Of a stretch of 64,000 bases of DNA, positions 1 to 64,000 are shown piece by piece. Source of the DNA: Geobacter sp. DSM 9736 (GTDB taxonomy: Bacteria > Desulfobacterota > Desulfuromonadia > Geobacterales > Geobacteraceae); assembly GCF_900187405.1 (NCBI RefSeq), contig NZ_LT896716.1:1054001-1118000 (forward strand), given 5' to 3'. A program made the position numbers and the translations under genes. How positions within the stretch are numbered: position 1 is the first letter of the stretch; each line of letters begins with the position of its first letter. Under the pieces are notes generated by a model. It ran no database searches. It saw nothing but the letters and a program-made list of their open reading frames with translations, and was not told the DNA's origin.

Positions 1-479
1 GTGAAACCGGCAAGGTCATATTCTCCCTCGCCATAAAAACCGGGCATTTCTGCGGTTTCCCCGCCGATGAGTGCACATCCGGCCAGGACGCATCCTTCAG
101 ATATACCCTTCACCACGAGCGCCGCTTTCTCAGGGTGCAGCTTTCCGGTGGCGAGGTAATCAAGAAAGAAGAGGGGCTCAGCACCCTGGACGACGATATC
201 GTTGACACACATCGCCACCAGGTCGATCCCGACCGTTTCGTGCCTGTCCGCCATGAAAGCGATCTTGAGCTTCGTGCCGACGCCATCGGTGCCGGAAACG
301 AGCACGGGGTTTTTGTACTTGTTGGTATTGAGGGAAAAGAGGCCTCCGAATCCACCGATGTCGGCTATGACTTCCGGCCGAGATGTGGCCTTCACGAGAG
401 GCTTGATCAGTTTTACGAATTTGTTGCCGGCGCTGATGTCTACACCGGCTTCTTTGTATGTGGTTCCGGATTTTATCAA
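1..479 (-). CDS. purM: Phosphoribosylformylglycinamidine cyclo-ligase PurM, 5' part only
   Basis: ATP-dependent ring closure of FGAM to aminoimidazole ribonucleotide, step 5 of de novo purine synthesis, in the cytosol. About 159 codons are present; the gene runs off the left edge of the window. I start it at a TTG (477-479) because AGGAGG lies just upstream and the reading from there ([20 protein letters not shown]) is a normal PurM N-terminus. Family signatures follow in order: [43 protein letters not shown] and GGETAEMPG, the last two from the nucleotide-binding AIRS N-domain. It diverges from rimI and has its own promoter candidate. Identification is firm; the TTG start is very likely. Confidence 0.93.
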
Positions 480-506
480 GGTTTATCCTCCTGTACAGAA
501 CTGATG

Positions 507-535
507 TTTTTAAACCATAGGCTCGCAAAAGTCAA
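507..535 (-). promoter_or_regulatory. Sigma-70-type promoter candidate for purM
   Basis: Read on the minus strand: TTGACT (535-530), a 17-nt spacer and TAAAAA (512-507), about 28 nt before the purM TTG. Good hexamers and ideal spacing, placed where the divergent purM gene needs a promoter. No transcription data. Confidence 0.55.
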
Positions 536-560
536 ACCCATTATCCCTAGGAAAAAAGAG

Positions 561-589
561 TTTACAAGGGCTGAGCCTTTGCATATGAT
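561..589 (+). promoter_or_regulatory. Sigma-70-type promoter candidate for rimI-pyrK-pyrD
   Basis: TTTACA (561-566), exactly 17 nt, then TATGAT (584-589): five of six matches in each hexamer. Transcription would begin near 596, only about 3 nt before the ATG at 599, so the mRNA would be almost leaderless for rimI unless the start is the ATG at 608. Confidence 0.55.
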
Positions 590-598
590 ACCGGCGGA

Positions 599-1084
599 AT
601 GAAGGGGATGCTCTCGCAGATAACCATCTGTCCTATGTCCGAGGAAGATCTGAATGATGTCCTCCTCATAGAAGCGGCTTCATTCCCCCACCCGTGGAAC
701 AGAACACATTTCCTGGATGAACTTAAATCACCCCATAGCTTCCCTCTGGTCGCTTTTGACGCCGGCGGACGGGTCGCCGGTTACATCTGCGCCATGCAGG
801 TGCTCGATGAGGGGCACATACTTGATGTTGCTGTTCGCCCCGACCTGCGGGGCTGCGGAATAGGACGGCTTTTGGTGGAAAAGGTTCTCGGCATGTGCCG
901 CCAGTCAGGAGCGGATTACGTCTCTCTTGAAGTGCGTCCTTCCAATCTTGCAGCTGTCGAACTTTACCGGCGGATGGGCTTCATCGTCACGGGGCGGCGG
1001 CCGCGTTACTACCATGACGGTGAGGATGCCCTGTTGATGGAGTTCATCTTTGGAGATAATGAGGAAGAAGGCGATGCAGTTTAA
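599..1084 (+). CDS. rimI: Ribosomal protein S18-alanine N-acetyltransferase RimI
   Basis: GNAT-family acetyltransferase of 161 residues. RimI proteins transfer acetyl from acetyl-CoA to the N-terminal alanine of ribosomal protein S18. The fold is visible from ITICPMSEEDLNDVLLIE through the acetyl-CoA loop VRPDLRGCGIGRLLVE (Q/RxxGxG/A type) to SLEVRPSNLAAVELYRRMGF and a C-terminal RPRYYHDGEDALLME, which is characteristic of RimI rather than of general GNATs. Start at 599 or 608 is uncertain because the best promoter lies almost on top of it. The last 11 bp overlap pyrK, implying coupled translation. Confidence 0.88.
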   Translation: MKGMLSQITICPMSEEDLNDVLLIEAASFPHPWNRTHFLDELKSPHSFPLVAFDAGGRVAGYICAMQVLDEGHILDVAVRPDLRGCGIGRLLVEKVLGMCRQSGADYVSLEVRPSNLAAVELYRRMGFIVTGRRPRYYHDGEDALLMEFIFGDNEEEGDAV

Positions 1085-1889
1085 ATCGATGGTCATCTCA
1101 AACCATGAAGTTTCACCGGGATACTACCGTATGCGCCTCACTGCACCGCGGGAGATGCGGGAAGCCAGTCCCGGGCAGTTCGTGATGGTAAAGGTGCATG
1201 ACGCCATCGATCCGCTGCTGAGGCGACCGTTCGGAATTTTCGATGTCGGAGTCATTCCCGCGGAATACGACGGGTGTGAACCTCAAACCTACCTTGAGAT
1301 GCTCTACCGGGTTGTGGGGAAGGGTACCGCCATGATGTCGTCGCTTCATCACGGGGACCGCCTCGACCTGCTGGCTCCTTTGGGAGCTGGTTTTGTACAG
1401 GGAGATCCTGCAGAGGAAAAGGTCCTTGTCGGTGGAGGCATTGGTCTTGCCCCGCTCTACTATCTGGCAAAGGAGATGGTGCAGCATTCGCGGGTTCGTC
1501 TTTTTATAGGCGGACGGACACGGGAAGACATCCTCTGCGTCACCGAATTCGAACGCCTCGGCATAGAGACCTACGTTTCGACCGACGACGGCACTCTCGG
1601 TGCCAGCGGACTCGTCACTGATGTGATGGAGCGCCATCTGACGGAGAATCCCGGACCGAAGACCATCTTTGCGTGCGGTCCGATGCCGATGCTTAAGGCT
1701 GTCGCCCAAATCGCTGGTCGGCGCGGAATAGCGTGTCAGGTCTCCCTGGAAGCGTATATGGCGTGCGGCATGGGAGCCTGTCTCGGCTGTGTGGTAAAGG
1801 GGCGCGAACACGCGGAAGGGCATCCTGATTACCGGTGTGTCTGCAAGGATGGCCCGGTATTTGATTTTGAACAGCTCCTCTGGATCTGA
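1074..1889 (+). CDS. pyrK: Dihydroorotate dehydrogenase B, electron-transfer subunit PyrK
   Basis: FAD and [2Fe-2S] subunit that passes electrons from the PyrD flavin to NAD+ in class 1B dihydroorotate dehydrogenase. 271 residues from ATG 1074, preceded by GAGGAAGAAGG; an in-frame TTG at 1050 lacks such a site. The FAD-binding RRPFGIFDV is near residue 45, the nucleotide-binding loop GGGIGLAPLYYLAKEM near 120, and a C-terminal iron-sulphur segment has C-G-M-G-A-C-L-G-C followed by RCVCKDGP, giving four cysteines. It overlaps rimI by 11 bp and is followed 29 bp later by pyrD, its catalytic partner. Confidence 0.94.
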   Translation: MQFKSMVISNHEVSPGYYRMRLTAPREMREASPGQFVMVKVHDAIDPLLRRPFGIFDVGVIPAEYDGCEPQTYLEMLYRVVGKGTAMMSSLHHGDRLDLLAPLGAGFVQGDPAEEKVLVGGGIGLAPLYYLAKEMVQHSRVRLFIGGRTREDILCVTEFERLGIETYVSTDDGTLGASGLVTDVMERHLTENPGPKTIFACGPMPMLKAVAQIAGRRGIACQVSLEAYMACGMGACLGCVVKGREHAEGHPDYRCVCKDGPVFDFEQLLWI

Positions 1890-1918
1890 CCGGATAAAAA
1901 ACAATAGCGGAGAAAGAC

Positions 1919-2836
1919 ATGACCAGACCGGACATGTCGGTGGAGATAGCCGGCATCAAGCTGCGTAACCCCGTACTGACCGCATCCGGAACATTCGGAT
2001 ACGGCGAGGAATTTGCGGAATACCTCGATCTTGAAGCAATCGGCGCGATCATCACGAAGGGGCTCTCCCTGAAGCCTCGCGCGGGCAACCCTACTCCGCG
2101 TATCGTAGAGACGCCAGGAGGCATGCTTAACGCCATAGGGCTGCAGAATGTGGGGCTTGATGCTTTCATCGAGAAGAAGACTCCATTTCTGCGCACTGTA
2201 TCGACGCCAGTTATTGTGAACATGTTTGGCAACACCGTGGAGGAGTATGCGGAGCTTGCGGGGAAGCTGGACCGGGTACCGGAGGTCGCGGGGATCGAGG
2301 TGAATATCTCCTGCCCCAACGTGAAGCAGGGAGGGATCGTTTTCGGCACTGATCCGAAGGCTGCTGCAACTGTGGTGACTGCTGTCCGCAAGGAATCGAC
2401 CAAACCGGTGATAGTGAAACTCTCCCCAAATGTGACGGATGTGGTGGAAATGGCCAACGCCTGCGCTGAAGCCGGGGCGGATGCGCTATCTCTCATCAAT
2501 ACCCTTACCGGTATGGCGATAGATCTTCGCAGCCGCCGGCCTGTTCTTGCCAATGTCACCGGTGGGCTCTCCGGTCCCGCCATCAAGCCCGTCGCTCTGC
2601 GAATGGTATGGCAGGTGGCGAAGGCTGTAAAGGTGCCTGTTATCGGGATAGGCGGGATCATGACTGCCGATGATGCTCTTGAATTCATCCTTGCAGGAGC
2701 TACTGCCGTCCAGGTCGGAACGGCTAACTTTCTAGATCCCTCAGCCGCGGCAACTATTGCATGCGGAATGGAGCACTATCTGACTGAGAACGGAATCGGG
2801 ACAGTTAAAGAACTGATCGGGGCACTCCAGCTTTAA
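1919..2836 (+). CDS. pyrD: Dihydroorotate dehydrogenase B, catalytic subunit PyrD
   Basis: FMN enzyme oxidising dihydroorotate to orotate in pyrimidine synthesis; 305 residues, the usual class 1B length. Visible motifs: [19 protein letters not shown] near residue 15, [19 protein letters not shown] near 60 (substrate loop), [15 protein letters not shown] near 125 with the catalytic cysteine typical of class 1, and the FMN phosphate-binding end [20 protein letters not shown] near 245. AGAAAGAC precedes the ATG. It is the last gene of the rimI-pyrK-pyrD unit, and an intrinsic terminator follows within 30 bp. Confidence 0.95.
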
Positions 2837-2861
2837 AGCAACGACTGAGCATATATACTGA

Positions 2862-2886
2862 AAAGGCGGGTTTCCCCCGCCTTTAT
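2862..2886 (+). terminator. Intrinsic terminator after pyrD
   Basis: AAAGGCGGG, a short TTTC-type loop, CCCGCCTTT, then TATT: a 9-bp GC-rich stem with flanking A and T runs, 25 nt after the pyrD stop and 20 nt before epmB. Confidence 0.85.
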
Positions 2887-2906
2887 TCATTTAGAGCGGG
2901 AATCTA

Positions 2907-3953
2907 ATGGAACAGTGGCAGGAAGCGGTAAAGGAAAGTATTGTCGACGTGGAACGCCTTGCCGCGCGTTTCTCCGTCGATCCTGAACCGCTTCGCACTG
3001 TTGCCGCCACCTACCCGCTACGGATCACTCCTCACTATCTGAGCCTCATCGAGCAGGCGGGAGACCCGATCTGGCGCCAGTGTATCCCTGACGTGCAGGA
3101 GTTGGCCGACGATGGCCTGTTGGCGGACCCTCTCGACGAAGAGAATCTGAGTCCGGTGCCAGGCCTCATTCACAGGTACCCTGACCGTGTAGTGCTCCTT
3201 GCTTCGTTGAACTGCGCGGTCTACTGCCGCTTTTGCATGCGAAAGCGCCGTGTGGGGCTGGATGTCGAATGCGCCCGCTCGGTCGATGAGGCCATCACTT
3301 ACATCGCAGAATGCGGACGTATCAGGGATGTGCTCATTTCAGGAGGGGACCCGCTTCTTCTGGACGATGAGCGGCTAGAGCAGATTCTTGCGCGGTTGCA
3401 CGGGATTCCGCACGTCGAGATGATACGTATTGGAACGAGAGTGCCTGTTACCTTGCCGGAGAGAATAACAGAGGGGCTATGCCGGATGCTGAAGCGCTAT
3501 CATCCGGTGTACATAAATACCCATTTCAATCACCCGCTGGAAATTACTCCGGTATCCGCTAAAGCCTGCGCAATGCTTGTCGATGCAGGCGTGCCCTTGG
3601 GAAACCAGACGGTACTGCTAAGGGGGGTTAACGACGATTGTCAGACAATGGTCCGGCTCATGCGCCGGCTTCTCGAGATCCGAGTTCGACCCTACTACCT
3701 GCATCAGATGGATCTAGTGAGGGGGACGGGGCATTTCCGCACCAGCGTCCGCAGGGGTCTGCAGATCATGGAGTCGATGCGTGGGCACATTTCGGGCCTA
3801 GCAATTCCTCACTACGTGATCGATTTGCCTGGAGGGAAAGGGAAGGTACCGCTGTTGCCGGGACAGGTAGACATGCGAGGAAACCTGCTCCAGCTGCGGA
3901 CGTACCGTGGGGAGGTAGTCACTTATTCCGACCTCTCGGACCAGGAGTTATAG
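2907..3953 (+). CDS. epmB: EF-P beta-lysylation protein EpmB (lysine 2,3-aminomutase family)
   Basis: Radical-SAM, PLP-dependent aminomutase of 348 residues, converting (S)-alpha-lysine to (R)-beta-lysine for attachment to EF-P. The radical-SAM cluster motif is C103-x3-C107-x2-C110 (NCAVYCRFCMRKR), followed by VLISGGDPLLLDD and GTRVPVTLPERIT; the PLP lysine region PGGKGKVPLLPG is near residue 312. The length matches EpmB (about 340) rather than KamA catabolic enzymes (over 400), and epmA and efp are immediate neighbours, which decides the call. The 3' end overlaps convergent epmA by 6 bp. Confidence 0.9.
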   Translation: MEQWQEAVKESIVDVERLAARFSVDPEPLRTVAATYPLRITPHYLSLIEQAGDPIWRQCIPDVQELADDGLLADPLDEENLSPVPGLIHRYPDRVVLLASLNCAVYCRFCMRKRRVGLDVECARSVDEAITYIAECGRIRDVLISGGDPLLLDDERLEQILARLHGIPHVEMIRIGTRVPVTLPERITEGLCRMLKRYHPVYINTHFNHPLEITPVSAKACAMLVDAGVPLGNQTVLLRGVNDDCQTMVRLMRRLLEIRVRPYYLHQMDLVRGTGHFRTSVRRGLQIMESMRGHISGLAIPHYVIDLPGGKGKVPLLPGQVDMRGNLLQLRTYRGEVVTYSDLSDQEL

Positions 3954-4871
3954 TTCTTCCGGTGTAAAGGCAACCACCTCGTCGATTGTTTGTTTATCGA
4001 GAAGCACCATTACGAGCCGATCAAGGCCGAGAGCGATCCCGGCGCTTGGAGGCATGAGATCCAATTCCTCCAGAAACCGCTCCGGCATAGGGGAGGGGGG
4101 TGCCCCACGGGATTCCTTTTCCGATGCTGCCTGTAGAAATCGTGCACGCTGTTCCTGGGCGTCTGTTAATTCCGAAAAACCGTTGGCAAGCTCGATTCCC
4201 GCTATGTACAGTTCAAACCGCTCCGCCAGTGTCGAGTCATCTGATTTCAGCCGAGCCAACGCTCCCCGCTCCGCAGGATAATCCAGAAGAAAAACAGGCT
4301 TATCGATTCCCAGTTGTGGCTCTATATGGGATATCATCAGCTCGTCGAACCGGTCTTCATCGAGAGCCTGTTCCATCGAAATATTAGTATGCCTCAGGAA
4401 CGCCTCGCGCACTGACAACCGCTCCCAAGGCGAAGTGAGCGACACTAGCGTTTCTCCGATGTTGATGGTGTCGCCCGTCTTCAAGGATCCGGCGACTCTC
4501 CGTATAAGACCTTCGCAATCCTTCATCAAGTCCCGGTAGTCGCCCATCCCCCGGTACCACTCCAACATGGTAAATTCTGGCAGATGCCTGATTCCCCGTT
4601 CTCCGCCACGCCAGCAGCGGCAGACCTGGAATATCTTCTGATACCCGGCTGCCAGCAATCGCTTCATACAGAGTTCCGGTGAAGTGTGGAGGTACCATCC
4701 TTCACTGGTGACTGGGTCGATGTGAGATTCAGGCGCAGGTGCAGGAATGCGAAGGGGGGTCTCCACTTCGAGAAACCCCCCTTCTATGAAAAATCGCCGT
4801 ATTTCCTGAATTACTTGCGCCCGCGCCGCAAGTGCCGGTGCCCGGCGGCGGAGGTGCCAGTTTTTCATCAT
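3948..4871 (-). CDS. epmA: EF-P lysine lysyltransferase EpmA (PoxA/GenX/YjeA)
   Basis: Truncated class II lysyl-tRNA synthetase homologue (307 residues) lacking the anticodon-binding domain; it activates beta-lysine with ATP and loads it onto EF-P. Class II motifs: motif 1 FFIEGGFLEVETPLRIPAPA near residue 28, motif 2 YQKIFQVCRCWRGGERGIRH near 77, and motif 3 GIALGLDRLVMVLLDK near 277. The ATG directly abuts the efp stop, and the AAAGGA of its ribosome-binding site sits inside the last efp codons, so the two are translated from one message. An alternative ATG is one codon downstream. Confidence 0.94.
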   Translation of the reverse strand: MMKNWHLRRRAPALAARAQVIQEIRRFFIEGGFLEVETPLRIPAPAPESHIDPVTSEGWYLHTSPELCMKRLLAAGYQKIFQVCRCWRGGERGIRHLPEFTMLEWYRGMGDYRDLMKDCEGLIRRVAGSLKTGDTINIGETLVSLTSPWERLSVREAFLRHTNISMEQALDEDRFDELMISHIEPQLGIDKPVFLLDYPAERGALARLKSDDSTLAERFELYIAGIELANGFSELTDAQEQRARFLQAASEKESRGAPPSPMPERFLEELDLMPPSAGIALGLDRLVMVLLDKQTIDEVVAFTPEEL

Positions 4872-5435
4872 CTATCCTTTGACGCGCGTCGAGTACTCGC
4901 CGGTGCGGGTATCGATGGTGATCAGTTCACCTTCCTCGATGAACGGGGGTACGCGGAGCACGTATCCTGTTTCAACCGTAGCCGGCTTGGAGTCGCTCCC
5001 TGAAGTGTCACCCTTGACCCAGGGGTCGGTCTGAACTACTCTCAGATTCACAAAATTCGGAAGGTTGATGCCGATAGCCTTCTCCTTGAACAGGAGCACA
5101 TCTGCAGAAATATTGTCGACCAGGTAGTTTTTTGCATCTCCCATAGCATCTTCGCCGATGGAGATCTGCTCGTAATTCTGGTTGTCCATGAAGCAGTACA
5201 TATTGTCCTCTTTATAGAGGAACTGCATGGTTCTTTCTTCCAGATGGGCAGGTTCGAAGGTCTCGCCGGATCGGTAGGTCCTGTCGAGTATGGTGCCGTT
5301 GATCATGTTACGCATCTTCGTGCGGTATAGAGCCTGACCCTTTCCGGGTTTTGCAAAATCGAAGGCGATAACGACGTAGGGGTCGCCGTCGAGAGTTATT
5401 TTCAATCCTTTTCTGAGATCCGCAACAGTGTACAT
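4872..5435 (-). CDS. efp: Translation elongation factor P
   Basis: 187 residues, full length. EF-P enters the ribosomal E site and rescues polyproline stalls. Three beta-barrel domains are expected. The modification loop reads KPGKGQA, with K32 the counterpart of E. coli K34, consistent with beta-lysylation by the neighbouring EpmA and EpmB. The C-terminal domain III ends IDTRTGEYSTRVKG. It is the first gene of efp-epmA. The 149 bp upstream, before infA, contain no clear promoter that I could choose. Confidence 0.97.
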   Translation of the reverse strand: MYTVADLRKGLKITLDGDPYVVIAFDFAKPGKGQALYRTKMRNMINGTILDRTYRSGETFEPAHLEERTMQFLYKEDNMYCFMDNQNYEQISIGEDAMGDAKNYLVDNISADVLLFKEKAIGINLPNFVNLRVVQTDPWVKGDTSGSDSKPATVETGYVLRVPPFIEEGELITIDTRTGEYSTRVKG

Positions 5436-5584
5436 GTGCTAACGTTCCTTTTTCTAGTTGATGGTGATAGACCTGCAGAGGCACTTACGATGCCACTGCC
5501 GGACTGCCCATGAGGCAATTTCAATGGTCAGAAAATTCCTGCATTCGATGGTAGTGAAAGAGCTGAAAGTCCTGGGCAGGCTTC

Positions 5585-5803
5585 CTATTTTACACGGTAG
5601 GTAATACGGCCCCTGGTGAGGTCATACGGAGAGAGTTCTACGGTCACTTTGTCTCCAGGAAGTATTTTGATGAAATACTTTCTCATTTTCCCGGAGATAT
5701 GGGCAAGGACGACATGATCGTTTTCCAGCTTAACCCGGAACATTGCATTGGGCAACGGCTCTATCACCGTGCCTTCGACTTCAATTGCTTCTTCCTTACT
5801 CAT
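5585..5803 (-). CDS. infA: Translation initiation factor IF-1
   Basis: 72 residues, exactly the usual IF-1 length; one OB-fold domain that occupies the ribosomal A site during initiation. Typical sequence: [40 protein letters not shown] and [13 protein letters not shown]. It is encoded alone, 149 bp upstream of efp, and diverges from the unknown gene at 5961. Confidence 0.97.
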
Positions 5804-5851
5804 GACGACCCCGACAGATATTTATATATTATTTTCCTCTAAAACTGGGTA

Positions 5852-5880
5852 ACTTTACCGGGGTTTGTATAAAAATGCAA
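5852..5880 (-). promoter_or_regulatory. Promoter candidate for infA
   Basis: Minus strand: TTGCAT (5880-5875), 17 nt, TAAAGT (5857-5852), giving a leader of roughly 40 nt before the infA ATG. Moderate hexamers; no data. Confidence 0.4.
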
Positions 5881-5960
5881 GCACGATTTGACTACCAATC
5901 ACACTGTAGTCGCTATTCAAAAGGAGTTGAGCGCCAATCGGCAAGGGGAAGGGTGGGTGG

Positions 5961-6416
5961 ATGGCTTTAGAATTACCTTTACAAGTACATGATATCCGTA
6001 TTATTTTCAGCGAGGCAGCAATTGCGAGGACACAGAATCACATGGAAATCGTTAAAGCACTCTCCCTTAAAAATGGCCTGAATCTTCGCTTTATTAACCG
6101 GAGTCGGCGCTATTACGACGATTATTATAATGTACGCATCGAGGTGGAGTGCGATGTTCCGGTTTTCCTCGCCGAAGCTGCAGATGTGAAGCCAAGCACA
6201 CTATCCGGCCCGAACCTCACCTACCGGCGGAATATCGAGAAGATGGGTGTACCCTCGGCCGAAGTCTCTTCGGTCATTTGCCTGCTGATTGACCAGTTTG
6301 AACAAAATGCTCTCTCCTATCTTGCGGCACCTTCCTTTCCAGTCAAATTCATACGCACAGAACTGGCGAAAATGGAAAAACATCTCGGTCGCAAAGGCAG
6401 TACCTGCCCGTTCTGA
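5961..6416 (+). CDS. Unknown 151-residue protein coupled to an RlmD-type methyltransferase
   Basis: I do not recognise a family. The product is soluble-looking, with no signal peptide or membrane helix, and rich in Arg, Tyr and Glu. Notable parts are the basic/aromatic stretch NRSRRYYDDYYNVRIEVECD near residue 45, a hydrophobic segment VSSVICLLIDQF near 103, and a cysteine-containing end GRKGSTCPF. A purine-rich AAGGGGAAGGGTGG precedes the ATG, supporting real translation. Its stop codon overlaps the next gene's ATG (TGATG), which implies translational coupling to the RNA methyltransferase and a possible partner or accessory role; that role is inference only. Confidence 0.72.
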   Translation: MALELPLQVHDIRIIFSEAAIARTQNHMEIVKALSLKNGLNLRFINRSRRYYDDYYNVRIEVECDVPVFLAEAADVKPSTLSGPNLTYRRNIEKMGVPSAEVSSVICLLIDQFEQNALSYLAAPSFPVKFIRTELAKMEKHLGRKGSTCPF

Positions 6417-7750
6417 TGACTCCCAAATCACTCCAGATAGAAAAAATGGCCTTTGGCGGTGCCGGATTTGGCCGCTACGATGGAAAGGCGTGCTTCATCC
6501 CCTATACAGCGCGTGGGGATGTCATTGAGTTTGACGTAGTCGCGGACAAAAAATCTTACCTGTCCGGAAAGTTGCGGGACATCGTTCTACCTTCCCCGCT
6601 GCGAGTCACGCCCCCTTGCCCGGTCTTTGGCGCATGTGGCGGTTGTCAGTGGCAGCACCTCCCATATTCGGAACAGCTGAATAGCAAGCAGGAGATATTC
6701 ACGGAACTTCTTACCCGAATTGCGCGGTTGGAGCCTGAGGTGATAGAACCGATAGTCGGTTCTACGGAGCAGTTCGGATACCGGACAAGGATTCAGTTGA
6801 AGGTGCGTTATATTTCGGGGGTGCTTCACCTGGGCTTCTATCGTGCTGGCTCCCATTTTGTTGTCGATATACCTGAACACTGCCCGATAACCCGGCTACC
6901 AATCAACCGGCTCATCCCTCGATTGTATGGGCTTCTATCCACCCTTCCGGAGCCTGATAAAGTTCCTCAGGTGGATGCTGCTGCAGGAGAAGACGGCCGT
7001 GTCCTCCTCACCTTCCATTACATCGGCGGCCGTCTCGATGAAACAATTTCATTTCTGGAAAAGAATTCTCACGCGCTTCCGGAAGTAGAAGGAATTTGGC
7101 TCCAGAGTGGCAGAAAGGCTTCGCTGGTTCATGTTACGGGAGGAACTGCCCTTTCTTACTGTGTGCCAGATTCAGCGGGGCGTATTTTGCGTCTTATTTT
7201 CAGCCGTGGAGGTTTTTCCCAGGTAAACCTTCAGCAGAATGTAAAGCTGGTCGAGACTGTGCTCGAGTGGCTTCAGGACCGCCGTCTCGGACGCGTCCTC
7301 GATATATTCTGTGGGAACGGCAATTTTTCTCTCCCCCTTGCTTCAGCTGCGGATGCCATTCTAGGTATAGAAGGTTATCAACCGTCCATTGATGATGCCC
7401 GTGAGAACAGCCTAAAAAACGGAATTCAGAATGCGGAGTATGTCTGTGCAGATGCGGCAGAGGGGATAGGCAAGGTTATCGAGCGCGGAGAGTACTTCCA
7501 CACAGTGATCCTTGATCCTCCCCGTGACGGAGCGAGGGATATCGTAGCAAAGCTTATAACGCTCAAGCCGCAGGTGATAATTTATGTATCCTGTGACCCC
7601 GCCACTCTTGCCAGAGACCTTTCACTGTTGCGAAAAGGCGGGTATGCGGTCGTGAAAAGCCGGCCGTTCGACATGTTTCCACAGACCTACCACATCGAAA
7701 GTATTTCCATGCTCACTGCTGTTTCCGACGAGGAGAAGGACTATGTTTAA
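6416..7750 (+). CDS. rlmD: 23S rRNA (uracil-5-)-methyltransferase, RlmD/RumA family
   Basis: SAM-dependent m5U methyltransferase, 444 residues. An N-terminal TRAM domain (residues 1-55, EKMAFGGAGFGRYDGKACFI) precedes an iron-sulphur segment CPVFGACGGCQWQHLPYSEQ near 64, with a further cysteine in EHCPI. The C-terminal Rossmann domain has VLDIFCGNGNFSLPLA near 296, the target-base motif LDPPRDGA near 366 and the nucleophile motif YVSCDPATLARDL near 390. Exact target (U1939, U747 or tRNA U54) cannot be fixed by eye, so the symbol is provisional. The end overlaps the TPR gene by 8 bp. Confidence 0.88.
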   Translation: MTPKSLQIEKMAFGGAGFGRYDGKACFIPYTARGDVIEFDVVADKKSYLSGKLRDIVLPSPLRVTPPCPVFGACGGCQWQHLPYSEQLNSKQEIFTELLTRIARLEPEVIEPIVGSTEQFGYRTRIQLKVRYISGVLHLGFYRAGSHFVVDIPEHCPITRLPINRLIPRLYGLLSTLPEPDKVPQVDAAAGEDGRVLLTFHYIGGRLDETISFLEKNSHALPEVEGIWLQSGRKASLVHVTGGTALSYCVPDSAGRILRLIFSRGGFSQVNLQQNVKLVETVLEWLQDRRLGRVLDIFCGNGNFSLPLASAADAILGIEGYQPSIDDARENSLKNGIQNAEYVCADAAEGIGKVIERGEYFHTVILDPPRDGARDIVAKLITLKPQVIIYVSCDPATLARDLSLLRKGGYAVVKSRPFDMFPQTYHIESISMLTAVSDEEKDYV

Positions 7751-8768
7751 ATCTTTTTTCGGCAAAAATTTTAAGCATTACCTGGAAAAGGGCGATAAGT
7801 ACCGGGAAGCTGAGCGGTACGCCGATGCAAGACACGCTTATCTGGATGCACTGGAGAAACTGGACGGCTGCGAGGATCGCGCTGCCGCCGAGGCGCAGAT
7901 AAGGGTACGACTTTCCGAAACTGGAGACTTGCTGGGCCGCCTCAACCTTCAAGAAGCAGAATTCGCCTTGAAGCAGGGGGATCTTCATCGGGCCGGCGAG
8001 TCATTGTCTTTGGTCCTGGAGCTGGCGGAGGACAAGGAATTGCGTGACAAAGCCGCTGTGCTTATGATGCGAGTCGAACGGGTTCCTGCACGACAGGAGA
8101 GGCCAGAGAAGAATCATGTTCATCATGCCGGCTGTGCAGGGTGCGCGCCTGCCCCTGGACAAGCTGAATCCCAGGGCGGCGAAAATGAAGGTCTTGCTGC
8201 TGACGACAGGTTTCTGTTTCTTATCCAGACTCTTCCCGATCCGCTTCCGGGTCGTTATGCATCAATGGGCGAGAAATTTGCACGCGCGTATCTCGCTGCT
8301 CACGAAGGAAATACGGAACTCGGTATGCAGCTATACCGTGAACAGCTCGCAGAACAGGAAAACGACATCCTCCTCTATGAGATGGCGATCCTCGATTATC
8401 GCAACGGGCACCTGGACCAGGCCGAGCGGTTTCTGCTAAGAGCCTTGGACCTCAATGCACAGAATGAACTCTGCCACCTCGGGATCGTCCAACTGCTCAT
8501 AGAGAAGGGACGTGCTGCCGAAGCTGTACCTCGCCTTCGACACATGATAGATCATGGGCTGTTCAGTGAACAGGCCATCATAATGCTGGGAGATGTTTAT
8601 CAGTTGCTAGGAGATGAAGCGAAGGCAATGGAGACCCTGTCGACGGCTCTTGCTGTAAAGGGAATCGCAAAAGCCGCGGCGGAACGGCTAATTCCGCTGC
8701 TTGAGGGTCAGAATCGAAGGGAAGAAGCGGCATACTTAGCAAAGAACTTTTTGAAAGGGTGTTGCTGA
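7743..8768 (+). CDS. TPR-repeat protein with a His/Cys linker
   Basis: 341 residues. Tetratricopeptide-type helical repeats are visible at the N-terminus (YREAERYADARHAYLDALEK; LNLQEAEFALKQGDLHRAGE) and C-terminus (NDILLYEMAILDYRNGHLDQ onward; MLGDVYQLLGDEAKAMETL). Between them, residues 124-140 form a short linker NHVHHAGCAGCAPAPG whose H125, H127, H128, C131 and C134 look like a metal site; the protein also ends GCC. No signal peptide. The family and partner are unknown to me; TPRs suggest a scaffold. Start ATG overlaps the rlmD-like stop by 8 bp with GAGGAGAAGG ahead of it. Confidence 0.83.
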   Translation: MFKSFFGKNFKHYLEKGDKYREAERYADARHAYLDALEKLDGCEDRAAAEAQIRVRLSETGDLLGRLNLQEAEFALKQGDLHRAGESLSLVLELAEDKELRDKAAVLMMRVERVPARQERPEKNHVHHAGCAGCAPAPGQAESQGGENEGLAADDRFLFLIQTLPDPLPGRYASMGEKFARAYLAAHEGNTELGMQLYREQLAEQENDILLYEMAILDYRNGHLDQAERFLLRALDLNAQNELCHLGIVQLLIEKGRAAEAVPRLRHMIDHGLFSEQAIIMLGDVYQLLGDEAKAMETLSTALAVKGIAKAAAERLIPLLEGQNRREEAAYLAKNFLKGCC

Positions 8769-8811
8769 CACCAAGGTTAGGTAGATCGGCCACTAGAAAA
8801 AGGGGGTACGA

Positions 8812-9090
8812 ATGAACAAATCCGAACTGATTGAAGCACTGGCAGCGAAGAAGGGGCTGTCGTTCAAGAAAGCCGAAGAGATTATCAATACCATCTTCGA
8901 TACTATGAGCGATGCTTTGGTTGCCGGAAATCGCATCGAGATCAGGGGGTTCGGAAGTTTCGTCGTGAACGAGTATAAATCATACACCGGCAGGAACCCT
9001 AAGACAGGTGAATCCATAGAGGTCAAACCGAAAAAACTCCCTTTCTTCAAGGTAGGAAAGGAGTTGAAGGAGCGGGTTGCAAAGGAGTGA
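8812..9090 (+). CDS. HU/IHF-family DNA-bending protein (IHF beta-like)
   Basis: 92-residue nucleoid-associated protein that binds as a dimer and bends DNA. The family signature is complete: MNKSELIEALAAKKGLSFKK, GNRIEIRGFGSFVVNEYKSY, and the DNA-intercalating beta-arm tip GRNPKTGE (the proline is present), followed by IEVKPKKLPFFKVGKELKER. The RGFGSF and PFFK(V)GKELKERV features lean toward IHF-beta, but HU and IHF cannot be cleanly separated by eye, so no symbol is given. AAAAAGGGGGT precedes the ATG. Confidence 0.92.
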   Translation: MNKSELIEALAAKKGLSFKKAEEIINTIFDTMSDALVAGNRIEIRGFGSFVVNEYKSYTGRNPKTGESIEVKPKKLPFFKVGKELKERVAKE

Positions 9091-9094
9091 CCGA

Positions 9095-9118
9095 CCCCCC
9101 GCGCCCGTCATAGGGGGG
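9095..9118 (+). terminator. Hairpin after the HU/IHF gene, possible weak terminator
   Basis: CCCCCC (9095-9100), a 12-nt loop, GGGGGG (9113-9118), a few bases after the stop codon. There is no T run directly downstream, so it may protect the 3' end rather than terminate. Confidence 0.35.
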
Positions 9119-9143
9119 AGACGCACCTATTAAAGTTATTTTA

Positions 9144-9172
9144 TTGTGTTGATTACCGGTTTTGGTTATCAT
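9144..9172 (+). promoter_or_regulatory. Promoter candidate for the OmpA-domain gene
   Basis: TTGTGT (9144-9149), 17 nt, TATCAT (9167-9172), 26 nt before the ATG at 9199. The surrounding bases are AT-rich compared with the region. Confidence 0.45.
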
Positions 9173-9198
9173 GCTGGCTGCACGAAGACGAAACGTCC

Positions 9199-10764
9199 AT
9201 GAAACATCTTTTCACGATCATCACGTTATTTATTCTCATGGTGCAGGCAGTCTTCTCCCATGCCAATCCCACAGAGACCGGCAGCACCGGTCTAATAACT
9301 GTTCCGAGTGCAGATACCCTTTCTTCGGGAAATGTGTGCATAGGAGTCTGGGGAGATGTTAGCACCACAGACGGAAACCGTATCGGGACCGTTCCGGTTG
9401 GACTGACTTTAGGGCTCGGTACGTTCTGGGAATTGTATGGCAGTTATCCGAACCTGCTCTTGAATGGGGAGGAAACCGCCTCAGCAAAGGGCAGTGCCGG
9501 ACTCGGGACCAAGCTACGCTTCTACGGCAAAAGTAATTCCCCTCTAAAAATCGCCGCGGATTTGTTTGGAGAGCGGACGGTATCCGATATCCCTCAACAG
9601 GACGGCCTCACAACTCTCGGTGCGAGGCTCATAGCCTCCCTGCGAGCTGATGTTTTGGGACTCCATTTATATGGAGGGTATCGCTTCCCAGACGCCCCCC
9701 CCGGGATGTCATACGATGACGAGATCCTTTACGGCGCCGGGCTTGAATACGCCATAACCTCACGCTCGAAGCTGGTTCTGGAGATTATCGGCAATACCAA
9801 CCGTGATCCCTCCCGCGACAACCTCCTGGAAGGGACGGCGGGACTCCAATACTACCTTTCTCCACACCTTACGCTCAACCTCGCAGGAGGATACGGTTTC
9901 ACCTCTTCAAGTCCGGAGTGGCGCGCCATTATCGGTTTAACTACCTGCCAGGGGATCGGGACTTATATCAGGCCTATACCTCAATTAACAAAGGGACCTG
10001 GCAGTAAGAAAGAACCGGAAGTAGTGAAGCCGGTTAAAATAATTCTTCTAACTCCACTCCTCATGAATGCTGCTACTCCTGCTGCCCCCGTGAGCAAACT
10101 TGAAGTACCCGTCGATGCAGATCAGGAAGAAATATATATCCGACCGACGGCCCAGGTTGTAATTCCTCCACTACCAGGAGCCACTCTTCCAGTTCAACCC
10201 CTTCATGCACCGTCTCCGCCGTCTCAGGAACCATCGCGAAAGGAAGCGCAGCCAACGGCTCCTGAGGAAAAGGGTGCAGATCAGGAAGCGGACGCTCCTC
10301 CCGGAGAGGGCGAGTCTCCCCTCTATAGCGTTGATGTGAAGGGGGACAAGCTGGATATTGCGATCGTCAAATCGCCCGCTCCAGCAGAGAAAATGAAGGT
10401 GTACCGTAAGTTTCGATTTCCTGATATTACCTCCGAACCAAATCAGCTGGAACTATCGGCGGAGGTGAAGAAATCTCTCTCTGAAGTGGCTGAGCTCCTG
10501 CGAAGCGATAAGCAATGGGCTGTAATCCGGGTCGACGCACATACAGACGGTGTAGGATCTGCCGCGTACAACATGGATCTGTCGATGAAGCGCGCCATCG
10601 CAATCGCGAGTTATCTCACCATTAACGAAGGACTTGATCACACCAAGATTTTCATCAAGGGGATGGGCAAAACCCGGTTGATCTCCGACAATGCCACCAG
10701 CACCGGGAGGAAGGCGAATCGCAGGTTCGAGATTCTGCTGCTTGCGCCACGTAAGGCATCATAG
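9199..10764 (+). CDS. Outer membrane beta-barrel protein with C-terminal OmpA peptidoglycan-binding domain
   Basis: 521 residues. A signal peptide (about 1-22, MKHLFTIITLFILMVQAVF, cleavage after SHA) leads into an alternating-strand barrel of about 240 residues that begins TGSTGLITVPSADTLSSG. A Pro/Glu-rich linker (roughly 265-375) connects to an OmpA domain from about 395: ELSAEVKKSLSEVAELL, RVDAHTDGVGSAAYNMDLS, MKRAIAIASYL and a final RKANRRFEILLL. This layout anchors the outer membrane to peptidoglycan. The barrel start resembles YjbH-type proteins, an impression only. Its own promoter candidate lies upstream; a lipoprotein gene follows after 79 bp. Confidence 0.88.
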   Translation: MKHLFTIITLFILMVQAVFSHANPTETGSTGLITVPSADTLSSGNVCIGVWGDVSTTDGNRIGTVPVGLTLGLGTFWELYGSYPNLLLNGEETASAKGSAGLGTKLRFYGKSNSPLKIAADLFGERTVSDIPQQDGLTTLGARLIASLRADVLGLHLYGGYRFPDAPPGMSYDDEILYGAGLEYAITSRSKLVLEIIGNTNRDPSRDNLLEGTAGLQYYLSPHLTLNLAGGYGFTSSSPEWRAIIGLTTCQGIGTYIRPIPQLTKGPGSKKEPEVVKPVKIILLTPLLMNAATPAAPVSKLEVPVDADQEEIYIRPTAQVVIPPLPGATLPVQPLHAPSPPSQEPSRKEAQPTAPEEKGADQEADAPPGEGESPLYSVDVKGDKLDIAIVKSPAPAEKMKVYRKFRFPDITSEPNQLELSAEVKKSLSEVAELLRSDKQWAVIRVDAHTDGVGSAAYNMDLSMKRAIAIASYLTINEGLDHTKIFIKGMGKTRLISDNATSTGRKANRRFEILLLAPRKAS

Positions 10765-10843
10765 AATCCATCTGCTCCGCCCAAGATCCAATGAATGTCA
10801 GGTCTTTTATGGTATATGTTCACGATGAGGAGGACTTACTCTA

Positions 10844-11479
10844 ATGAAACCAATGATACTGCTTCTTCTCCTCCTGTTAAATATCGGGTGTGCACGCTTG
10901 CAGGTCATTCCGGAGCCGGGGGATGGCGCCGTACTGAACCAGGCTGAAAATTCGCAGTCCATCACGAGGGACGGGATAACGATGACGGCGAAAAATGCCG
11001 ACATAAACATGTTTTCCTACAACCTGGAGGGTACCGTATCCGCGTTCTCAGTGGTGATTGATAACGGTACTGAGGCCGAAGTCGCCTTTTCCGCAGACTC
11101 CTTCCTGCTGTTGGATAACGATAATCGCCAGTACTACCCGCTCACTCCCGAAAAGGTTAAGGAGATCCTTTCTCGTGATTCCTACTACCTCATTCCCTAT
11201 CCATATGTTGGATTCTATTACCTCGAAGATTACGAGAGATCTTCCTTCTACAACAGGTTCAACAGCAGTCAGCCCTATTTCTACGAAATATACCCCCAGG
11301 ATATCTATACGAGGGCGCTTCCTTCCGGTACAATCATACCGAAGGCGAAGGTGTCCGGTTTACTTTATTTCAGGATCGACCTTAACGAGAAAAAGTCGGT
11401 GAAGCTTCTTGCCTACAAGCCGGGGACACCCAAATCCGCACCCCCCGACTTTGTCTTTCCCTTCAGAGTCACCAAGTAA
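10844..11479 (+). CDS. Predicted lipoprotein of unknown function
   Basis: 211 residues. The N-terminus MKPMILLLLLLLNIGC is a lipoprotein signal with the lipid-attachment cysteine at residue 16 (LNIGC). The mature part contains a beta-rich stretch, GTVSAFSVVIDNGTEAEVAF, resembling immunoglobulin-like folds of unknown families, then a very Tyr-rich middle (YYLIPYPYVGFYYLEDYERS) and an end with KAKVSGLLYFRIDLNEKKSV. GAGGAGGACTT precedes the ATG. It sits between an OmpA-domain protein and a phosphate transporter, suggesting an envelope role; no function is assignable. Confidence 0.82.
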   Translation: MKPMILLLLLLLNIGCARLQVIPEPGDGAVLNQAENSQSITRDGITMTAKNADINMFSYNLEGTVSAFSVVIDNGTEAEVAFSADSFLLLDNDNRQYYPLTPEKVKEILSRDSYYLIPYPYVGFYYLEDYERSSFYNRFNSSQPYFYEIYPQDIYTRALPSGTIIPKAKVSGLLYFRIDLNEKKSVKLLAYKPGTPKSAPPDFVFPFRVTK

Positions 11480-11551
11480 AGCAACCCCACAGCAGGAGTA
11501 TCGGTGGCGCGGGATATAGCAAGATCCCATGCTCCGATGTCAGGAGATAAC

Positions 11552-13243
11552 ATGCATCATTCCTTCCCCTGGGAGGCGCTCGGGGGACTGGGACTGTTTA
11601 TCCTCGGCATGAAGTTCATGTCTGAAGGGCTCCAGAAAATTGCCGGTGAGCGTATAAGGTGGTTACTGGAGAAGATTGCCGGCAACCGTCTCAGCGCAGC
11701 TCTCGTCGGAGGATGTCTCTCCTCGTTGCTCCAGTCCAGCAGTGCCGCTTCCATAATTGTGATAGGTTTCGTGAATGCCGGCCTGATATCTCTCTATCAG
11801 GCACTGGGCGTACTCCTTGGCACCGGGATCGGCGCCACCGTCGCAGTTCAGTTCATAGCCTTTAAAGTCTCCATCTACTCCCTGCCCGTTATTTTCGTCG
11901 GGGTGCTGCTTAAATTCTTCTGTCGGCGCCGGAGGTGGGTATACCTCGGCGACATGCTGCTTGGTGCCGGACTCGTGTTTCTAGGCCTCCAGACGATGGA
12001 AAGCGGTTTTGCACCACTTAGCCACAGCACGATGGTACATGCCCTGCACAACCACCTCTTTTCCTGGCGAGTCACCGCCGTAGCTCTGGGCGCGGCACTT
12101 ACCTTCCTTACGCAGTCGAGCAGCGCCGCCATCGGGGTTATTATTGCCATGGCCGGAAGCGGCATGTTGAGCTTCACTGCCGGGGCCGCCATGGTCCTCG
12201 GCGACGTCATCGGCACATCTCTCATTGCCGCAATTGCCAGCATCAGCGGAAGTCTTGCCTCAAAGCGGACTGCTCTTGTTTTCTTCCTCATCAACCTTAC
12301 GGCTGTTCTGCTGGTACTTCTCTTCTTCCCGGCGTTTCTCAAACTCGTCCATATCATTTCACCAGGAACCGCCGACCTGGCTGTTCCTGGTCAATTTTCG
12401 GATACCTCGCTCGTGCGGCCCAATATTGCACGTCATCTCGCAAATGTGCATACCGTCTTCAGCTGCATCTGTCTCCTGATCTTTCTCCCTCTGGTTGGAT
12501 TCCTCGCCAGGTCGGCGAGGAGCATTCTTCCTGGAAGAGAGGGGGACATGGACATCGAGCCTCGTGCCAAGTACATCGACAGCCGTGTCATCAATACTCC
12601 CACAATAGCGCTTCTGCAGGTCAGAAACGAGCTGAAGCGGATGGGGGAGATAGCCCGGTCGATGTTCGGCGAGGTGGCCGAACAGTTCTTCAGGTACGAC
12701 GCCAGGAGGACAACCCGACTGAGACAGAAGGAGGAACTCCTTGATATTCTGCAGCGGGAGATTGCGGGTTTCCTCGTGCTCCTGTCGCGCCAGCCTCTCA
12801 ATTCGGCGACTTCGATGCAGATCCCGGTCATGCTCCAGATGGTCACGAGCCTCGAACACATCGGTGATCAGAACGAGACCATCGTCAGGTGCCTCATGAG
12901 GAAAAAGGAGGATCGGATCATCTTTTCGGGGGCCGCAATGTCAGAACTTCGCAATCTGTCGGCGCGAGTCTCGGAGATGGTCGACTTGGCCGTGGAATCC
13001 CTCGCAGGCAACCGGCGGGTCGACGAGGGGGCTGTTCAACAGCTCAAGGATTCCCTGACGGAACAGCATGAGAATATGAAAAGAAATCATCTGTCGCGGC
13101 TCACTGCCGGCAAATGCACCGTGCTCGCCGGAGTCCTTTACAGTGACATTGCAACGGCTTTCATGAAAATTGCAGAGTATGCAGACAGCATAATGGAGAT
13201 CGACAGGAGGTTTATGGATGAGTCGTCCGCTGGCGGCAATTGA
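11552..13243 (+). CDS. Na/Pi cotransporter family protein with PhoU-like C-terminal domain
   Basis: Inner-membrane NptA/SLC34-type sodium-phosphate transporter; 563 residues from ATG 11552, chosen because AGGAG lies 5 nt upstream. An in-frame GTG at 11504 would add 16 non-hydrophobic residues. Two inverted transport repeats carry the signature QSSSA, at residue 61 (LLQSSSAAS) and residue 188 (TQSSSAA). Helical segments run to about residue 340, followed by a soluble helical PhoU-like domain (LRQKEELLDILQREIAGFL, SLEHIGDQNETIVRCL, ATAFMKIAEYADSI). The end overlaps the Ppx/GppA gene by 26 bp, pairing phosphate uptake with polyphosphate turnover. Confidence 0.9.
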   Translation: MHHSFPWEALGGLGLFILGMKFMSEGLQKIAGERIRWLLEKIAGNRLSAALVGGCLSSLLQSSSAASIIVIGFVNAGLISLYQALGVLLGTGIGATVAVQFIAFKVSIYSLPVIFVGVLLKFFCRRRRWVYLGDMLLGAGLVFLGLQTMESGFAPLSHSTMVHALHNHLFSWRVTAVALGAALTFLTQSSSAAIGVIIAMAGSGMLSFTAGAAMVLGDVIGTSLIAAIASISGSLASKRTALVFFLINLTAVLLVLLFFPAFLKLVHIISPGTADLAVPGQFSDTSLVRPNIARHLANVHTVFSCICLLIFLPLVGFLARSARSILPGREGDMDIEPRAKYIDSRVINTPTIALLQVRNELKRMGEIARSMFGEVAEQFFRYDARRTTRLRQKEELLDILQREIAGFLVLLSRQPLNSATSMQIPVMLQMVTSLEHIGDQNETIVRCLMRKKEDRIIFSGAAMSELRNLSARVSEMVDLAVESLAGNRRVDEGAVQQLKDSLTEQHENMKRNHLSRLTAGKCTVLAGVLYSDIATAFMKIAEYADSIMEIDRRFMDESSAGGN

Positions 13244-14132
13244 TCTCGGCACCAATACTGCGCGTCTCCTTATCGGCAGGTGGACTGGAAGCGAGGTGGA
13301 GCAACTTGTACTGAAACGCAGGATTACAAGGCTTGGTGGCGGGTTCAGCAAAGAGAGGGGTATCTCGCCGGAAGCCCAGATGCGAACTGTCGCGGCCATG
13401 CGTGAGTTCGCATACGATATTGCAAATCAGGGAATCCGGCAAATACGGGCAGTAGCCACGAGCGCCGTGCGCGACGCCGCTAACAGAGATGCATTCTGCA
13501 ACGCCGTGCTTAAAGAAACCGGAATAAATCTGGAGGTTATCGACGGTGAAGAAGAGGGGCTTCTCACCTTGCATGGGGTCTGTTCCGGACTGGACGACCA
13601 ATCGGGTAGTCTTCTGGTGTTTGATGTGGGCGGAGGAAGTACCGAGTATACGGTGTCACGTGAGCAAAGGCCGCTCTTCTCGGCGAGCCTCCCGCTCGGC
13701 GTCGTCAGGCTAACGGAAGGAAAATCCACAGCCTCTGCAATGGAGGATAAGATCGAGCGGGAACTCTCGACGCTTTCACTCAGACTCTCCGACCATGGCC
13801 TGTCCCCTCTGCCGTCAGGAACCACCCTTGTCGGAACGGCAGGCACCGCCACTACACTGGCGGCCATCAGTCTCGGTATGACCGAGTACGATTACCGGCG
13901 GGTGAATAACCACATTCTTCCCATGGAAGAGGTGCGGCGGATACTTGCCATGCTCATGCCTTTGACTCCCGCCGAAAGACTCCGGGTGCCCGGGCTCGAA
14001 CCGGGAAGGGAAGACCTCATCATTGCGGGCACATTGATCGCCCTAAAGACGATGGAGCTTTTTCGGTTCGACCGTCTAAAAATCAGTGATTTCGGTCTTC
14101 TGGAAGGGGTCATGAGGAGCATGCTGCGATAG
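13218..14132 (+). CDS. Ppx/GppA-family phosphatase (exopolyphosphatase or pppGpp phosphohydrolase)
   Basis: 304 residues, the short two-domain form of the ASKHA-fold family. Phosphate-1 loop AAIDLGTNTARLLIG is at residue 6, the catalytic glutamate region reads GEEEGLLTLHGV near 110, the phosphate-2 loop FDVGGGSTEYTVS near 135, and VGTAGTATTLAAI near 203. ACAGGAGG precedes the ATG within the 3' end of the transporter gene. The short form lacks the C-terminal HD-like domains of E. coli Ppx, so polyphosphate versus pppGpp specificity cannot be told from sequence alone. Confidence 0.9.
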   Translation: MSRPLAAIDLGTNTARLLIGRWTGSEVEQLVLKRRITRLGGGFSKERGISPEAQMRTVAAMREFAYDIANQGIRQIRAVATSAVRDAANRDAFCNAVLKETGINLEVIDGEEEGLLTLHGVCSGLDDQSGSLLVFDVGGGSTEYTVSREQRPLFSASLPLGVVRLTEGKSTASAMEDKIERELSTLSLRLSDHGLSPLPSGTTLVGTAGTATTLAAISLGMTEYDYRRVNNHILPMEEVRRILAMLMPLTPAERLRVPGLEPGREDLIIAGTLIALKTMELFRFDRLKISDFGLLEGVMRSMLR

Positions 14133-14260
14133 CTACATCTAACCCCGGCCCTATGCCCGCTATTCTCGAAGGGCCTCGACCATTCCTCACCTGCGACGCC
14201 GGAAGCACCTGCTGCCCCCTTTTCGCCAGCTTTAGCACCTAAACTCCCGTTTTAAAGCAG

Positions 14261-14289
14261 TTGACTTGATATCCCCTTTTTTGTATATT
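14261..14289 (+). promoter_or_regulatory. Strong sigma-70-type promoter candidate for the ior-paa-liv cluster
   Basis: TTGACT (14261-14266), exactly 17 nt, TATATT (14284-14289). This is one of the best promoter matches in the window. The predicted start is near 14296, leaving an 80-nt leader that contains the hairpin listed next. The stretch 14133-14260 after the Ppx gene holds no other feature I can support. Confidence 0.65.
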
Positions 14290-14303
14290 CTCGGGGCCGC
14301 TCC

Positions 14304-14328
14304 AAGGGGGATTTCCCCTTATTTTTTT
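14304..14328 (+). terminator. Promoter-proximal terminator-like hairpin (possible attenuator) in the iorA leader
   Basis: AAGGGG and CCCCTT form a stem around a 5-nt loop (14304-14320), followed directly by ATTTTTTT. It lies 15-30 nt after the predicted transcription start and about 50 nt before the iorA ATG, so it should stop much of the transcription unless relieved. I see no leader peptide and cannot name an antiterminator structure or binding protein. Confidence 0.5.
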
Positions 14329-14376
14329 ACCTGCGAAACCCTAACCATCAAGAAACCACAAGCCACAGGAATAACA

Positions 14377-16134
14377 ATGAAAGAAATTCTTTCCGGCAAC
14401 GAAGCCATAGCCCGCGGTGCATTCGAAGCGGGTGTGAGGGTTGCCAGTGCCTATCCGGGCACACCCTCCACTGAAATACTAGAGAATATCGTCAAGTATC
14501 GTGAGATAGACGCTTCTTGGGCGCCCAACGAAAAGGTCGCGCTGGAGGTTGCTATCGGAGCCTCCTTCGGCGGCGGTCGCGCCATCGCCTGCATGAAGCA
14601 TGTAGGGGTCAACGTTGCTGCGGACCCGCTCTTCACCCTGTCCTATACCGGGGTTGGTGGCGGATTCGTTCTTGTTGTTGCCGACGACCCTGAAATGCAT
14701 TCCTCCCAGGATGAACAGGACAGCCGCAACTACGCCAAGTTCGTAAAGATTCCCATGCTGGAACCGTCCAATTCCCAGGAGTGCAAGGATTTTACTAAGC
14801 TTGCCTTCGAGCTCTCAGAGCAGTTCGATACTCCTGTGATGGTTCGCAGTTGCACCAGGATTTCACATGGAAAGTCGATAGTCGAACTTGCTGAGCCGGT
14901 GACAGGACTTCCTGTTCCGAAGCTTGTAAAGAATCCCTCCAAACTCGTCATGCTCCCCGGAAATGCCAGGGTTCGGCATCCTCTTGTGGAAGAGCGGGTC
15001 ATTCGGCTAGGTGAATATGGGTCTAGCGCCGAATTCAACAAAACCGAAATGAGAGATACTTCCGTGGGAGTGATTACCTCTGGTGCTTCCTACAACTACG
15101 TGCGGGAAGTTCTTCCCGATGCGTCCGTCCTCAAGCTGGGTATGGTCTATCCGCTTCCCATGGACCTGATCCGGAAGTTCGCATCGGCTGTTGATAAGCT
15201 GTATGTAGTTGAGGAGCTTGATCCGTTTATAGAGGAGCAGGTTCTTGCGGCAGGCATCCCGGTGACGGGCAAGGAGATCATTCCGATCTGCGGCGAACTG
15301 ACCCCCGGCCGGCTTCGGAAATCTTTCGGTATCGCCGAGGCATCCCAGCCTGCAACCGATAAGCTGCCGGGACGTCCGCCCAACATGTGCCCCGGATGCC
15401 CCCATCGCGGCGTCTTCTACACCCTCAACCAACTCAAGGCATATGTTACCGGTGACATCGGCTGCTATACCCTCGGATTCATGCCACCCCTCAATGCAAT
15501 GGACACATGCGTATGCATGGGAGCGAGCATCAGCAATGCCAGCGGCATTGTTCGGGTTCTCGACGACGAGGAGAAGAAGAAGGTCGTGGCAGTTATAGGG
15601 GACTCCACCTTCCTCCATACCGGGGTAAACAGCTTGATGGAGATGGCATACAACCGTTCTCCCGCCACCGTTGTAATTCTCGATAACCGCATCACCGCTA
15701 TGACAGGCCGCCAGGACAACCCAGCTTCGGGATGGACGCTTATGGATCAGCCCGCAGACGTGGTGGATCTGGAGCAGCTTTGCCGCGCCCTCGGCATCAG
15801 GCACGTCAGAGTGGTGGACCCGTTCGATCTGGAACAGACGAAGGATGTCCTTCGCGAGGAGATGAATCGCCCGGAGCCCTCGGTAGTGATAACAAATCGT
15901 CCCTGCGTTCTCGTGAAGCGGGAAGGGGTTTACACGAAGGGGATACCTCTTTCCGTCGACGAGGAGATATGCTCCGGGTGCAAGGCTTGTCTTAGGATCG
16001 GATGTCCGGCCATTGAATGGCAACCGGGAGCCGAGGGGGCCAAAGGGAAGGCGCTAATAGATCCGCTCTTGTGCAACGGCTGTGACGTGTGCCGCCAGTT
16101 GTGCAAATTCGACGCTATCGGGAGGAAGAAATGA
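14377..16134 (+). CDS. iorA: Indolepyruvate:ferredoxin oxidoreductase, alpha subunit
   Basis: TPP- and iron-sulphur-containing subunit (585 residues) that oxidatively decarboxylates aryl-pyruvates, made by transaminating aromatic amino acids, to aryl-acetyl-CoA while reducing ferredoxin. From the N-terminus: SGNEAIARGAFEAGVRVASA (pyrimidine-binding domain), NMCPGCPHRGVFYTLNQLK near residue 332, the TPP motif GDIGCYTLGFMPPLNAMDTC, GDSTFLHTGVNSL near 408, and two C-terminal [4Fe-4S] motifs, CSGCKACLRIGCP and CNGCDVCRQLCK. I start at ATG 14377; an in-frame upstream start at 14266 lies inside the promoter. The iorB ATG overlaps its stop (ATGA). Confidence 0.95.
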   Translation: MKEILSGNEAIARGAFEAGVRVASAYPGTPSTEILENIVKYREIDASWAPNEKVALEVAIGASFGGGRAIACMKHVGVNVAADPLFTLSYTGVGGGFVLVVADDPEMHSSQDEQDSRNYAKFVKIPMLEPSNSQECKDFTKLAFELSEQFDTPVMVRSCTRISHGKSIVELAEPVTGLPVPKLVKNPSKLVMLPGNARVRHPLVEERVIRLGEYGSSAEFNKTEMRDTSVGVITSGASYNYVREVLPDASVLKLGMVYPLPMDLIRKFASAVDKLYVVEELDPFIEEQVLAAGIPVTGKEIIPICGELTPGRLRKSFGIAEASQPATDKLPGRPPNMCPGCPHRGVFYTLNQLKAYVTGDIGCYTLGFMPPLNAMDTCVCMGASISNASGIVRVLDDEEKKKVVAVIGDSTFLHTGVNSLMEMAYNRSPATVVILDNRITAMTGRQDNPASGWTLMDQPADVVDLEQLCRALGIRHVRVVDPFDLEQTKDVLREEMNRPEPSVVITNRPCVLVKREGVYTKGIPLSVDEEICSGCKACLRIGCPAIEWQPGAEGAKGKALIDPLLCNGCDVCRQLCKFDAIGRKK

Positions 16135-16709
16135 GCGGGACAGTGACCAACGTACTTCTTGTCGGGGTAGGGGGGCAGGGAATCCTGCTCGCTTCGGAAG
16201 TCCTATCCGAAGCCTGCATGCTTGCCGGGCATGACGTTAAGAAGAGTGAGATCCACGGCATGTCGCAGCGGGGAGGGAGCGTCGTTTCCCATGTCCGTTT
16301 CGGCAAGGAGGTATTTTCCCCCATCGTTCCCGAGGGTGAAGGAGACATTCTCTTCGGATTCGAACTGTTGGAGACCTACCGTTACCTGCCGCTTCTCAAG
16401 GCAGGGGGGACCGTCGTCGCCAACGATCTGCGCATTCTCCCCCCGTCGGTCCTACTGGGGCAGGAGCAGTATCCCGACGATCTGCCGGAAAGGATAAGGG
16501 ACCGGTTCCCTGACTTCCTCCTGGTGGACGGCCAGCAGCTGGCGATGGAAGCGGGGAATGTCCGCGCAGCAAACACTGTCCTCCTCGGTGCGGTGTCCAA
16601 ACGGCTCGACATAGAGGAAAAACATTGGCTCGCGGCTCTGGAGAAGATGGTTCCTGCGAAGGCGCTGTCGGTGAACCTCGCTGCTTTCAATGCAGGAAGG
16701 GCTCTCTAG
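16131..16709 (+). CDS. iorB: Indolepyruvate:ferredoxin oxidoreductase, beta subunit
   Basis: 192 residues, the gamma-type domain of 2-oxoacid:ferredoxin oxidoreductases and obligate partner of IorA. Signature VLLVGVGGQGILLASEVLSE at residue 8 and the conserved KSEIHGMSQRGGSVVSHVRF near 40. The start was placed at ATG 16131, overlapping the iorA TGA by 4 bp with GAGGAAG just upstream; the longer in-frame reading lies inside iorA. paaK follows after a 55-bp gap with no obvious terminator. Confidence 0.95.
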   Translation: MSGTVTNVLLVGVGGQGILLASEVLSEACMLAGHDVKKSEIHGMSQRGGSVVSHVRFGKEVFSPIVPEGEGDILFGFELLETYRYLPLLKAGGTVVANDLRILPPSVLLGQEQYPDDLPERIRDRFPDFLLVDGQQLAMEAGNVRAANTVLLGAVSKRLDIEEKHWLAALEKMVPAKALSVNLAAFNAGRAL

Positions 16710-16764
16710 TTCCTGCCGATCCGTTCCACCCTGTAATGAGCTGAAGCCGTAATAACTGGAGGAT

Positions 16765-18069
16765 ATGATGTTTTTCAACGAGGAGTTCGAGACCCTTCCA
16801 CGCCAGGCTCTCGAAGCGCTGCAGCTCAAGCGACTTAAGTCTCTGGTGGAACGACTTTACGCGAATGTTCCCTTCTACCGCACCTCCCTCGACCGCGCGG
16901 GGGTCACCGCCGACTCCATCACATCTCTTCAGGATTTGCAGCGTCTACCCTTCACTACAAAGCAGGATATGCGCGACTCCTACCCCTATGCCCTTTTTGC
17001 AGCTCCCATGGAGGATATAGTCAGGATACATGCATCAAGCGGCACCACCGGAAAGCCCACCGTCGTCGGTTATACCCAGAGAGACATAGAAACTTGGACT
17101 GAGTTGATGGCGCGCTCCTTTGTGGCTGCCGGAGTTCACAAAGGAGACATAATCCACAACGCCTATGGGTACGGCCTCTTCACCGGCGGGCTCGGCGCCC
17201 ACTATGGGGCAGAGCGGCTCGGAGCCTCAGTGATACCCATATCAGGCGGAAACACGAAGCGCCAGATCATGATCATGCAGGACTTCGGCTCGACGGTCCT
17301 CACCTGCACACCCTCCTACTCCCTCTTCATGGCCGAGGAAGCAAACGCCGAAGGGGTCGACTTCCGCGATCTAAAGCTGCGTGTCGGGATATTCGGGGCG
17401 GAACCATGGTCAGAGGCTATGCGGGGAGAGATCGAGTCAAAGCTGAACCTGGACGCCATCGACATCTACGGCCTATCAGAAATAATGGGCCCGGGTGTTG
17501 CCATCGAATGCATCGAGGCAAAACAGGGCCTGCACATCTGGGAAGATCACTTCATCCCGGAGATAATCGATCCGCAGACAGGGGTGCTGCTTCCCGAAGG
17601 GGAGAAGGGTGAGCTGGTCATCACGACCATAACGAAGCAGGGAATACCGCTGCTCCGTTACCGGACACGGGACATTACAAGCATCACCTACGAGCCCTGC
17701 GCATGCGGCCGTACTCATGCGCGGATAGCCAGAATGAGCGGCCGCTCCGATGACATGCTTATCGTTCGGGGAGTCAACGTTTTCCCATCCCAAATCGAAT
17801 CTATCCTTGTCGGAATAGAGGGGGTGGAGCCCCACTACCTGCTGATAGTGGACCGGAAGGATAACCTCGACACCCTGGAAGTTCAGGTGGAGGTAGACGA
17901 GCGGCTCTTTTCCGACGAAGTAAAGGTACTTCAGGCACTGGCAAAGCAGATCGAGAAAGAGATAAAGGATATGCTTGGGGTGACCAGCAATGTGAAACTG
18001 GTTGAACCCAAAACAATACAACGGAGCGAAGGAAAGGCGAAACGAGTAATCGATAACCGCAGAATCTAG
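16765..18069 (+). CDS. paaK: Phenylacetate-CoA ligase (AMP-forming), first copy
   Basis: Adenylate-forming ligase of 434 residues making phenylacetyl-CoA, or a related aryl-acetyl-CoA, from acid, ATP and CoA. Core motifs: [18 protein letters not shown] near residue 55, the P-loop [16 protein letters not shown] near 90, [13 protein letters not shown] near 210, [10 protein letters not shown] near 235, and the C-terminal hinge [20 protein letters not shown] near 327. ACTGGAGG precedes the ATG. A second copy closes the same cluster. Position between iorAB and an amino-acid transporter points to aryl-acids from aromatic amino acids; the exact substrate is not readable. Confidence 0.92.
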
Positions 18070-18218
18070 GAGTGGTTAGTACCATAGTCTCGCTGACGTC
18101 TTTTGAACCGCCATTTCCCGCGAGCTTCTGCCGCTCCCACGTCCCGCAGTCTGCAGGTGCGACGAACTTACTGTTTCTGAACAAACGATTTTTCCAACAA
18201 CCGCTAAGGGGGCTACCC

Positions 18219-18650
18219 ATGAAAGTCGAACAGATATCGATCTTCATCGAGAACAAGTCGGGAAGGCTTGCTGAGATTACTCGAATTCTTGGCAATGCCG
18301 ACATCAATATCCGCGCCCTGTCTTTGGCAGATACCAGTGACTTCGGGATACTGCGGATGATAGTGAATGACGTGGAGAAAGCCAAGGCAGTTCTCAAGGA
18401 AAAAGGTTTTACCGTCAGCAAAACCGAGGTGGTTGCCGTGGAAGTGTCAGACCGCCCCGGTGGTTTGTCAGAGATTCTCCAGGCGCTCGACCAGAAAGAG
18501 ATCAATGTGGAATACATGTATGCATTCGTCGAGCGTTGCGGAGGCAATGCCGTAATGATCTTCCGATTCGATGAAACCGACAAGGCCATTGCGGTTCTCA
18601 GGGAACAGAACTTCAACGTGCTCGAAGGGGAGCGGCTTTACAGCCTGTAA
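18219..18650 (+). CDS. Tandem ACT-domain protein (predicted amino-acid sensor)
   Basis: 143 residues consisting of two ACT domains and nothing else. Domain 1 (about 1-68) starts [20 protein letters not shown] and continues [20 protein letters not shown]; domain 2 (about 72-143) has [20 protein letters not shown] and [23 protein letters not shown] domains bind amino acids at dimer interfaces. The start at 18219 follows AAGGGGG; 148 bp upstream, after paaK, hold no gene or clear promoter. Stand-alone ACT pairs next to iorAB and paaK are probably allosteric sensors for the module, which is inference from context. Confidence 0.9.
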
Positions 18651-18676
18651 CTAATCCGTATGGGAGGGGAGCAGTT

Positions 18677-19831
18677 ATGATGAAAAGGGTTGCTGTAACA
18701 CTTTTGCTGGCTCTGATGCCTTTCGTAGCAGGTATTAATCTTTCGGAAGCCGCAGGTGGAACCGTCAGAATCGGCGGTCTATTCGCTGTAACCGGCCCTG
18801 CCTCCTTCCTGGGGGAGCCGGAAAAGAAGACACTGGAGATGCTCGTGGCTGAAGCCAATGCCAAGGGGGGCATCAATGGCATGAAGATAGAGGCGGTAAT
18901 CTATGACACCCAGGGAGATGCCACGAAAGCCGTACAGCTTGCCACTAAATTGATCAAGAACGACAAGGTTTCGGTAATCGTCGGCCCCAGCACCACCGGT
19001 GAATCAATGGCAGTCATTCCCGTTGCCGAAAAGGAGCGGGTTCCCCTGATCTCCTGCGCAGCTGGTATCAAGATTACTGAACCGGTCAAGAAATGGGTAT
19101 TCAAGACACCCGCCAATGACCATGTTGCAGCCGAAAAGATACTGAACCACGCAGCGAAAGCGAATATCAGGAATATCGCACTACTCACCGTTACCGATGG
19201 ATTCGGATCATCCGGCCGGGAGCAGATCAAGGCACTGGCCGCCCAGAAGGGATTCAAGATTGTCGCTGACGAAGTGTACGGCCCGAAGGACACCGACATG
19301 ACGGCGCAGCTCACCAAGATCCGGGGTATCAGGCCAGACGCCATCATCTGCTGGGGGACCAACCCCGGTCCTGCCGTCGTTACCAAAAACGTGAAGCAAC
19401 TCGGCATCAGGATCCCACTGTACATGAGCCATGGTGTCGCTTCCAAAAAATACATCGAGCTTGCCGGTGCCGATGCCGCCGAGGGAGTGATGCTTCCAGC
19501 GGGTAAACTGGCCATATTCGACGTTCTTCCCAAGACTGATCCTCAGGTCAAACTTTTGAAGGAGTACAACGCATCATACAAAAAGAACTACGGGGTCGAA
19601 GCTTCTACCTTCGGCGGTTACGCCTATGACGCCTTCCTTCTCATCGCCAATGCCGTCAGGAAAACCGGCGGCTCCACCCCGGAGCAAATCCGTAACGGGA
19701 TCGAGCAGGCCCAGCGACTCGTGAGTGTATCGGGGATCTTCAGCATGACCCCTAGAGACCACAATGGTCTCGACCTCTCCGCATTCGAGATGGTCAGGGT
19801 AACGAAGGGTGACTGGCAACCGATCAAATAA
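18677..19831 (+). CDS. Branched-chain/aromatic amino-acid ABC transporter, periplasmic binding protein 1
   Basis: 384 residues, LivK-type (Peripla_BP_6). Signal peptide of about 26 residues (MKRVAVTLLLALMPFVAGIN, cleavage near SEAAG), then TVRIGGLFAVTGPASFLGEP, where the ligand pocket begins, and VIVGPSTTGESMAVIPVAEK near residue 97. GGGAGGGGAG precedes the double ATG; the first was used. The adjacent downstream gene is a close paralogue sharing long blocks, so the pair arose by tandem duplication. Ligand not readable; context favours hydrophobic or aromatic amino acids. Confidence 0.93.
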   Translation: MMKRVAVTLLLALMPFVAGINLSEAAGGTVRIGGLFAVTGPASFLGEPEKKTLEMLVAEANAKGGINGMKIEAVIYDTQGDATKAVQLATKLIKNDKVSVIVGPSTTGESMAVIPVAEKERVPLISCAAGIKITEPVKKWVFKTPANDHVAAEKILNHAAKANIRNIALLTVTDGFGSSGREQIKALAAQKGFKIVADEVYGPKDTDMTAQLTKIRGIRPDAIICWGTNPGPAVVTKNVKQLGIRIPLYMSHGVASKKYIELAGADAAEGVMLPAGKLAIFDVLPKTDPQVKLLKEYNASYKKNYGVEASTFGGYAYDAFLLIANAVRKTGGSTPEQIRNGIEQAQRLVSVSGIFSMTPRDHNGLDLSAFEMVRVTKGDWQPIK

Positions 19832-19862
19832 CATGTCATGGGGATTTCCCTGAGGAGGTCGT

Positions 19863-20999
19863 ATGAAATTCAATCGGATTGCTGTCGCCACGGCAGCTTT
19901 CACGCTCTTCGCATCAACCGCATTTGCAGCCGGCACAGTCAAAATCGGCGGGCTTTTCGCCGTGACCGGTCCGGCCTCGTTCCTTGGCGAGCCTGAGCGT
20001 AATACCGCGCAGATGGTGGTGGATCAGATCAACAGGGCAGGTGGTGTAAAGGGGCGCAAACTGGAGCTGGTCGCCTATGACACGGCCGGCGATGCCACCA
20101 AGGCTGTACAGCTGGCAAACAAGCTGATCAAGAATGACAAGGTCTCCGCCATAATCGGGCCGAGCACAACTGGTGAATCGATGGCAGTCATTCCTGTTGT
20201 CGAAAAGGAGCAGGTACCTCTCATATCATGCGCTGCCGGTATCAAGATTACCGAGCCGGTTAAAAAATGGGTATTCAAGACAGCCCAGAATGATACTCTT
20301 GCGGTTTCACAGATTTACGAGTATCTGCAGAAACACAGAGTCAACAAGATCGCCATCCTTACGGTTTCAGACGGCTTCGGTTCCTCCGGGCGCGAACAGC
20401 TCAAGGCCCAGGCGGCCAGATATGGAATGCAGATCCTCGTCGATGATACCTTCGGACCGAAGGATACGGACATGACGTCTCAACTTACAAAGATCCGGGG
20501 TTCTCATGCCCAGGCGATCATCTGCTGGGGCACCAATCCGGGACCCGCAATCGTAGCCAAAAATGCGAAACAGCTCGGCATCAAGATCCCTCTCTACATG
20601 AGTCACGGCGTCTCCTCAAAGAAGTTCATTGATCTTGCAGGGGACGCGGCCGAAGGGGTACGTCTTCCTTCCGGTAAAGTCATCGTTGCCGATCTGCTGC
20701 CAAACACCGACGCCCAGAAGAAATCACTTATGAGCTACGTCAAGGCTTACCAGAAGCAGTACAGGGCCGAAGGTGATCACTTCGGTGGACACGCATGGGA
20801 CGCGGTTATGCTGATAAAGGGGGCAATCGAGCGCGGGGCACAAACGCCTGCGGCGATCCGGGACCAGTTGGAGAAGACCCGACAGTTCCACGGGATCGGC
20901 GGAACCTTTACCTATAGCGCTGCCGACCATGCCGGCCTCACCAAGGATGCATTCGTACTGGTCGAAGTGAAGAACAAGGATTGGATGCTTGTAAAATAG
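19863..20999 (+). CDS. Branched-chain/aromatic amino-acid ABC transporter, periplasmic binding protein 2
   Basis: 378 residues with a signal peptide (MKFNRIAVATAAFTLFASTA, cleavage at AFA) and the same Peripla_BP_6 architecture as its upstream neighbour: GTVKIGGLFAVTGPASFLGE, IIGPSTTGESMAVIPVVEKE, SCAAGIKITEPVKKWVFKTA. Differences concentrate in the central and C-terminal parts, for example DTFGPKDTDMTSQLTKIRG stays alike while the region after residue 260 diverges, which could change ligand range. GAGGAGG precedes the ATG. A terminator follows, before the permease genes. Confidence 0.93.
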   Translation: MKFNRIAVATAAFTLFASTAFAAGTVKIGGLFAVTGPASFLGEPERNTAQMVVDQINRAGGVKGRKLELVAYDTAGDATKAVQLANKLIKNDKVSAIIGPSTTGESMAVIPVVEKEQVPLISCAAGIKITEPVKKWVFKTAQNDTLAVSQIYEYLQKHRVNKIAILTVSDGFGSSGREQLKAQAARYGMQILVDDTFGPKDTDMTSQLTKIRGSHAQAIICWGTNPGPAIVAKNAKQLGIKIPLYMSHGVSSKKFIDLAGDAAEGVRLPSGKVIVADLLPNTDAQKKSLMSYVKAYQKQYRAEGDHFGGHAWDAVMLIKGAIERGAQTPAAIRDQLEKTRQFHGIGGTFTYSAADHAGLTKDAFVLVEVKNKDWMLVK

Positions 21000-21024
21000 C
21001 GAGGATATTCCTTCGCGCAACAAC

Positions 21025-21060
21025 CCGAGAGGCACGGGACGCCGTGTCTCTCGCTTTTTT
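21025..21060 (+). terminator. Intrinsic terminator between binding protein 2 and livH
   Basis: CGAGAGGCACGG and CCGTGTCTCTCG form a 12-bp stem with one mismatch (A/C-type) around a GAC-G loop, followed by CTTTTTT. It begins 26 nt after the stop and ends 10 nt before livH, so it probably lets binding proteins be made in excess over the membrane parts. Confidence 0.8.
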
Positions 21061-21069
21061 CCCAGAGGC

Positions 21070-21954
21070 ATGATGCAGGTCGACCAACTTCTTCAGTATT
21101 CGCTTTCAGGACTTTCCACCGGGGCCATCTATGCATTGATCGGCGTAGGGTTCTCGATCATTTACAACTCGACAGGGATCATCAACTTCGCTCAGGGCGA
21201 GTTCGTCATGCTGGGTGGTATGCTGACTCTCTTCTTTCTGAGCGTCCTGAAGTTACCCCTGTGGGCTGCGATACCCTGTGCCATAGCAGTGGCGACCGTT
21301 GCAGGAGTCCTTTTCGAAAGACTCGCCATTCGCCCTCTCCGCCAGGCCACCCCTATCAACCTCGTGATCATCACCATCGGCGGCAGCATTCTCATCAGGG
21401 GGCTTGCAATGCTCCTTTGGGGAAAGGACACTCATGCCGTTCCCCCTTTTTCGGGGGAGGAGCCTATCTCTGTCGCCGGCGCCACAATTCTGCCCCAGCA
21501 TCTGTGGATTCTGGCTATCACAGTTGTCATAATTTTCGTAAACAAGTTCTACTTCTACCACACCATAAGCGGTAAAGCGATGCGAGCCTGCTCATACAAT
21601 CCCCGCGCTGCGGGGCTCGTAGGTATCGATGTACGGCGGATGGTACTCTTTTCCTTCATGATAAGCTCCGCGATGGGTTCTCTTGCCGGTATAATCGTCG
21701 CTCCGCTCACCATGACCTCCTACGACGTAGGCATCATGCTCGGTCTCAAGGGGTTCTGCGCCGCCATCATCGGGGGCATGTCGAGCGGAATGGCAACCGT
21801 TATAGGCGGGCTCATTCTCGGCATCCTGGAATCCCTGGGAGCGGGTCTGGTTTCTTCCGGATACAAGGACGCCATCGCATTCATCATCCTCCTGCTCATT
21901 CTTTTCATACGTCCGCAGGGTCTTTTTGGTAAAGCAGAAACGGAGCGGGTCTAA
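21070..21954 (+). CDS. livH: Branched-chain amino-acid ABC transporter permease LivH
   Basis: Inner-membrane permease of 294 residues with about eight hydrophobic segments. Characteristic LivH text: LLQYSLSGLSTGAIYALIGV at residue 6, IIYNSTGIINFAQGEFVMLG near 30, the coupling region GKAMRACSYNPRAAGLVGID near 170, and GFCAAIIGGMSSGMATVIGG near 232. It heads livHMGF, is spaced 2 bp from livM, and lies just after the terminator. AGAGG precedes the ATG; a second ATG is one codon downstream. Confidence 0.93.
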   Translation: MMQVDQLLQYSLSGLSTGAIYALIGVGFSIIYNSTGIINFAQGEFVMLGGMLTLFFLSVLKLPLWAAIPCAIAVATVAGVLFERLAIRPLRQATPINLVIITIGGSILIRGLAMLLWGKDTHAVPPFSGEEPISVAGATILPQHLWILAITVVIIFVNKFYFYHTISGKAMRACSYNPRAAGLVGIDVRRMVLFSFMISSAMGSLAGIIVAPLTMTSYDVGIMLGLKGFCAAIIGGMSSGMATVIGGLILGILESLGAGLVSSGYKDAIAFIILLLILFIRPQGLFGKAETERV

Positions 21955-21956
21955 CC

Positions 21957-22907
21957 ATGAAAAAAGACCTGATCAAGTTCTTTATCTTTTCAGCAGCTGT
22001 TCTTCTGGCACCCTATGCACTGAAGGGAGGGTATCTGCTTAATGTTACCGTTTTCGTGGGGATTCACACCATTCTTGCCATCGCATTGAACCTGCTTCTC
22101 GGATACGCGGGGCAGATATCCCTCGGGCATGCCGGTTTCTTCGGACTCGGAGCCTACATCTCCGGCGTCCTGACGGCCACCTACGGATGGAACCCATGGA
22201 TCGTCATGGTCGTCGCAGCAGCAGCCATAGGCCTTCTCGCATTCGCCATCGGGTTTCCGATTCTGAAGCTCAAGGGGCACTACCTGGCGATGGCGACTCT
22301 CGGCCTCGGAATCATCCTCTACATCATTTTCAACGAAACCGTAAATCTTACCGGAGGGCCCTCCGGGCTGCCGGGCATCCCGAACCTGACCATCGGAAAT
22401 ATCACGTTCGACAACGATTTCAAGAATTACTATCTCGTTTGGGCCTTTACTCTCGCAGTGACGCTGCTCGCGGTGAACCTTACAAACTCCCGCGTCGGCC
22501 GCGCTTTGCGGGCCATTCACGACTCGGAGGTGGCTGCGCGGGTCATGGGGGTCAACGCCCGACTTCTCAAGGTCCAGATCTTCGCGCTTTCTGCCCTCAT
22601 TTCATCGATAGCAGGCAGTCTCTATGCCCATACCATGACTTTCATCTCTCCTGCTTCTTTCGGGTTCAACTTCTCTGTGGAGCTGCTGACCATGGTGGTC
22701 ATAGGAGGGCTTGGCAGCGTGTACGGGTCCTTCCTCGGAGCGGCGCTACTGACCCTCCTTCCGGAATTTCTCCGGTTCATGCATGACTACGACATCGTTT
22801 TCTACGGCCTCCTTCTCATGCTGATGATCATGTTCATGCCGGGGGGGCTCGTCCGCGGTATCCCGGATCTGATCAGAAAGGCGGCAGGGAAGAGGGGAGG
22901 GGCGTAA
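21957..22907 (+). CDS. livM: Branched-chain amino-acid ABC transporter permease LivM
   Basis: 316 residues, hydrophobic throughout, with the LivM hallmarks LNLLLGYAGQISLGHAGFFG near residue 45, the coupling loop SRVGRALRAIHDSEVAARVM near 180, and TMVVIGGLGSVYGSFLGAAL near 245. It forms the membrane channel with LivH. The 3-bp gap to livG and 2-bp gap from livH indicate one transcript. Confidence 0.93.
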   Translation: MKKDLIKFFIFSAAVLLAPYALKGGYLLNVTVFVGIHTILAIALNLLLGYAGQISLGHAGFFGLGAYISGVLTATYGWNPWIVMVVAAAAIGLLAFAIGFPILKLKGHYLAMATLGLGIILYIIFNETVNLTGGPSGLPGIPNLTIGNITFDNDFKNYYLVWAFTLAVTLLAVNLTNSRVGRALRAIHDSEVAARVMGVNARLLKVQIFALSALISSIAGSLYAHTMTFISPASFGFNFSVELLTMVVIGGLGSVYGSFLGAALLTLLPEFLRFMHDYDIVFYGLLLMLMIMFMPGGLVRGIPDLIRKAAGKRGGA

Positions 22908-22910
22908 TCC

Positions 22911-23666
22911 ATGCTTCAGGTTGCCGGTATTACGCAGATCTTCGGTGGCGTCACCGCCCTCAGTGACGTCTCTTTCTCCATCCGTAGCAATGACATAACC
23001 GGGGTCATCGGCCCAAACGGTGCGGGCAAGACAACTCTCTTCAACATTATCACCGGAATATACCGTCAGACTTCCGGGCAGGTAATTCTTGAGGAGAAGG
23101 ATGTTTCAAGATTCCCTGCTGAACGGCTTGCCCGGCTCGGCCTGGTGCGAACCTTCCAGAACATCGAGCTGTTCGGGAAAATGAGCGTGCGTGAAAATGT
23201 CATGGTGGGTCTGCATACCAGAAGCTCCTGCGGCCTCATCTCCTGCGCCCTAAAAATGCCGTGGGCAATCGCAGAAGAGCGCCGGATACGTGAACAGGCA
23301 ATGCATTGGCTGGATTTCGCAGGAATCACTGATCTGGCCGATATGGAGGCTGGAAATCTTCCGTTCGGGAAGGGGCGTCTTCTGGAGATCGCCCGGGCCA
23401 TGGCGCTGGAGCCGAAGATCATCCTCATGGACGAGCCGGCAGCAGGACTAAACAGCCAGGAGACACTCGGCCTGGCGGAGCTGATCCAGAAGATCAGGAA
23501 CAAAGGAATCACCGTAGTGCTCGTGGAACACGATATGGAGCTGGTGATGGATATCTGCGACCGGATTATCGTTCTGAATCTGGGGAGTAAGCTCGCTGAG
23601 GGCACCCCCCGTGAAATCCAGGAGAACCAGGAAGTTGTAACGGCCTACCTGGGAGAGGATCGATAG
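22911..23666 (+). CDS. livG: Branched-chain amino-acid ABC transporter ATPase LivG
   Basis: 251-residue ATP-binding subunit. Walker A GPNGAGKTTLFNIITG near residue 34, Q-loop VRTFQNIELF near 83, signature NLPFGKGRLLEIARAMALEP near 147, Walker B IILMDEPAAGLN near 172, and H-switch VLVEHDMELVMDICDRI. The signature reads LPFGKGR instead of the usual LSYGxQR, a mild variation. Long spacing between Q-loop and signature and the C-terminal extension are typical of LivG. Followed after 1 bp by livF. Confidence 0.93.
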   Translation: MLQVAGITQIFGGVTALSDVSFSIRSNDITGVIGPNGAGKTTLFNIITGIYRQTSGQVILEEKDVSRFPAERLARLGLVRTFQNIELFGKMSVRENVMVGLHTRSSCGLISCALKMPWAIAEERRIREQAMHWLDFAGITDLADMEAGNLPFGKGRLLEIARAMALEPKIILMDEPAAGLNSQETLGLAELIQKIRNKGITVVLVEHDMELVMDICDRIIVLNLGSKLAEGTPREIQENQEVVTAYLGEDR

Positions 23667-23667
23667 A

Positions 23668-24411
23668 GTGCTGCGCCTCAAGAACGTCAATACCTACTAC
23701 GGCAAGGTCCACGCGCTGAAAAATGTTTCCCTGCATCTTTCTGAAGGGGAAATAGTAACTCTCATCGGCGCCAACGGAGCCGGAAAGACGACCATCCTCA
23801 ACACTATTTCGGGCGTCATTCCTGCGGCCAACGGCGATATTCTCTTTCTCAAGGAGCCGATCCGGACCTTTTCCGCCGATCGAATCGTAAAGCTGGGAAT
23901 TTCACAGGTTCCTGAGGGGAGACAGGTCTTCAAGCCGCTTTCCGTCGAGGACAACCTGGAGCTCGGCGCCTACCTGCGTTATCGGGGGAGGGAAGGTAAA
24001 GAGGAGATCGGCAGGAGCAAGGAAGAAGTCTTCAGGCTCTTCCCCCGCCTTGAGGAGCGTCGACAGCAGATGGCTGGAACGCTTTCCGGAGGGGAGCAGC
24101 AAATGCTTGCCATCGGGCGCGCCCTTATGGCGAAGCCTAAGCTACTGCTCCTGGACGAACCGTCGATGGGTCTGGCGCCTCTGGTGGTGCAGGAAATCTT
24201 CAGGGTGGTATTGAAACTTCGGGACGAACAGGGAACTACGGTGCTCCTTGTTGAGCAGAATGCGAAGGCGGCGCTTAAGCTCGCCGACCGGGGATATGTA
24301 CTGGAGACAGGTAAAGTTATACTTGAAGGTGTTGCATCGGAATTACTGAAAAACAAGGAAGTTGAACGGGCATATCTGGGCAAAGACAAGAAAGAAATCT
24401 GGGAACGGTGA
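23668..24411 (+). CDS. livF: Branched-chain amino-acid ABC transporter ATPase LivF
   Basis: 247-residue second ATPase, starting at GTG 23668 immediately after the livG stop. Walker [17 protein letters not shown] near residue 32, the LivF-type [20 protein letters not shown] near 77, signature [19 protein letters not shown], Walker [17 protein letters not shown] and switch [20 protein letters not shown]. Dimerises with LivG to power uptake. Ten bases separate it from the second paaK, so ligase and transporter are likely co-transcribed. Confidence 0.93.
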
Positions 24412-24421
24412 GGAGATGGAA

Positions 24422-25729
24422 ATGCAGCAACAGATCTGGGAGCCGACCTACGAGTGCATGCCGCGTGAAGAGCTGGAGCAGTTGCAGCTGGAGCGACTCC
24501 AGGCGACCCTCAACCGTGTCTACAAGAACGTAACCTGCTACAGGAACAAATTCAACCAGCACGGAATCGTTCCGGAAGACATAACTTCGTTGGCGGATCT
24601 TGCCAAGCTCCCCTTTACCACAAAGGAGGACCTTCGGCTCAACTACCCCTACGGCATGTTCGCAGTGCCATTGCGGGAGGTGATCAGGATTCATTCCTCT
24701 TCGGGCACGACCGGGAAGCCCACGGTGGTCGGCTATACTGCCAACGATCTCAAAGCATGGGCTAACCTGGTGGCTCGTTTCATGACCGCAGCGGGCGTCA
24801 CCCATGATGATGTGGTGCAGATCGCCTTCGGATATGGCATGTTCACAGGTGCGTTCGGCCTTCACTACGGATCTGAGGCTATCGGGGCATCGGTTATCCC
24901 CATGGGATCGGGCAACACCGAGAAGCAGATCATGATAATGCAGGACTACCGTACCACCACTCTCGTCGGTACTCCCAGCTATGCCATCACCATAGCTGAA
25001 CGGATGGAGCAGATGGGGGTGGACCCAAAAACACTTTCGCTGAAGGTGGGGCTGTTCGGCGGCGAGCCTTGGTCCGAAGCGATGCGCCGCGAGATCGAGA
25101 CAAGACTGGGGATCATTGCTACGGATAACTACGGCTTGTCCGAGATCATAGGCCCCGGAGTGGCCGGAGAGTGTCTACACAAATGCGGGATGCATCTTTT
25201 CGAGGATGCTTTCCTTCCCGAAATAATTGATCCCGACACGGGTGAAATCCTCCCGCAGGGCAGCGTGGGTGAACTGGTGCTCACGACGCTTACTAAAGAG
25301 GCTTTTCCGATGGTTCGGTATCGCACCCGGGACATAACCTGCCTCGACTATTCGCCGTGCACCTGCGGCAGAACCCTGGTCAGGATGAAAAAGACGATGG
25401 GGCGTTCAGACGACATGCTCATCATCAAGGGGGTCAACGTCTACCCATCCCAGATCGAGGAGGTCCTTGTGGCGGTTGAGGGGTGCCAGCCGCACTATCA
25501 GCTGGTAGTCGACCGGAAAGGAAACATCGACACCCTTGAGGTCCAGATCGAGGTGACGGAAAACATTTTCTTCGACGAGATGAAGATGCAGAAGGCATTC
25601 CTGGAGCGGCTCGAGAAGCGAATCGATTCGACGCTCGGGGTGGGGGTTTCCGTCAAACTTGTCGAGCCGAATACGCTATCGCGGCACGAAGGGAAAGCCG
25701 CACGAGTCATCGACAAGCGAAAGATGTAA
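24422..25729 (+). CDS. paaK: Phenylacetate-CoA ligase (AMP-forming), second copy
   Basis: 435 residues, same length and motif order as the copy at 16765: [20 protein letters not shown], the P-loop [20 protein letters not shown] near residue 92, [36 protein letters not shown] and the hinge [20 protein letters not shown]. The start at 24422 is set by AGGAG six bases upstream; an in-frame ATG at 24416 overlaps that site. The two copies differ at many positions, so they are old paralogues and may have different acid ranges. A terminator closes the cluster. Confidence 0.92.
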
Positions 25730-25755
25730 TCCAGTGTGAGTTATATCCTGCATAT

Positions 25756-25793
25756 AGCCTCTCTCCCTGTCGATGGAAGAGAGGCTTTGTTTT
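25756..25793 (+). terminator. Intrinsic terminator after the second paaK
   Basis: AGCCTCTCT (25756-25764) pairs with AGAGAGGCT around a loop of about 13 nt, followed by TTGTTTTG. It ends the ior-paa-liv cluster. Confidence 0.75.
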
Positions 25794-25858
25794 GACTTTA
25801 AAGCCGTTCCGGGCAATTCAAGACTTGACCCGCGGCTAGTTATTTTAAGGATACATTG

Positions 25859-27076
25859 GTGCGAAAACAGTCACTACACTATGGCTGGATCATAGTTATC
25901 ACCGGATTTTTCGTTCTGTTTTCATGCCTGGGGCTGGCGAGGTACGCATATACGATGCTGCTTCCCGCAATGCAGGAAGGGCTCGGACTTTCGTACGACC
26001 GAATGGGATTCATCGGCACCGCAAATTTCGTCGGCTACCTGTTAGCAGTGATCCTTTCTCCCCACCTTATTCGGCGATTACGCCCCCGCGCACTTGTGGG
26101 CGCCGGTCTTTTCATCATTGCGGTTGCCATGGGGGGAATTGCGGCATCTCAGGGCTTCGCATCCATCGTTGTTCTTTATACTCTTGCTGGAATGGGCGGG
26201 GGATTTGCCAACATCCCAATGATGGCGCTGGTTACCTACTGGTTTCACAGTGAGAAACGGGGGAGGGCGGCCGGCCTCGTCATTGCCGGAAACGGGGCTG
26301 CAATTATCTTCGCCGGTTTCGTCGTGCCGCGCCTGACTGCACTCTTCGGCCTTGAAGGATGGCGCTACGGATGGTCTCTCCTCGCTCTGATTACGCTGTG
26401 CATTACTGGATTCGCCGCCGCTCTTCTGCGTAACGACCCGGCGGAGAAAGGACTCGAGCCGCTGGGACACCCACCTCGGGTATCGCCGTCAGAGCTGATC
26501 CCCCACGACCGCCGTCAAAACGCCCGCATGATGCTCCGTCTGGGAATACTCTATCTGATATTCGGCGCCACATTCATGGTCTTCGGGACCTTTATCGTGG
26601 CGACGATGGTGAGGGAGTTCGGGTTCTCCCAGGAGAAAGCAGGACTCTACTGGTCGTGGGTCGGGTTCTTCAGTGTATTCTCAGGGGTCGGGTTCGGGGC
26701 GCTTTCGGACCGGATCGGCAGAAAGCGCGGGCTGGCACTTGTGTTTATTGTGCAGACAGTTGCGTATGTTATGGCCGGGCTCAAGCTCGGTGGCATTGTC
26801 CTGGCCGTCTCTGTCGTCCTGTACGGCCTTGCTGTCTTTGCAATCCCTGCAATCATGGCCGCTGCTGTAGGAGATTATCTTGGACTTGCACGAGCGGCTT
26901 CCGCCTTCGCCACCGTCACGCTCTTCTTCGCCTTTGGGCAGACAATCGGCCCAGCCACAGCTGGTATCATAGCCCGCATAACAGGCACCTTCACTACGGC
27001 CTATCTTATTGCTGCCGCTCTCACTGCCACGGGGGCAGTCCTTGCCCTGACCCTTCCATCCACAAACAAGACCTGA
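25859..27076 (+). CDS. MFS transporter, about 12 membrane segments
   Basis: 405 residues, nearly all hydrophobic. N-terminal half: HYGWIIVITGFFVLFSCLGL, ARYAYTMLLPAMQEGLGLSY, and the motif-A-like loop SPHLIRRLRPRALVGAGLFI; the second half has GFGALSDRIGRKRGLALVF, a good MFS motif A. The style resembles the YbfB/YjiJ group, but the substrate is unknown. Start: AAGGA lies 7 nt before GTG 25859 and 4 nt before TTG 25856; I prefer the GTG. It is convergent with the giant peptidase, 82 bp away, and separated from the liv cluster by a terminator. Confidence 0.88.
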   Translation: MRKQSLHYGWIIVITGFFVLFSCLGLARYAYTMLLPAMQEGLGLSYDRMGFIGTANFVGYLLAVILSPHLIRRLRPRALVGAGLFIIAVAMGGIAASQGFASIVVLYTLAGMGGGFANIPMMALVTYWFHSEKRGRAAGLVIAGNGAAIIFAGFVVPRLTALFGLEGWRYGWSLLALITLCITGFAAALLRNDPAEKGLEPLGHPPRVSPSELIPHDRRQNARMMLRLGILYLIFGATFMVFGTFIVATMVREFGFSQEKAGLYWSWVGFFSVFSGVGFGALSDRIGRKRGLALVFIVQTVAYVMAGLKLGGIVLAVSVVLYGLAVFAIPAIMAAAVGDYLGLARAASAFATVTLFFAFGQTIGPATAGIIARITGTFTTAYLIAAALTATGAVLALTLPSTNKT

Positions 27077-27158
27077 CCCCGCTTTCATCTGTGGGTGTGT
27101 TCCCTTCCTTGCCAGACTGTTGGCAAGCCAGCCGGATTAACTAAAGATATTGTCATTA

Positions 27159-30100
27159 TTACTGCAATACCAGGTTTTCCACAGTCGCCGTACCCTTGCT
27201 GACAGTAAAAATTCCCTTGAACACAGTAACGCCGGTTACAGCCTGATAGGCATAATCGTAGCCGCCAGCTATCGTGACCGCTATACTTCGATTCAGGTTG
27301 GGGCTCTCGTTAAGGACCCCTGACCTCAGCCGTATCAGTGCACCATCGGCGGCGGCGTTATAGATCGGCTGAATAGGCGACGGACCTGGATTGGCAGCAT
27401 TGATATATCCACCCCTGCTTATCGTACTGGAGCCTGCAAGATTATCGACCTTTAGAGAAACCGCATAGCTACCGGGATAGGAGTAGGTGTGAGTGGGGTT
27501 ACGGTCTGTACTCGTTGAAGAATCTCCGAAATCCCATAGCCATGACACGGGCATTCCGGTAGAGAGATCGGTGAATTTTACGGTTAGTGGAGCGTTTCCT
27601 GAGGTGATGGAAGCGGAGAAGTCCGCAGCAGGAGGGAGGTCAAGGAGGGCCGTGATGACAACGTCGTCATCCAGCGTGACGGTGCATACGGAAGTTCCGC
27701 TGCATCCGCCGCCTGTCCATCCTCCGAACGTCGAGCCTGCTGCAGGCGTTGCCGTCAGCACTGCCGTGGTGCCGGATGGCAATCTTCTGGTGCAGTATGC
27801 CGTGCAGCTGTCCCCTGTGGAGAAGCTGACTGTGCCGTTGCCTGCTCCCTGGAAAACCACCGAAAGCGAATGAGCAGTGATGTTATATGATTCGCTTCTG
27901 ACAGCCTCGCTGTTTCCTGCGGTGTCTCGGGCAAAATACTTCAAAATCGTGGTCGATGCGGAGACGGTTATGGGGCCGTTGTAAACCGGGGAACCGGTAG
28001 TAGGGGTTGATCCGTCAAGCGTGTAATATATGGTCGAAGTTTCGTTAGTGCTTAGCACCACTTGCTGAACAGAATCATAGGTCCCTCCCCCAGGCGATGC
28101 TGTCGTCGTCGGTGCTATTGTGTCAAATAGTATTGGTACAGGGCTGTATCTGTCGTCGGTCGTTCCATCGCCAAGCTGTCCGCTACCGTTTTCTCCCCAA
28201 GCCCATAAAGTGTCATCTCCGATAGAGGCGAAGGAAGATCGTGTTCCTGCGGCGATTGAGACTACCCTCGAAAGACCTGGCACCTGGACAGGGCTTCTGC
28301 GGGAAGCCGTCGTCCCGTCACCGAGCTGACCGCTCCCATTGTATCCCCACGCCCAGACTGTGCCGTCCCCCTTCAGAGCAACCGCATGGTTATAGCCGGC
28401 ACTGATTGCGACAACCCCCGAGAGGCCCTGTACCTGGACAGGGCTGCGGCGCTCCGTGGTGGTCCCGTCACCCAACTGTCCATACCAGTTGTTCCCCCAT
28501 GACCAGATACTTCCATCAGACTTTAAAGCAAGTGTGTAATAACCTCCACCGGCGATGGCAACGATTTCCTCTAGCCCCGGCACCTGAACCGGGGTGCTTC
28601 GCTGTGTAGCTGTACCGTCACCGAGCTGACCGAAATAATTTGCTCCCCAGGTCCAGACGGTGCCGTCGGACTTGAGTGCTACGGAATGGTATCCTCCCCC
28701 TGAGGCGGCAGTTATGTTAGTCAAGCCTGCTACCTTGAACGCCTCGTTGCGAGAAGCTGTAGTGTCGTCTCCCAACTGTCCGTCACTGTTTTCTCCCCAG
28801 CTCCAGAGATCCCCAGCGGCGGTGACTGTCATGGTATGGTTAGATCCTGCGGCAACAGCAGCCATAATGGGGAGTCCGGGTACCTGCTGCGGAATCGGAT
28901 TGAATGAGGCGGGATAGCCTAACTGTTTGTTGCCTCCACGTCCCCATGTCCACACGCTGCTATCTGCCAGCAGAGCTGCCGAATGATCCGCTGATGTGCC
29001 GGTCGTGACAACAACTGCTCCTGCCAGCGCGGGGGAGCGGACCGGGGTGGTCTGCGGTGTGTATGTCTTCATTCCGTTGCCCAGTTGCCCCGATGAGTTT
29101 TCCCCCCAAGACCAGAGCACCCCGTTTCCCGTCATTGCGACGGTGTGCGACGCTCCTGCCGATATGGCGGGGACCCGGCTGCCCGTCGGCAGAAACTGGG
29201 CTGCCACTACTTTATCTGCATCCATCGTAAGGGTGCAGCTTCCCGCTCCTGCACAGGCGCCGCGCCAGCCAGCGAAGACGGACCCGGCATCGGGTGTTGC
29301 TGTAAGGGCTACGCTTGTGCCTGCAGCGTAGTAAGGAGAGCAATTGTCACCGCAGGTTTCTCCCGGTGAAAAGGTAACTGTCCCGCTGCCCGAACCCAGC
29401 CTGCTGTACTCGATGGTCGGCTTTCGCGTAAATGTCGCAGTTACCTGCTGATCCCCGTTCATGGTCACCGTGCAGTTTCCGGTTCCCGTACAGGCCCCGT
29501 GCCAGCCGGTGAAGAGGGAGGATGGGTCGGGAGTGGCTGTCAGGGTTACCTCTGTTCCCTGGTAGAAATACCCCCTGCACTCGGCACCGCACACGATGCC
29601 GGCAGGGGTGCTTGTGACGGTCCCTCTGCCTGTTCCGGCGATTGTGACCGCCAGTTCATTGTCGCTCGGATTCACAGGACCACAAACCCCACCTTCGTCG
29701 TAATAACCGTTGCCGTCAACATCGGAGCAGAGCTGGATTGTCTTGCCCAGTATATCTAACCCAGTTCCGGTCATGTAGCCATCGATGTAGTTACGCCAGT
29801 CGTCCCAGGTGAGGGCATACCTGTTCCCGGCCAAGGGGACGAGATGCGGATACATCTGGTCACCAGGCGCACTCTGCACCCATAAACCGTCTGTACCCCA
29901 CTGTGGCACCCCCGCAGCAGTCACATGCTGCATCGAAATGTCATACTGTCCGGAGCGCCCGTCTGTCCAGATAAAAATCCCACCCCCTGCGCCGTCGGGA
30001 GTAACACTCGGTGCGATCTGGTTGTCCAGCGCGTCTGATACGGGCACACCATTTGCGGGCCATACCGGTTCTCCGCTGGAATTTATCCGCTGAGCATAAA

Positions 30101-33100
30101 TGTTCCACCCCTTGTCCCACCAATTCGGGTCGCGTGCATCGTGCCAGACTGCAATGATTCCTCCCGCCCCATCGGCCACCATGCTGACCTCGTCTGGGCC
30201 CCAACCCGGCACCCATCTTTTAGGTGCGGCCGTCAGCCCAGTGACTACAGGGACTCCGCCCGGCTGCCAGAGATATTGTCCTTCACCACTCATCTTGACC
30301 GCATAGATGTCACTGCGATCCAAGACGGTGGCTCCCGAAGGACTCAGGGGGAAATTCCGAAAATCATGCCACGCGAATATTGCACCACCAGCACCATCGG
30401 GTACTACCTTTGGCCCGGCAACGCTTTTTTCTTCTGTACTTAGGAGTAAACCCTCAACTGCCCACACGGGTCTACCTGCACCGTTCAGATGCTGGGCATA
30501 AATATCCCAGTAATTGTTCCTTCGCATGTCCATCCAAGTAACGAAGATGCCGCCGCTGCCGTCGGTGGCCATTGATAAGTTGATTTGATTACCGCTACTG
30601 ACCGCGGCGCGGACACCATCAGCCTCCCACAGAAGCTGTCCGCTGCCGCTTACCCGCTGCGTGTAAACGGCAGGAGAACCGTGGCGATAGTCAATCCAGG
30701 AAACAACAACCCCGCCTGAGCCGTCAGGAGCTACCCGTGGCTCCTCCTGCCCGCCTGCTGCTTGAGAGACGTATATTCCCTCCGGTCCCCAGAGATAATC
30801 CCCAGCAGGACTCACCCGTTGTCCCCTGAGATGCTTGTTGGCTTTTTCTTCAGGGCTCATGTTATTGTCGTTAATGCCTTCCATCCATACGATGATCGCC
30901 CCGCCTGCGCCATCCGGGGCGATTGCCGGCCTTATAGAAGCAGCTGGCGGGGGAGCCGAAGTGAGGGGCTTCCCGTTGACCTGCCACATCGGCCTGCCGT
31001 TGCTGTCGATTCGCTGGACCGCAAGGTTGGGGTTGTTTACTGCGCTTCCCCAGACATAAATGGCACCTCCCTGGCCGTCGGAAACTCCGGGAACATTTAC
31101 GTTCCACAAGGGTGCCCACTCCTGTTTGCCTTCGGACTGCGAAAGGATCGTGCTGCACTGATCGATTCTAACGTCTGGATATACCGTCGCCGCAACCGTG
31201 ATATCCTGACGGCCGTTGCTTGCCTCAACGGAGTCAATGGCAAGTATGCCCTGTTGGCTAGAAGTGGTAGAAGTGGTCGCCTTTACAGAGGCACGGGCCT
31301 TGCCAGTCGTGGGAACTACTGAAAGCCATGAAGGCGGAACTGCAGACCAGTTGAGTGTGCCGCCGCCGATGTTGTAAATGTCGAGAGGAAGGGCCCGAGA
31401 TTCCCCACATTGGGAGTAGGGGAGGTTGTAGCTTAACTGGGAAGCAGGTATATCTAGGATTGCGGGATCGGAAGGGGGAGTGGAAGCCATGGAAAGGGCG
31501 CGGGCTGCATTGAGCCTCCCCCATCCGTACACCGGGTCGAATCCAGGCAAATCAAGATCCGCTTTTCCGACCATGTCATCGGATGAATGGCGAAGAATGG
31601 AAACGATCTCGTTGCGGGTAAGTGCAGGATTTGCGGCGAGGAGTAGGGCTGCAACGCCGGAAACATGAGGTGTCGCCATGGAAGTGCCGGCCATACGAGT
31701 ATAGACATCACCGACTGCATAATCGGGGCTGCCGGTACCGCTTGCCCGCAGAGAGAGTATATTATAAAGACTGTCAGGTATCAGAGGGTTGTCCTGCGGT
31801 CCTCCTCCCGGTGCAACTACATCAACCATGCGGCCCCAATTGGAGAAAGATGAGAGGGAATCATCAACCCCAGTAGAACCTACAGTGACAACCTCCTGTA
31901 TATTGGCAGGATAGGAATATTTTGCGTCACTGCTGTCATTGCCTGACGCAAACACGACAATCGAGCCTAGGCTGTGAGCGGTGGTTATCGCATCCTCGAT
32001 GGCAGGGTCTGCAGAGCATCCCCAGCACCCCCAGCTGTTGTTTATGATATCGGCACCATTGATAGCCGCATAGACGATGGCATTTGCCAGATCGTCCAGT
32101 CCGCCGTTGCCGCTGTCGCCCAGTCCTTTGACCGGCATCACACGCGCCTGGTAGGCAACTCCAATTAAGCCGATAGAGTTATCTCCAACTGCTGCAATGG
32201 TCCCCGCCACATGTGTACCATGGCCATACCTGTCAGCGGGGTTATTGTTTCCGGCCGAAAAATTCCATCCTCTGACGTCGTCAATAAACCCGTTGTTGTC
32301 ATCATCTACAGTCGGATTGCCATTCGCTTCGGCTGTGTTCAGCCACACATTGCCGACGATGTCCGGGTGGTTATAATCAAGCCCTGTGTCGACAACGGCG
32401 ACAACTATCCCCTGACCTCCAGTGGTGTCCCATGCCGTTTCGGCTCCAATTTTCTTTAGTCCCCACAGGTCATTAAAAAGGTTGCCCCATGAACCTGAAG
32501 AGGAGTAGTAGGGATCATTGGGCACAAGCTGGGCTGAGGCGACCTGAACCGGAACTGCATAAATTACATTTGGATTTGAAGCGTATTCCCTGCAGATTGC
32601 GGGAACATCGACATCTTCAGATGTTTCATAAACATAGATACTGGTGAGGTCAGGAATTGCCTCTCTCTGCGCCGCTCTTGCAGTTCTTCTTTGATATTTG
32701 GCCTTTGCTATGCCGATGCGCTCAGAAAGTAGCTGCTTCCGGTGACCAAGGGGTTGCTTCACCTGTGAAGCCTTTGCTGGCTCTTCGAGGATATGAGAGA
32801 AGAGGGGCTTGACTGATTTTATTTTATACTTCTGGTGTAAACGATCGAGTTCTTCCCCGTTGGCAGGAGTTGCGGCTGAAAAAGAACGATGCCTGTCATG
32901 AATAGTGTCGGCAGGCTCAGACAGAGTTTCGGCGAATTTGACAATGAAACGCCCCGGAATATGGCGCTGTTTTGAATCCGACTCCACCTTCCCAGGCACC
33001 TGCACCGGCATGCGAGGGAAGCGTTGGATACGTGGAGTTGTTTCTGTAGACTGTATGGCTGAGGCGGGAAAAGCAAACAGAATCATGGTGGTTATGCCCA

Positions 33101-33143
33101 TAAAGCAAGCTGCCAGAGACCGGAAACTGTTGCGTTCAGACAC
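27159..33143 (-). CDS. Giant secreted subtilisin-family (S8) serine peptidase with propeller, InlB-like and PKD domains
   Basis: 1994 residues, starting at GTG 33143 behind GGGGGAG. Signal peptide 1-29; inhibitor-type propeptide about 60-200 (GRFIVKF, NPNVIYAVP). The S8 domain runs about 225-550 with D252 (VAVVDTGLDYNHPD), H308 (GHGTHVAGTIAA), oxyanion N402 (FASGND) and S488 (AGTSMATPHVSG), so it should be active. Then: a BACON-like stretch 560-655; a repeat block with DGxGG...W motifs 679-1120; InlB-like repeats 1165-1239 and 1245-1318; seven RCC1 repeats 1322-1675; a chitobiase C-terminal-like domain 1678-1755; a third InlB-like repeat 1757-1835; a PKD domain 1837-1912; and a beta-rich C-terminal segment ending VENLVLQ. 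Probably extracellular or surface-bound. Confidence 0.93.
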   Translation of the reverse strand: MSERNSFRSLAACFMGITTMILFAFPASAIQSTETTPRIQRFPRMPVQVPGKVESDSKQRHIPGRFIVKFAETLSEPADTIHDRHRSFSAATPANGEELDRLHQKYKIKSVKPLFSHILEEPAKASQVKQPLGHRKQLLSERIGIAKAKYQRRTARAAQREAIPDLTSIYVYETSEDVDVPAICREYASNPNVIYAVPVQVASAQLVPNDPYYSSSGSWGNLFNDLWGLKKIGAETAWDTTGGQGIVVAVVDTGLDYNHPDIVGNVWLNTAEANGNPTVDDDNNGFIDDVRGWNFSAGNNNPADRYGHGTHVAGTIAAVGDNSIGLIGVAYQARVMPVKGLGDSGNGGLDDLANAIVYAAINGADIINNSWGCWGCSADPAIEDAITTAHSLGSIVVFASGNDSSDAKYSYPANIQEVVTVGSTGVDDSLSSFSNWGRMVDVVAPGGGPQDNPLIPDSLYNILSLRASGTGSPDYAVGDVYTRMAGTSMATPHVSGVAALLLAANPALTRNEIVSILRHSSDDMVGKADLDLPGFDPVYGWGRLNAARALSMASTPPSDPAILDIPASQLSYNLPYSQCGESRALPLDIYNIGGGTLNWSAVPPSWLSVVPTTGKARASVKATTSTTSSQQGILAIDSVEASNGRQDITVAATVYPDVRIDQCSTILSQSEGKQEWAPLWNVNVPGVSDGQGGAIYVWGSAVNNPNLAVQRIDSNGRPMWQVNGKPLTSAPPPAASIRPAIAPDGAGGAIIVWMEGINDNNMSPEEKANKHLRGQRVSPAGDYLWGPEGIYVSQAAGGQEEPRVAPDGSGGVVVSWIDYRHGSPAVYTQRVSGSGQLLWEADGVRAAVSSGNQINLSMATDGSGGIFVTWMDMRRNNYWDIYAQHLNGAGRPVWAVEGLLLSTEEKSVAGPKVVPDGAGGAIFAWHDFRNFPLSPSGATVLDRSDIYAVKMSGEGQYLWQPGGVPVVTGLTAAPKRWVPGWGPDEVSMVADGAGGIIAVWHDARDPNWWDKGWNIYAQRINSSGEPVWPANGVPVSDALDNQIAPSVTPDGAGGGIFIWTDGRSGQYDISMQHVTAAGVPQWGTDGLWVQSAPGDQMYPHLVPLAGNRYALTWDDWRNYIDGYMTGTGLDILGKTIQLCSDVDGNGYYDEGGVCGPVNPSDNELAVTIAGTGRGTVTSTPAGIVCGAECRGYFYQGTEVTLTATPDPSSLFTGWHGACTGTGNCTVTMNGDQQVTATFTRKPTIEYSRLGSGSGTVTFSPGETCGDNCSPYYAAGTSVALTATPDAGSVFAGWRGACAGAGSCTLTMDADKVVAAQFLPTGSRVPAISAGASHTVAMTGNGVLWSWGENSSGQLGNGMKTYTPQTTPVRSPALAGAVVVTTGTSADHSAALLADSSVWTWGRGGNKQLGYPASFNPIPQQVPGLPIMAAVAAGSNHTMTVTAAGDLWSWGENSDGQLGDDTTASRNEAFKVAGLTNITAASGGGYHSVALKSDGTVWTWGANYFGQLGDGTATQRSTPVQVPGLEEIVAIAGGGYYTLALKSDGSIWSWGNNWYGQLGDGTTTERRSPVQVQGLSGVVAISAGYNHAVALKGDGTVWAWGYNGSGQLGDGTTASRRSPVQVPGLSRVVSIAAGTRSSFASIGDDTLWAWGENGSGQLGDGTTDDRYSPVPILFDTIAPTTTASPGGGTYDSVQQVVLSTNETSTIYYTLDGSTPTTGSPVYNGPITVSASTTILKYFARDTAGNSEAVRSESYNITAHSLSVVFQGAGNGTVSFSTGDSCTAYCTRRLPSGTTAVLTATPAAGSTFGGWTGGGCSGTSVCTVTLDDDVVITALLDLPPAADFSASITSGNAPLTVKFTDLSTGMPVSWLWDFGDSSTSTDRNPTHTYSYPGSYAVSLKVDNLAGSSTISRGGYINAANPGPSPIQPIYNAAADGALIRLRSGVLNESPNLNRSIAVTIAGGYDYAYQAVTGVTVFKGIFTVSKGTATVENLVLQ
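28119..29180 (-). repeat. Seven tandem RCC1-type repeats inside the giant peptidase
   Basis: Residues about 1322-1675. Each unit of about 50 residues contains a W[ST/A]WG motif followed by SGQLGDG or a variant; the seven WG positions are near 1345, 1398, 1447, 1497, 1547, 1597 and 1647. Seven is the number that closes an RCC1 propeller. Confidence 0.88.
29784..31109 (-). repeat. Second repeat block, DGxGG-type, inside the giant peptidase
   Basis: Residues about 679-1120. Units of 55-75 residues carry DG[AQS]GG followed by three hydrophobic residues and W near 679, 744, 807, 861, 916, 991 and 1050, with a degenerate eighth (GNRYALTWDDW) near 1106. Each unit also has a QR or QH plus GxxxW segment (for example YTQRVSGSGQLLW). 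Repeat spacing and W positions suggest a second beta-propeller; this is not a family I can name. Confidence 0.7.
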
Positions 33144-33469
33144 TTAGCTCCCCCTGTTTATCACATTCATTTCAAGTCAACTTAAAGATGACTTCAACCA
33201 TTACCTAAAGAGTTAGCGCACTATAATACGTACCTACAGGAGTATCAACGGAATTTAGGAGATAAGCAGTGGATGATGGATAGAACGAGACGTCGGAAGA
33301 AAAAGCGTATCCACTTCGTCCATCCATTTTTGAGATCGAGATTCAAGCTTGCTCGTTGTCAAACAGCGTCTAAACTTCTTGTAGACCATCAGCGACTTTA
33401 TCAGGTTAGCAGCTCGAAACTAGAGGCTGGAAAGACAGATGCAGGCATAGCATTGCCGGGAGTATCTGA
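33144..33469 (+). other. Intergenic stretch, no gene supported
   Basis: 326 nt between the peptidase start and the small zinc-ribbon ORF. AT-rich for about 100 nt. A perfect TATAAT lies at 33222-33227 but no convincing -35 pairs with it on the plus strand. The peptidase promoter should also be here, yet I cannot choose one. An open frame at 33273-33503 is basic and low-complexity and looks like chance. Confidence 0.5.
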
Positions 33470-33709
33470 ATGTATGAGACCCCAGAGCAGTACTTGGAAA
33501 TAGTGAAGCGCGAAGTCCGGAAACTCGAGGATATTTGCCACTGTCGAATATTCGATGGGGAAAATAATTTCTGCCCGCGTTGTGGAGAATACGGCACGTG
33601 GGATATCGAAACAAAAGGTTTCGTGGACGAGTACGGCAACTCCATATACTACAGCACGGTCTACTACGAATGGCGCTGCAGGATATGCGACATCAGGAGA
33701 TGCAACTAA
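33470..33709 (+). CDS. Small hypothetical protein with zinc-ribbon-like cysteines
   Basis: 79 residues. Two CxxC pairs, NFCPRCGEYG (residues about 34-40) and WRCRICDIRRC near the C-terminus, plus CHC at 23-25, are arranged like a zinc ribbon. The centre, TKGFVDEYGNSIYYSTVYYE, is a plausible beta-hairpin. GGGAG lies 7 nt before the ATG. It stands alone in a gene-poor stretch. I do not recognise a family; the ordered cysteines and ribosome-binding site are the only support for it being real. Confidence 0.55.
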   Translation: MYETPEQYLEIVKREVRKLEDICHCRIFDGENNFCPRCGEYGTWDIETKGFVDEYGNSIYYSTVYYEWRCRICDIRRCN

Positions 33710-34047
33710 CGGTCAAATGGTGAGGATGAGAGGATCGCGGCTTAAGAGGTTTTGTGTTGCTGCTGCGCCGCCGCATGCTGCTGCTGCACGTAGAACTGGT
33801 CTCTAGTTTTTGCGTCCCATAAGATATATTATGTCAAGTTGATACCGTGGAGGTATTCTCCATTTAAAGTGCAAGAGCAGCCCCTTTATCACAACCACAT
33901 GATTCTTCTGCATGAGGATATGATGTTCGCGCGCTGGTTCGAACCCAGAAGACCGTCCAGCGGCAAAAGAACCCATACCAACCCCTTCGCCGGGCGGGCA
34001 AAACGTCTTACAGGGCAAATCTGGAGGCCTGTGCTGCAACAGCTTAT
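33710..34047 (+). other. Intergenic stretch, no gene supported
   Basis: 338 nt between two genes that converge. It begins with a GCTGCT-rich patch around 33758-33790, then a weak 6-bp hairpin AACTGG-TCT-CTAGTT with a T run (33793-33812) that might terminate the zinc-ribbon gene. Open frames of 78 codons exist on both strands but have no ribosome-binding site or family resemblance. Confidence 0.45.
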
Positions 34048-34830
34048 TTATTGGATTTTACCGAGGGAGTCCTGATCGTATCGATTGTGGACGTGACCGG
34101 TCTGCGTCAGCTTTTTTTCGGCTCCCGCAATTTCAGTAACCAACGCGACAATCCTCCTGACAACCAACTCCTCCAACAATCGCCCCTTCTCAGCTGTCCC
34201 CTTTGTTGGATCACCCCAGACTCCACCCGGCCAATACTTTCGCTTATCCCGGACAAGGATGCCCATTGGGAACTGTGGATATTCCTCCTTCCCATCCCCT
34301 TTCACAAGGTGAGGGTGGGAGTGCAGAATTCGGGAGGTCTCGATCTCCCCGGCGTGGGAGTCGTTAGATGTTTCCACAAGGTGCCTTCCTTCGCAGGCAG
34401 CGAGATCGTATTCGGTCACCACCGCTATTGTGATGTCCGGGATCTCGTGCAGCAGCTCCTCGCCGGCGTCCTGAAGCGCCATCCGATGAGCACCTCCGGC
34501 GTGGCCAGTAAGTACGATCACGTTCCGCATCCCCTGCGTATATAGGGAGCGTGTGATATCTTTCATTATAGATTTGAGCGTGGATGTCGAGATGGAGATG
34601 GTGCCGGGATGGCATGATGTGGAACGGCATGAACCGTAGTGGATGGGGGGAGCGACAAAGAGAGGTATCAGCTTCGCCGCCCCCTTCCCCACTTCGTAGG
34701 CCTGGATCGTATCGGTGGAAAGCGGCAGATGGTCTCCGTGCTCCTCCACCGACCCGAAAGGTATTAGAACCGTCTGGGTTATTTTCAGTCCGGCATCGAA
34801 TTCGCTCATCGTCATTTCTTCGATGATCAT
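34048..34830 (-). CDS. Creatininase-family amidohydrolase
   Basis: 260 residues from ATG 34830, chosen because GGAG lies 8 nt upstream; the ATG at 34860 has no such site. Metal ligands of the family are visible: E29 and H31 in FGSVEEHGDHLP, D40 in STDT, H110 in LTGHAGGAH, and E162 in DSHAGEIETS; HPGTISIS near 74 is also typical. The usual NGHGGN is replaced by TGHAGGAH. The family includes creatininase, MftE-type peptidases and the archaeal FAPy deformylase ArfB; which reaction applies is unknown. It lies 42 bp downstream of queE on the same strand, suggesting a link with deazapurine or pterin metabolism. Confidence 0.85.
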   Translation of the reverse strand: MIIEEMTMSEFDAGLKITQTVLIPFGSVEEHGDHLPLSTDTIQAYEVGKGAAKLIPLFVAPPIHYGSCRSTSCHPGTISISTSTLKSIMKDITRSLYTQGMRNVIVLTGHAGGAHRMALQDAGEELLHEIPDITIAVVTEYDLAACEGRHLVETSNDSHAGEIETSRILHSHPHLVKGDGKEEYPQFPMGILVRDKRKYWPGGVWGDPTKGTAEKGRLLEELVVRRIVALVTEIAGAEKKLTQTGHVHNRYDQDSLGKIQ

Positions 34831-34872
34831 ACTTCTACTCCAGACTCTGAATTGAGACATAGTTTGGGACTG

Positions 34873-35625
34873 CTAGAGCTGCCCCATGAACTTGTGCGTC
34901 TGCGGTATAACCCGCACATCCGTGAGGCACCTTCCTGCCATCTCCTGCATCTCCAGCGCCCGAATCGGCGCGATGCCAGGGGTTCCATCGGCCCTTGTCA
35001 CCGGCTGAAGGATGCAGGTTATGCGAGGATTGACTTCGGCGATCATTTCCGCCGTCCGCAGTATCTCCCAGTCCTCGGTTTCTGCGCTCACCACAGCCTT
35101 CACAAAAACCGTCGTGCGTGCAGCGATTTTCAGGAACCGACGATGCTCTTCCCAGAGGCCGGTACACCCGGAACTCGACGGCAGCTTGATATCCATGCTG
35201 ATGTAATCGAGATGCGGAATAACTTCACTGAGCGCATGGTGCAGAATCCCGTTCGTCTCAAGGTAAACAGGAAGAATAGCCCGCAGTTCGGGAAGCCACT
35301 CCTGCAGACAGCGGTGGTTGATGAGCGGTTCTCCTCCGGTTATGCTGAGGGAATGATGAATTCCTGGGAGTGCCGATTCCCAGAGCTGCAGCAGCCGCGC
35401 AACCCGCTCCAACGGAACCGGGTTTCTCTCCCGCAGAAAATCCTGCCGCCCCGGTGTCTCCTCTAGTAGCGCCTCCTCGGGTGGCTCGTCGCTACGCGTA
35501 TCACAGTACTCGCAGGCGAGATTGCAGCCGTGAAACCTGAGAAAAGCCTGGCGCAGCCCCACCAGCACTCCCTCCCCCTGAATTGAGGAAAAAAGTTCAA
35601 CGATTGAGGCAGACCCATTATTCAT
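34873..35625 (-). CDS. queE: 7-carboxy-7-deazaguanine synthase QueE
   Basis: Radical-SAM enzyme (250 residues) contracting 6-carboxytetrahydropterin to 7-carboxy-7-deazaguanine in preQ0/queuosine synthesis. Cluster motif C34-x3-C38-x2-C41 (GCNLACEYCDT), N-terminal LFSSIQGEGVLVGLRQAFLR, LSITGGEPLINH near residue 93, and YLETNGILHH near 120. Its ATG lies inside the 3' end of queD (8 bp overlap), the enzyme that makes its substrate. Confidence 0.94.
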   Translation of the reverse strand: MNNGSASIVELFSSIQGEGVLVGLRQAFLRFHGCNLACEYCDTRSDEPPEEALLEETPGRQDFLRERNPVPLERVARLLQLWESALPGIHHSLSITGGEPLINHRCLQEWLPELRAILPVYLETNGILHHALSEVIPHLDYISMDIKLPSSSGCTGLWEEHRRFLKIAARTTVFVKAVVSAETEDWEILRTAEMIAEVNPRITCILQPVTRADGTPGIAPIRALEMQEMAGRCLTDVRVIPQTHKFMGQL

Positions 35626-35986
35626 AGTAGCTGGCGTTGGCGTAGTCCGACTCCCACACCGTCACCATATGAACGTTGACGTTCTGGGTATTGAGCTTCT
35701 CAGACAGCTCCCGGTAGAGGTAGCGGGCGATGTTTTCGGACGAAGGCGACAGGTCGGCAAACGGAGGAAGCTCGTTGAGATACTTGTGGTCCAGGGTCTT
35801 CAGGAGCTGGTTCGTTTCCGACTTCAGTATCTTGAAGTCTATGCCGAGTCCTGCCTGATCCAGCTCCCGGGCGGTTACGGCGACCTCTACCTTCCAGTTG
35901 TGTCCATGGAGGTTCTCGCAATCTCCCTGGTAGTGGGTGAGACAATGGGCGGCGGCAAAATAGGTATGGATCTTCAGCAGGAACAT
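35618..35986 (-). CDS. queD: 6-carboxy-5,6,7,8-tetrahydropterin synthase QueD
   Basis: 122 residues, standard QueD/PTPS length; converts dihydroneopterin triphosphate to 6-carboxytetrahydropterin. Zinc ligands H14, H27 and H29 (AAAHCLTH; ENLHGHNW) and the catalytic-type C23 (GDCENLHGH) are present, as are LDHKYLN and a final glutamate motif SPSSENIARYL. The start at 35986 follows GGAGAGG; longer in-frame readings run into the RND gene. First gene of queD-queE. Confidence 0.94.
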   Translation of the reverse strand: MFLLKIHTYFAAAHCLTHYQGDCENLHGHNWKVEVAVTARELDQAGLGIDFKILKSETNQLLKTLDHKYLNELPPFADLSPSSENIARYLYRELSEKLNTQNVNVHMVTVWESDYANASYYE

Positions 35987-36014
35987 GAAATGGCCTCTCC
36001 AGAAATTTTCGGGA

Positions 36015-36023
36015 ATAATAGCA
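36015..36023 (-). promoter_or_regulatory. Extended -10 promoter candidate for queDE
   Basis: Minus strand: TG-C-TATTAT (36023-36015), about 29 nt before the queD ATG. No good -35 accompanies it, as is common for extended -10 promoters. It sits in the 62-bp gap after the RND gene. Confidence 0.35.
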
Positions 36024-36048
36024 TAAAAATAGGAGGATGCGAGCAGGA

Positions 36049-39000
36049 TTACCCGCCTTCCACTGCAGTCTCCCCTGGACGCCGCCGTATTCCAAGCCTC
36101 ATGCGCGCCCACATCTGGACCCTGTCCATGTAATAGTAAACTACAGGGGTTATATAGAGGGTGAGTAGCTGGGAGACAAGCAGCCCGCCGACGACCGCAA
36201 GGCCGAGAGATCGCCGAGCATCTGCCCCTGCCCCGAAGCCGATCGCAATGGGGAGCGTTCCCATAAGTGCGGCCATGGTAGTCATCATGATCGGACGGAA
36301 GCGGACGAGACACCCCTGGTAGATTGCGTCCATTGGAGCCTTTTGTTCTGTGCGTTGGGCTTCCAGGGCAAAGTCAATCATCATGATTGCGTTCTTCTTG
36401 ACGATGCCTACGAGCATGATGATTCCCACAAAGGAATAGAGGTTCAGATCCTTCCCGAAGAGTAGAAGCGTCAGCAGTGCTCCGAAGCCGGCCGAGGGGA
36501 GTCCGGACAGGATCGTTAAGGGGTGGATGTAGCTCTCATAGAGGATTCCCAGGACGATGTAGATAACGAGAATAGCCATCACGAGGAGGAGCGCAAGCCC
36601 CTTTGTCGATGCCTGGTAAACCTGTGCTGTTCCCTGAAAACCCGTAGTAATGCCGGCAGGGAGCGATCTCGCTTCACGCTCTACAGCGGTCACAGCAGTG
36701 CCGAGGGGGACGTTTGGTTTCAGGTTGAAGGAGATGGTTACGGAGGTTATCTGGCCAAGATGGTTTACCGTCAGGGGGCCCACCCCTTGGTTCAGGGTGG
36801 CGAGGGCCGACAGGGGAACGAGCTGTCCGGCGTTGCTACGGATGTATAGCTGTCCAAGTGCCGAGGGATCTTGCTGGTAGCGGGGCTCGACCTCCATTAT
36901 CACTCGATACTGGTTGACGGGAGAATAAATAGTTGACACCTGCCGGGCGCCGAAGGCTGAAAAGAGGGTATCCTCCAGTTGCTCGGCGGTGATTCCGAGG
37001 GCAGCGCTACGATCACGGTCGATCTCCAGATTCACCTGAGGGTTCTTGATTTGCAGGTCGCTCGTGACATCCTGGATCATCGGGAGCGCGCGAAGCTTCT
37101 GTTCGAAAGCCGCCGCATTGTGATAAAGCTCGTCGGTGTCAGGGCTCTGGAGCACAAACTGGTACTGGGCCTTGGATGAGGTCGCTTCGAGGCGTATGGG
37201 GGGCGGATTCTGCATGAACATCAGAATTCCCGGCACCCCTGAAACCTTCGGGCGAAGTTTCTGAATAACCTGGTCGGCATTCAGCTTCCGCTCGTGGCGG
37301 GACTTGAGCTTTATGAACATGGAGCCGCTGTTGGATCCTACCCTGCTTCCCGTAGCGCCTACGGAGGACATAAAGGCCTCGATGTTGGGCTCTTGGAGCA
37401 CGATCTCGGCCAGCTTCATTTGATTACGCTTCATCTCTTCAAAGGACGCCCCCTGAGCTCCCTCGGTGGTAGCGAAGATGGCACCAATGTCGTCCGAAGG
37501 GAGAAGCCCCATCGGCATGATCTTGAAAAGCCACACCGTGGCGAGGGTCATAAGAAGGGTCACCGCAATAGTGGCACGACGGTACTCGAGCACCTTTGTC
37601 AGGGTACGCTCGTAGAGTCGTAGCATCCCCTCGAAGAATAGCTCCATTATATTGTAAAGCTTGCCGTGCACTTTTGATTCGGGTGGCTTGAGGAAACGGC
37701 TGCAGAGCATGGGGGTAAGGGTCAGGGAGACGACTCCGGAGATGAGGATTGCTATGGAAATGGTTACTGCAAATTCGTGCAGCATCCGGCCCAGCATCCC
37801 CCCCATGAAGAGAATCGGGATAAATACGGCCACTAGAGAGATGGTCATCGAGATGATAGTGAAGCCGATCTCCCGGGAGCCCTTGTAGGCGGCTTCCATC
37901 GGTTTCTCCCCATGCTCCATGTGTCGCACGATATTCTCCAGCATGACGATGGCATCGTCCACTACGAATCCGACGGAGAGGGTGAGAGCCAGGAGGGTGA
38001 TATTGTTGACGGAGAAGCCCAGAAGATACATGGCGGCAAAAGTGCCGATGATGGAGAGTGGGAGCGCCAGGCTTGGTATCACGGTAGCCGAGAGGTTTCG
38101 CAGGAAGAGAAAGATGACCATGATGACGAGGGCCATGGTGAGGACAAGCGTGAACTTCACATCGGCCACCGACTCACGGATCGTTTCAGTACGGTCGAAG
38201 AGGACATTCAGTTGGACCGATCCTGGAAGCTGGTTCCGGAAGCTGGGAATCTCCTTCTTGATGCTGTCCACAACCTGAATCGTGTTGGTCCCCGGCTGTC
38301 GCTGGATGGCCAGAACGATGGCCCTGGTCATGATCCCTTTGGTGTTGTACCAGGCGGCAACCTTGTCGTTCTCGACGCTGTCCGTGACGGTTGCGATGTC
38401 GGCGAGTCGAACCGGCGCTCCTCCCCGATAGGCTACCACTAGCGGCTTGTAGGCATCCGCGTTGTAGAGCTGGCCTGTTGCCTGGATGGTGAAGGCCTGA
38501 CGCACGCCCTGAAGTCCGCCGGTGGGAAGATTTACATTCCATCTGCCGAGTGCCGTAGCCACCTCATCGATGCCGATCTTACGCGAGGCCAGCGCCAGCG
38601 GGTCGAGCTGCACCCGGACGGCGTATTTCTGGGAGCCGTAGACGAGGACCTGGGCCACGCCGCTGATCATGGAGATGCGGGGAGAGATGACGGTGTCCGC
38701 GTATTCGTTCACACGCGGCAGGGGTAGAGTCGGCGAGCTGAGTGCCAGGTAGAGAACCGGCTGGTCCGCCGGGTTCACCTTCTGGAAAGAAGGGGGGGTA
38801 GGCATGTCAGAGGGGAGCTGCCGGGCTGCCTTGGAGATGGCCGCCTGGACATCGAGAGCGGCTGCATCGATATCCCGCTTGAGATTGAATTTCAGGACGA
38901 TGATCGAGACTCCCTGCCCGTTGGTGGAAGTCATGGAATCAAGTCCGGAAATGGTAGAAAATTGCCGTTCGAGAGGTGTGGCGACGGCGCTCGCCATTGT

Positions 39001-39171
39001 CTCAGGGCTTGCCCCGGGAAGGTTGGAGGTGACCTGGATGGTTGGATAGTCGATCGCCGGCAGGTCGTTCACCGGCAGTATCTTGTAGGCGAAGAGCCCG
39101 AAAACCATTACCGCCAGCATGACGAGGCTCGTCATGATAGGTCTGCGGATAAAGAGGGACGCGATGTTCAT
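36049..39171 (-). CDS. RND multidrug efflux permease (HAE1, MdtB/MdtC-like)
   Basis: 1040-residue proton-driven inner-membrane pump, standard HAE1 length, with two large periplasmic loops and 12 predicted membrane helices. N-terminal ASLFIRRPIMTSLVMLAVMV; proton-relay aspartates in GFVVDDAIVMLENIVRHMEH near residue 400; GSREIGFTIISMTISLVAVF after that; and a second-half relay region GIVKKNAIMMIDFALEA near 935. Sequence style (NDLPAIDYPTIQV) is closer to MdtB/MdtC than AcrB. Its ATG overlaps the adaptor stop by 4 bp. Confidence 0.93.
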   Translation of the reverse strand: MNIASLFIRRPIMTSLVMLAVMVFGLFAYKILPVNDLPAIDYPTIQVTSNLPGASPETMASAVATPLERQFSTISGLDSMTSTNGQGVSIIVLKFNLKRDIDAAALDVQAAISKAARQLPSDMPTPPSFQKVNPADQPVLYLALSSPTLPLPRVNEYADTVISPRISMISGVAQVLVYGSQKYAVRVQLDPLALASRKIGIDEVATALGRWNVNLPTGGLQGVRQAFTIQATGQLYNADAYKPLVVAYRGGAPVRLADIATVTDSVENDKVAAWYNTKGIMTRAIVLAIQRQPGTNTIQVVDSIKKEIPSFRNQLPGSVQLNVLFDRTETIRESVADVKFTLVLTMALVIMVIFLFLRNLSATVIPSLALPLSIIGTFAAMYLLGFSVNNITLLALTLSVGFVVDDAIVMLENIVRHMEHGEKPMEAAYKGSREIGFTIISMTISLVAVFIPILFMGGMLGRMLHEFAVTISIAILISGVVSLTLTPMLCSRFLKPPESKVHGKLYNIMELFFEGMLRLYERTLTKVLEYRRATIAVTLLMTLATVWLFKIMPMGLLPSDDIGAIFATTEGAQGASFEEMKRNQMKLAEIVLQEPNIEAFMSSVGATGSRVGSNSGSMFIKLKSRHERKLNADQVIQKLRPKVSGVPGILMFMQNPPPIRLEATSSKAQYQFVLQSPDTDELYHNAAAFEQKLRALPMIQDVTSDLQIKNPQVNLEIDRDRSAALGITAEQLEDTLFSAFGARQVSTIYSPVNQYRVIMEVEPRYQQDPSALGQLYIRSNAGQLVPLSALATLNQGVGPLTVNHLGQITSVTISFNLKPNVPLGTAVTAVEREARSLPAGITTGFQGTAQVYQASTKGLALLLVMAILVIYIVLGILYESYIHPLTILSGLPSAGFGALLTLLLFGKDLNLYSFVGIIMLVGIVKKNAIMMIDFALEAQRTEQKAPMDAIYQGCLVRFRPIMMTTMAALMGTLPIAIGFGAGADARRSLGLAVVGGLLVSQLLTLYITPVVYYYMDRVQMWARMRLGIRRRPGETAVEGG

Positions 39172-40337
39172 TGCTTATGTCCAGGCAAGCCCCCCGATGG
39201 CTGAGCTTGTGACTCTCCTCCCCTTTTCTCATGCCTGACAGCGACTTTTGCTCCCGGCATGACCCGCATCTGCCCCTCTGTTACGATGCTTTCACCAGGC
39301 TGAATCCCCTGGAGGATGACCACCTGTCCCCCCTGGGAAATTCCAGGTACCACCGAGCGTTGCTCGACTGTATTGTCCCTCTTGACCACAAACACAAATG
39401 GACCCTTCTGCCCGGCCTGCACTGCATGCTGGGGCACTACTGTCGCGTTCGCAAGTATGGAGAGCGTCATCGTGATCTTGACGAACTGTCCGGGCCACAA
39501 CCGGCCCTTCCCGTTCTGAAATGTCCCTTTGAGCTTTATCATTCCGGTAGTGGGGTCCACGAAATTATCGATGAAGGTCAGATTCCCCCGTTCCGGCTCC
39601 CCGGTATCGTTCGGCAGGCGTGCTTCGACGGTAAGTGCTCCGCTTGCCAGCCGCCGCTTAATCTCCGGAAGTTCCTTTTCAGGAATGCTGAAGGTTGTGT
39701 AGATGGGAGTTATCTGGTTGATTGTCACAAGAACCGGATTGTCGTTCGCCTTCACGAGGTTACCGGCGTGTACGGCCAGGTTGCCTGTCCGCCCGCTCAA
39801 AGGGGAGCGTATGGTGCAGTAGCCGAGCTGGATCCTTGCATTCTCCACCGCTGCCCGGTCCGCTGCCACAGTGGCGCCCAGCGCCTCGGCTGCAGTGCGG
39901 TATGTATCGTACTGCTCCCGAGTCACTATACCCTCCTGCACGAGGGTCGCATATCGCTTTGCCTGCTCTTCGGCATTCTTAGCCTGGGCGATATCCTTCG
40001 CAAGTAGGGCTTCCGCATGGCGAAGGGCAGCCACGAAGGGGGCGGGGTCGATAGTGAAAAGGACCTGCCCCTTTCTGACATCCTCCCCCTCCCGAAAATG
40101 CACGCGCACTATGGTCCCGCTGATTTGCGACTTTACGCCTACGGTGCTGTAAGCCTCAACGTTGCCGATGGCAGCCAACTGAACCGGAACATTTCTCTGT
40201 TCAGCCACGACCACCCCAACAGGCACGGGAGGCTTGGGACGAGGCGGCTCTTTCTTCTTTACGCACGACACGAGGACCAGACAGAGGATGGGCATGATGG
40301 ACAAAGGCACCATCACCCGTCGACAGCGGCACGACAT
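39168..40337 (-). CDS. RND efflux periplasmic adaptor (membrane fusion lipoprotein)
   Basis: 389 residues from ATG 40337, which follows the tolC stop by 1 nt behind AGAGGAGC. Lipoprotein signal LCLVLVSC with the acylated cysteine near residue 25. Domains in order: barrel-sandwich half VEAYSTVGVKSQISGTIVRV with FREGEDVRKGQVLFTID; alpha-helical hairpin 100-160 (AAEALGATVAADRAAVENAR); the second sandwich half YCTIRSPLSGRTGNL; a beta-barrel with LTFIDNFVDPTTGMIKLKGT; and a proximal domain with VVPQHAVQAGQKGPFVFVV. Bridges the RND pump and TolC protein. Confidence 0.93.
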   Translation of the reverse strand: MSCRCRRVMVPLSIMPILCLVLVSCVKKKEPPRPKPPVPVGVVVAEQRNVPVQLAAIGNVEAYSTVGVKSQISGTIVRVHFREGEDVRKGQVLFTIDPAPFVAALRHAEALLAKDIAQAKNAEEQAKRYATLVQEGIVTREQYDTYRTAAEALGATVAADRAAVENARIQLGYCTIRSPLSGRTGNLAVHAGNLVKANDNPVLVTINQITPIYTTFSIPEKELPEIKRRLASGALTVEARLPNDTGEPERGNLTFIDNFVDPTTGMIKLKGTFQNGKGRLWPGQFVKITMTLSILANATVVPQHAVQAGQKGPFVFVVKRDNTVEQRSVVPGISQGGQVVILQGIQPGESIVTEGQMRVMPGAKVAVRHEKRGGESQAQPSGGLPGHKQ

Positions 40338-40338
40338 G

Positions 40339-41835
40339 CTACTTGCTCCTCTCGTACAGCGTGTCGGCTTCATCAACAGACACTTTTACCCCCTGGCGGG
40401 ACAGGAGGTCTCCGGTTACGCGCCATAGCTGATATATTGAGCTGTTATAGGCTGCGAGAGCCTTCACCTCTTCCCCTTTGGCGGTCACGAGATCGTTCTC
40501 CACATCCAGCACGTCCCTCATAGTAGCAAGCCCGACCTGGCTTCTCTTGATGAAAGCGTTGAGACGCTCCTCGGCGTAGGCCCTTCCACGTTTGGTGACC
40601 TCCAGCTGCTTGTAGTTAACGTCAATTGCCCGGACGGCCGCGCGGACTTCGTTTGCGACAGTTTCTTGCTGACTCTTTATCAGCATCCTGTTCTGCTCGA
40701 TCCTCAATTTCGTCTTGATATAATCGTTTTCAGCTGTCCGGTTACCAAGGGGATAGCTGAACTGCAGCCCTACGCCCCAGACAGGGTAGTCGCCGGAACC
40801 GAGGCGCTCGAGGTCGCGGCTGTAGGTACTCCCAAGACCTGTCGGAGCAACCGATGCAGTAACGAGGAGGTTCGGGAGGGTCTGCTTTCTCGCCACACGA
40901 TTCTGCAATTCGCTTGTTTTAAGGGCCGCGTCCAGCTGCTTCAGTTCCGGGCGCACTGCCATGGCCCGTTTCATTTCGGCGGCTTCATCGGTCGGATAAG
41001 GGTCCGTCCTGAAAGCATCCACCGGAACGATCTCCATGTCAGGCGGAAGCTGAAGAAGAAGCCTCAATGCGTCGTTCTGATCCTTCACCGCCCGCTCCGC
41101 ATCCAGCAGTTCCCGCTGGCGCGAGGCTACTCCGAACTCCGCATTGATGATCTCCATAGCCGGAAGAACCCCAGCCTTGACCCTTGCCTGGGTGTCGCTC
41201 AGTATCCTTTCGGAGAGAGCCAGTGAAGCCTTTCTGATATCGACGTCCTGACGGGAGGAGACAAGCTGGAAATACTGTGCAGTCACCTGGTTAACCGTGT
41301 TGAGGAGCCTGGTCTGGAACTGCTCGAATGAACCTTCTTTATTGAGCCTGGAAATCGAGATGTTGAGCTCTGTCACTTCCTGGCCGAAGTTCTGGAGAAG
41401 CGGCTGTGCAACATTGAGGGTCAGGTCCGACTCATAGAAATCCCGAATCGATCCGAAGTTGGCCTTCGTCCAGTTATTGTTGAATGTAAGACCGACGGTA
41501 CCGCCCGTGGGGAGCAACTGGGTCGCTCCGGCGTTGTAGCTGACCGATTTCTGCTCGATGGTGGGAGAACCACCGGTAATTACATTATTTGTCGCAAGGG
41601 TTGTCGAGTCCCGGTAGTCGAGAAGCGCGGAAAGAAGGAGATCGTATATCCCGCGAAATCTATGAATATCCGCTTCGAACAGCGCGGTATTATAAAGTTC
41701 AGCGCGGACATCCAGGTTACGTTCTGCCGCCATCCTGATCGCTTCCTGCAGCGTCAGTCTGCGCACAGCATCCTCCCCTGCGGCTCCGCCCGCACATAAA
41801 AAGACCAACGAAAAACCTGCCAGATATTTCTTCAC
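40339..41835 (-). CDS. TolC-family outer membrane efflux protein
   Basis: 498 residues with a signal peptide (KKYLAGFSLVFLCAGGAAG). Two repeated OEP halves: RLTLQEAIRMAAERNLDVRA near residue 27 begins the first, followed by long amphipathic helices (FEQFQTRLLNTVNQVTAQYF), and AVRPELKQLDAALKTSELQN near 310 begins the second. Forms the trimeric outer-membrane exit duct for the adjacent pump. Its ATG overlaps the tetR stop by 4 bp. Confidence 0.92.
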   Translation of the reverse strand: MKKYLAGFSLVFLCAGGAAGEDAVRRLTLQEAIRMAAERNLDVRAELYNTALFEADIHRFRGIYDLLLSALLDYRDSTTLATNNVITGGSPTIEQKSVSYNAGATQLLPTGGTVGLTFNNNWTKANFGSIRDFYESDLTLNVAQPLLQNFGQEVTELNISISRLNKEGSFEQFQTRLLNTVNQVTAQYFQLVSSRQDVDIRKASLALSERILSDTQARVKAGVLPAMEIINAEFGVASRQRELLDAERAVKDQNDALRLLLQLPPDMEIVPVDAFRTDPYPTDEAAEMKRAMAVRPELKQLDAALKTSELQNRVARKQTLPNLLVTASVAPTGLGSTYSRDLERLGSGDYPVWGVGLQFSYPLGNRTAENDYIKTKLRIEQNRMLIKSQQETVANEVRAAVRAIDVNYKQLEVTKRGRAYAEERLNAFIKRSQVGLATMRDVLDVENDLVTAKGEEVKALAAYNSSIYQLWRVTGDLLSRQGVKVSVDEADTLYERSK

Positions 41836-42413
41836 CCGTCATTCCTCCGTAACAGTCCGTTGAGCAGGAGACTGCAGCAATCCTCAACCGAAAAAAGAGC
41901 TTCCTCGTCGATTACCATTGAGACTATGTACCCACGCAGCATGTTGAATATCACCTTCGCAGCCTCCTCGGGATTGCAGTCGCAAAAAGCCCCTCTCTCG
42001 ACTCCATCTGCAATGAGCTGTGTCAGAAAAAGGCGGCGCTCCCGAAAAAACTGCCGTTTCATGTCAAGGCCGAAGGAGAAGCAGAATTCCTTCCCCTGAA
42101 GCATGAGGATTTCCTTGTGTCCTGTGGTAAAGGCGATCGTCGTTGAAATAAAGGCCTTCACCGCTTCCCTGGGATCCTTGATATGGGCGAGAACCTCCCG
42201 CGTCTCCCCGTCGAGTCTCCTGATCCATTGCTGCATCAGTGTAAGGTAGAGATCATCCTTGTTCTTGAAGTAGAGGTAGAGGCAACCAACGCTAATGCCC
42301 GCAGCGCTGGCGATGAGCCGCATACTGGCTTCAGAATGCCCTCTTTCTGCAAATACACGGTGGGCAGCGTCGAGTATCTTCTGTTTGGTCGCCTCTGCTG
42401 AACGCTTGTTCAT
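41832..42413 (-). CDS. TetR-family transcriptional regulator of the efflux operon
   Basis: 193 residues from ATG 42413. N-terminal TetR helix-turn-helix: TKQKILDAAHRVFAERGHSE followed by MRLIASAAGISVGCLYLYFK; the C-terminal ligand domain (VKAFISTTIAFTTGHKEILM; EAAKVIFNMLRGYIVSMVID) is of the AcrR type. No Shine-Dalgarno precedes this ATG, while a perfect palindrome does; a longer in-frame GTG at 42467 also lacks a ribosome-binding site. As first gene of tetR-tolC-adaptor-RND it likely represses its own operon, inactivated by pump substrates. Confidence 0.9.
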   Translation of the reverse strand: MNKRSAEATKQKILDAAHRVFAERGHSEASMRLIASAAGISVGCLYLYFKNKDDLYLTLMQQWIRRLDGETREVLAHIKDPREAVKAFISTTIAFTTGHKEILMLQGKEFCFSFGLDMKRQFFRERRLFLTQLIADGVERGAFCDCNPEEAAKVIFNMLRGYIVSMVIDEEALFSVEDCCSLLLNGLLRRNDG

Positions 42414-42416
42414 AGG

Positions 42417-42448
42417 ACCATATGGTTTAAAACAGGGAAGGTTGTCAA
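42417..42448 (-). promoter_or_regulatory. Promoter and palindromic operator candidate of the efflux operon
   Basis: Minus strand: TTGACA (42448-42443), perfect consensus, then after 17-18 nt a weak -10 overlapping the palindrome ACCATATGGT (42426-42417). The palindrome is 3 nt from the tetR ATG, so the transcript would start at or next to that ATG (leaderless) and TetR bound there would block it. Confidence 0.45.
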
Positions 42449-42488
42449 GGAAATAGTAAGTATTCACAGCATGAGAGGAAATTATGAC

Positions 42489-42516
42489 TCAAGCTCTTTC
42501 CCGCGGTTACCGATGA
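42489..42516 (+). promoter_or_regulatory. Possible sigma-28 (FliA-type) promoter for cheV
   Basis: TCAA (42489-42492), 16 nt, then ACCGATGA (42509-42516), compared with the flagellar consensus TAAA-N15-GCCGATAA. Six of eight -10 positions match and the spacer is one longer than ideal. It sits 50 nt upstream of a chemotaxis gene, which is where such a promoter would be expected. Confidence 0.4.
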
Positions 42517-42566
42517 AACTTTTGGGCCCTTGCAGCTGCCCGTAAAACATCATAGGAGAATCCACT

Positions 42567-43496
42567 ATGGAGAATTCGAACAACGCCGTATTACTTGAAA
42601 GCGACACAAACGAACTCGAGATAGTCGAATTCAGGATAGATGAATATGATGATTCGGGCCAGCTGGTGCCGTGCCATTACGGTGTGAACGTGGCGAAAGT
42701 GAGAGAAATCATCCGCCTTCCCCAGCTGTGGAAAGCATTCAACAGCCAACCTGCTGTCGCGGGAATGATAAAACTGCGAGACAAGGTGATCACGGTCATC
42801 AACCTGGCGGAGCGTCTCAATAAACGCATTGAGGGAATGGAGCCTGATCGGGTGATCGTCCTCGAATTCAACAGGCTGGTGGTGGGGGTGCTAGTACATT
42901 CGGTCTCCCGCATCTACCGCATCTCCTGGGAGCAGGTGGAGCCTCCCGTGAAGGTGGCGAATTCGGAGCAGGTGACGGGCCTCGTAAAGATGGATGACAG
43001 GATCATCCTCGTTCTCGACTTCGAGAAGATCGTTGGTGAACTCTGCGGGCAGTATGTGACGGCTTACGAGATGCTCCCGGACCCCGATACCGCCCGCAGC
43101 AGACGCATACTTGTCGCCGACGATTCCCCGTTCATCCGCAACACGATGTGCTCCTCCTTGCGCGCTGCAGGACACCTGGTGGAAGAAGCGGAAAATGGCG
43201 AAGAGGCCTGGAACATTATAAACGAGAAACTGCAGCGATGCCGCGAACGCCAAGTGCCCATAAAAGAGGAACTCGACCTGCTGATAACGGACGTTGAAAT
43301 GCCGCGAATGGACGGTCTGCACCTGACGTCTCGGGTACGGAAAGAGGCAGCCCTCAAGGACCTCCCCGTAGTAATTTTCTCCTCCCTGGCGAGCGAAGAT
43401 AACATCAGGAAGTGGAGCGCCCTCGGAGCAAACCAGATCCTCACGAAACCCGATCTGCCTAATCTTGTCTGCCTCGCCGAGCAGCTCACTGGATAG
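42567..43496 (+). CDS. cheV: CheV-type chemotaxis coupling protein (CheW domain plus receiver)
   Basis: 309 residues: CheW-like domain at about 15-165 (EIVEFRID, VNVAKVREIIRLPQLWKAF, GMIKLRDKVITVINLAERLN) joined to a receiver domain at about 182-305. The receiver has the acidic pair in ILVADDSPFIRNTM, the phospho-acceptor aspartate in LLITDVEMPRMDG, VVIFSSLASEDN and the lysine in QILTKPDL. CheV couples chemoreceptors to CheA and adapts the signal by phosphorylation. TAGGAGAAT precedes the ATG. The gene is isolated from other che genes here and ends at a strong terminator. Confidence 0.94.
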   Translation: MENSNNAVLLESDTNELEIVEFRIDEYDDSGQLVPCHYGVNVAKVREIIRLPQLWKAFNSQPAVAGMIKLRDKVITVINLAERLNKRIEGMEPDRVIVLEFNRLVVGVLVHSVSRIYRISWEQVEPPVKVANSEQVTGLVKMDDRIILVLDFEKIVGELCGQYVTAYEMLPDPDTARSRRILVADDSPFIRNTMCSSLRAAGHLVEEAENGEEAWNIINEKLQRCRERQVPIKEELDLLITDVEMPRMDGLHLTSRVRKEAALKDLPVVIFSSLASEDNIRKWSALGANQILTKPDLPNLVCLAEQLTG

Positions 43497-43512
43497 AAAT
43501 AGCTCCTAATAC

Positions 43513-43543
43513 GAAAAAAGGCGCCGTATTGGCGCCTTTTTTC
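43513..43543. terminator. Bidirectional intrinsic terminator between cheV and glyA
   Basis: GAAAAAAGGCGCC, loop GTATT, GGCGCCTTTTTTC: a symmetric GC stem flanked by A6 and T6, serving both convergent genes. Confidence 0.92.
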
Positions 43544-43561
43544 GTCCTGCCACAAGCTTCT

Positions 43562-44809
43562 TTACTTCAATCTGTGAGCATAAAGCGGGAAACGCTTCAT
43601 CAGCTGATTAACCCGCCCTTTGATTTCTGCCAGTTTCGCTTCATTCTCTACGTTGCCGAGAACCTCTGCGATGAAACCTGCGACGTCCTTCATTTCGGGC
43701 TCCTTGAGACCATGTGAGGTGGCAGCAGGAGTACCAATGCGGAACCCGGATGTCACAAACGGAGAGCGGGTTTCGAAGGGGACGGTGTTTTTGTTGACGG
43801 TGATGCCGGCCCTGTCTAGGGCCTCCTCGGCCACCTTGCCGGTTAGTTCCGTTCCGGAAAGATCAACAAGCATGAGGTGATTGTCTGTGCCTCCGGAGAC
43901 AAGCTTGAAGCCGCGCTCCATCAGGCCCTGTGCCAGCGTACGCGCATTTTTAACAATCTGCTCCTGATAGGCCTTGAACTGCGGGGTGAGCGCCTCTTTA
44001 AAGGCTACGGCCTTGGCAGCAATTACATGCATGAGAGGCCCACCCTGGATTCCCGGGAAGATATTGGAATTGAGGGTTTTAGCATACTCTTCCCTGCAGA
44101 GGATCATTCCTCCCCGTGGGCCGCGAAGTGTCTTGTGGGTCGTGGTGGTAACGAACTCGGCATGGGGAACGGGGCTCGGGTGGAGGCCGGCCGCGACCAG
44201 TCCTGCGATGTGAGCCATATCCACCATCACCACGGCGCCAACCTTATCAGCTATGGTGCGAAAAGCAGCGAAGTCAATAATACGGGGGTATGCGCTGGCA
44301 CCAACAACGATCATCTTGGGCTTGTGTTCCTGTGCAAGGCGTTCAACTTCCTCGTAATCGATGGTCTGGACCTCCTTAGAGACCCCATATGGAATAACAT
44401 TGAAGAAGCGCCCGGAAAAATTGACGGGGCTTCCGTGGGTGAGGTGTCCGCCGTGGGAAAGGTTCATGCCCAGGATAGTATCGCCCGGCTTGAGCACCGA
44501 GAAGTAGACGGCCATATTTGCCTGGGAGCCGGAGTGGGGCTGGACGTTGACGTGATCAGCACCAAAAAGCTCCTTTGCCCGTGAAATGGCAAGGTTTTCT
44601 ACCTCATCTACATGATGACAGCCGCCGTAGTAGCGCTTTCCGGGATATCCTTCGGCGTATTTGTTAGTAAGCACCGACCCCTGGGCTTCAAGGACCGCTT
44701 CAGAAACGAAGTTCTCGGAAGCAATCAACTCCAGGTTAAATTCCTGCCGCTCGGTTTCCAGTCTCACAGCGCGTGCTATTTCCGGATCGAACTGTTCGAG
44801 AATCGACAT
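43562..44809 (-). CDS. glyA: Serine hydroxymethyltransferase
   Basis: 415-residue PLP enzyme interconverting serine and glycine with transfer of one-carbon units to tetrahydrofolate. Visible: [20 protein letters not shown] near residue 29, [16 protein letters not shown] near 50, [16 protein letters not shown] near 93, and the PLP lysine in [11 protein letters not shown] near 225. AAGGAGAT precedes the ATG. It is the last gene of the fab-rpiB-glyA run, behind a terminator that should reduce read-through from rpiB. Confidence 0.97.
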
Positions 44810-44832
44810 AAGTATCTCCTTCGCCTTATTGG

Positions 44833-44861
44833 AAAAAGAAACGGGACCTGTACAGTCCCGT
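44833..44861 (-). terminator. Intrinsic terminator between rpiB and glyA
   Basis: Minus strand: ACGGGAC, 7-nt loop, GTCCCGT, then TTCTTTTT. The 7-bp stem starts 25 nt after the rpiB stop, and glyA begins 24 nt beyond the T run. Confidence 0.75.
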
Positions 44862-44885
44862 CGTGCGTCTTATGCAAAAAAACAA

Positions 44886-45344
44886 TTACCTGCTCTGCGC
44901 AAGCTCCCGCTCCAGAGCCGCGATCTTGTCGAGGCGGCCTTGGTGACGTCCTCCCTCAAAAGAGGCATCGAGCCATGCAGCGACGATCTCACGTGCATCC
45001 TTTTCGGTAAGTACGCGGCCACCAAGGACTAGGATGTTGGCGTTGTTGTGCTCTTTGGCCATTCGTGCCATGAATGGATCGGTTACCAATGCGGCACGAA
45101 CTCCGGGAAACTTATTTGCCACAATGGACATTCCGATCCCGGTTCCGCAGAATAGTATACCTTTTTCAGCAGCACCCTCCGAAACCATCCTAGCAACCCG
45201 TTCCCCAAAGTCGGGGTAATCGACGGAGTCACCGTTATCGGTTCCGCAATCCTCAAAGACAATGCCCCGCGAACCAAGGAAGGCCTTGATCCCTTCCTTG
45301 AGGTCGAGTCCGCCATGATCGCTGCCCACCACCATAATTGCCAT
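44886..45344 (-). CDS. rpiB: Ribose-5-phosphate isomerase B
   Basis: 152 residues; interconverts ribulose-5-phosphate and ribose-5-phosphate. Signature MVVGSDHGGLDLKEGIKAFL at residue 4, DYPDFGERVARMV near 42, the catalytic cysteine C66 in GILFCGTGIGMSIVANKFPG, and EHNNANILVLGGRVL near 95. Starts 3 bp after the fabF stop behind AGGAGATGG, so it belongs to the same transcript. Confidence 0.96.
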   Translation of the reverse strand: MAIMVVGSDHGGLDLKEGIKAFLGSRGIVFEDCGTDNGDSVDYPDFGERVARMVSEGAAEKGILFCGTGIGMSIVANKFPGVRAALVTDPFMARMAKEHNNANILVLGGRVLTEKDAREIVAAWLDASFEGGRHQGRLDKIAALERELAQSR

Positions 45345-45347
45345 CTC

Positions 45348-46580
45348 CTATACCTTCCTGAACAGAAGAGTGGCATTGGTCCCGCCGAACCCGAAGGAGT
45401 TGCTTAATGCGTACTCTATCTTGGCTTCGCGGGCGGTATTTGGAACGTAATCAAGATCGCATTCAGGATCAGGCTCTTCATAATTAATGGTAGGAGGAAC
45501 GATCCCTTTATCCATCGCCATCAGCGTCAGCGCAGCCTCAACCCCTCCGGCGGCACCCAGAAGGTGACCCGTCATCGACTTGGTCGAGGAGACCATCAGC
45601 TTCTTGGCGTGGTCGCCGAACACTGCCTTGATAGCAAGTGTTTCGTTGAGGTCGTTGAAGGGTGTAGACGTGCCGTGCGCATTGATGTAAGTCACCTGCT
45701 CCGGGTTGATGCCGGCACCATTGAGAGCCATCTTGATGCAGCGGGCCGCACCCTCCCCTCCGGGAGCTGGCGCGGTGAGGTGATAGGCATCTCCTGTCAT
45801 CCCATAACCTACGACTTCACCATAGATCTTGGCGCCTCGTTTTTTTGCCGATTCATATTCCTCAAGAACTATTATCCCGGCACCTTCGGCTAGAATGAAG
45901 CCATCGCGGTTCTTTTCAAATGGTCGCGAAGCAGCGGTCGGATCGTCATTGCGGGTAGACAACGCCTTCATGACGGCGAATCCGCCAATTCCGAGCGGCG
46001 TCACCGTCGATTCGGTGCCTCCTGCGATCATCGCGTCTGCGTCGCCGCGCTTGATAATGTGGTAGGCATCGCCGATGGAGTGGGTGCCGGTAGCGCAGGC
46101 GGAAACTGAAGAAACGTTCGGCCCTTTGGCACCGTACTTCATGGATATGTGCCCGGGGGCCAGATTGATGATGAGCATCGGGATAAAGAAGGGAGAAATC
46201 TTCTTGTAGCCACCCTCCTGGAGGGCGGAATGATATTTCTCAATGGTGGTCAATCCGCCGAGTCCGGCCCCTACCAGAACCCCTACCCGCTCAGCGTTCT
46301 CCTCGGTAACCTGGAGGCCCGAATCTTCCATGGCGAAATGCGCGGCAGCCATAGAGTACTGGATGAACAGATCCATCTTCTTTACTTCTTTTTTGTCGAT
46401 GAAATCTTCGGCGATAAAGTCCCTGACCTCACCGGCGATCTTGACAGGCATTTCCGAAGCATCGAAACGGGTTATTGGGCCGATTCCCGACTTTCCCGCA
46501 ATAACGGCATTCCAGTTCTTCTGGTTTCCGGTGCCCAGCGGCGAAACAACGCCGACGCCCGTCACCACAACTCTTCTCAT
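45348..46580 (-). CDS. fabF: Beta-ketoacyl-ACP synthase II
   Basis: 410-residue condensing enzyme elongating fatty acyl-ACP with malonyl-ACP. Catalytic triad Cys-His-His is visible: C162 in [14 protein letters not shown], the first His in [13 protein letters not shown] near 302, the second in [15 protein letters not shown] near 338; [11 protein letters not shown] closes the protein. A GAGGAGACC site precedes the ATG. A hairpin lies between acpP and fabF. Confidence 0.97.
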
Positions 46581-46625
46581 AAATCTGGTCTCCTCGAACT
46601 GATCTTCTGGGGGAAAAGTGCAGCG

Positions 46626-46653
46626 ATAAAGAGAGGGGAAGCGGACTTCCCCT
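46626..46653 (-). terminator. Hairpin between acpP and fabF, possible partial terminator
   Basis: Minus strand: AGGGGAAG, TCCG loop, CTTCCCCT (46653-46634), then CTCTTTAT. A perfect 8-bp stem with tetraloop, only 5 nt after the acpP stop. The U tract is weak, so it probably gives partial termination or mRNA protection. Confidence 0.6.
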
Positions 46654-46658
46654 GTTTT

Positions 46659-46895
46659 CTAGGTGTGCTCGGTGATGTAGTCGATTGCATCCTGGACGGA
46701 TGTGATTTTCTCAGCGCTTTCGTCGGAGATCTCGATATCGAACTCCTCTTCAAGGGCCATCACAAGCTCTACGGTGTCGAGAGAATCTGCGCCCAGATCG
46801 TCCATAAAGGATGCTTCATTGGTAACCTGTGCCTCATCAACCCCAAGCTGCTCTGCTACTATCTCTTTGACCCTTTTTTCTATCGACGACGACAT
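46659..46895 (-). CDS. acpP: Acyl carrier protein
   Basis: 78 residues, acidic, four-helix ACP. The phosphopantetheine serine is S38 in [21 protein letters not shown]-terminal [20 protein letters not shown] is typical. TGGAGGTAGAGC precedes the ATG. It has its own promoter candidate and a hairpin after the stop, as expected for a gene needed in excess over its operon partners. Confidence 0.97.
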
Positions 46896-46952
46896 GCTCT
46901 ACCTCCATTGTTTAATGAACCTGTACAGGTTTCTGGTGTTGACTACCTTGCC

Positions 46953-46980
46953 TTCATAGCATGAAAAGAACGATTTGCAA
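46953..46980 (-). promoter_or_regulatory. Promoter candidate for acpP
   Basis: Minus strand: TTGCAA (46980-46975), 16 nt, TATGAA (46958-46953), 57 nt before the acpP ATG, in the 115-bp gap after fabG. Confidence 0.4.
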
Positions 46981-47010
46981 AAGATATTTTTTCCGGTTTT
47001 AAAGCCCCTG

Positions 47011-47748
47011 CTACATGTACATCCCACCGTTAACGGCAAGTACCTGGCCCGTTATATAGGCCGAGTTTTCCATGGCTAGAAACAATACTGCGTTCGCAAT
47101 GTCGTCGGCAGTCCCAAGACGCTCCAAGGGGATCTGTGCCAGGAGTTCCTGCTTAACCTTCTCAGGAAGAGCATCGGTCATATCGGTGGCTATGAATCCC
47201 GGTGCTACCGCGTTCACTGTAACATTGCGGCGAGCAAGTTCCCGGGCGTTGGAACGGGTGAGCCCCATGAGCCCGGCTTTGCTGGCGCAATAGTTGGCCT
47301 GGCCGATGTTACCCATCTGACCGACAACCGAGGCAATGTTTATGATCCGCCCGTAGCGCTGCTTGGTCATTACTTTCGCAGCAGCACGAGTGCAAAGGAA
47401 GGCACCTTTCAGATTGACGTCTATAACCGCATCCCACTCGTCTTCCTTCATGCGGAGCAGCAGAGCATCCCTCGTAATCCCGGCATTATTCACAAGGATA
47501 TCGACACGGCCGAACGCTGCGACAGCCTCATCCATCATCCGGTCAGCATCGGCGGCGACAGTAACGTTACCCTGTACTCCGACAGCTTCCCCACCGGCGG
47601 CTTTGATCTCGTCGGCCAGCGCTTTTGTTCCTTCCAAATTGACATCAACGGCTACAATCTTTGCTCCCGCAGCCGCCAGAGACAGTGCAATGCTGCGACC
47701 GATTCCCCGGGAAGCCCCGGTAATTACGGCAACTTTTCCTTGTGGCAT
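47011..47748 (-). CDS. fabG: 3-oxoacyl-ACP reductase
   Basis: 245-residue short-chain dehydrogenase using NADPH to reduce beta-ketoacyl-ACP. Cofactor motif VAVITGASRGIGRSIALSLA near residue 6, NNAGITRD near 88, catalytic serine in IINIASVVGQMGN near 138, and the YCASK pair (Tyr and Lys) near 152; the C-terminal YITGQVLAVNGGMYM is family-typical. AGGAGGC precedes the ATG; 21 bp separate it from fabD. Confidence 0.97.
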   Translation of the reverse strand: MPQGKVAVITGASRGIGRSIALSLAAAGAKIVAVDVNLEGTKALADEIKAAGGEAVGVQGNVTVAADADRMMDEAVAAFGRVDILVNNAGITRDALLLRMKEDEWDAVIDVNLKGAFLCTRAAAKVMTKQRYGRIINIASVVGQMGNIGQANYCASKAGLMGLTRSNARELARRNVTVNAVAPGFIATDMTDALPEKVKQELLAQIPLERLGTADDIANAVLFLAMENSAYITGQVLAVNGGMYM

Positions 47749-47769
47749 GAAACAGCCTCCTTGAACTCG

Positions 47770-48693
47770 TTATTGCAGGGATTTCAGCGAAGCTACATCC
47801 TCTACATTGGAGGTAACAGCCTCCTTGGCAATCCGTTTTACCAGCCCCGACAGAACCTTTCCGGGCCCAATTTCGAGGAAGTTCGTTACATCGAGATCCA
47901 CCATCCGCCGCACCGACTCCTCCCAGCGGACCGGGGCGCTTACCTGCCTGACGAGAAGATCCGTAATCATTTTTTCGTCGCTGTTTTCCCGTGCTTCTAC
48001 GTTTGTTACAACGGGAGTCCGCATCGTGGAAATGCTTACCCCCTCCAGAACCGCAGCCAGGCGCTCCCCGGCAGGGACCATAAGACTGCAGTGGAAGGGC
48101 GCGCTTACGGGAAGCAGCATGGCCTTCCGGAAACCTCTTCCCTTGGCTATTTCAATGGCACGATTTACCGCTGTAGAATGCCCGGCTATCACGATCTGGC
48201 CTGGGGAATTGAAGTTCGCAGCAGATACCACTTCCCCCTGTGCCGCTTCAGCACAAATTTCAGCAAGAACGTCAGGCTCCACACCAAGAATAGCCGCCAT
48301 AGCCCCTACGCCTACCGGGACGGCTTCCTGCATAAAAGTGCCACGGGCGCGAACGGTGCGGACTGCATCGGCAAAAGCAAGGGATCCCGAGGCTACCAGC
48401 GCCGAGTATTCGCCGAGGGAGTGGCCAGCAAGAAATTTAGGAGATAGACCCGTTTCGGCTTGAACAACTCGCAATGCGGCAATACTTACAGTCAGTATTG
48501 CCGGCTGTGTATTGGCCGTCAACTTGAGATCCTGCTCCGGTCCTTCGAAACAGAGGCGGGACAGCTTGAAGCTGAGGGCGTCATCGGCCTCGGCAAACAC
48601 ATCCCGTGCAACAGTAAAATTCTCTGCCAGTTCCTTTCCCATGCCGGGAAACTGGGAGCCCTGCCCGGGGAAAATAAATGCATGAGCAGCCAT
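47770..48693 (-). CDS. fabD: Malonyl-CoA:ACP transacylase
   Basis: 307 residues from ATG 48693, preceded by AAAGGATG; a longer in-frame start would overlap fabH further. Transfers malonyl from CoA to ACP. FIFPGQGSQFPGMGKELAEN at residue 6, the nucleophile S92 in FLAGHSLGEYSALVASG, PVSAPFHCSLM with the catalytic His near 200, and a conserved end FLEIGPGKVLSGLVKRI. The ATG lies 26 bp after the fabH stop. Confidence 0.96.
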   Translation of the reverse strand: MAAHAFIFPGQGSQFPGMGKELAENFTVARDVFAEADDALSFKLSRLCFEGPEQDLKLTANTQPAILTVSIAALRVVQAETGLSPKFLAGHSLGEYSALVASGSLAFADAVRTVRARGTFMQEAVPVGVGAMAAILGVEPDVLAEICAEAAQGEVVSAANFNSPGQIVIAGHSTAVNRAIEIAKGRGFRKAMLLPVSAPFHCSLMVPAGERLAAVLEGVSISTMRTPVVTNVEARENSDEKMITDLLVRQVSAPVRWEESVRRMVDLDVTNFLEIGPGKVLSGLVKRIAKEAVTSNVEDVASLKSLQ

Positions 48694-48719
48694 AAGCACA
48701 TCCTTTGCTTGAAAATGAA

Positions 48720-49700
48720 CTACCAGCGAACGATCGTGGAGGCCCATGTAAGTCCTCCTCCGAAGGCTGCAAGGAGAATCAAGTCACCTGTATTGACTCG
48801 TCCGGTGCGATTAGCCTCATCCAGGGCAATAGGGATGGACGCGGACGAAGTGTTTCCGTAGCGTTCGACGTTATTGAATATCTTCTTCTCCGGAACACCG
48901 AGCCGCTTGGCAATCGCATCGATAATCCGCCGGTTCGCCTGATGGGGAATAAAAAGGTCTATGTCGTCGGCAGTGAGATCATGGACTGCTAGAGCTTCGC
49001 AGGCAATCTCGCCCATGGCACGGACGGCATGCTTGAAGACCTCATTACCCTGCATCGATATGAAGGGAAGTCGTTCGCTTATGGCTTTCGGGGAGACGGG
49101 GTTCCTGCTGCCGCATCCGGGCTGATAGAGAAGCTCCCAGAAGGAACCGTCGCTCTTCATATGGCTTGAAAGGATTCCATGCTCCGATTCTGAAGCCTCG
49201 ACAACCACGGCGCCGGCGCCGTCCCCAAAAAGGCAGCAAGTGTTGCGGTCGCTCCAGTCCACAATCCTGGAAAGAACCTCCGCCCCTACAACCAGAATTT
49301 TTCGGGCGGACCCGGTCCGGATATATTTGTCGGCTATTGAGAGACCATAGAGAAAGCCGGAACAGGCGGCGGAAATATCAAGAGCAACGGCATTGGCAGC
49401 TTTAAGATTGCTCTGTACGAGACAAGCAGTGGAAGGAAAAGGGAAGTCAGGCGTTACCGTGGCAACGAGAATCATGTCAAGCTGGTCAGGGGTCAGCCCT
49501 GCTTTGTCGAGCGCATTTCGTGCCGCCATAGAGGCGAAGGTTGAAGTATATTCACCTTCCTGCGCTATATGGCGTTGCCTGATGCCGGTTCTGGTGACAA
49601 TCCACTCGTCACTGGTGTCGACCATCTTTTCGATATCGAAATTGGTTAGTATCTTGTCCGGGAGAGCCGAGCCTGTACCTGTTATCCGTGTGTGGATCAT
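48720..49700 (-). CDS. fabH: Beta-ketoacyl-ACP synthase III
   Basis: 326 residues; starts fatty-acid synthesis by condensing acyl-CoA with malonyl-ACP. Cys-His-Asn triad: C113 in ALDISAACSGFLYGL, His in FIPHQANRRIIDA near 250, Asn in ERYGNTSSASIPIAL near 280. TSDEWIVTRTGIRQRH near 29 is diagnostic. 13 bp separate it from plsX. Confidence 0.97.
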   Translation of the reverse strand: MIHTRITGTGSALPDKILTNFDIEKMVDTSDEWIVTRTGIRQRHIAQEGEYTSTFASMAARNALDKAGLTPDQLDMILVATVTPDFPFPSTACLVQSNLKAANAVALDISAACSGFLYGLSIADKYIRTGSARKILVVGAEVLSRIVDWSDRNTCCLFGDGAGAVVVEASESEHGILSSHMKSDGSFWELLYQPGCGSRNPVSPKAISERLPFISMQGNEVFKHAVRAMGEIACEALAVHDLTADDIDLFIPHQANRRIIDAIAKRLGVPEKKIFNNVERYGNTSSASIPIALDEANRTGRVNTGDLILLAAFGGGLTWASTIVRW

Positions 49701-49713
49701 TACTCCGCCTTCC

Positions 49714-50754
49714 CTACCCTGCCACTACTTCTTGAACAGGCTCGTGCTGCTGCATGGTTACGACGAAATGCTCACGAAGCTTGTCCGCCATCCTGTGCGT
49801 AACGCCTTTCTCGGCGTATTCGTGCGCAAAACGGATGGCATTCTTGATGGCTTTCTCGTTGGACCCGCCATGACAGATCATTCCGACACCGTTGATGCCG
49901 AGAAGCGGAGCTCCGCCATATTCAGCGTAATCCACCTTTTTTTTGAAGTTCTTGAAAGCGGTGCGGGCGAAGAGATATCCAAGAACTGACATGTAGCTCT
50001 TCTTGATCTCTTCCTTAAGCATCGTTACGGCTGCCTCTGCAAGCCCCTCCGAGAGCTTCAGCACGACATTTCCAACAAACCCGTCGCAGACGACCACGTC
50101 AACCTTGCCGTTGAAGATGTCACGCCCCTCAACATAGCCGACGTATTCAAGGGGGGTCTTCTTAAGAAGAAGATGGGTTTCCCGGGTCAGATCATTCCCC
50201 TTGCTTTCCTCCTCACCATTGGAAAGGACACCGATACGCGGGGAGTTCGTGTTCATCGCATAACGACAGTATACCTCCCCCATGATGGCGAACTGGGCAA
50301 GATGAATTGGCTTGCAGTCAACGTTTCCGCCCACATCGAGTACGAGTGTCTTTCCCTTGAGTGTCGGAAAAATCTGTGCTATGGCCGGACGGTCGATTCC
50401 ATCGATCCGCTTGAGAACGAACATCCCCGCGGCCATGGTAGCACCGGAGTTACCCGCGCTTACAACTGCTTCGGCCTCACCCCTTTTAACAAGATCGAAC
50501 GCGACGCGGATTGATGAGTCCTTCTTTTTCCGTATGGCATCGGAAGCTGAATCGTGCATCCCGACCACTTCGCTTGCGTGCTGCAGGGTTATGTCAAGCC
50601 CCTGGCACTGGTGGCGGGTCAGCTCATCGCGTAGCCTATCCGTGTCGCCAACGAGGGTAACGGCGATACCATACTCGCGCGCGGCCGCAACAGCTCCTGC
50701 CACCTCGACGACCGGAGCGTTGTCCCCACCCATTGCATCAACAGCAACTCTCAT
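49714..50754 (-). CDS. plsX: Phosphate acyltransferase PlsX
   Basis: 346 residues; converts acyl-ACP and phosphate to acyl-phosphate, feeding PlsY for membrane lipids. N-terminal [40 protein letters not shown] near residue 100, [15 protein letters not shown] near 142, [20 protein letters not shown] near 225, and [20 protein letters not shown] near 280. Its position between rpmF and fabH is the standard order in many bacteria. Confidence 0.97.
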
Positions 50755-50787
50755 AAACCCTCTGGGCAGTATATGGTCGGACCTGGA

Positions 50788-50970
50788 TTACAGTTCCTCG
50801 GCCTTCAGTACCTCTTTTCCTTTGTAGGTACCGCAGGAGGCGCAGGCACGATGGGGAAGCTTGGGTGCTTTGCACTGGGGGCAGGTTGAAACAGTGGGGG
50901 CGGTGAGGAAATCATGAGCCCTGCGGGAGTTCTTCCGCGCTTTGGATGTTTTTTTCTTAGGTACTGCCAT
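50788..50970 (-). CDS. rpmF: 50S ribosomal protein L32, zinc-ribbon form
   Basis: 60 residues. N-terminal [20 protein letters not shown] is diagnostic for L32. Four cysteines in two CxxC pairs, [10 protein letters not shown] and CASCGTYK, make this the zinc-binding (C+) form. AAGGAGAATC precedes the ATG; it lies 12 bp after yceD. Confidence 0.97.
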
Positions 50971-50982
50971 CTTGATTCTCCT

Positions 50983-51519
50983 TTATTTGTTTACCTTGAA
51001 ACTCTTGAGCACGCTCATCTTGAAGTTAAGGTCCGATCTGTCACAGCCACACTCAACCTTGTTGAGATCGGCACCGCATTTGTTGCATAACCCCTGGCAT
51101 TCTTCATTGCATAGCGGTTTGAGCGGAATTTCCATCATCACCTGTTCCGCTATTTCAGGATTGAGATCGATGACATCTCCTCGATACGTCGCCGAGACCA
51201 GATCGGCCTCCGCGAGCTCAACCTCTTCGTCCTGGGGGACATCGGCTTCACGGGAGTAGAAAACTGTGAAATTGGAAACAACAGGGGCTTCAAAACCCGC
51301 AAGACAGCGGGAGCAATCGAGAAGAACCCGAGTTTCCACCCTCCCGTTCACCCTTATGTGATCAAACTCGCGCGTTACTGTAAGCCATAGCTTCAGCGGT
51401 TCGACAAATCGGCATTCTCCTGCATCTTGGGACGACAAGAGAATCGGATAATCCTCTACCGGTTCTTCGACCGAGAAAACCTTCGGTTTATCCTTTATCT
51501 CTTCAACGTGCACCTTCAT
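50983..51519 (-). CDS. yceD: DUF177/YceD-family protein
   Basis: 178 residues from ATG 51519. YceD proteins precede rpmF in many bacteria and have been linked to 23S rRNA accumulation. The family core is visible: VLLDCSRCLAGFEAPV with a CxxC pair near residue 80, then IPLKPLCNEECQGLCNKCGA with four cysteines near 140 and a following CGCDRSD, together resembling a zinc site. First gene after the strong promoter, heading yceD-rpmF-plsX-fab. The symbol is by family, not by proven orthology. Confidence 0.88.
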   Translation of the reverse strand: MKVHVEEIKDKPKVFSVEEPVEDYPILLSSQDAGECRFVEPLKLWLTVTREFDHIRVNGRVETRVLLDCSRCLAGFEAPVVSNFTVFYSREADVPQDEEVELAEADLVSATYRGDVIDLNPEIAEQVMMEIPLKPLCNEECQGLCNKCGADLNKVECGCDRSDLNFKMSVLKSFKVNK

Positions 51520-51550
51520 GGCATCACCAGTCCCCGCATTAAAGCCCCCA

Positions 51551-51578
51551 AGTATATATAACGAGGGTGCTTTGTCAA
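51551..51578 (-). promoter_or_regulatory. Strong promoter candidate for yceD-rpmF-plsX-fab
   Basis: Minus strand: TTGACA (51578-51573), 16 nt, TATACT (51556-51551); start predicted near 51544, 25 nt before the yceD ATG. One of the strongest matches in the window. The remaining bases to 51686 show nothing else clear. Confidence 0.68.
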
Positions 51579-51686
51579 GGAAAAATCCCGTCATTGCTTG
51601 TGCCGGGAGGAGCAACGGCCTTTAATACCCCATCCGCTGCAGTATTGCAAGAAGAAACGCTGCAACGACCGGCTCGGGCAACCGGT

Positions 51687-52040
51687 TCAGATCAAGATCG
51701 TATCGCCGGGGCGCAGCCGGGGTTTCTGGGGCTCATCGAAAGAAGAGAAGAGAAGAACAAAAAAAAGCACTACAACTGCAGCAAGAACGACCATCGCCGG
51801 AACAATCCGAACATGTTTCTGCTCCTCTCCACCGCGGAAAATTCCCGCAACCGCCACGACGATGCCGACGCAACCAATCGTTCCTCCCCAGAAAAGTCCG
51901 AGATATACGAAACGTGCCTCAATCAACGGGGCAAGCCCTAGCAGAGATGTAACCTCCTCGTGAAAAAAGGTAGCAAGAGTTACAAGAGCAACTCCTCCGG
52001 ATATGAGATTTATACCGCAGCGTATTGTACTACTGCTCAT
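51687..52040 (-). CDS. Small membrane protein of unknown function
   Basis: 117 residues with three hydrophobic segments: INLISGGVALVTLATFF, YLGLFWGGTIGCVGIVVAVA and IVPAMVVLAAVVVLFFVLLF, ending in a short polar tail DEPQKPRLRPGDTILI. No recognised domain. It starts 1 bp after the tsaC-like stop, so it is the last member of the M29 peptidase-tsaC group on the minus strand. AT least the membrane topology is visible; nothing indicates a role. Confidence 0.78.
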   Translation of the reverse strand: MSSSTIRCGINLISGGVALVTLATFFHEEVTSLLGLAPLIEARFVYLGLFWGGTIGCVGIVVAVAGIFRGGEEQKHVRIVPAMVVLAAVVVLFFVLLFSSFDEPQKPRLRPGDTILI

Positions 52041-52041
52041 T

Positions 52042-52650
52042 TCAGCTGCACCAACTCACATCGCCCAGGCCCTTGCGGAGGACCACAGGGCTGTCACCTA
52101 TAAGGCTAACCACCGAACTGACGTCAGGAGGAAGAATGCCGCCATCTACTACAAGATCTAGCTGCTTCCCCATCTCCTGCTCGACTAGAAACGGATCACC
52201 GATCGGTTCTTCACCGGAAAGATTTGCGCTTGTTGTTATGATGGGGTGCCCGAGCGCGCGGGTAATCGCCATACAGATCGGGTTGTCCGGAATGCGGATA
52301 CCAACAGTTTTCTGGCGGGTCACCAGCAGGTCCGGCACTATCGAGGTAGCGTCGAGGACAAAGGTATACGGACCGGGAAGGTGCCGCTTCAATATCCTGA
52401 AGGCGTAGTTGCTCACCTTTGCATATCGGGCAACTTCAGAAAGGTCGGTACAGATGAAGGAAAAAGGTTTTTTCTTCTCGCGCTGCTTCAGCAGATAAAT
52501 CCGGTCGATTCCCTTTTTGTTGAAAATGCTGCAACCAATTCCGTACGTAGTATCCGTGGGATAGGCGATTACTCCCCCCTTCTGGAGTGACTCGACAACC
52601 CTTGCAATGAGGCGCGACTGAGGATTTTCGGCATTTATCTCTATTACCAT
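52042..52650 (-). CDS. L-threonylcarbamoyladenylate synthase (TsaC/Sua5/YrdC family)
   Basis: 202 residues; makes threonylcarbamoyl-AMP from threonine, bicarbonate and ATP for the universal t6A37 tRNA modification. Core: GGVIAYPTDTTYGIGCSIFN near residue 25, the KxR-type LKQREKKKPFSFIC near 54, RHLPGPYTFVLDA near 88, and IITTSANLSGEEPIGDPF near 138. The short form lacks the Sua5 C-terminal domain. Two bases after the M29 peptidase stop, so co-transcribed. Confidence 0.92.
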   Translation of the reverse strand: MVIEINAENPQSRLIARVVESLQKGGVIAYPTDTTYGIGCSIFNKKGIDRIYLLKQREKKKPFSFICTDLSEVARYAKVSNYAFRILKRHLPGPYTFVLDATSIVPDLLVTRQKTVGIRIPDNPICMAITRALGHPIITTSANLSGEEPIGDPFLVEQEMGKQLDLVVDGGILPPDVSSVVSLIGDSPVVLRKGLGDVSWCS

Positions 52651-52652
52651 GG

Positions 52653-53756
52653 TTATACCTGGGGGTTCAGATCGCAGAGATTGTCGTGAACGAAAAGTCC
52701 ATCCTTCTGGATGAGGATGTCGTCAAACCATATCTCCCCGTCTCCTCGAAGCAGCTTTACCATATCCCAGTGAACGGCCGATCGATTGCCGTTGTCGCAC
52801 TCGTCGTAACACTGTCCTGGAGTGAAATGGATCGAACCGAAAATCTTCTCGTCAAAGAGTATGTTTCGCATCGGTTCCCGTATTCCCGGATTGACGCCGA
52901 TTGCGAACTCTCCAATGTAACGCGCCCCTTCGTCCGTATCCAAAATCGTGTTGAGGGCATTATCCATCCCGGGAGCAGATGCGGCGACAATTCTCCCCCG
53001 TTCGAACTCCAGCCTGATGTTGTTGAACTCTTTTCCCTGGTAGATTGTCGGGCAGTTATAGGTAATGTAGCCGGAGACAGAATCTCGAACGGGGGCGGTG
53101 AAGACTTCCCCATCAGGTATGTTGAACCTCCCGTCGCACTTGATCCCGGGAAGCCCTTTGATGCTGAAGGAAAGGTCCGTGTCAGACGCTTTTATCCGCA
53201 CATGCTCGGCCGTGTCCATTAACCTCTTCAGTTTTTCCTGTTTGATCGATTCCTGCCGCCAATCAATGCAGCAGGCGGAAAAGAGGTAGTCCTCGTATTC
53301 ATCCAGGCTCATCTTCGCCTCCTGAGCCGCCCCCTGGGTAGGGTATCTTGTTATGACCCATCGGGTATGCTTGACGCGCCAGTCAGCTATCGGACGCATC
53401 AGTTTCGCATAGGTAATCATGCTCTGCTGATTCGCTTGAGCCATCACCATCGAATTCTCACCAGCTGATATTGCGATGAAAACATTTACGCGCTGCATGA
53501 AATCGAGTTTGTGCTGAGGGAAGTATGAGAGCTGTTCGGGAGAAGCGTTGTTGTAGAAGTGACGGTTTACGTCGGGGTGGGAAAACTCGTACTCGACATA
53601 CTGGGCGCCTCTTTTAAGGCAGAGAACATAGAGTTCCTTTACTAGAGGAAGACATTCGAAGCCTGAGGCGTTGATGATTACGACATCACCCTTGCCCACT
53701 TGTGTAGAGTAATCCACGAGAACTTCGGCCAGTCGGGCGACTCTCGGATCTTTCAT
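52653..53756 (-). CDS. M29-family aminopeptidase
   Basis: 367 residues from ATG 53756 behind GAGGAGGC. M29 enzymes are thermophilic-type, two-metal aminopeptidases. Candidate metal and catalytic positions are in order: Glu in PDGEVFTAPV near residue 215, Glu in YIGEFAIGVNPGI near 285, His in GSIHFTPGQCYDEC near 310, and the final His/Asp pair in SAVHWDMVKLL near 330. N-terminal VDYSTQVGKGDVVII matches the family. The cysteine-rich CYDECDN is unusual but not in conflict. Substrate unknown. Confidence 0.9.
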   Translation of the reverse strand: MKDPRVARLAEVLVDYSTQVGKGDVVIINASGFECLPLVKELYVLCLKRGAQYVEYEFSHPDVNRHFYNNASPEQLSYFPQHKLDFMQRVNVFIAISAGENSMVMAQANQQSMITYAKLMRPIADWRVKHTRWVITRYPTQGAAQEAKMSLDEYEDYLFSACCIDWRQESIKQEKLKRLMDTAEHVRIKASDTDLSFSIKGLPGIKCDGRFNIPDGEVFTAPVRDSVSGYITYNCPTIYQGKEFNNIRLEFERGRIVAASAPGMDNALNTILDTDEGARYIGEFAIGVNPGIREPMRNILFDEKIFGSIHFTPGQCYDECDNGNRSAVHWDMVKLLRGDGEIWFDDILIQKDGLFVHDNLCDLNPQV

Positions 53757-53798
53757 AACCTGCCTCCTCACTGATAAAGTACGACTTTAAGTGGGCGG

Positions 53799-54248
53799 TT
53801 ATCTGCCCGTGTGTCCGAACCCTCCGGATCCCCGCTCCGAGCCGTCAAGCTCTGCCACTTCCTGAATTTTCGCACGTACGAATGGAGCTATCACCAGCTG
53901 TGCAATCCGTTCACCTGGTCGGATTGTGAACGACTCCTCGCCAAGATTGATGAGAATGACACCAATTTCGCCGCGATAATCTGGATCTATGGTTCCGGGT
54001 GAGTTTACAAGTGCCAGACCATGCCTGAGCGCCAGACCGCTTCGCGGTCTGACCTGCGCTTCATACCCCTCCGGAAGCTCTATGGCAACGCCGGTAGGAA
54101 CGAGGGCACGAGCACCGGGACATAGCACTATATCTTCTCGTATTTCGGCGTACAGGTCCATCCCGGCCGCGTGGGGAGTCATGTATTGAGGAAGCGGGTT
54201 TCCGCTGTCGGTGGTGGTTCTTTTAATCTTGAGGAGCATCGAGTTCAT
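53799..54248 (-). CDS. dut: dUTP diphosphatase
   Basis: 149-residue trimeric dUTPase hydrolysing dUTP to dUMP and PPi, keeping uracil out of DNA. Five motifs: AAGMDLYAE (1), [10 protein letters not shown] (2), [17 protein letters not shown] (3, with catalytic Asp), [13 protein letters not shown] (4) and the flexible [14 protein letters not shown] (5). The first ATG has no obvious Shine-Dalgarno; an ATG three codons later is possible. It lies 22 bp after the M16 peptidase gene. Confidence 0.96.
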
Positions 54249-54270
54249 GGAGCGGCCGTGGAAGATCTGT

Positions 54271-55527
54271 TCAGAGAGTCAGGTCACGGGCAGAGATGGA
54301 ACCGGAGGAAACCTTTCCCATGAGTACCATGGTGAAATACCGGTCATCGAGAAGTTCTCCGCACAGGTCGAGCAGAGATGTGGAAGTAACACGGTCGAAA
54401 CCCTTGATGATCTCCGGAAGCGGTTGGTAGTCGCCGAAGTAGATTTCATTCTTCGCGAGCTTTGACATCCTGTTGTCGCTACTTTCGAGGGACAACAGGA
54501 TATTTCCCTTGATCTGTTCCTTGGCGGATTCAAGCTCGGTCGCCGTAAGGGCTTCAGTCTTCAGTCGCTTCAGTTCTTTCAAAGCGATCTCTATGACCTG
54601 CCCCACCTGATCAGGGCTAGATCCGGCGTAGATCACGAGCGAACCGGAATCGGAATGGGAGATCATGTAGGAGTATACCGAGTATGCGAGCCCATGCCGC
54701 TCCCGTATTTCCTGAAAAAGGCGGGAACTCATGCTGCCGCCGAGCACGGTATTGAGGATGTAGGCTTCATAACGCAGCGGGTGATCCTGGGGGAGTGCCG
54801 TCGTGCCGAGACACAGATGCGCCTGCTCCAGGTCCTTTTCATACGTCTCGATTCTCTTGCAGATGTTCCGCTCTTCCTCGGGTGAAGAGCTGCTTCCGGA
54901 AGGATGGTTTGAAAAGACCCCCTCTACAAGCTTAAGGAGGTCCTGATGAGCAATGTTTCCCGCAGCAGCGATGATGATATTCCCACCCAGGTAGGTACGG
55001 TCCCGGTAGGATATGATGGCTTCACGGGAGAGGCCGCCGACACTCTCTTCATTGCCGATGATAGGCATGCCGAGCGAGTGCCCTTTCCAGAAGTTACGGG
55101 AGAAAAGATCGTGGACGTAATCATCGGGGTTGTCTTCCAGCATGCTGATTTCCTGAAGAACAACCTTGCGCTCCTTCTCTATCTCTTCCGGGTCGAAAAG
55201 CGAATTGAGGAAGATGTCGGAAAGCAGGTCTACTGCCTGAGGGAGGAACTTGTCGAGAACTTTGGCATAGTAGCAGACGTATTCTCGGCTGGTAAAGGCA
55301 TTGAGGATACCGCCCATGGAATCCATTTCACGGGCGATATCCAATGCCGTACGCCTGGGAGTACCCTTGAACAAAAGGTGCTCGATGAAGTGGGCAATTC
55401 CGTTTGCTTCAGACGTTTCGTGACGGGAGCCGCTTGCAACCCAGAATCCGATCGAAACCGAATACGCTGAAGGTATATGTTCGGAGATGACCCGTATGCC
55501 ATTATGTAGAACTGTTTTACTGACCAT
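54271..55527 (-). CDS. M16-family zinc metallopeptidase (processing-peptidase-like)
   Basis: 418 residues. Inverted zinc motif HxxEH at H46-E49-H50 ([16 protein letters not shown]), with the distant glutamate region [20 protein letters not shown] about 75 residues later. Two-lobed M16 fold with the C-terminal inactive half ([40 protein letters not shown]). In Bacillus the equivalent gene (ymxG/mlpA) is next to pnp and dut as here. Cytosolic: no signal peptide. The physiological substrate is not known from sequence. Confidence 0.92.
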
Positions 55528-55577
55528 GTATAGAAAGGTGTATCCAAAAAAAGCCGAAAAGCAAGAAGAGCTTCTAA

Positions 55578-57668
55578 TTAATCCTCTAAGGTCGCCCCGA
55601 GGGCCTCTTTACGGGACAGCTTTATCTTGCCCTGCTTGTCGATGCCGATGCACTTCACGAGCACCTTGTCCCCTTCCTTCAGAATGTCCGATACATTCTT
55701 TACCCGCTCAGTGTCCAGCTCAGAAATGTGAACCAATCCGTCGGTGCCAGGGAATATTTCCACAAAAGCACCGAACTCCATGATCTTCTTGACGGTGCCC
55801 ATGTAAAGTTTTCCTTCTTCGGCTTCCGCAGTAAGATCCCTGATCATCTTGATCGCTTTTTCACACGCAGCCTTGTCGTTGCTCGCTATATTGATCCTGC
55901 CGGTGTCCTCGATGTCGATTGTGACGCCGGTTGCTTCCGTTATGCCCCTGACGTTTTTCCCGCCGGACCCGATGACGTCCCTGATCTTGTCGGTCTTGAC
56001 GAATATTGTGGTGATGCGCGGAGCGAATGGAGAGAGGTCGGTGCGAGAAGAGTTGATCGTTTCCGCCATTTTCCCAAGAATGTGGAGCCGCCCTGCCCGC
56101 GCCTGCTCCAGAGCATTCTTCATGATCTCCTTGGAAACTCCGCCTATCTTGATGTCCATCTGTAGAGCGGTGACCCCTTCGGCAGTGCCTGCGACTTTGA
56201 AGTCCATGTCGCCGAGGTGGTCCTCATCCCCAAGAATGTCGGAAAGAATGGCTACATCGTTTCCTTCCTTGATAAGCCCCATGGCGATACCGGCAACTGG
56301 TGCCTTTATCGGAATGCCTGCATCCATCATCGACATGGTACCGCCGCAGACCGTAGCCATGGAAGAAGATCCATTGCTTTCAAGGGTGTCGGAAACAATG
56401 CGGATAGTATATGGAAAATCCTCGTGCTTCGGAACGACCCGCTCCAATGCGCGTTCGGCAAGGGCACCATGGCCGATCTCCCTGCGACCCGGAGCAAGGC
56501 GAAAACTTGTTTCACCTACGGAGAACGGGGGGAAATTATAGTGGAGAAGGAAGCGCTTTTTGCTTTCGCCATAGAGGGAATCTATCCGCTGCTCGTCGAT
56601 GGATGTCCCAAGCGTGGCTGCCACGAGGGCCTGCGTTTCTCCGCGGGTAAAAAGCGCGGATCCATGAACGCGTGGCAGCAGACCCACCTCGGTAGAGATA
56701 GGTCTGATGGTCGTCGTGTCGCGGCCATCGATTCGCATGCCGTCCTTCAGGATGTGCTCCCTCACCAGCTCGTACTCCAGATCCCCAAGGAACCCTTTTA
56801 TTACCTTCTCCTGGCCTTCGTGCTCGGCAACAAGAGCGGAGAGAACTTCTGCAGCAATGATGTCTATAGCGTTATGGCGCTCCACCTTTGATTTAATGCG
56901 TACTGCTTCTTTCATGCGGTCATAGGCGAGCTTGTTAACCTTTCCCTTGAGCGCTTCATCGACCATTTGAACTACCACTTCCCGCTTGGCAACGCCGGCC
57001 TTCTTGCGCAGTTCCGCCTGTGCATCTATGATCGGCTGTACTACCGCATGACCGAAGAATATGGCTTCAAGCATGTCTTCTTCCGGAACAATGGCAGCGC
57101 CCCCTTCAACCATGATGATCGCATCACGGCTTGCTGCAACTACAATATCGATGTCGCTCGCTTCCATCTGCTCGGCGGTCGGGTTGGCTATGAACTCCCC
57201 GCTCACGCGGCCGACCCTGACACCCGCAATGGGACCTTGGAAGGGGATATCGGAAACCTCCAGCGCCGCGGAAGCTCCGATCATGGAGAGAATGCCAGGA
57301 TCATTGTCCTTGTCCGCGGAAATCACGGTAGCCATGATCTGGGTGTCATTGAGAAACGTGTCCGGAAAGAGCGGCCTGATGGGCCGGTCGATGAGCCGGC
57401 AGGTGAGTGTCTCATTGTCGGAAGGGCGCCCTTCGCGCTTGAAAAAACCGCCTGGAATTTTACCGCCCGCATAGGCTTTTTCCTGGTAGTTTACTGTGAG
57501 GGGGAAGAAATCCTGTCCCTCCTTAGCCGACTTTGCCGCTACTGCCGTTACGAGCACCATTGTGTCGCCGCAACTAACGACAACCGAGCCGTTGGCCTGT
57601 TTTGCCATCTTACCGGTCTCGATGGAGATGGTCCTGCCGCCGAAATCTACTTGTACTGTGTGAGTCAT
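55578..57668 (-). CDS. pnp: Polynucleotide phosphorylase
   Basis: 696 residues from ATG 57668 behind CTAGGAGAC; a longer in-frame start overlaps the terminator. Phosphorolytic 3'-5' exoribonuclease. Order: RNase PH domain 1 ([20 protein letters not shown]), alpha linker, RNase PH domain 2 with the catalytic stretch [20 protein letters not shown], a KH domain ([17 protein letters not shown]), and an S1 domain ([20 protein letters not shown]). rpsO lies upstream, separated by a terminator, the classical rpsO-pnp order. Confidence 0.97.
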
Positions 57669-57785
57669 GGTTTGTACGTCTCCTAGCCATAGTGGTTGGC
57701 GTTGGGGCCGTCGATAAAGAAGCCGAATCCGGTTCCGCTTCTCTATCCACGCCCCCAACAAAAGAAATGGGCTTGAACGCCCATG

Positions 57786-57832
57786 TAAAAACAAGAAAGG
57801 CAATATACCTCTTCGGAGAGGTATACTGCCTT
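57786..57832 (-). terminator. Intrinsic terminator between rpsO and pnp
   Basis: Minus strand: 15-bp stem starting AAGGCAGTATACCTC, loop TCCGAA, closing arm GAGGTATATTGCCTT, then TCTTGTTTTTAC. One U-G wobble in the RNA. It starts 4 nt after the rpsO stop. In E. coli the same place holds a terminator and RNase III site, so read-through into pnp is expected. Confidence 0.88.
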
Positions 57833-57835
57833 CTG

Positions 57836-58102
57836 CTACCTTCTGATTCCGAGTTTTTCGATGATTGCCTTGTACCGATCGACGTCCTTCTTCTTCACGT
57901 AATCGAGCAGCCTTCTTCTTTGGCCGACGATTTTCAACAGTCCCCGGCGACTGTGGTGGTCCTTCTTGTGCATTTTGAAGTGCTCTGTCAGATAGGTGAT
58001 CCGCTCTGTCAGGATCGCTATCTGGACTTCAGGAGAACCTGTATCATTATCATGCAGCTTGTTTGCCTTGATAATTTCCTGTTTTTTTTCAGTGACGAGC
58101 AT
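57836..58102 (-). CDS. rpsO: 30S ribosomal protein S15
   Basis: 88 residues, standard length. [20 protein letters not shown] and [20 protein letters not shown] are the rRNA-binding signature; the end is [11 protein letters not shown]. The start at 58102 follows AAAGGAGGTGTCGCAACA; a longer in-frame ATG at 58123 overlaps that site. 87 bp separate it from truB. Confidence 0.97.
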
Positions 58103-58189
58103 TGTTGCGACACCTCCTTTCATGTTTCAGATTACTGGGCATTTGCCTCACAATTTAGCAGAACATATCTGGGCTTTGTACCATAAAGG

Positions 58190-59131
58190 TCATGGCCTGT
58201 AAAGACAAAGGTCGTTAAAAACGCGCAAAAACCGCATAGAAAGAGGAGCTTCTGCTCGTTGATCTTGCTCCAGGTCTGTGACTTCGGCGACTGCGAGAAT
58301 TTGATGGGCACCTGCAAGCACGAGACGATCTCCCGGAGCAGGCGAAACGGATGATACTGCGACCTCAGCCCGGTCAGGTATGATCCCATGGCGAACCTGT
58401 ACGACTCCACGCTCCGAGAGCGTAAGAAAAGTTAGATGGTTCAGGGCACTCCGAACCGTTACGGATTGCTGCGAAAGCTTCCCCTCCCTGGCAAGTGATG
58501 CAACCGTCTCAAGTGAAAGAGCATCTTCGATCCGGAATGGGCCACTTGCGGTACGACGGAGTTGAAGAAGGTGAGCGCCGCATCCTGCCGACATCCCCAG
58601 ATCATGAGCCAGTGTGCGCACATATGTGCCTCGCGAGCAGCGGACAGTGAAGGAAACTTCGGGAAGCGTTATTGCCTCGATCGAAAGAGCATGAATCTCT
58701 ACCTCACGACTGGGGCGCTCTATCTCGATTCCCCGCCGCGCTAGCTTGTACAATGGCGTACCCTGATGCTTGAGGGCAGAAAACATGGGTGGGCATTGCT
58801 GCTGCTTTCCAAGAAACTTAACTGCTAGCCGCTGGACTGCTTCAGAATCCAGAGTCGTCCAATCCCCTTCCAGAACTGGTGCTCCGGTATAATCCTGCGT
58901 ATCGGTGGCACGACCGAACAGTAGGGTGGCCCGGTACTCCTTGATGGATTCATCTAGAAAAGGGATGGCTTTTGTTGCCTCCCCCAACGCAACAGGGAGA
59001 ACTCCGGTGGCGAAGGGATCAAGCGTACCCGTATGACCGGCCTTCTTCTGTCCTGTAATCCGGCGTATCCGGTTCACAACATCATGGGAGGTCATCCCCT
59101 CCGGTTTGTCGATAACGATGAAACCGTTCAT
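58190..59131 (-). CDS. truB: tRNA pseudouridine-55 synthase
   Basis: 313 residues. Catalytic D38 in KAGHTGTLDPFATGVLPVAL; N-terminal GFIVIDKPEGMTSHDVVNRI. RCSRGTYVRTLAHDLG near residue 163 is the conserved RNA-binding segment. Makes the universal pseudouridine of the tRNA T-loop. The C-terminal PUA-like domain is short (SVSPAPGDRLVLAGAHQILA). Starts 1 bp after nrnA, part of the rbfA-nrnA-truB run. Confidence 0.96.
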   Translation of the reverse strand: MNGFIVIDKPEGMTSHDVVNRIRRITGQKKAGHTGTLDPFATGVLPVALGEATKAIPFLDESIKEYRATLLFGRATDTQDYTGAPVLEGDWTTLDSEAVQRLAVKFLGKQQQCPPMFSALKHQGTPLYKLARRGIEIERPSREVEIHALSIEAITLPEVSFTVRCSRGTYVRTLAHDLGMSAGCGAHLLQLRRTASGPFRIEDALSLETVASLAREGKLSQQSVTVRSALNHLTFLTLSERGVVQVRHGIIPDRAEVAVSSVSPAPGDRLVLAGAHQILAVAEVTDLEQDQRAEAPLSMRFLRVFNDLCLYRP

Positions 59132-59132
59132 T

Positions 59133-60086
59133 TCAAAGAGCTTTTTCGAGATGCGAGAACACCTGCCGCTTTACTTCCTCAAGGGTTCCGGAGACATTGC
59201 AACCCGCGGCATTGTGATGCCCACCGCCTCCGAACGCCGTAGCGAGAGCGGAGACATCCACTTTGCCTTTAGAGCGGAAGCCAACCTTGAAAAAGCCGGG
59301 TTTAATTTCACGGAAGAAGACAGCCACCTCAACCCCCCGAATAGACCGGGGATAATTCACGAAGCCATCGGTAAGCTCTGCAGTGGCTCCGGTCTTTTCG
59401 TACATGTCCAGAGACACAGAAAGAGAAGCGAAGTCGCCGCGAGGAGAAATAGAAAGGGTAGCGAGAGCAAGGGACAAAAGCTCAAGGCGCTCACGGGGCT
59501 GACTTTCATAGAGCTTCTCGGAAAGGTCCCACGCATTGACACCTTTTCCCACCATTTCACCAGCAATAGCAAAGGCTTCGGGGTTGGCGTTTGAGTAACG
59601 GAAGGAGCCGGTATCGGTAATTACGGCCGTGTATATGCAATTAGCGATATCTAGGTCTATGTCATGCCCAGCCGCCTTGATGATCCGGTAAACAAGCGCT
59701 CCGGTTGCGCATGCCTCATAATCAACGTAATTGAGTGCATCGGTGTTCTCGCAATTGAGATGGTGATCCACATTAATATAGAGGCCGACATCACGAAAAG
59801 AATTGAACAGGGTGCCGGCGCGCCTGAATTCTCCAACATCGAGGACAAAACAGACGTCATAGCAAGAATAGGGAATATCATGACGAATAGTTTCCGCCAG
59901 GGGGAGAAAGGCATAGACGTCGGGGACCTGATCGCAGAGATGAACTGTAACTTCCTTCCCGAGTTTTTTCAGGAAGTTAGCAAGCGCCAAGCTGGAACCG
60001 ATGGCATCGCCGTCTGGATTTTCATGGGTGGTAATCAGAAAGGTGCGGTTTCGTTCGATTTCTTCGACGATCCTATTCAGCATCAT
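59133..60086 (-). CDS. nrnA: Bifunctional oligoribonuclease/PAP phosphatase NrnA (DHH family)
   Basis: 317 residues. DHH motifs: ITTHENPDGDAIGSSLALA with D25 and D27, FVLDVGEFRRAG near 85, INVDHHLNC near 105 (DHH), and a DHHA1 C-terminal RNA-binding domain with FGGGGHHNAAGCNVSG near 285. NrnA enzymes degrade nano-RNAs and dephosphorylate 3'-phosphoadenosine 5'-phosphate. The start overlaps rbfA by 14 bp; the next codon is also ATG. Confidence 0.93.
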   Translation of the reverse strand: MMLNRIVEEIERNRTFLITTHENPDGDAIGSSLALANFLKKLGKEVTVHLCDQVPDVYAFLPLAETIRHDIPYSCYDVCFVLDVGEFRRAGTLFNSFRDVGLYINVDHHLNCENTDALNYVDYEACATGALVYRIIKAAGHDIDLDIANCIYTAVITDTGSFRYSNANPEAFAIAGEMVGKGVNAWDLSEKLYESQPRERLELLSLALATLSISPRGDFASLSVSLDMYEKTGATAELTDGFVNYPRSIRGVEVAVFFREIKPGFFKVGFRSKGKVDVSALATAFGGGGHHNAAGCNVSGTLEEVKRQVFSHLEKAL

Positions 60087-60432
60087 TCCCTTCCGTTGTC
60101 TTGATTTCTCGCAGAAGCGTGTCTATACGATTTCCGTAATCGAGAGAGGAGTCATACTTGAAAATGAGGTCAGGTACGTATCGCATATGCAGGCTCTTGC
60201 CGAGCTCCTTCCGTATAAAACCTCTGGCGCTGTTCAGACCGGCCTCGGTCCCCTTCTTCTCCTCATCGCTTCCTACGACGGTAAAATATATGGTAGCAAG
60301 GTGAAGGTCGTCGGTAACCTTGACACCTGTTATGGTAACAAAGCCGATGCGCGGGTCCTTCAGCCCCTTGATAAGAAGCTGGGATACGGTTTCGTGAATC
60401 GCCTCGGAGACTTTTTCAGCTCGCTTGAACAT
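60073..60432 (-). CDS. rbfA: 30S ribosome-binding factor A
   Basis: 119 residues; late 30S maturation and cold-shock factor with a KH-like fold. Family text: RAEKVSEAIHETVSQLLIKG, DPRIGFVTITGVKVTDDLHL, ATIYFTVVG and ELGKSLHMRYVPDLIFKYDS. GGATC before the ATG is a moderate site. It is separated from infB by 68 nt containing an inverted repeat. Confidence 0.96.
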   Translation of the reverse strand: MFKRAEKVSEAIHETVSQLLIKGLKDPRIGFVTITGVKVTDDLHLATIYFTVVGSDEEKKGTEAGLNSARGFIRKELGKSLHMRYVPDLIFKYDSSLDYGNRIDTLLREIKTTEGNDAE

Positions 60433-60452
60433 GAGAGATCCTGGTTAGCGAT

Positions 60453-60481
60453 AGAGATAGTACACCAAAGTCTCTATCTCT
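60453..60481 (-). repeat. Inverted repeat in the infB-rbfA spacer
   Basis: Minus strand: AGAGATAG (60481-60474), 13-nt loop, CTATCTCT (60460-60453), 21 nt before the rbfA ATG. AT-rich stem without a T run, so not a normal terminator; a processing or translation-control hairpin is possible. Confidence 0.45.
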
Positions 60482-60500
60482 TTCTCTACCTCTTGCGTAG

Positions 60501-63137
60501 TTACAGAGTTGCAGCAATCTTCTCGATCTCGAACGCCTCGATGATATCACCGACTTTAATGTCGTTATAGTTTTCGAGGGACATACCGCACTCGTAGTTT
60601 GTGGCAACTTCTTTCACATCATCTTTGAAGCGGCGGAGGCTAGCAAGCTTCCCTTCATACACTACCACATTATCCCGAAGCAGGCGCACCTGGGCGTTTC
60701 GGACGATCTTCCCATCCTGCACGTAACATCCAGCGACGTTACCAATCTTGGGTACAGAGAAGACTTCCCTGATCTCGGCGCGACCAAGGTACTTCTCCTT
60801 GAAGACAGGTTCCAGCAGCCCTTCCATCGCCTTTTTCACATCCTCCACTGCATCGTAGATGATGTTGTAGAGCCGGATATCGACACCTTCCTTCTCGGCC
60901 AGTCCCTGTGCCTTGACTTCAGGACGCACGTTGAAGCCGATTATGATCGCATTGGAAGCTGTCGCCAAATTGACGTCGGTCTCGGTGACGGCACCGACCG
61001 CGGAGTGAATTACGTTGAGACGGACAGCTTCGGTAGAGAGCTTGCGCAATGCCTCTCCTACGGCTTCGACGGAACCTTGAACATCCCCTTTGACGATGAC
61101 GTTGAGGTCCTTCACCTCACCGCTCTGGATCCGTTTATAGAGGTCTTCCAGTGAAAGCTTGCTGTGCTTGGCAAGCTCGGCCTCACGCTGTTTGATCTGG
61201 CGCAGGGTTGCGATTTCCTTGGCCTGCTTCTCATCCTTCATGGCAACGAAGACATCTCCTGCATCGGGGACACCTGAAAGCCCGATGACCTCAACTGGCA
61301 TGGAAGGGCCGGCTTCACTGACCTTTTCGCCACGGTCGTTCTGCATCGCGCGAACGCGACCGGAATGAACACCGACTACGCAGTAGTCTCCCATCTTGAG
61401 GGTGCCTTCCTGTACTAGAACCGTAGCAACCGGCCCGCGCCCCTTGTCGAGTTTTGCCTCGACGATTGTGCCTTTCGCTTGCTTGTTGGGATTTGCCTTC
61501 AACTCCATGAGGTCTGCCTGCAACAGAACCATCTCCAGAAGTTCTTCGAGGTTGAGCCGCTTTTTCGCTGAAACCTCGACCATAGTAGTGTCGCCCCCCC
61601 AGTCGGAGGAGACAAGACCATGCTCGGTGAGCTCCTGCTTGACCCGCTCGGGCTTAGCATCCGGCTTGTCGATCTTGTTGATTGCAACGATGATCGGCAC
61701 TCCTGCGGCCTTTGAGTGGTTGATAGCCTCGCGGGTCTGTGGCATGACACCGTCATCGGCTGCAACGACCAGAATGACGATATCGGTTACCTTGGCACCT
61801 CGGGCTCGCATTGCGGTAAAGGCTTCATGGCCCGGCGTGTCTAGGAAGGTGATTTTACGTCCATCGAGTTCTACGTCGTAAGCACCGATGTGCTGAGTAA
61901 TTCCGCCTGCCTCACCAGCGATGACGTTTGCTTCTCGTATGGCATCGAGTAGCGAGGTTTTGCCATGGTCGACGTGTCCCATGATGGTTACAACCGGCGG
62001 GCGTTTCTCAAGGGTCTCGGGAGCGTCAGGAGTCGACTCTAGCATCTCGTCAAGATCCACCGCCACGTTTTCGATTTCATACCCGAAATCCGCAGCAAGA
62101 ATCACGGCGGTATCGTAATCGAGGGGATGATTGATGGTGACCATCATTCCCATCTTCATCAGGTTCCTGATCAGATCAGTGGCTTTGATACCCATCCTCT
62201 TGGCGAGCTCACCGACTGTGATTGTTTCCGTAATCTTGATAATACGCTTGATTGCTTTAGGGACTGTGATTTCAGTTTTTCTACCTTCAGGCATGCGAAG
62301 AGACTTGTCCTTGCGCTTTCCTTTCGCTCGGGGTCCGGGTTCGAATATGCGCTCACGCTTTTCCAGAAGTTCCGCTTTTTTGAATGCCTCCTTTTTCTTG
62401 GAGGTACTGGCTCCCTTCTTGGCACCCTTGGCGGTATCCGATACGACAGGGACCTCTTTCCCTTTTCGTGCTCCTTTTTTACGATCATCCGACGGCATCT
62501 CCTGGGGAGGCGTCATTACACGCTCCTGACGTCCGGGAGCCGGTCGATCTCCTTGAGGACGAGGCGCACCAGGTCGCTCGGGAGCACGTGAAGGCGCAGG
62601 CCGATCGGTTACCCGGGCAGCGGGACGAGGCGTATCGCGGCGCTCGGGCTGCCGCTCAGGTTTTGGTTGCAGACCGGGGATTTCGACTCTTCCGAGAATG
62701 ACTGCCCTGTTGGCAGTGGCACGCTGAGGTTCTTCGGCCTTGGGCGGCGCAGCAGGTATTGCGGGCGGCGCAGCAGGTTGAGGTTCAACCACTGGTGGTG
62801 CGGGTGCCTCCTCAGGAGCGGCTGCTACAGGTTCAGGTTTTTCTTCTTTGACCTCTTCGACAAGGGGAGCGGGTTCTTCCGGCTTCGGAGGTTCCGCCTC
62901 TACTGCCTTCGGACGCCGGCGGATAATAGTGCTGGTAACCCTTACCTCTTCCTTCGCGACCTCTTTAACCGGAGCAGCAGCTTTAGGCGGGGCTTCCGTC
63001 AGCTTTTTCGCATCCGCTTCATCAATAACGGCCATGTGATTCTTCACCTCGACGCCGACAGCCTGCAGCTTGGCCATAAGCTCCTTATTATCGATACCCA
63101 TCTTTTGGGCTAGTTCGTATACGCGGATTTTACTCAT
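60501..63137 (-). CDS. infB: Translation initiation factor IF-2
   Basis: 878 residues from ATG 63137, which overlaps the ylxRQ stop by 4 bp. Residues 1-55 form an IF2_N domain ([20 protein letters not shown]), followed by a long Pro/Ala/Glu/Lys-rich linker (about 55-290), a second IF2_N domain ([20 protein letters not shown]), and the GTPase domain: G1 [14 protein letters not shown] at 387, G3 [18 protein letters not shown]4 [11 protein letters not shown]. Domains II to IV follow to the end ([18 protein letters not shown]). Delivers initiator tRNA to the 30S subunit. Confidence 0.97.
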
Positions 63138-63733
63138 CTTCCCTGCGCCCCTCCCTCGAAGAAGTTCCTGTATTTTTGCATTTCCCTGTTTACCGTTTGA
63201 GCGATGCCGCCTTTGTCGATCGCCGCGACGCTTCTCAATTCCTTGCCGAGCAAATCTCCGAGATGCTCCTTGTCGAGCAGACGATAACATTCCGCGCCGG
63301 ACCGCCGTGCTGCGTTCGCCAGCTTTTCTCCGATGTCTGGTGAAATATCGCAGGCGAGGACCACGACACCGGCGCGCTGTTTTCTTAGGGTGTCTGTCAC
63401 CATGTCTCCACCGGAGGTTACCTGCCCGGCTTTTTTTGCGAGAGCAAGGTACGACGCGATCCGTTTTTCGAGCAAAGCCCTGATGCGGCCAATAACCTCA
63501 CCGGGGGTCCCACAGACGACCTCACCCTTAAAAGCACGATTGAATTGCCGCCGTTCAACCGCAGTGCCCAAGCATTTCGTGTCCCTGCATGTGTAGGCAC
63601 CACGACCCGGCAGCTTCCCCTGAAGATCTGGCACCAGTTCCCGATCAGGGGAGAGCACGAACCTGAGAAGGTCCTTCTTGTCCCGAACGACACGGCATCC
63701 GAGACAGCTCCTTTGAGGTTCCTGTTTAGGCAT
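63134..63733 (-). CDS. YlxR-YlxQ fusion: DUF448 RNA-binding domain joined to an L7Ae-like domain
   Basis: 199 residues. Residues 1-90 are YlxR (DUF448): [20 protein letters not shown] and [15 protein letters not shown]. Residues about 88-185 are YlxQ, an L7Ae/L30e/S12e-type RNA-binding fold: [40 protein letters not shown] and [17 protein letters not shown]. In Firmicutes these are two adjacent genes in the same nusA-infB place; here they are fused. Lies 3 bp after nusA and overlaps infB by 4 bp, so translation is tightly linked. Confidence 0.93.
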
Positions 63734-63736
63734 TTC

Positions 63737-64000
63737 TTACTCTTCCACGCCCTCCTCGGACGCAGCAACCACCGGCTCTACCTGTCCAGCTTCCTCTTCT
63801 GACTGCTCCTCATCAGCAGAACCGTCGAAGGAAGCATACTGCATGAGCTCGGTTTCGGCAGCCTTCGTTTCACTCTTGATATCTATTTTCCAGCCCGTCA
63901 ATTTAGCAGCGAGACGAACGTTCTGCCCGCGTTTTCCGATAGCGAGAGAAAGCTGATCATCAGCCACTATGATTTCCATCGCTCGATTCTCCTCGTCCAC
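63737..64000 (-). CDS. nusA: Transcription termination/antitermination factor NusA, 3' end only
   Basis: Last 87 codons; the gene continues beyond the right edge. The visible portion is the C-terminal part of the second KH domain, [20 protein letters not shown] and [15 protein letters not shown], followed by an acidic tail ([16 protein letters not shown]) and no acidic repeat domains of the enterobacterial type. The window-edge GTG is an internal codon, not a start. Position before ylxR and infB confirms the call. Confidence 0.95.

Follow-up and report, generated by a model that had tools for sequence, protein, structure and literature searches.

Premature transcript ends have been reported in the 5' UTRs of Escherichia coli (PMC7815308), and NusG-dependent pausing has been described at a TTNTTT motif accompanied by a pause hairpin; the residues of Bacillus subtilis NusG that match S85-V86 of the E. 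coli protein are N81-T82 (PMC12288461). Stem-loops that stabilise mRNA from its 5' end are cited in PMC3997798, and the B. subtilis enzyme RppH requires two unpaired nucleotides and prefers three or more (PMC3997798). For the leader treated here, that of iorA in Geobacter sp. DSM 9736, a paper of 2009 is relevant (PMC2700814). Its Table 2 gives two conserved sequences located before iorAB-paaK, Gmet_P1827 (91 nt, G. metallireducens) and GSU1739.1 (98 nt, G. sulfurreducens), both listed under 'possible promoters and riboswitches' with no mechanism; neither 'terminator' nor 'attenuat' occurs in its main text. These entries, matched to our leader by operon and not letter by letter, very likely represent the same region. 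In the openly licensed literature we found no paper on the iorA leader hairpin or on its termination. The hairpin is real, and its region had already been noticed in 2009.

The iorA leader and its operon

The window, by which we mean the whole stretch of 64,000 nucleotides that was analysed, carries on its forward strand a sigma-70-type promoter, TTGACT-N17-TATATT (14261-14289), with the -35 at 14261-14266 and the -10 at 14284-14289. Judged from this promoter, transcription would start at the seventh nucleotide behind the -10, at about 14296. A hairpin that is conserved in relatives follows at 14304-14320, with the arms AAGGGG (14304-14309) and CCCCTT (14315-14320) and the loop GATTT. Behind it comes ATTTTTTT, an A and then seven T (14322-14328); a G+C-rich stem with a T-run directly behind it is the sequence pattern of an intrinsic terminator. 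The T-run is separated by 48 nt from the iorA ATG (14377), and a Shine-Dalgarno-like AGGA can be read at 14367-14370. Promoter, stem, T-run and the 48-nt spacing are all found in the sequence where the original prediction had put them. Upstream of the -35, TAAACTCCCGTTTTA (14240-14254, forward strand) is a possible factor site or UP element; inspection of the aligned leaders by eye gives TAGAAACCCGTTCTA and similar as its counterpart in relatives. Of the 39 leaders from families f1-f3 (see below), 21 have GTTYTA in their final 190 nt, as have 16 of 31 f4-like ones, so that its count is not specific.

All the genes around the leader lie on the forward strand. The upstream neighbour is ppx, of the exopolyphosphatase family (13218-14132; TIGR03706, 225 bits, below the cut-off of 307). 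Downstream are iorA, the alpha subunit of indolepyruvate ferredoxin oxidoreductase (14377-16134; TIGR03336, 729 bits, cut-off 651), and iorB (16089-16709; NF005322, 307 bits, cut-off 237), whose match runs from residue 15 and whose true start is probably some 15-19 codons further in. They are followed by a paaK-type phenylacetate-CoA ligase (16765-18069; TIGR02155, 621 bits, slightly below the cut-off of 646), an ACT-domain pair protein (18072-18650; PF19571, match from residue 50) and a branched-chain amino acid-type ABC transporter with two substrate-binding proteins, two permeases and two ATPases (18677-24411). Within the transporter genes there is a strong hairpin followed by CTTTTTT (21026-21053, forward strand; fold of -22.0 kcal/mol, terminator score above zero), between the end of the second substrate-binding protein gene (20999) and the start of the first permease gene (21070), which could reduce permease and ATPase expression.

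Taken singly, the promoter and the hairpin are within what chance would give in one sequence. A consensus scan of 10 kb found eight promoter-like sites (shuffles 5.4, sd 2.7), and nine terminator-like sites were found in the same length (shuffles 9.0, sd 3.0); the ior promoter has 10 of 12 consensus letters, as have three sites in the 10 kb, itself included. The combination is rarer. Among 33 promoter-like sites on both strands of the 64-kb window, only that of ior has a stem of at least five pairs and a T-run 9-16 nt behind the -10, and the background rate of the stem and T-run arrangement at sampled forward-strand positions is 0.78%. By a terminator score of the d'Aubenton-Carafa type the iorA hairpin (d = +3.1) ranks 10th among the window's 1490 T-rich hairpins, of which ten score above zero; it is terminator-grade but weak. 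Such a score does not support the original idea that the whole ior-paa-liv cluster is shut by default. Among the sequences compared, it is conservation and not any single part that raises the hairpin above chance.

Conservation and geometry of the hairpin

Leaders were collected through IorA searches at two levels: all 48 family genomes searched had a match (E <= 0.001), as had 129 of 141 order genomes at E <= 1e-150. A contig search supplied at least 80 further iorA loci, many of them on contigs already sampled; duplicate leaders were removed, and loci without a usable iorA start were left out (L148, L153 and L171, and also L054, in which the gene start is absent). The test set consisted of 39 leaders of families f1, f2 and f3, with the Geomonas/Citrifermentans/Geomesophilobacter clade of f1 set apart. 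We have used a script that locates the -10 from the sequence and requires, beginning 9-16 nt behind it, a perfect stem of four or more pairs, three being G-C, together with at least five T in 9 nt. It matches 30 of the 39 leaders, where dinucleotide shuffles expect 1.99; by family the matches are 21/26, 1/3 and 8/10 for f1, f2 and f3 (shuffles 1.38, 0.25 and 0.36), and stems of at least five pairs account for 27/39 (19/26, 0/3 and 8/10). By eye, a hairpin with a T-rich tract is seen in 33 of 39, L074 having been dropped for a different and doubtful stem and four leaders added: L049 (G-U pairs), L053 (loop insertion), and L107 and L159 (stem slightly farther from the -10). The original prediction, which would have fallen had stem and U run not been conserved in related genomes, survives this test. 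These 39 leaders are not independent, with several per genus and L063 and L111 nearly identical; the IorA identity across the three families that have the hairpin is about 70-84%. In all 39, as in all 19 leaders of the Geomonas clade, TTGAC is followed after 17-18 nt by a TATA-type -10. The sequence comparison indicates that promoter, adjoining stem and T-run are conserved together as one unit at iorA in different genera and families.

Six of the 39 leaders break the pattern. L011, L072 and L076 have a hairpin without T-run, L016 has a T-rich tract without the 5' arm, and nothing clear is seen in L022 and L074; L011 is the nearest relative of the window by IorA (84% over the whole match). In L053 (G032) the hairpin loop contains a REP-like repeat of about 55 nt, both arms and the T-run being intact. 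This repeat has many partial matches in three g7 genomes (54, 38 and 49) and none in the genome of the window. Another repeat, a GGGGACAGGCACC...-type hairpin, lies between promoter and iorA in the genus g6 leaders L031, L034, L038, L042 and L043; for the stretch taken from L042, G020 shows 47 matches, G023 11 and G028 8.

Pairing was counted in alignment A3, with 39 matches out of 43 sources, which was fitted to the model and is hence biased towards its structure (a MAFFT alignment of the bare hairpin had misplaced arms and was not used). In it 82.4% of cells pair, a value reached by 4/500 shuffles, and the covariation score is 0.155 (again 4/500), while slid versions give 0.033-0.089. Three of five pairs have changed on both sides, against a shuffle mean of 1.8 (79/500 shuffles reach this), and the same analysis gave 8 cells (29/500) and 9 further pair types (28/500). 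The covariation support is modest because the GGGG/CCCC core barely varies. Arm pairs that illustrate exchange are, beside AAGGGG/CCCCTT, CGGGAA/TTCCCG in L050 and TGGCGG/CCGCTA in L046. A covariance model of promoter, hairpin and T-run finds matches at E < 0.002 in 24 of 48 family genomes, every one of them at the iorA leader, and its best match elsewhere has E 0.006; this genome scan used stricter filters, with which weak matches can be lost.

The distances within the leaders are informative about what the hairpin belongs to. In 28 of the 30 script matches (L074 and L099 excluded) the hairpin centre is 20.4 nt from the -10, with an sd of 0.94, and the hairpin 3' end 28.6 nt (sd 1.7). The distance from stem end to ATG, in 28 leaders, runs from 20 to 102 nt (sd 25.7; 20-31 nt in most). 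From the small spread in the former and the large spread in the latter it follows that hairpin and T-run track the promoter and not the ribosome-binding site. The stem starts near +9 in the leader of the window and at +5 to +10 in relatives, counted from the inferred start. The 9 nt behind the stem contain 6.7 T on average (33 leaders), compared with 29% T elsewhere in those leaders; the T-rich tract is found 3' of the stem only, and adjoins it even where the leader is long (stem end to ATG 56 nt in L003 and 92-102 nt in L012-L015).

The main rival of a pause or termination signal is a protective hairpin at the 5' end, the stem shielding the mRNA from decay and the U-rich tract serving as a single-stranded landing site for ribosomes before the Shine-Dalgarno. 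From the sequences this appears possible, if on the unlikely side. It would account for the constant place of the stem at about +5 to +10, which is no requirement of a terminator, for the stems of L011, L072 and L076 that have no T-run (that of L011 is strong, with a leader fold of -15.5 kcal/mol), and for the T-run lying shortly before the start codon in most leaders, and stabilising stem-loops have the precedents mentioned at the outset. In the longer leaders, however, the T-run stays by the stem and not by the ribosome-binding site, and with a start 7 nt behind the -10 the stem would be preceded by 4-9 unpaired nt; as B. subtilis RppH requires two and prefers three or more, protection would be poor. 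Compared with pausing or termination, a protective hairpin accounts better for the fixed distance and for stems that have no T-run, and less well for a T-run attached to the stem. In a second alternative a regulator would bind a DNA palindrome immediately behind the promoter, which would fit the well-kept GGGG/CCCC core and the fixed place of the palindrome's centre. Such a site is made very improbable by the spacing of the arms, which varies (loops of 3-6 nt in 28 leaders, about 60 nt in L053), by the changed arm letters of L046 and L050 and by the one-sided T-run.

The hairpin could also belong to the upstream gene as the terminator of ppx, which is the same-strand neighbour at 38 of 39 f1-f3 loci. 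L011, which has no T-run, has no ppx match upstream either, and the Geomonas clade, without hairpin and T-run, shows no ppx match upstream in the 6 loci checked out of 19; these losses may be two events only. Set against them is a divergent gene of about 105 aa between ppx and iorA at 13 of 39 loci, 11 of which keep hairpin and T-run (upstream genes were called by search with Ppx, leaving uncounted some long frames in antisense whose starts differ, as in L010, L016 and L119). Moreover, the hairpin moves with the ior promoter, and Desulfuromonas-type loci (e.g. L132 and L136) have what by eye is a ppx-like 3' end before the same promoter type and no hairpin. We regard a ppx terminator as the least probable of the alternatives. 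The divergent gene (e.g. L012, L030, L051 and L063) has a signal-peptide-like start and occurs in some of the genera only.

Relatives that lack the hairpin

No hairpin was found in the 19 leaders of the Geomonas clade (0.04 expected from shuffles), nor in 31 f4-like and 9 Trichlorobacter-type leaders in which the -10 was located directly. A loose scan over all promoter-like sites of 70 leaders outside f1-f3 gave three matches (L066, L136 and L143), all more than 120 nt from the ATG, which are taken as chance. The f4 and Trichlorobacter-type leaders have a palindrome-like motif, AAACRWWTTGM, at the -35 in 36 of 40 cases (e.g. L061, L095 and L169), and this motif occurs in 0/39 f1-f3, 0/19 Geomonas-clade and 0/30 other leaders. 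In L169 it reads TTGCAAACGTTTGCAA, which we take to resemble the operators of the LacI family. The motif, which overlaps the ior -35, hints at a repressor or activator site. The Geomonas clade is without both devices, having neither the hairpin nor the LacI-like motif. The gene order is kept in the lineages without the element, and in the Geomonas clade the promoter type too, from which it follows that expression does not need the hairpin.

In an IorA tree built by a quick method from 77 rows, with 18 of its 74 inner branches open (L051, L052, L053, L159, L165 and L169 left out because their protein was too short), leaders with hairpin and T-run are scattered over the Geobacter-side clade. On this pattern the element is probably old, with several losses. 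Its absence or breakage in many lineages would also be expected of a relic, a neutral feature kept by short time and tight linkage to the promoter. We find this hard to credit, given three families with IorA only about 70-84% identical, stems rebuilt with other letters and 30 matches where 2 were expected. Two distant leaders, L147 and L149 (IorA about 62%), have by eye long terminator-like hairpins with T-runs some 25-30 nt before iorA, shortly behind the apparent end of the upstream gene, and in L147 with TTGATT-N17-TATAAA in front. They may be terminators of that upstream gene, and they are outside the scan matches, either missed or with loops too long.

A candidate early pause or termination signal and its known counterparts

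Known regulatory RNAs gave no match above the gathering score in an Rfam scan of the window and of the leader alone, covering riboswitches, T-boxes and other leaders; four weak matches (E 0.31 to 7.6) were far under the gathering scores. From the inferred start up to the iorA ATG the leader of the window has no ATG, GTG or TTG, and therefore no leader peptide ORF. On both points the original prediction holds, while the antiterminator that it invoked finds no support. By eye and in 13 leader folds, a competing strand is seen only in the three leaders of genus g15 (L099, L107 and L159). There, CCCC before the stem could pair with the GGGG arm and open the hairpin, making CCCC-GGGG-CCC a possible three-strand switch within about 30 nt; the fold of L107 is the alternative stem. 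A three-strand switch as a general device was dropped, the strand being confined to g15. The ACT-domain protein was likewise dropped as a partner of the hairpin, as it is present at 72 of 80 loci (some of the other 8 are partial), with and without hairpin.

Architecture, conservation, fixed geometry and restriction to iorA are established by these comparisons. We infer from them, tentatively and with a little less than even confidence, that the element is a promoter-locked, cis-acting pause or termination signal near +30. RNA polymerase would start at about 14296 and, some 25 nt on, the new RNA would fold into the 6-pair hairpin while the polymerase is on the T-rich tract. A share of polymerases would then pause or stop near +27 to +36, freeing a tiny RNA, and the remaining ones would continue into iorA and the paaK-ACT-liv genes. 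How strongly it would do so, and which signal would act, are likewise matters of inference. The element would set, and perhaps adjust, the fraction of starts that become operon mRNA. In most genomes the RNA in front of the stem is just 4-9 nt long, too short to hold an aptamer, a leader peptide or a competing stem, and regulation would then have to come from the transcription machinery or from a factor on it or on the hairpin (NusA/NusG, a hairpin-melting protein or another).

A pause or termination signal is favoured by the recurrence of hairpin and T-run at the same place (30/39 versus 1.99) with the T-rich tract 3' only, by a position that tracks the promoter and a T-run that stays with the stem when the ATG is about 100 nt away (L012-L015), by a terminator score that is positive though low, by the L053 insertion, which spares arms and T-run, and by the other control-like motif of hairpin-free relatives. 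Against it are the weak score, the six leaders of 39 that break the pattern with L011 among them, a distance to the start that is fixed although a terminator does not require it, the modest covariation and the lack of the element in the whole Geomonas clade (0/19). A bolder version of the same proposal, which from sequence comparison we consider unlikely as a whole, is a minimal attenuator. Promoter and terminator-type hairpin would form one rigid unit of about 70 bp, with control exerted within the first ~30 nt of the polymerase's path, by NusG/NusA, by sigma that is retained or by a factor binding the hairpin. No aptamer, leader peptide or alternative fold would take part, and at the same operon other relatives have a LacI-like operator motif in its place.

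If the leader does pause or terminate transcription, it would be a very short device, consisting of a stop signal whose distance from the start site is fixed, and no other part of the RNA could steer it. Control would then act on early elongation itself, and the sequence that the 2009 paper lists as conserved in two Geobacter species would have a function. Across the order, the split between hairpin and operator would allow two ways of controlling a single aromatic amino-acid operon to be compared in nature.

Among the systems described, the mRNA-stabilising 5' stem-loops (PMC3997798) would share with the iorA leader, if transcription starts 7 nt behind the -10, a stem near the 5' end of the RNA; the iorA stem differs from them in the attached T-run and in probably having too many unpaired 5' nucleotides. 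With the NusG-dependent pause (PMC12288461) the leader shares a hairpin and then TTNTTT, which is found behind the hairpin in 27 of 33 tails, versus 5.0% of 16-mers elsewhere in the same leaders; a T-rich tract by itself readily yields such matches. The NusG of this genome has E-T at the positions of E. coli S85-V86; of the two motif-reading residues of B. subtilis, N81 and T82, only the T agrees. Leader attenuation by intrinsic terminators is resembled in that a terminator-type hairpin with a T-run lies between the promoter, with its inferred start site, and the first gene of an amino-acid operon. Unlike in such attenuation, no aptamer, leader peptide or competing strand precedes the iorA hairpin, which begins at about +5 to +10 and keeps a fixed distance to its promoter. 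To our knowledge, a hairpin starting so close to the transcription start would be unusually short for an attenuator.
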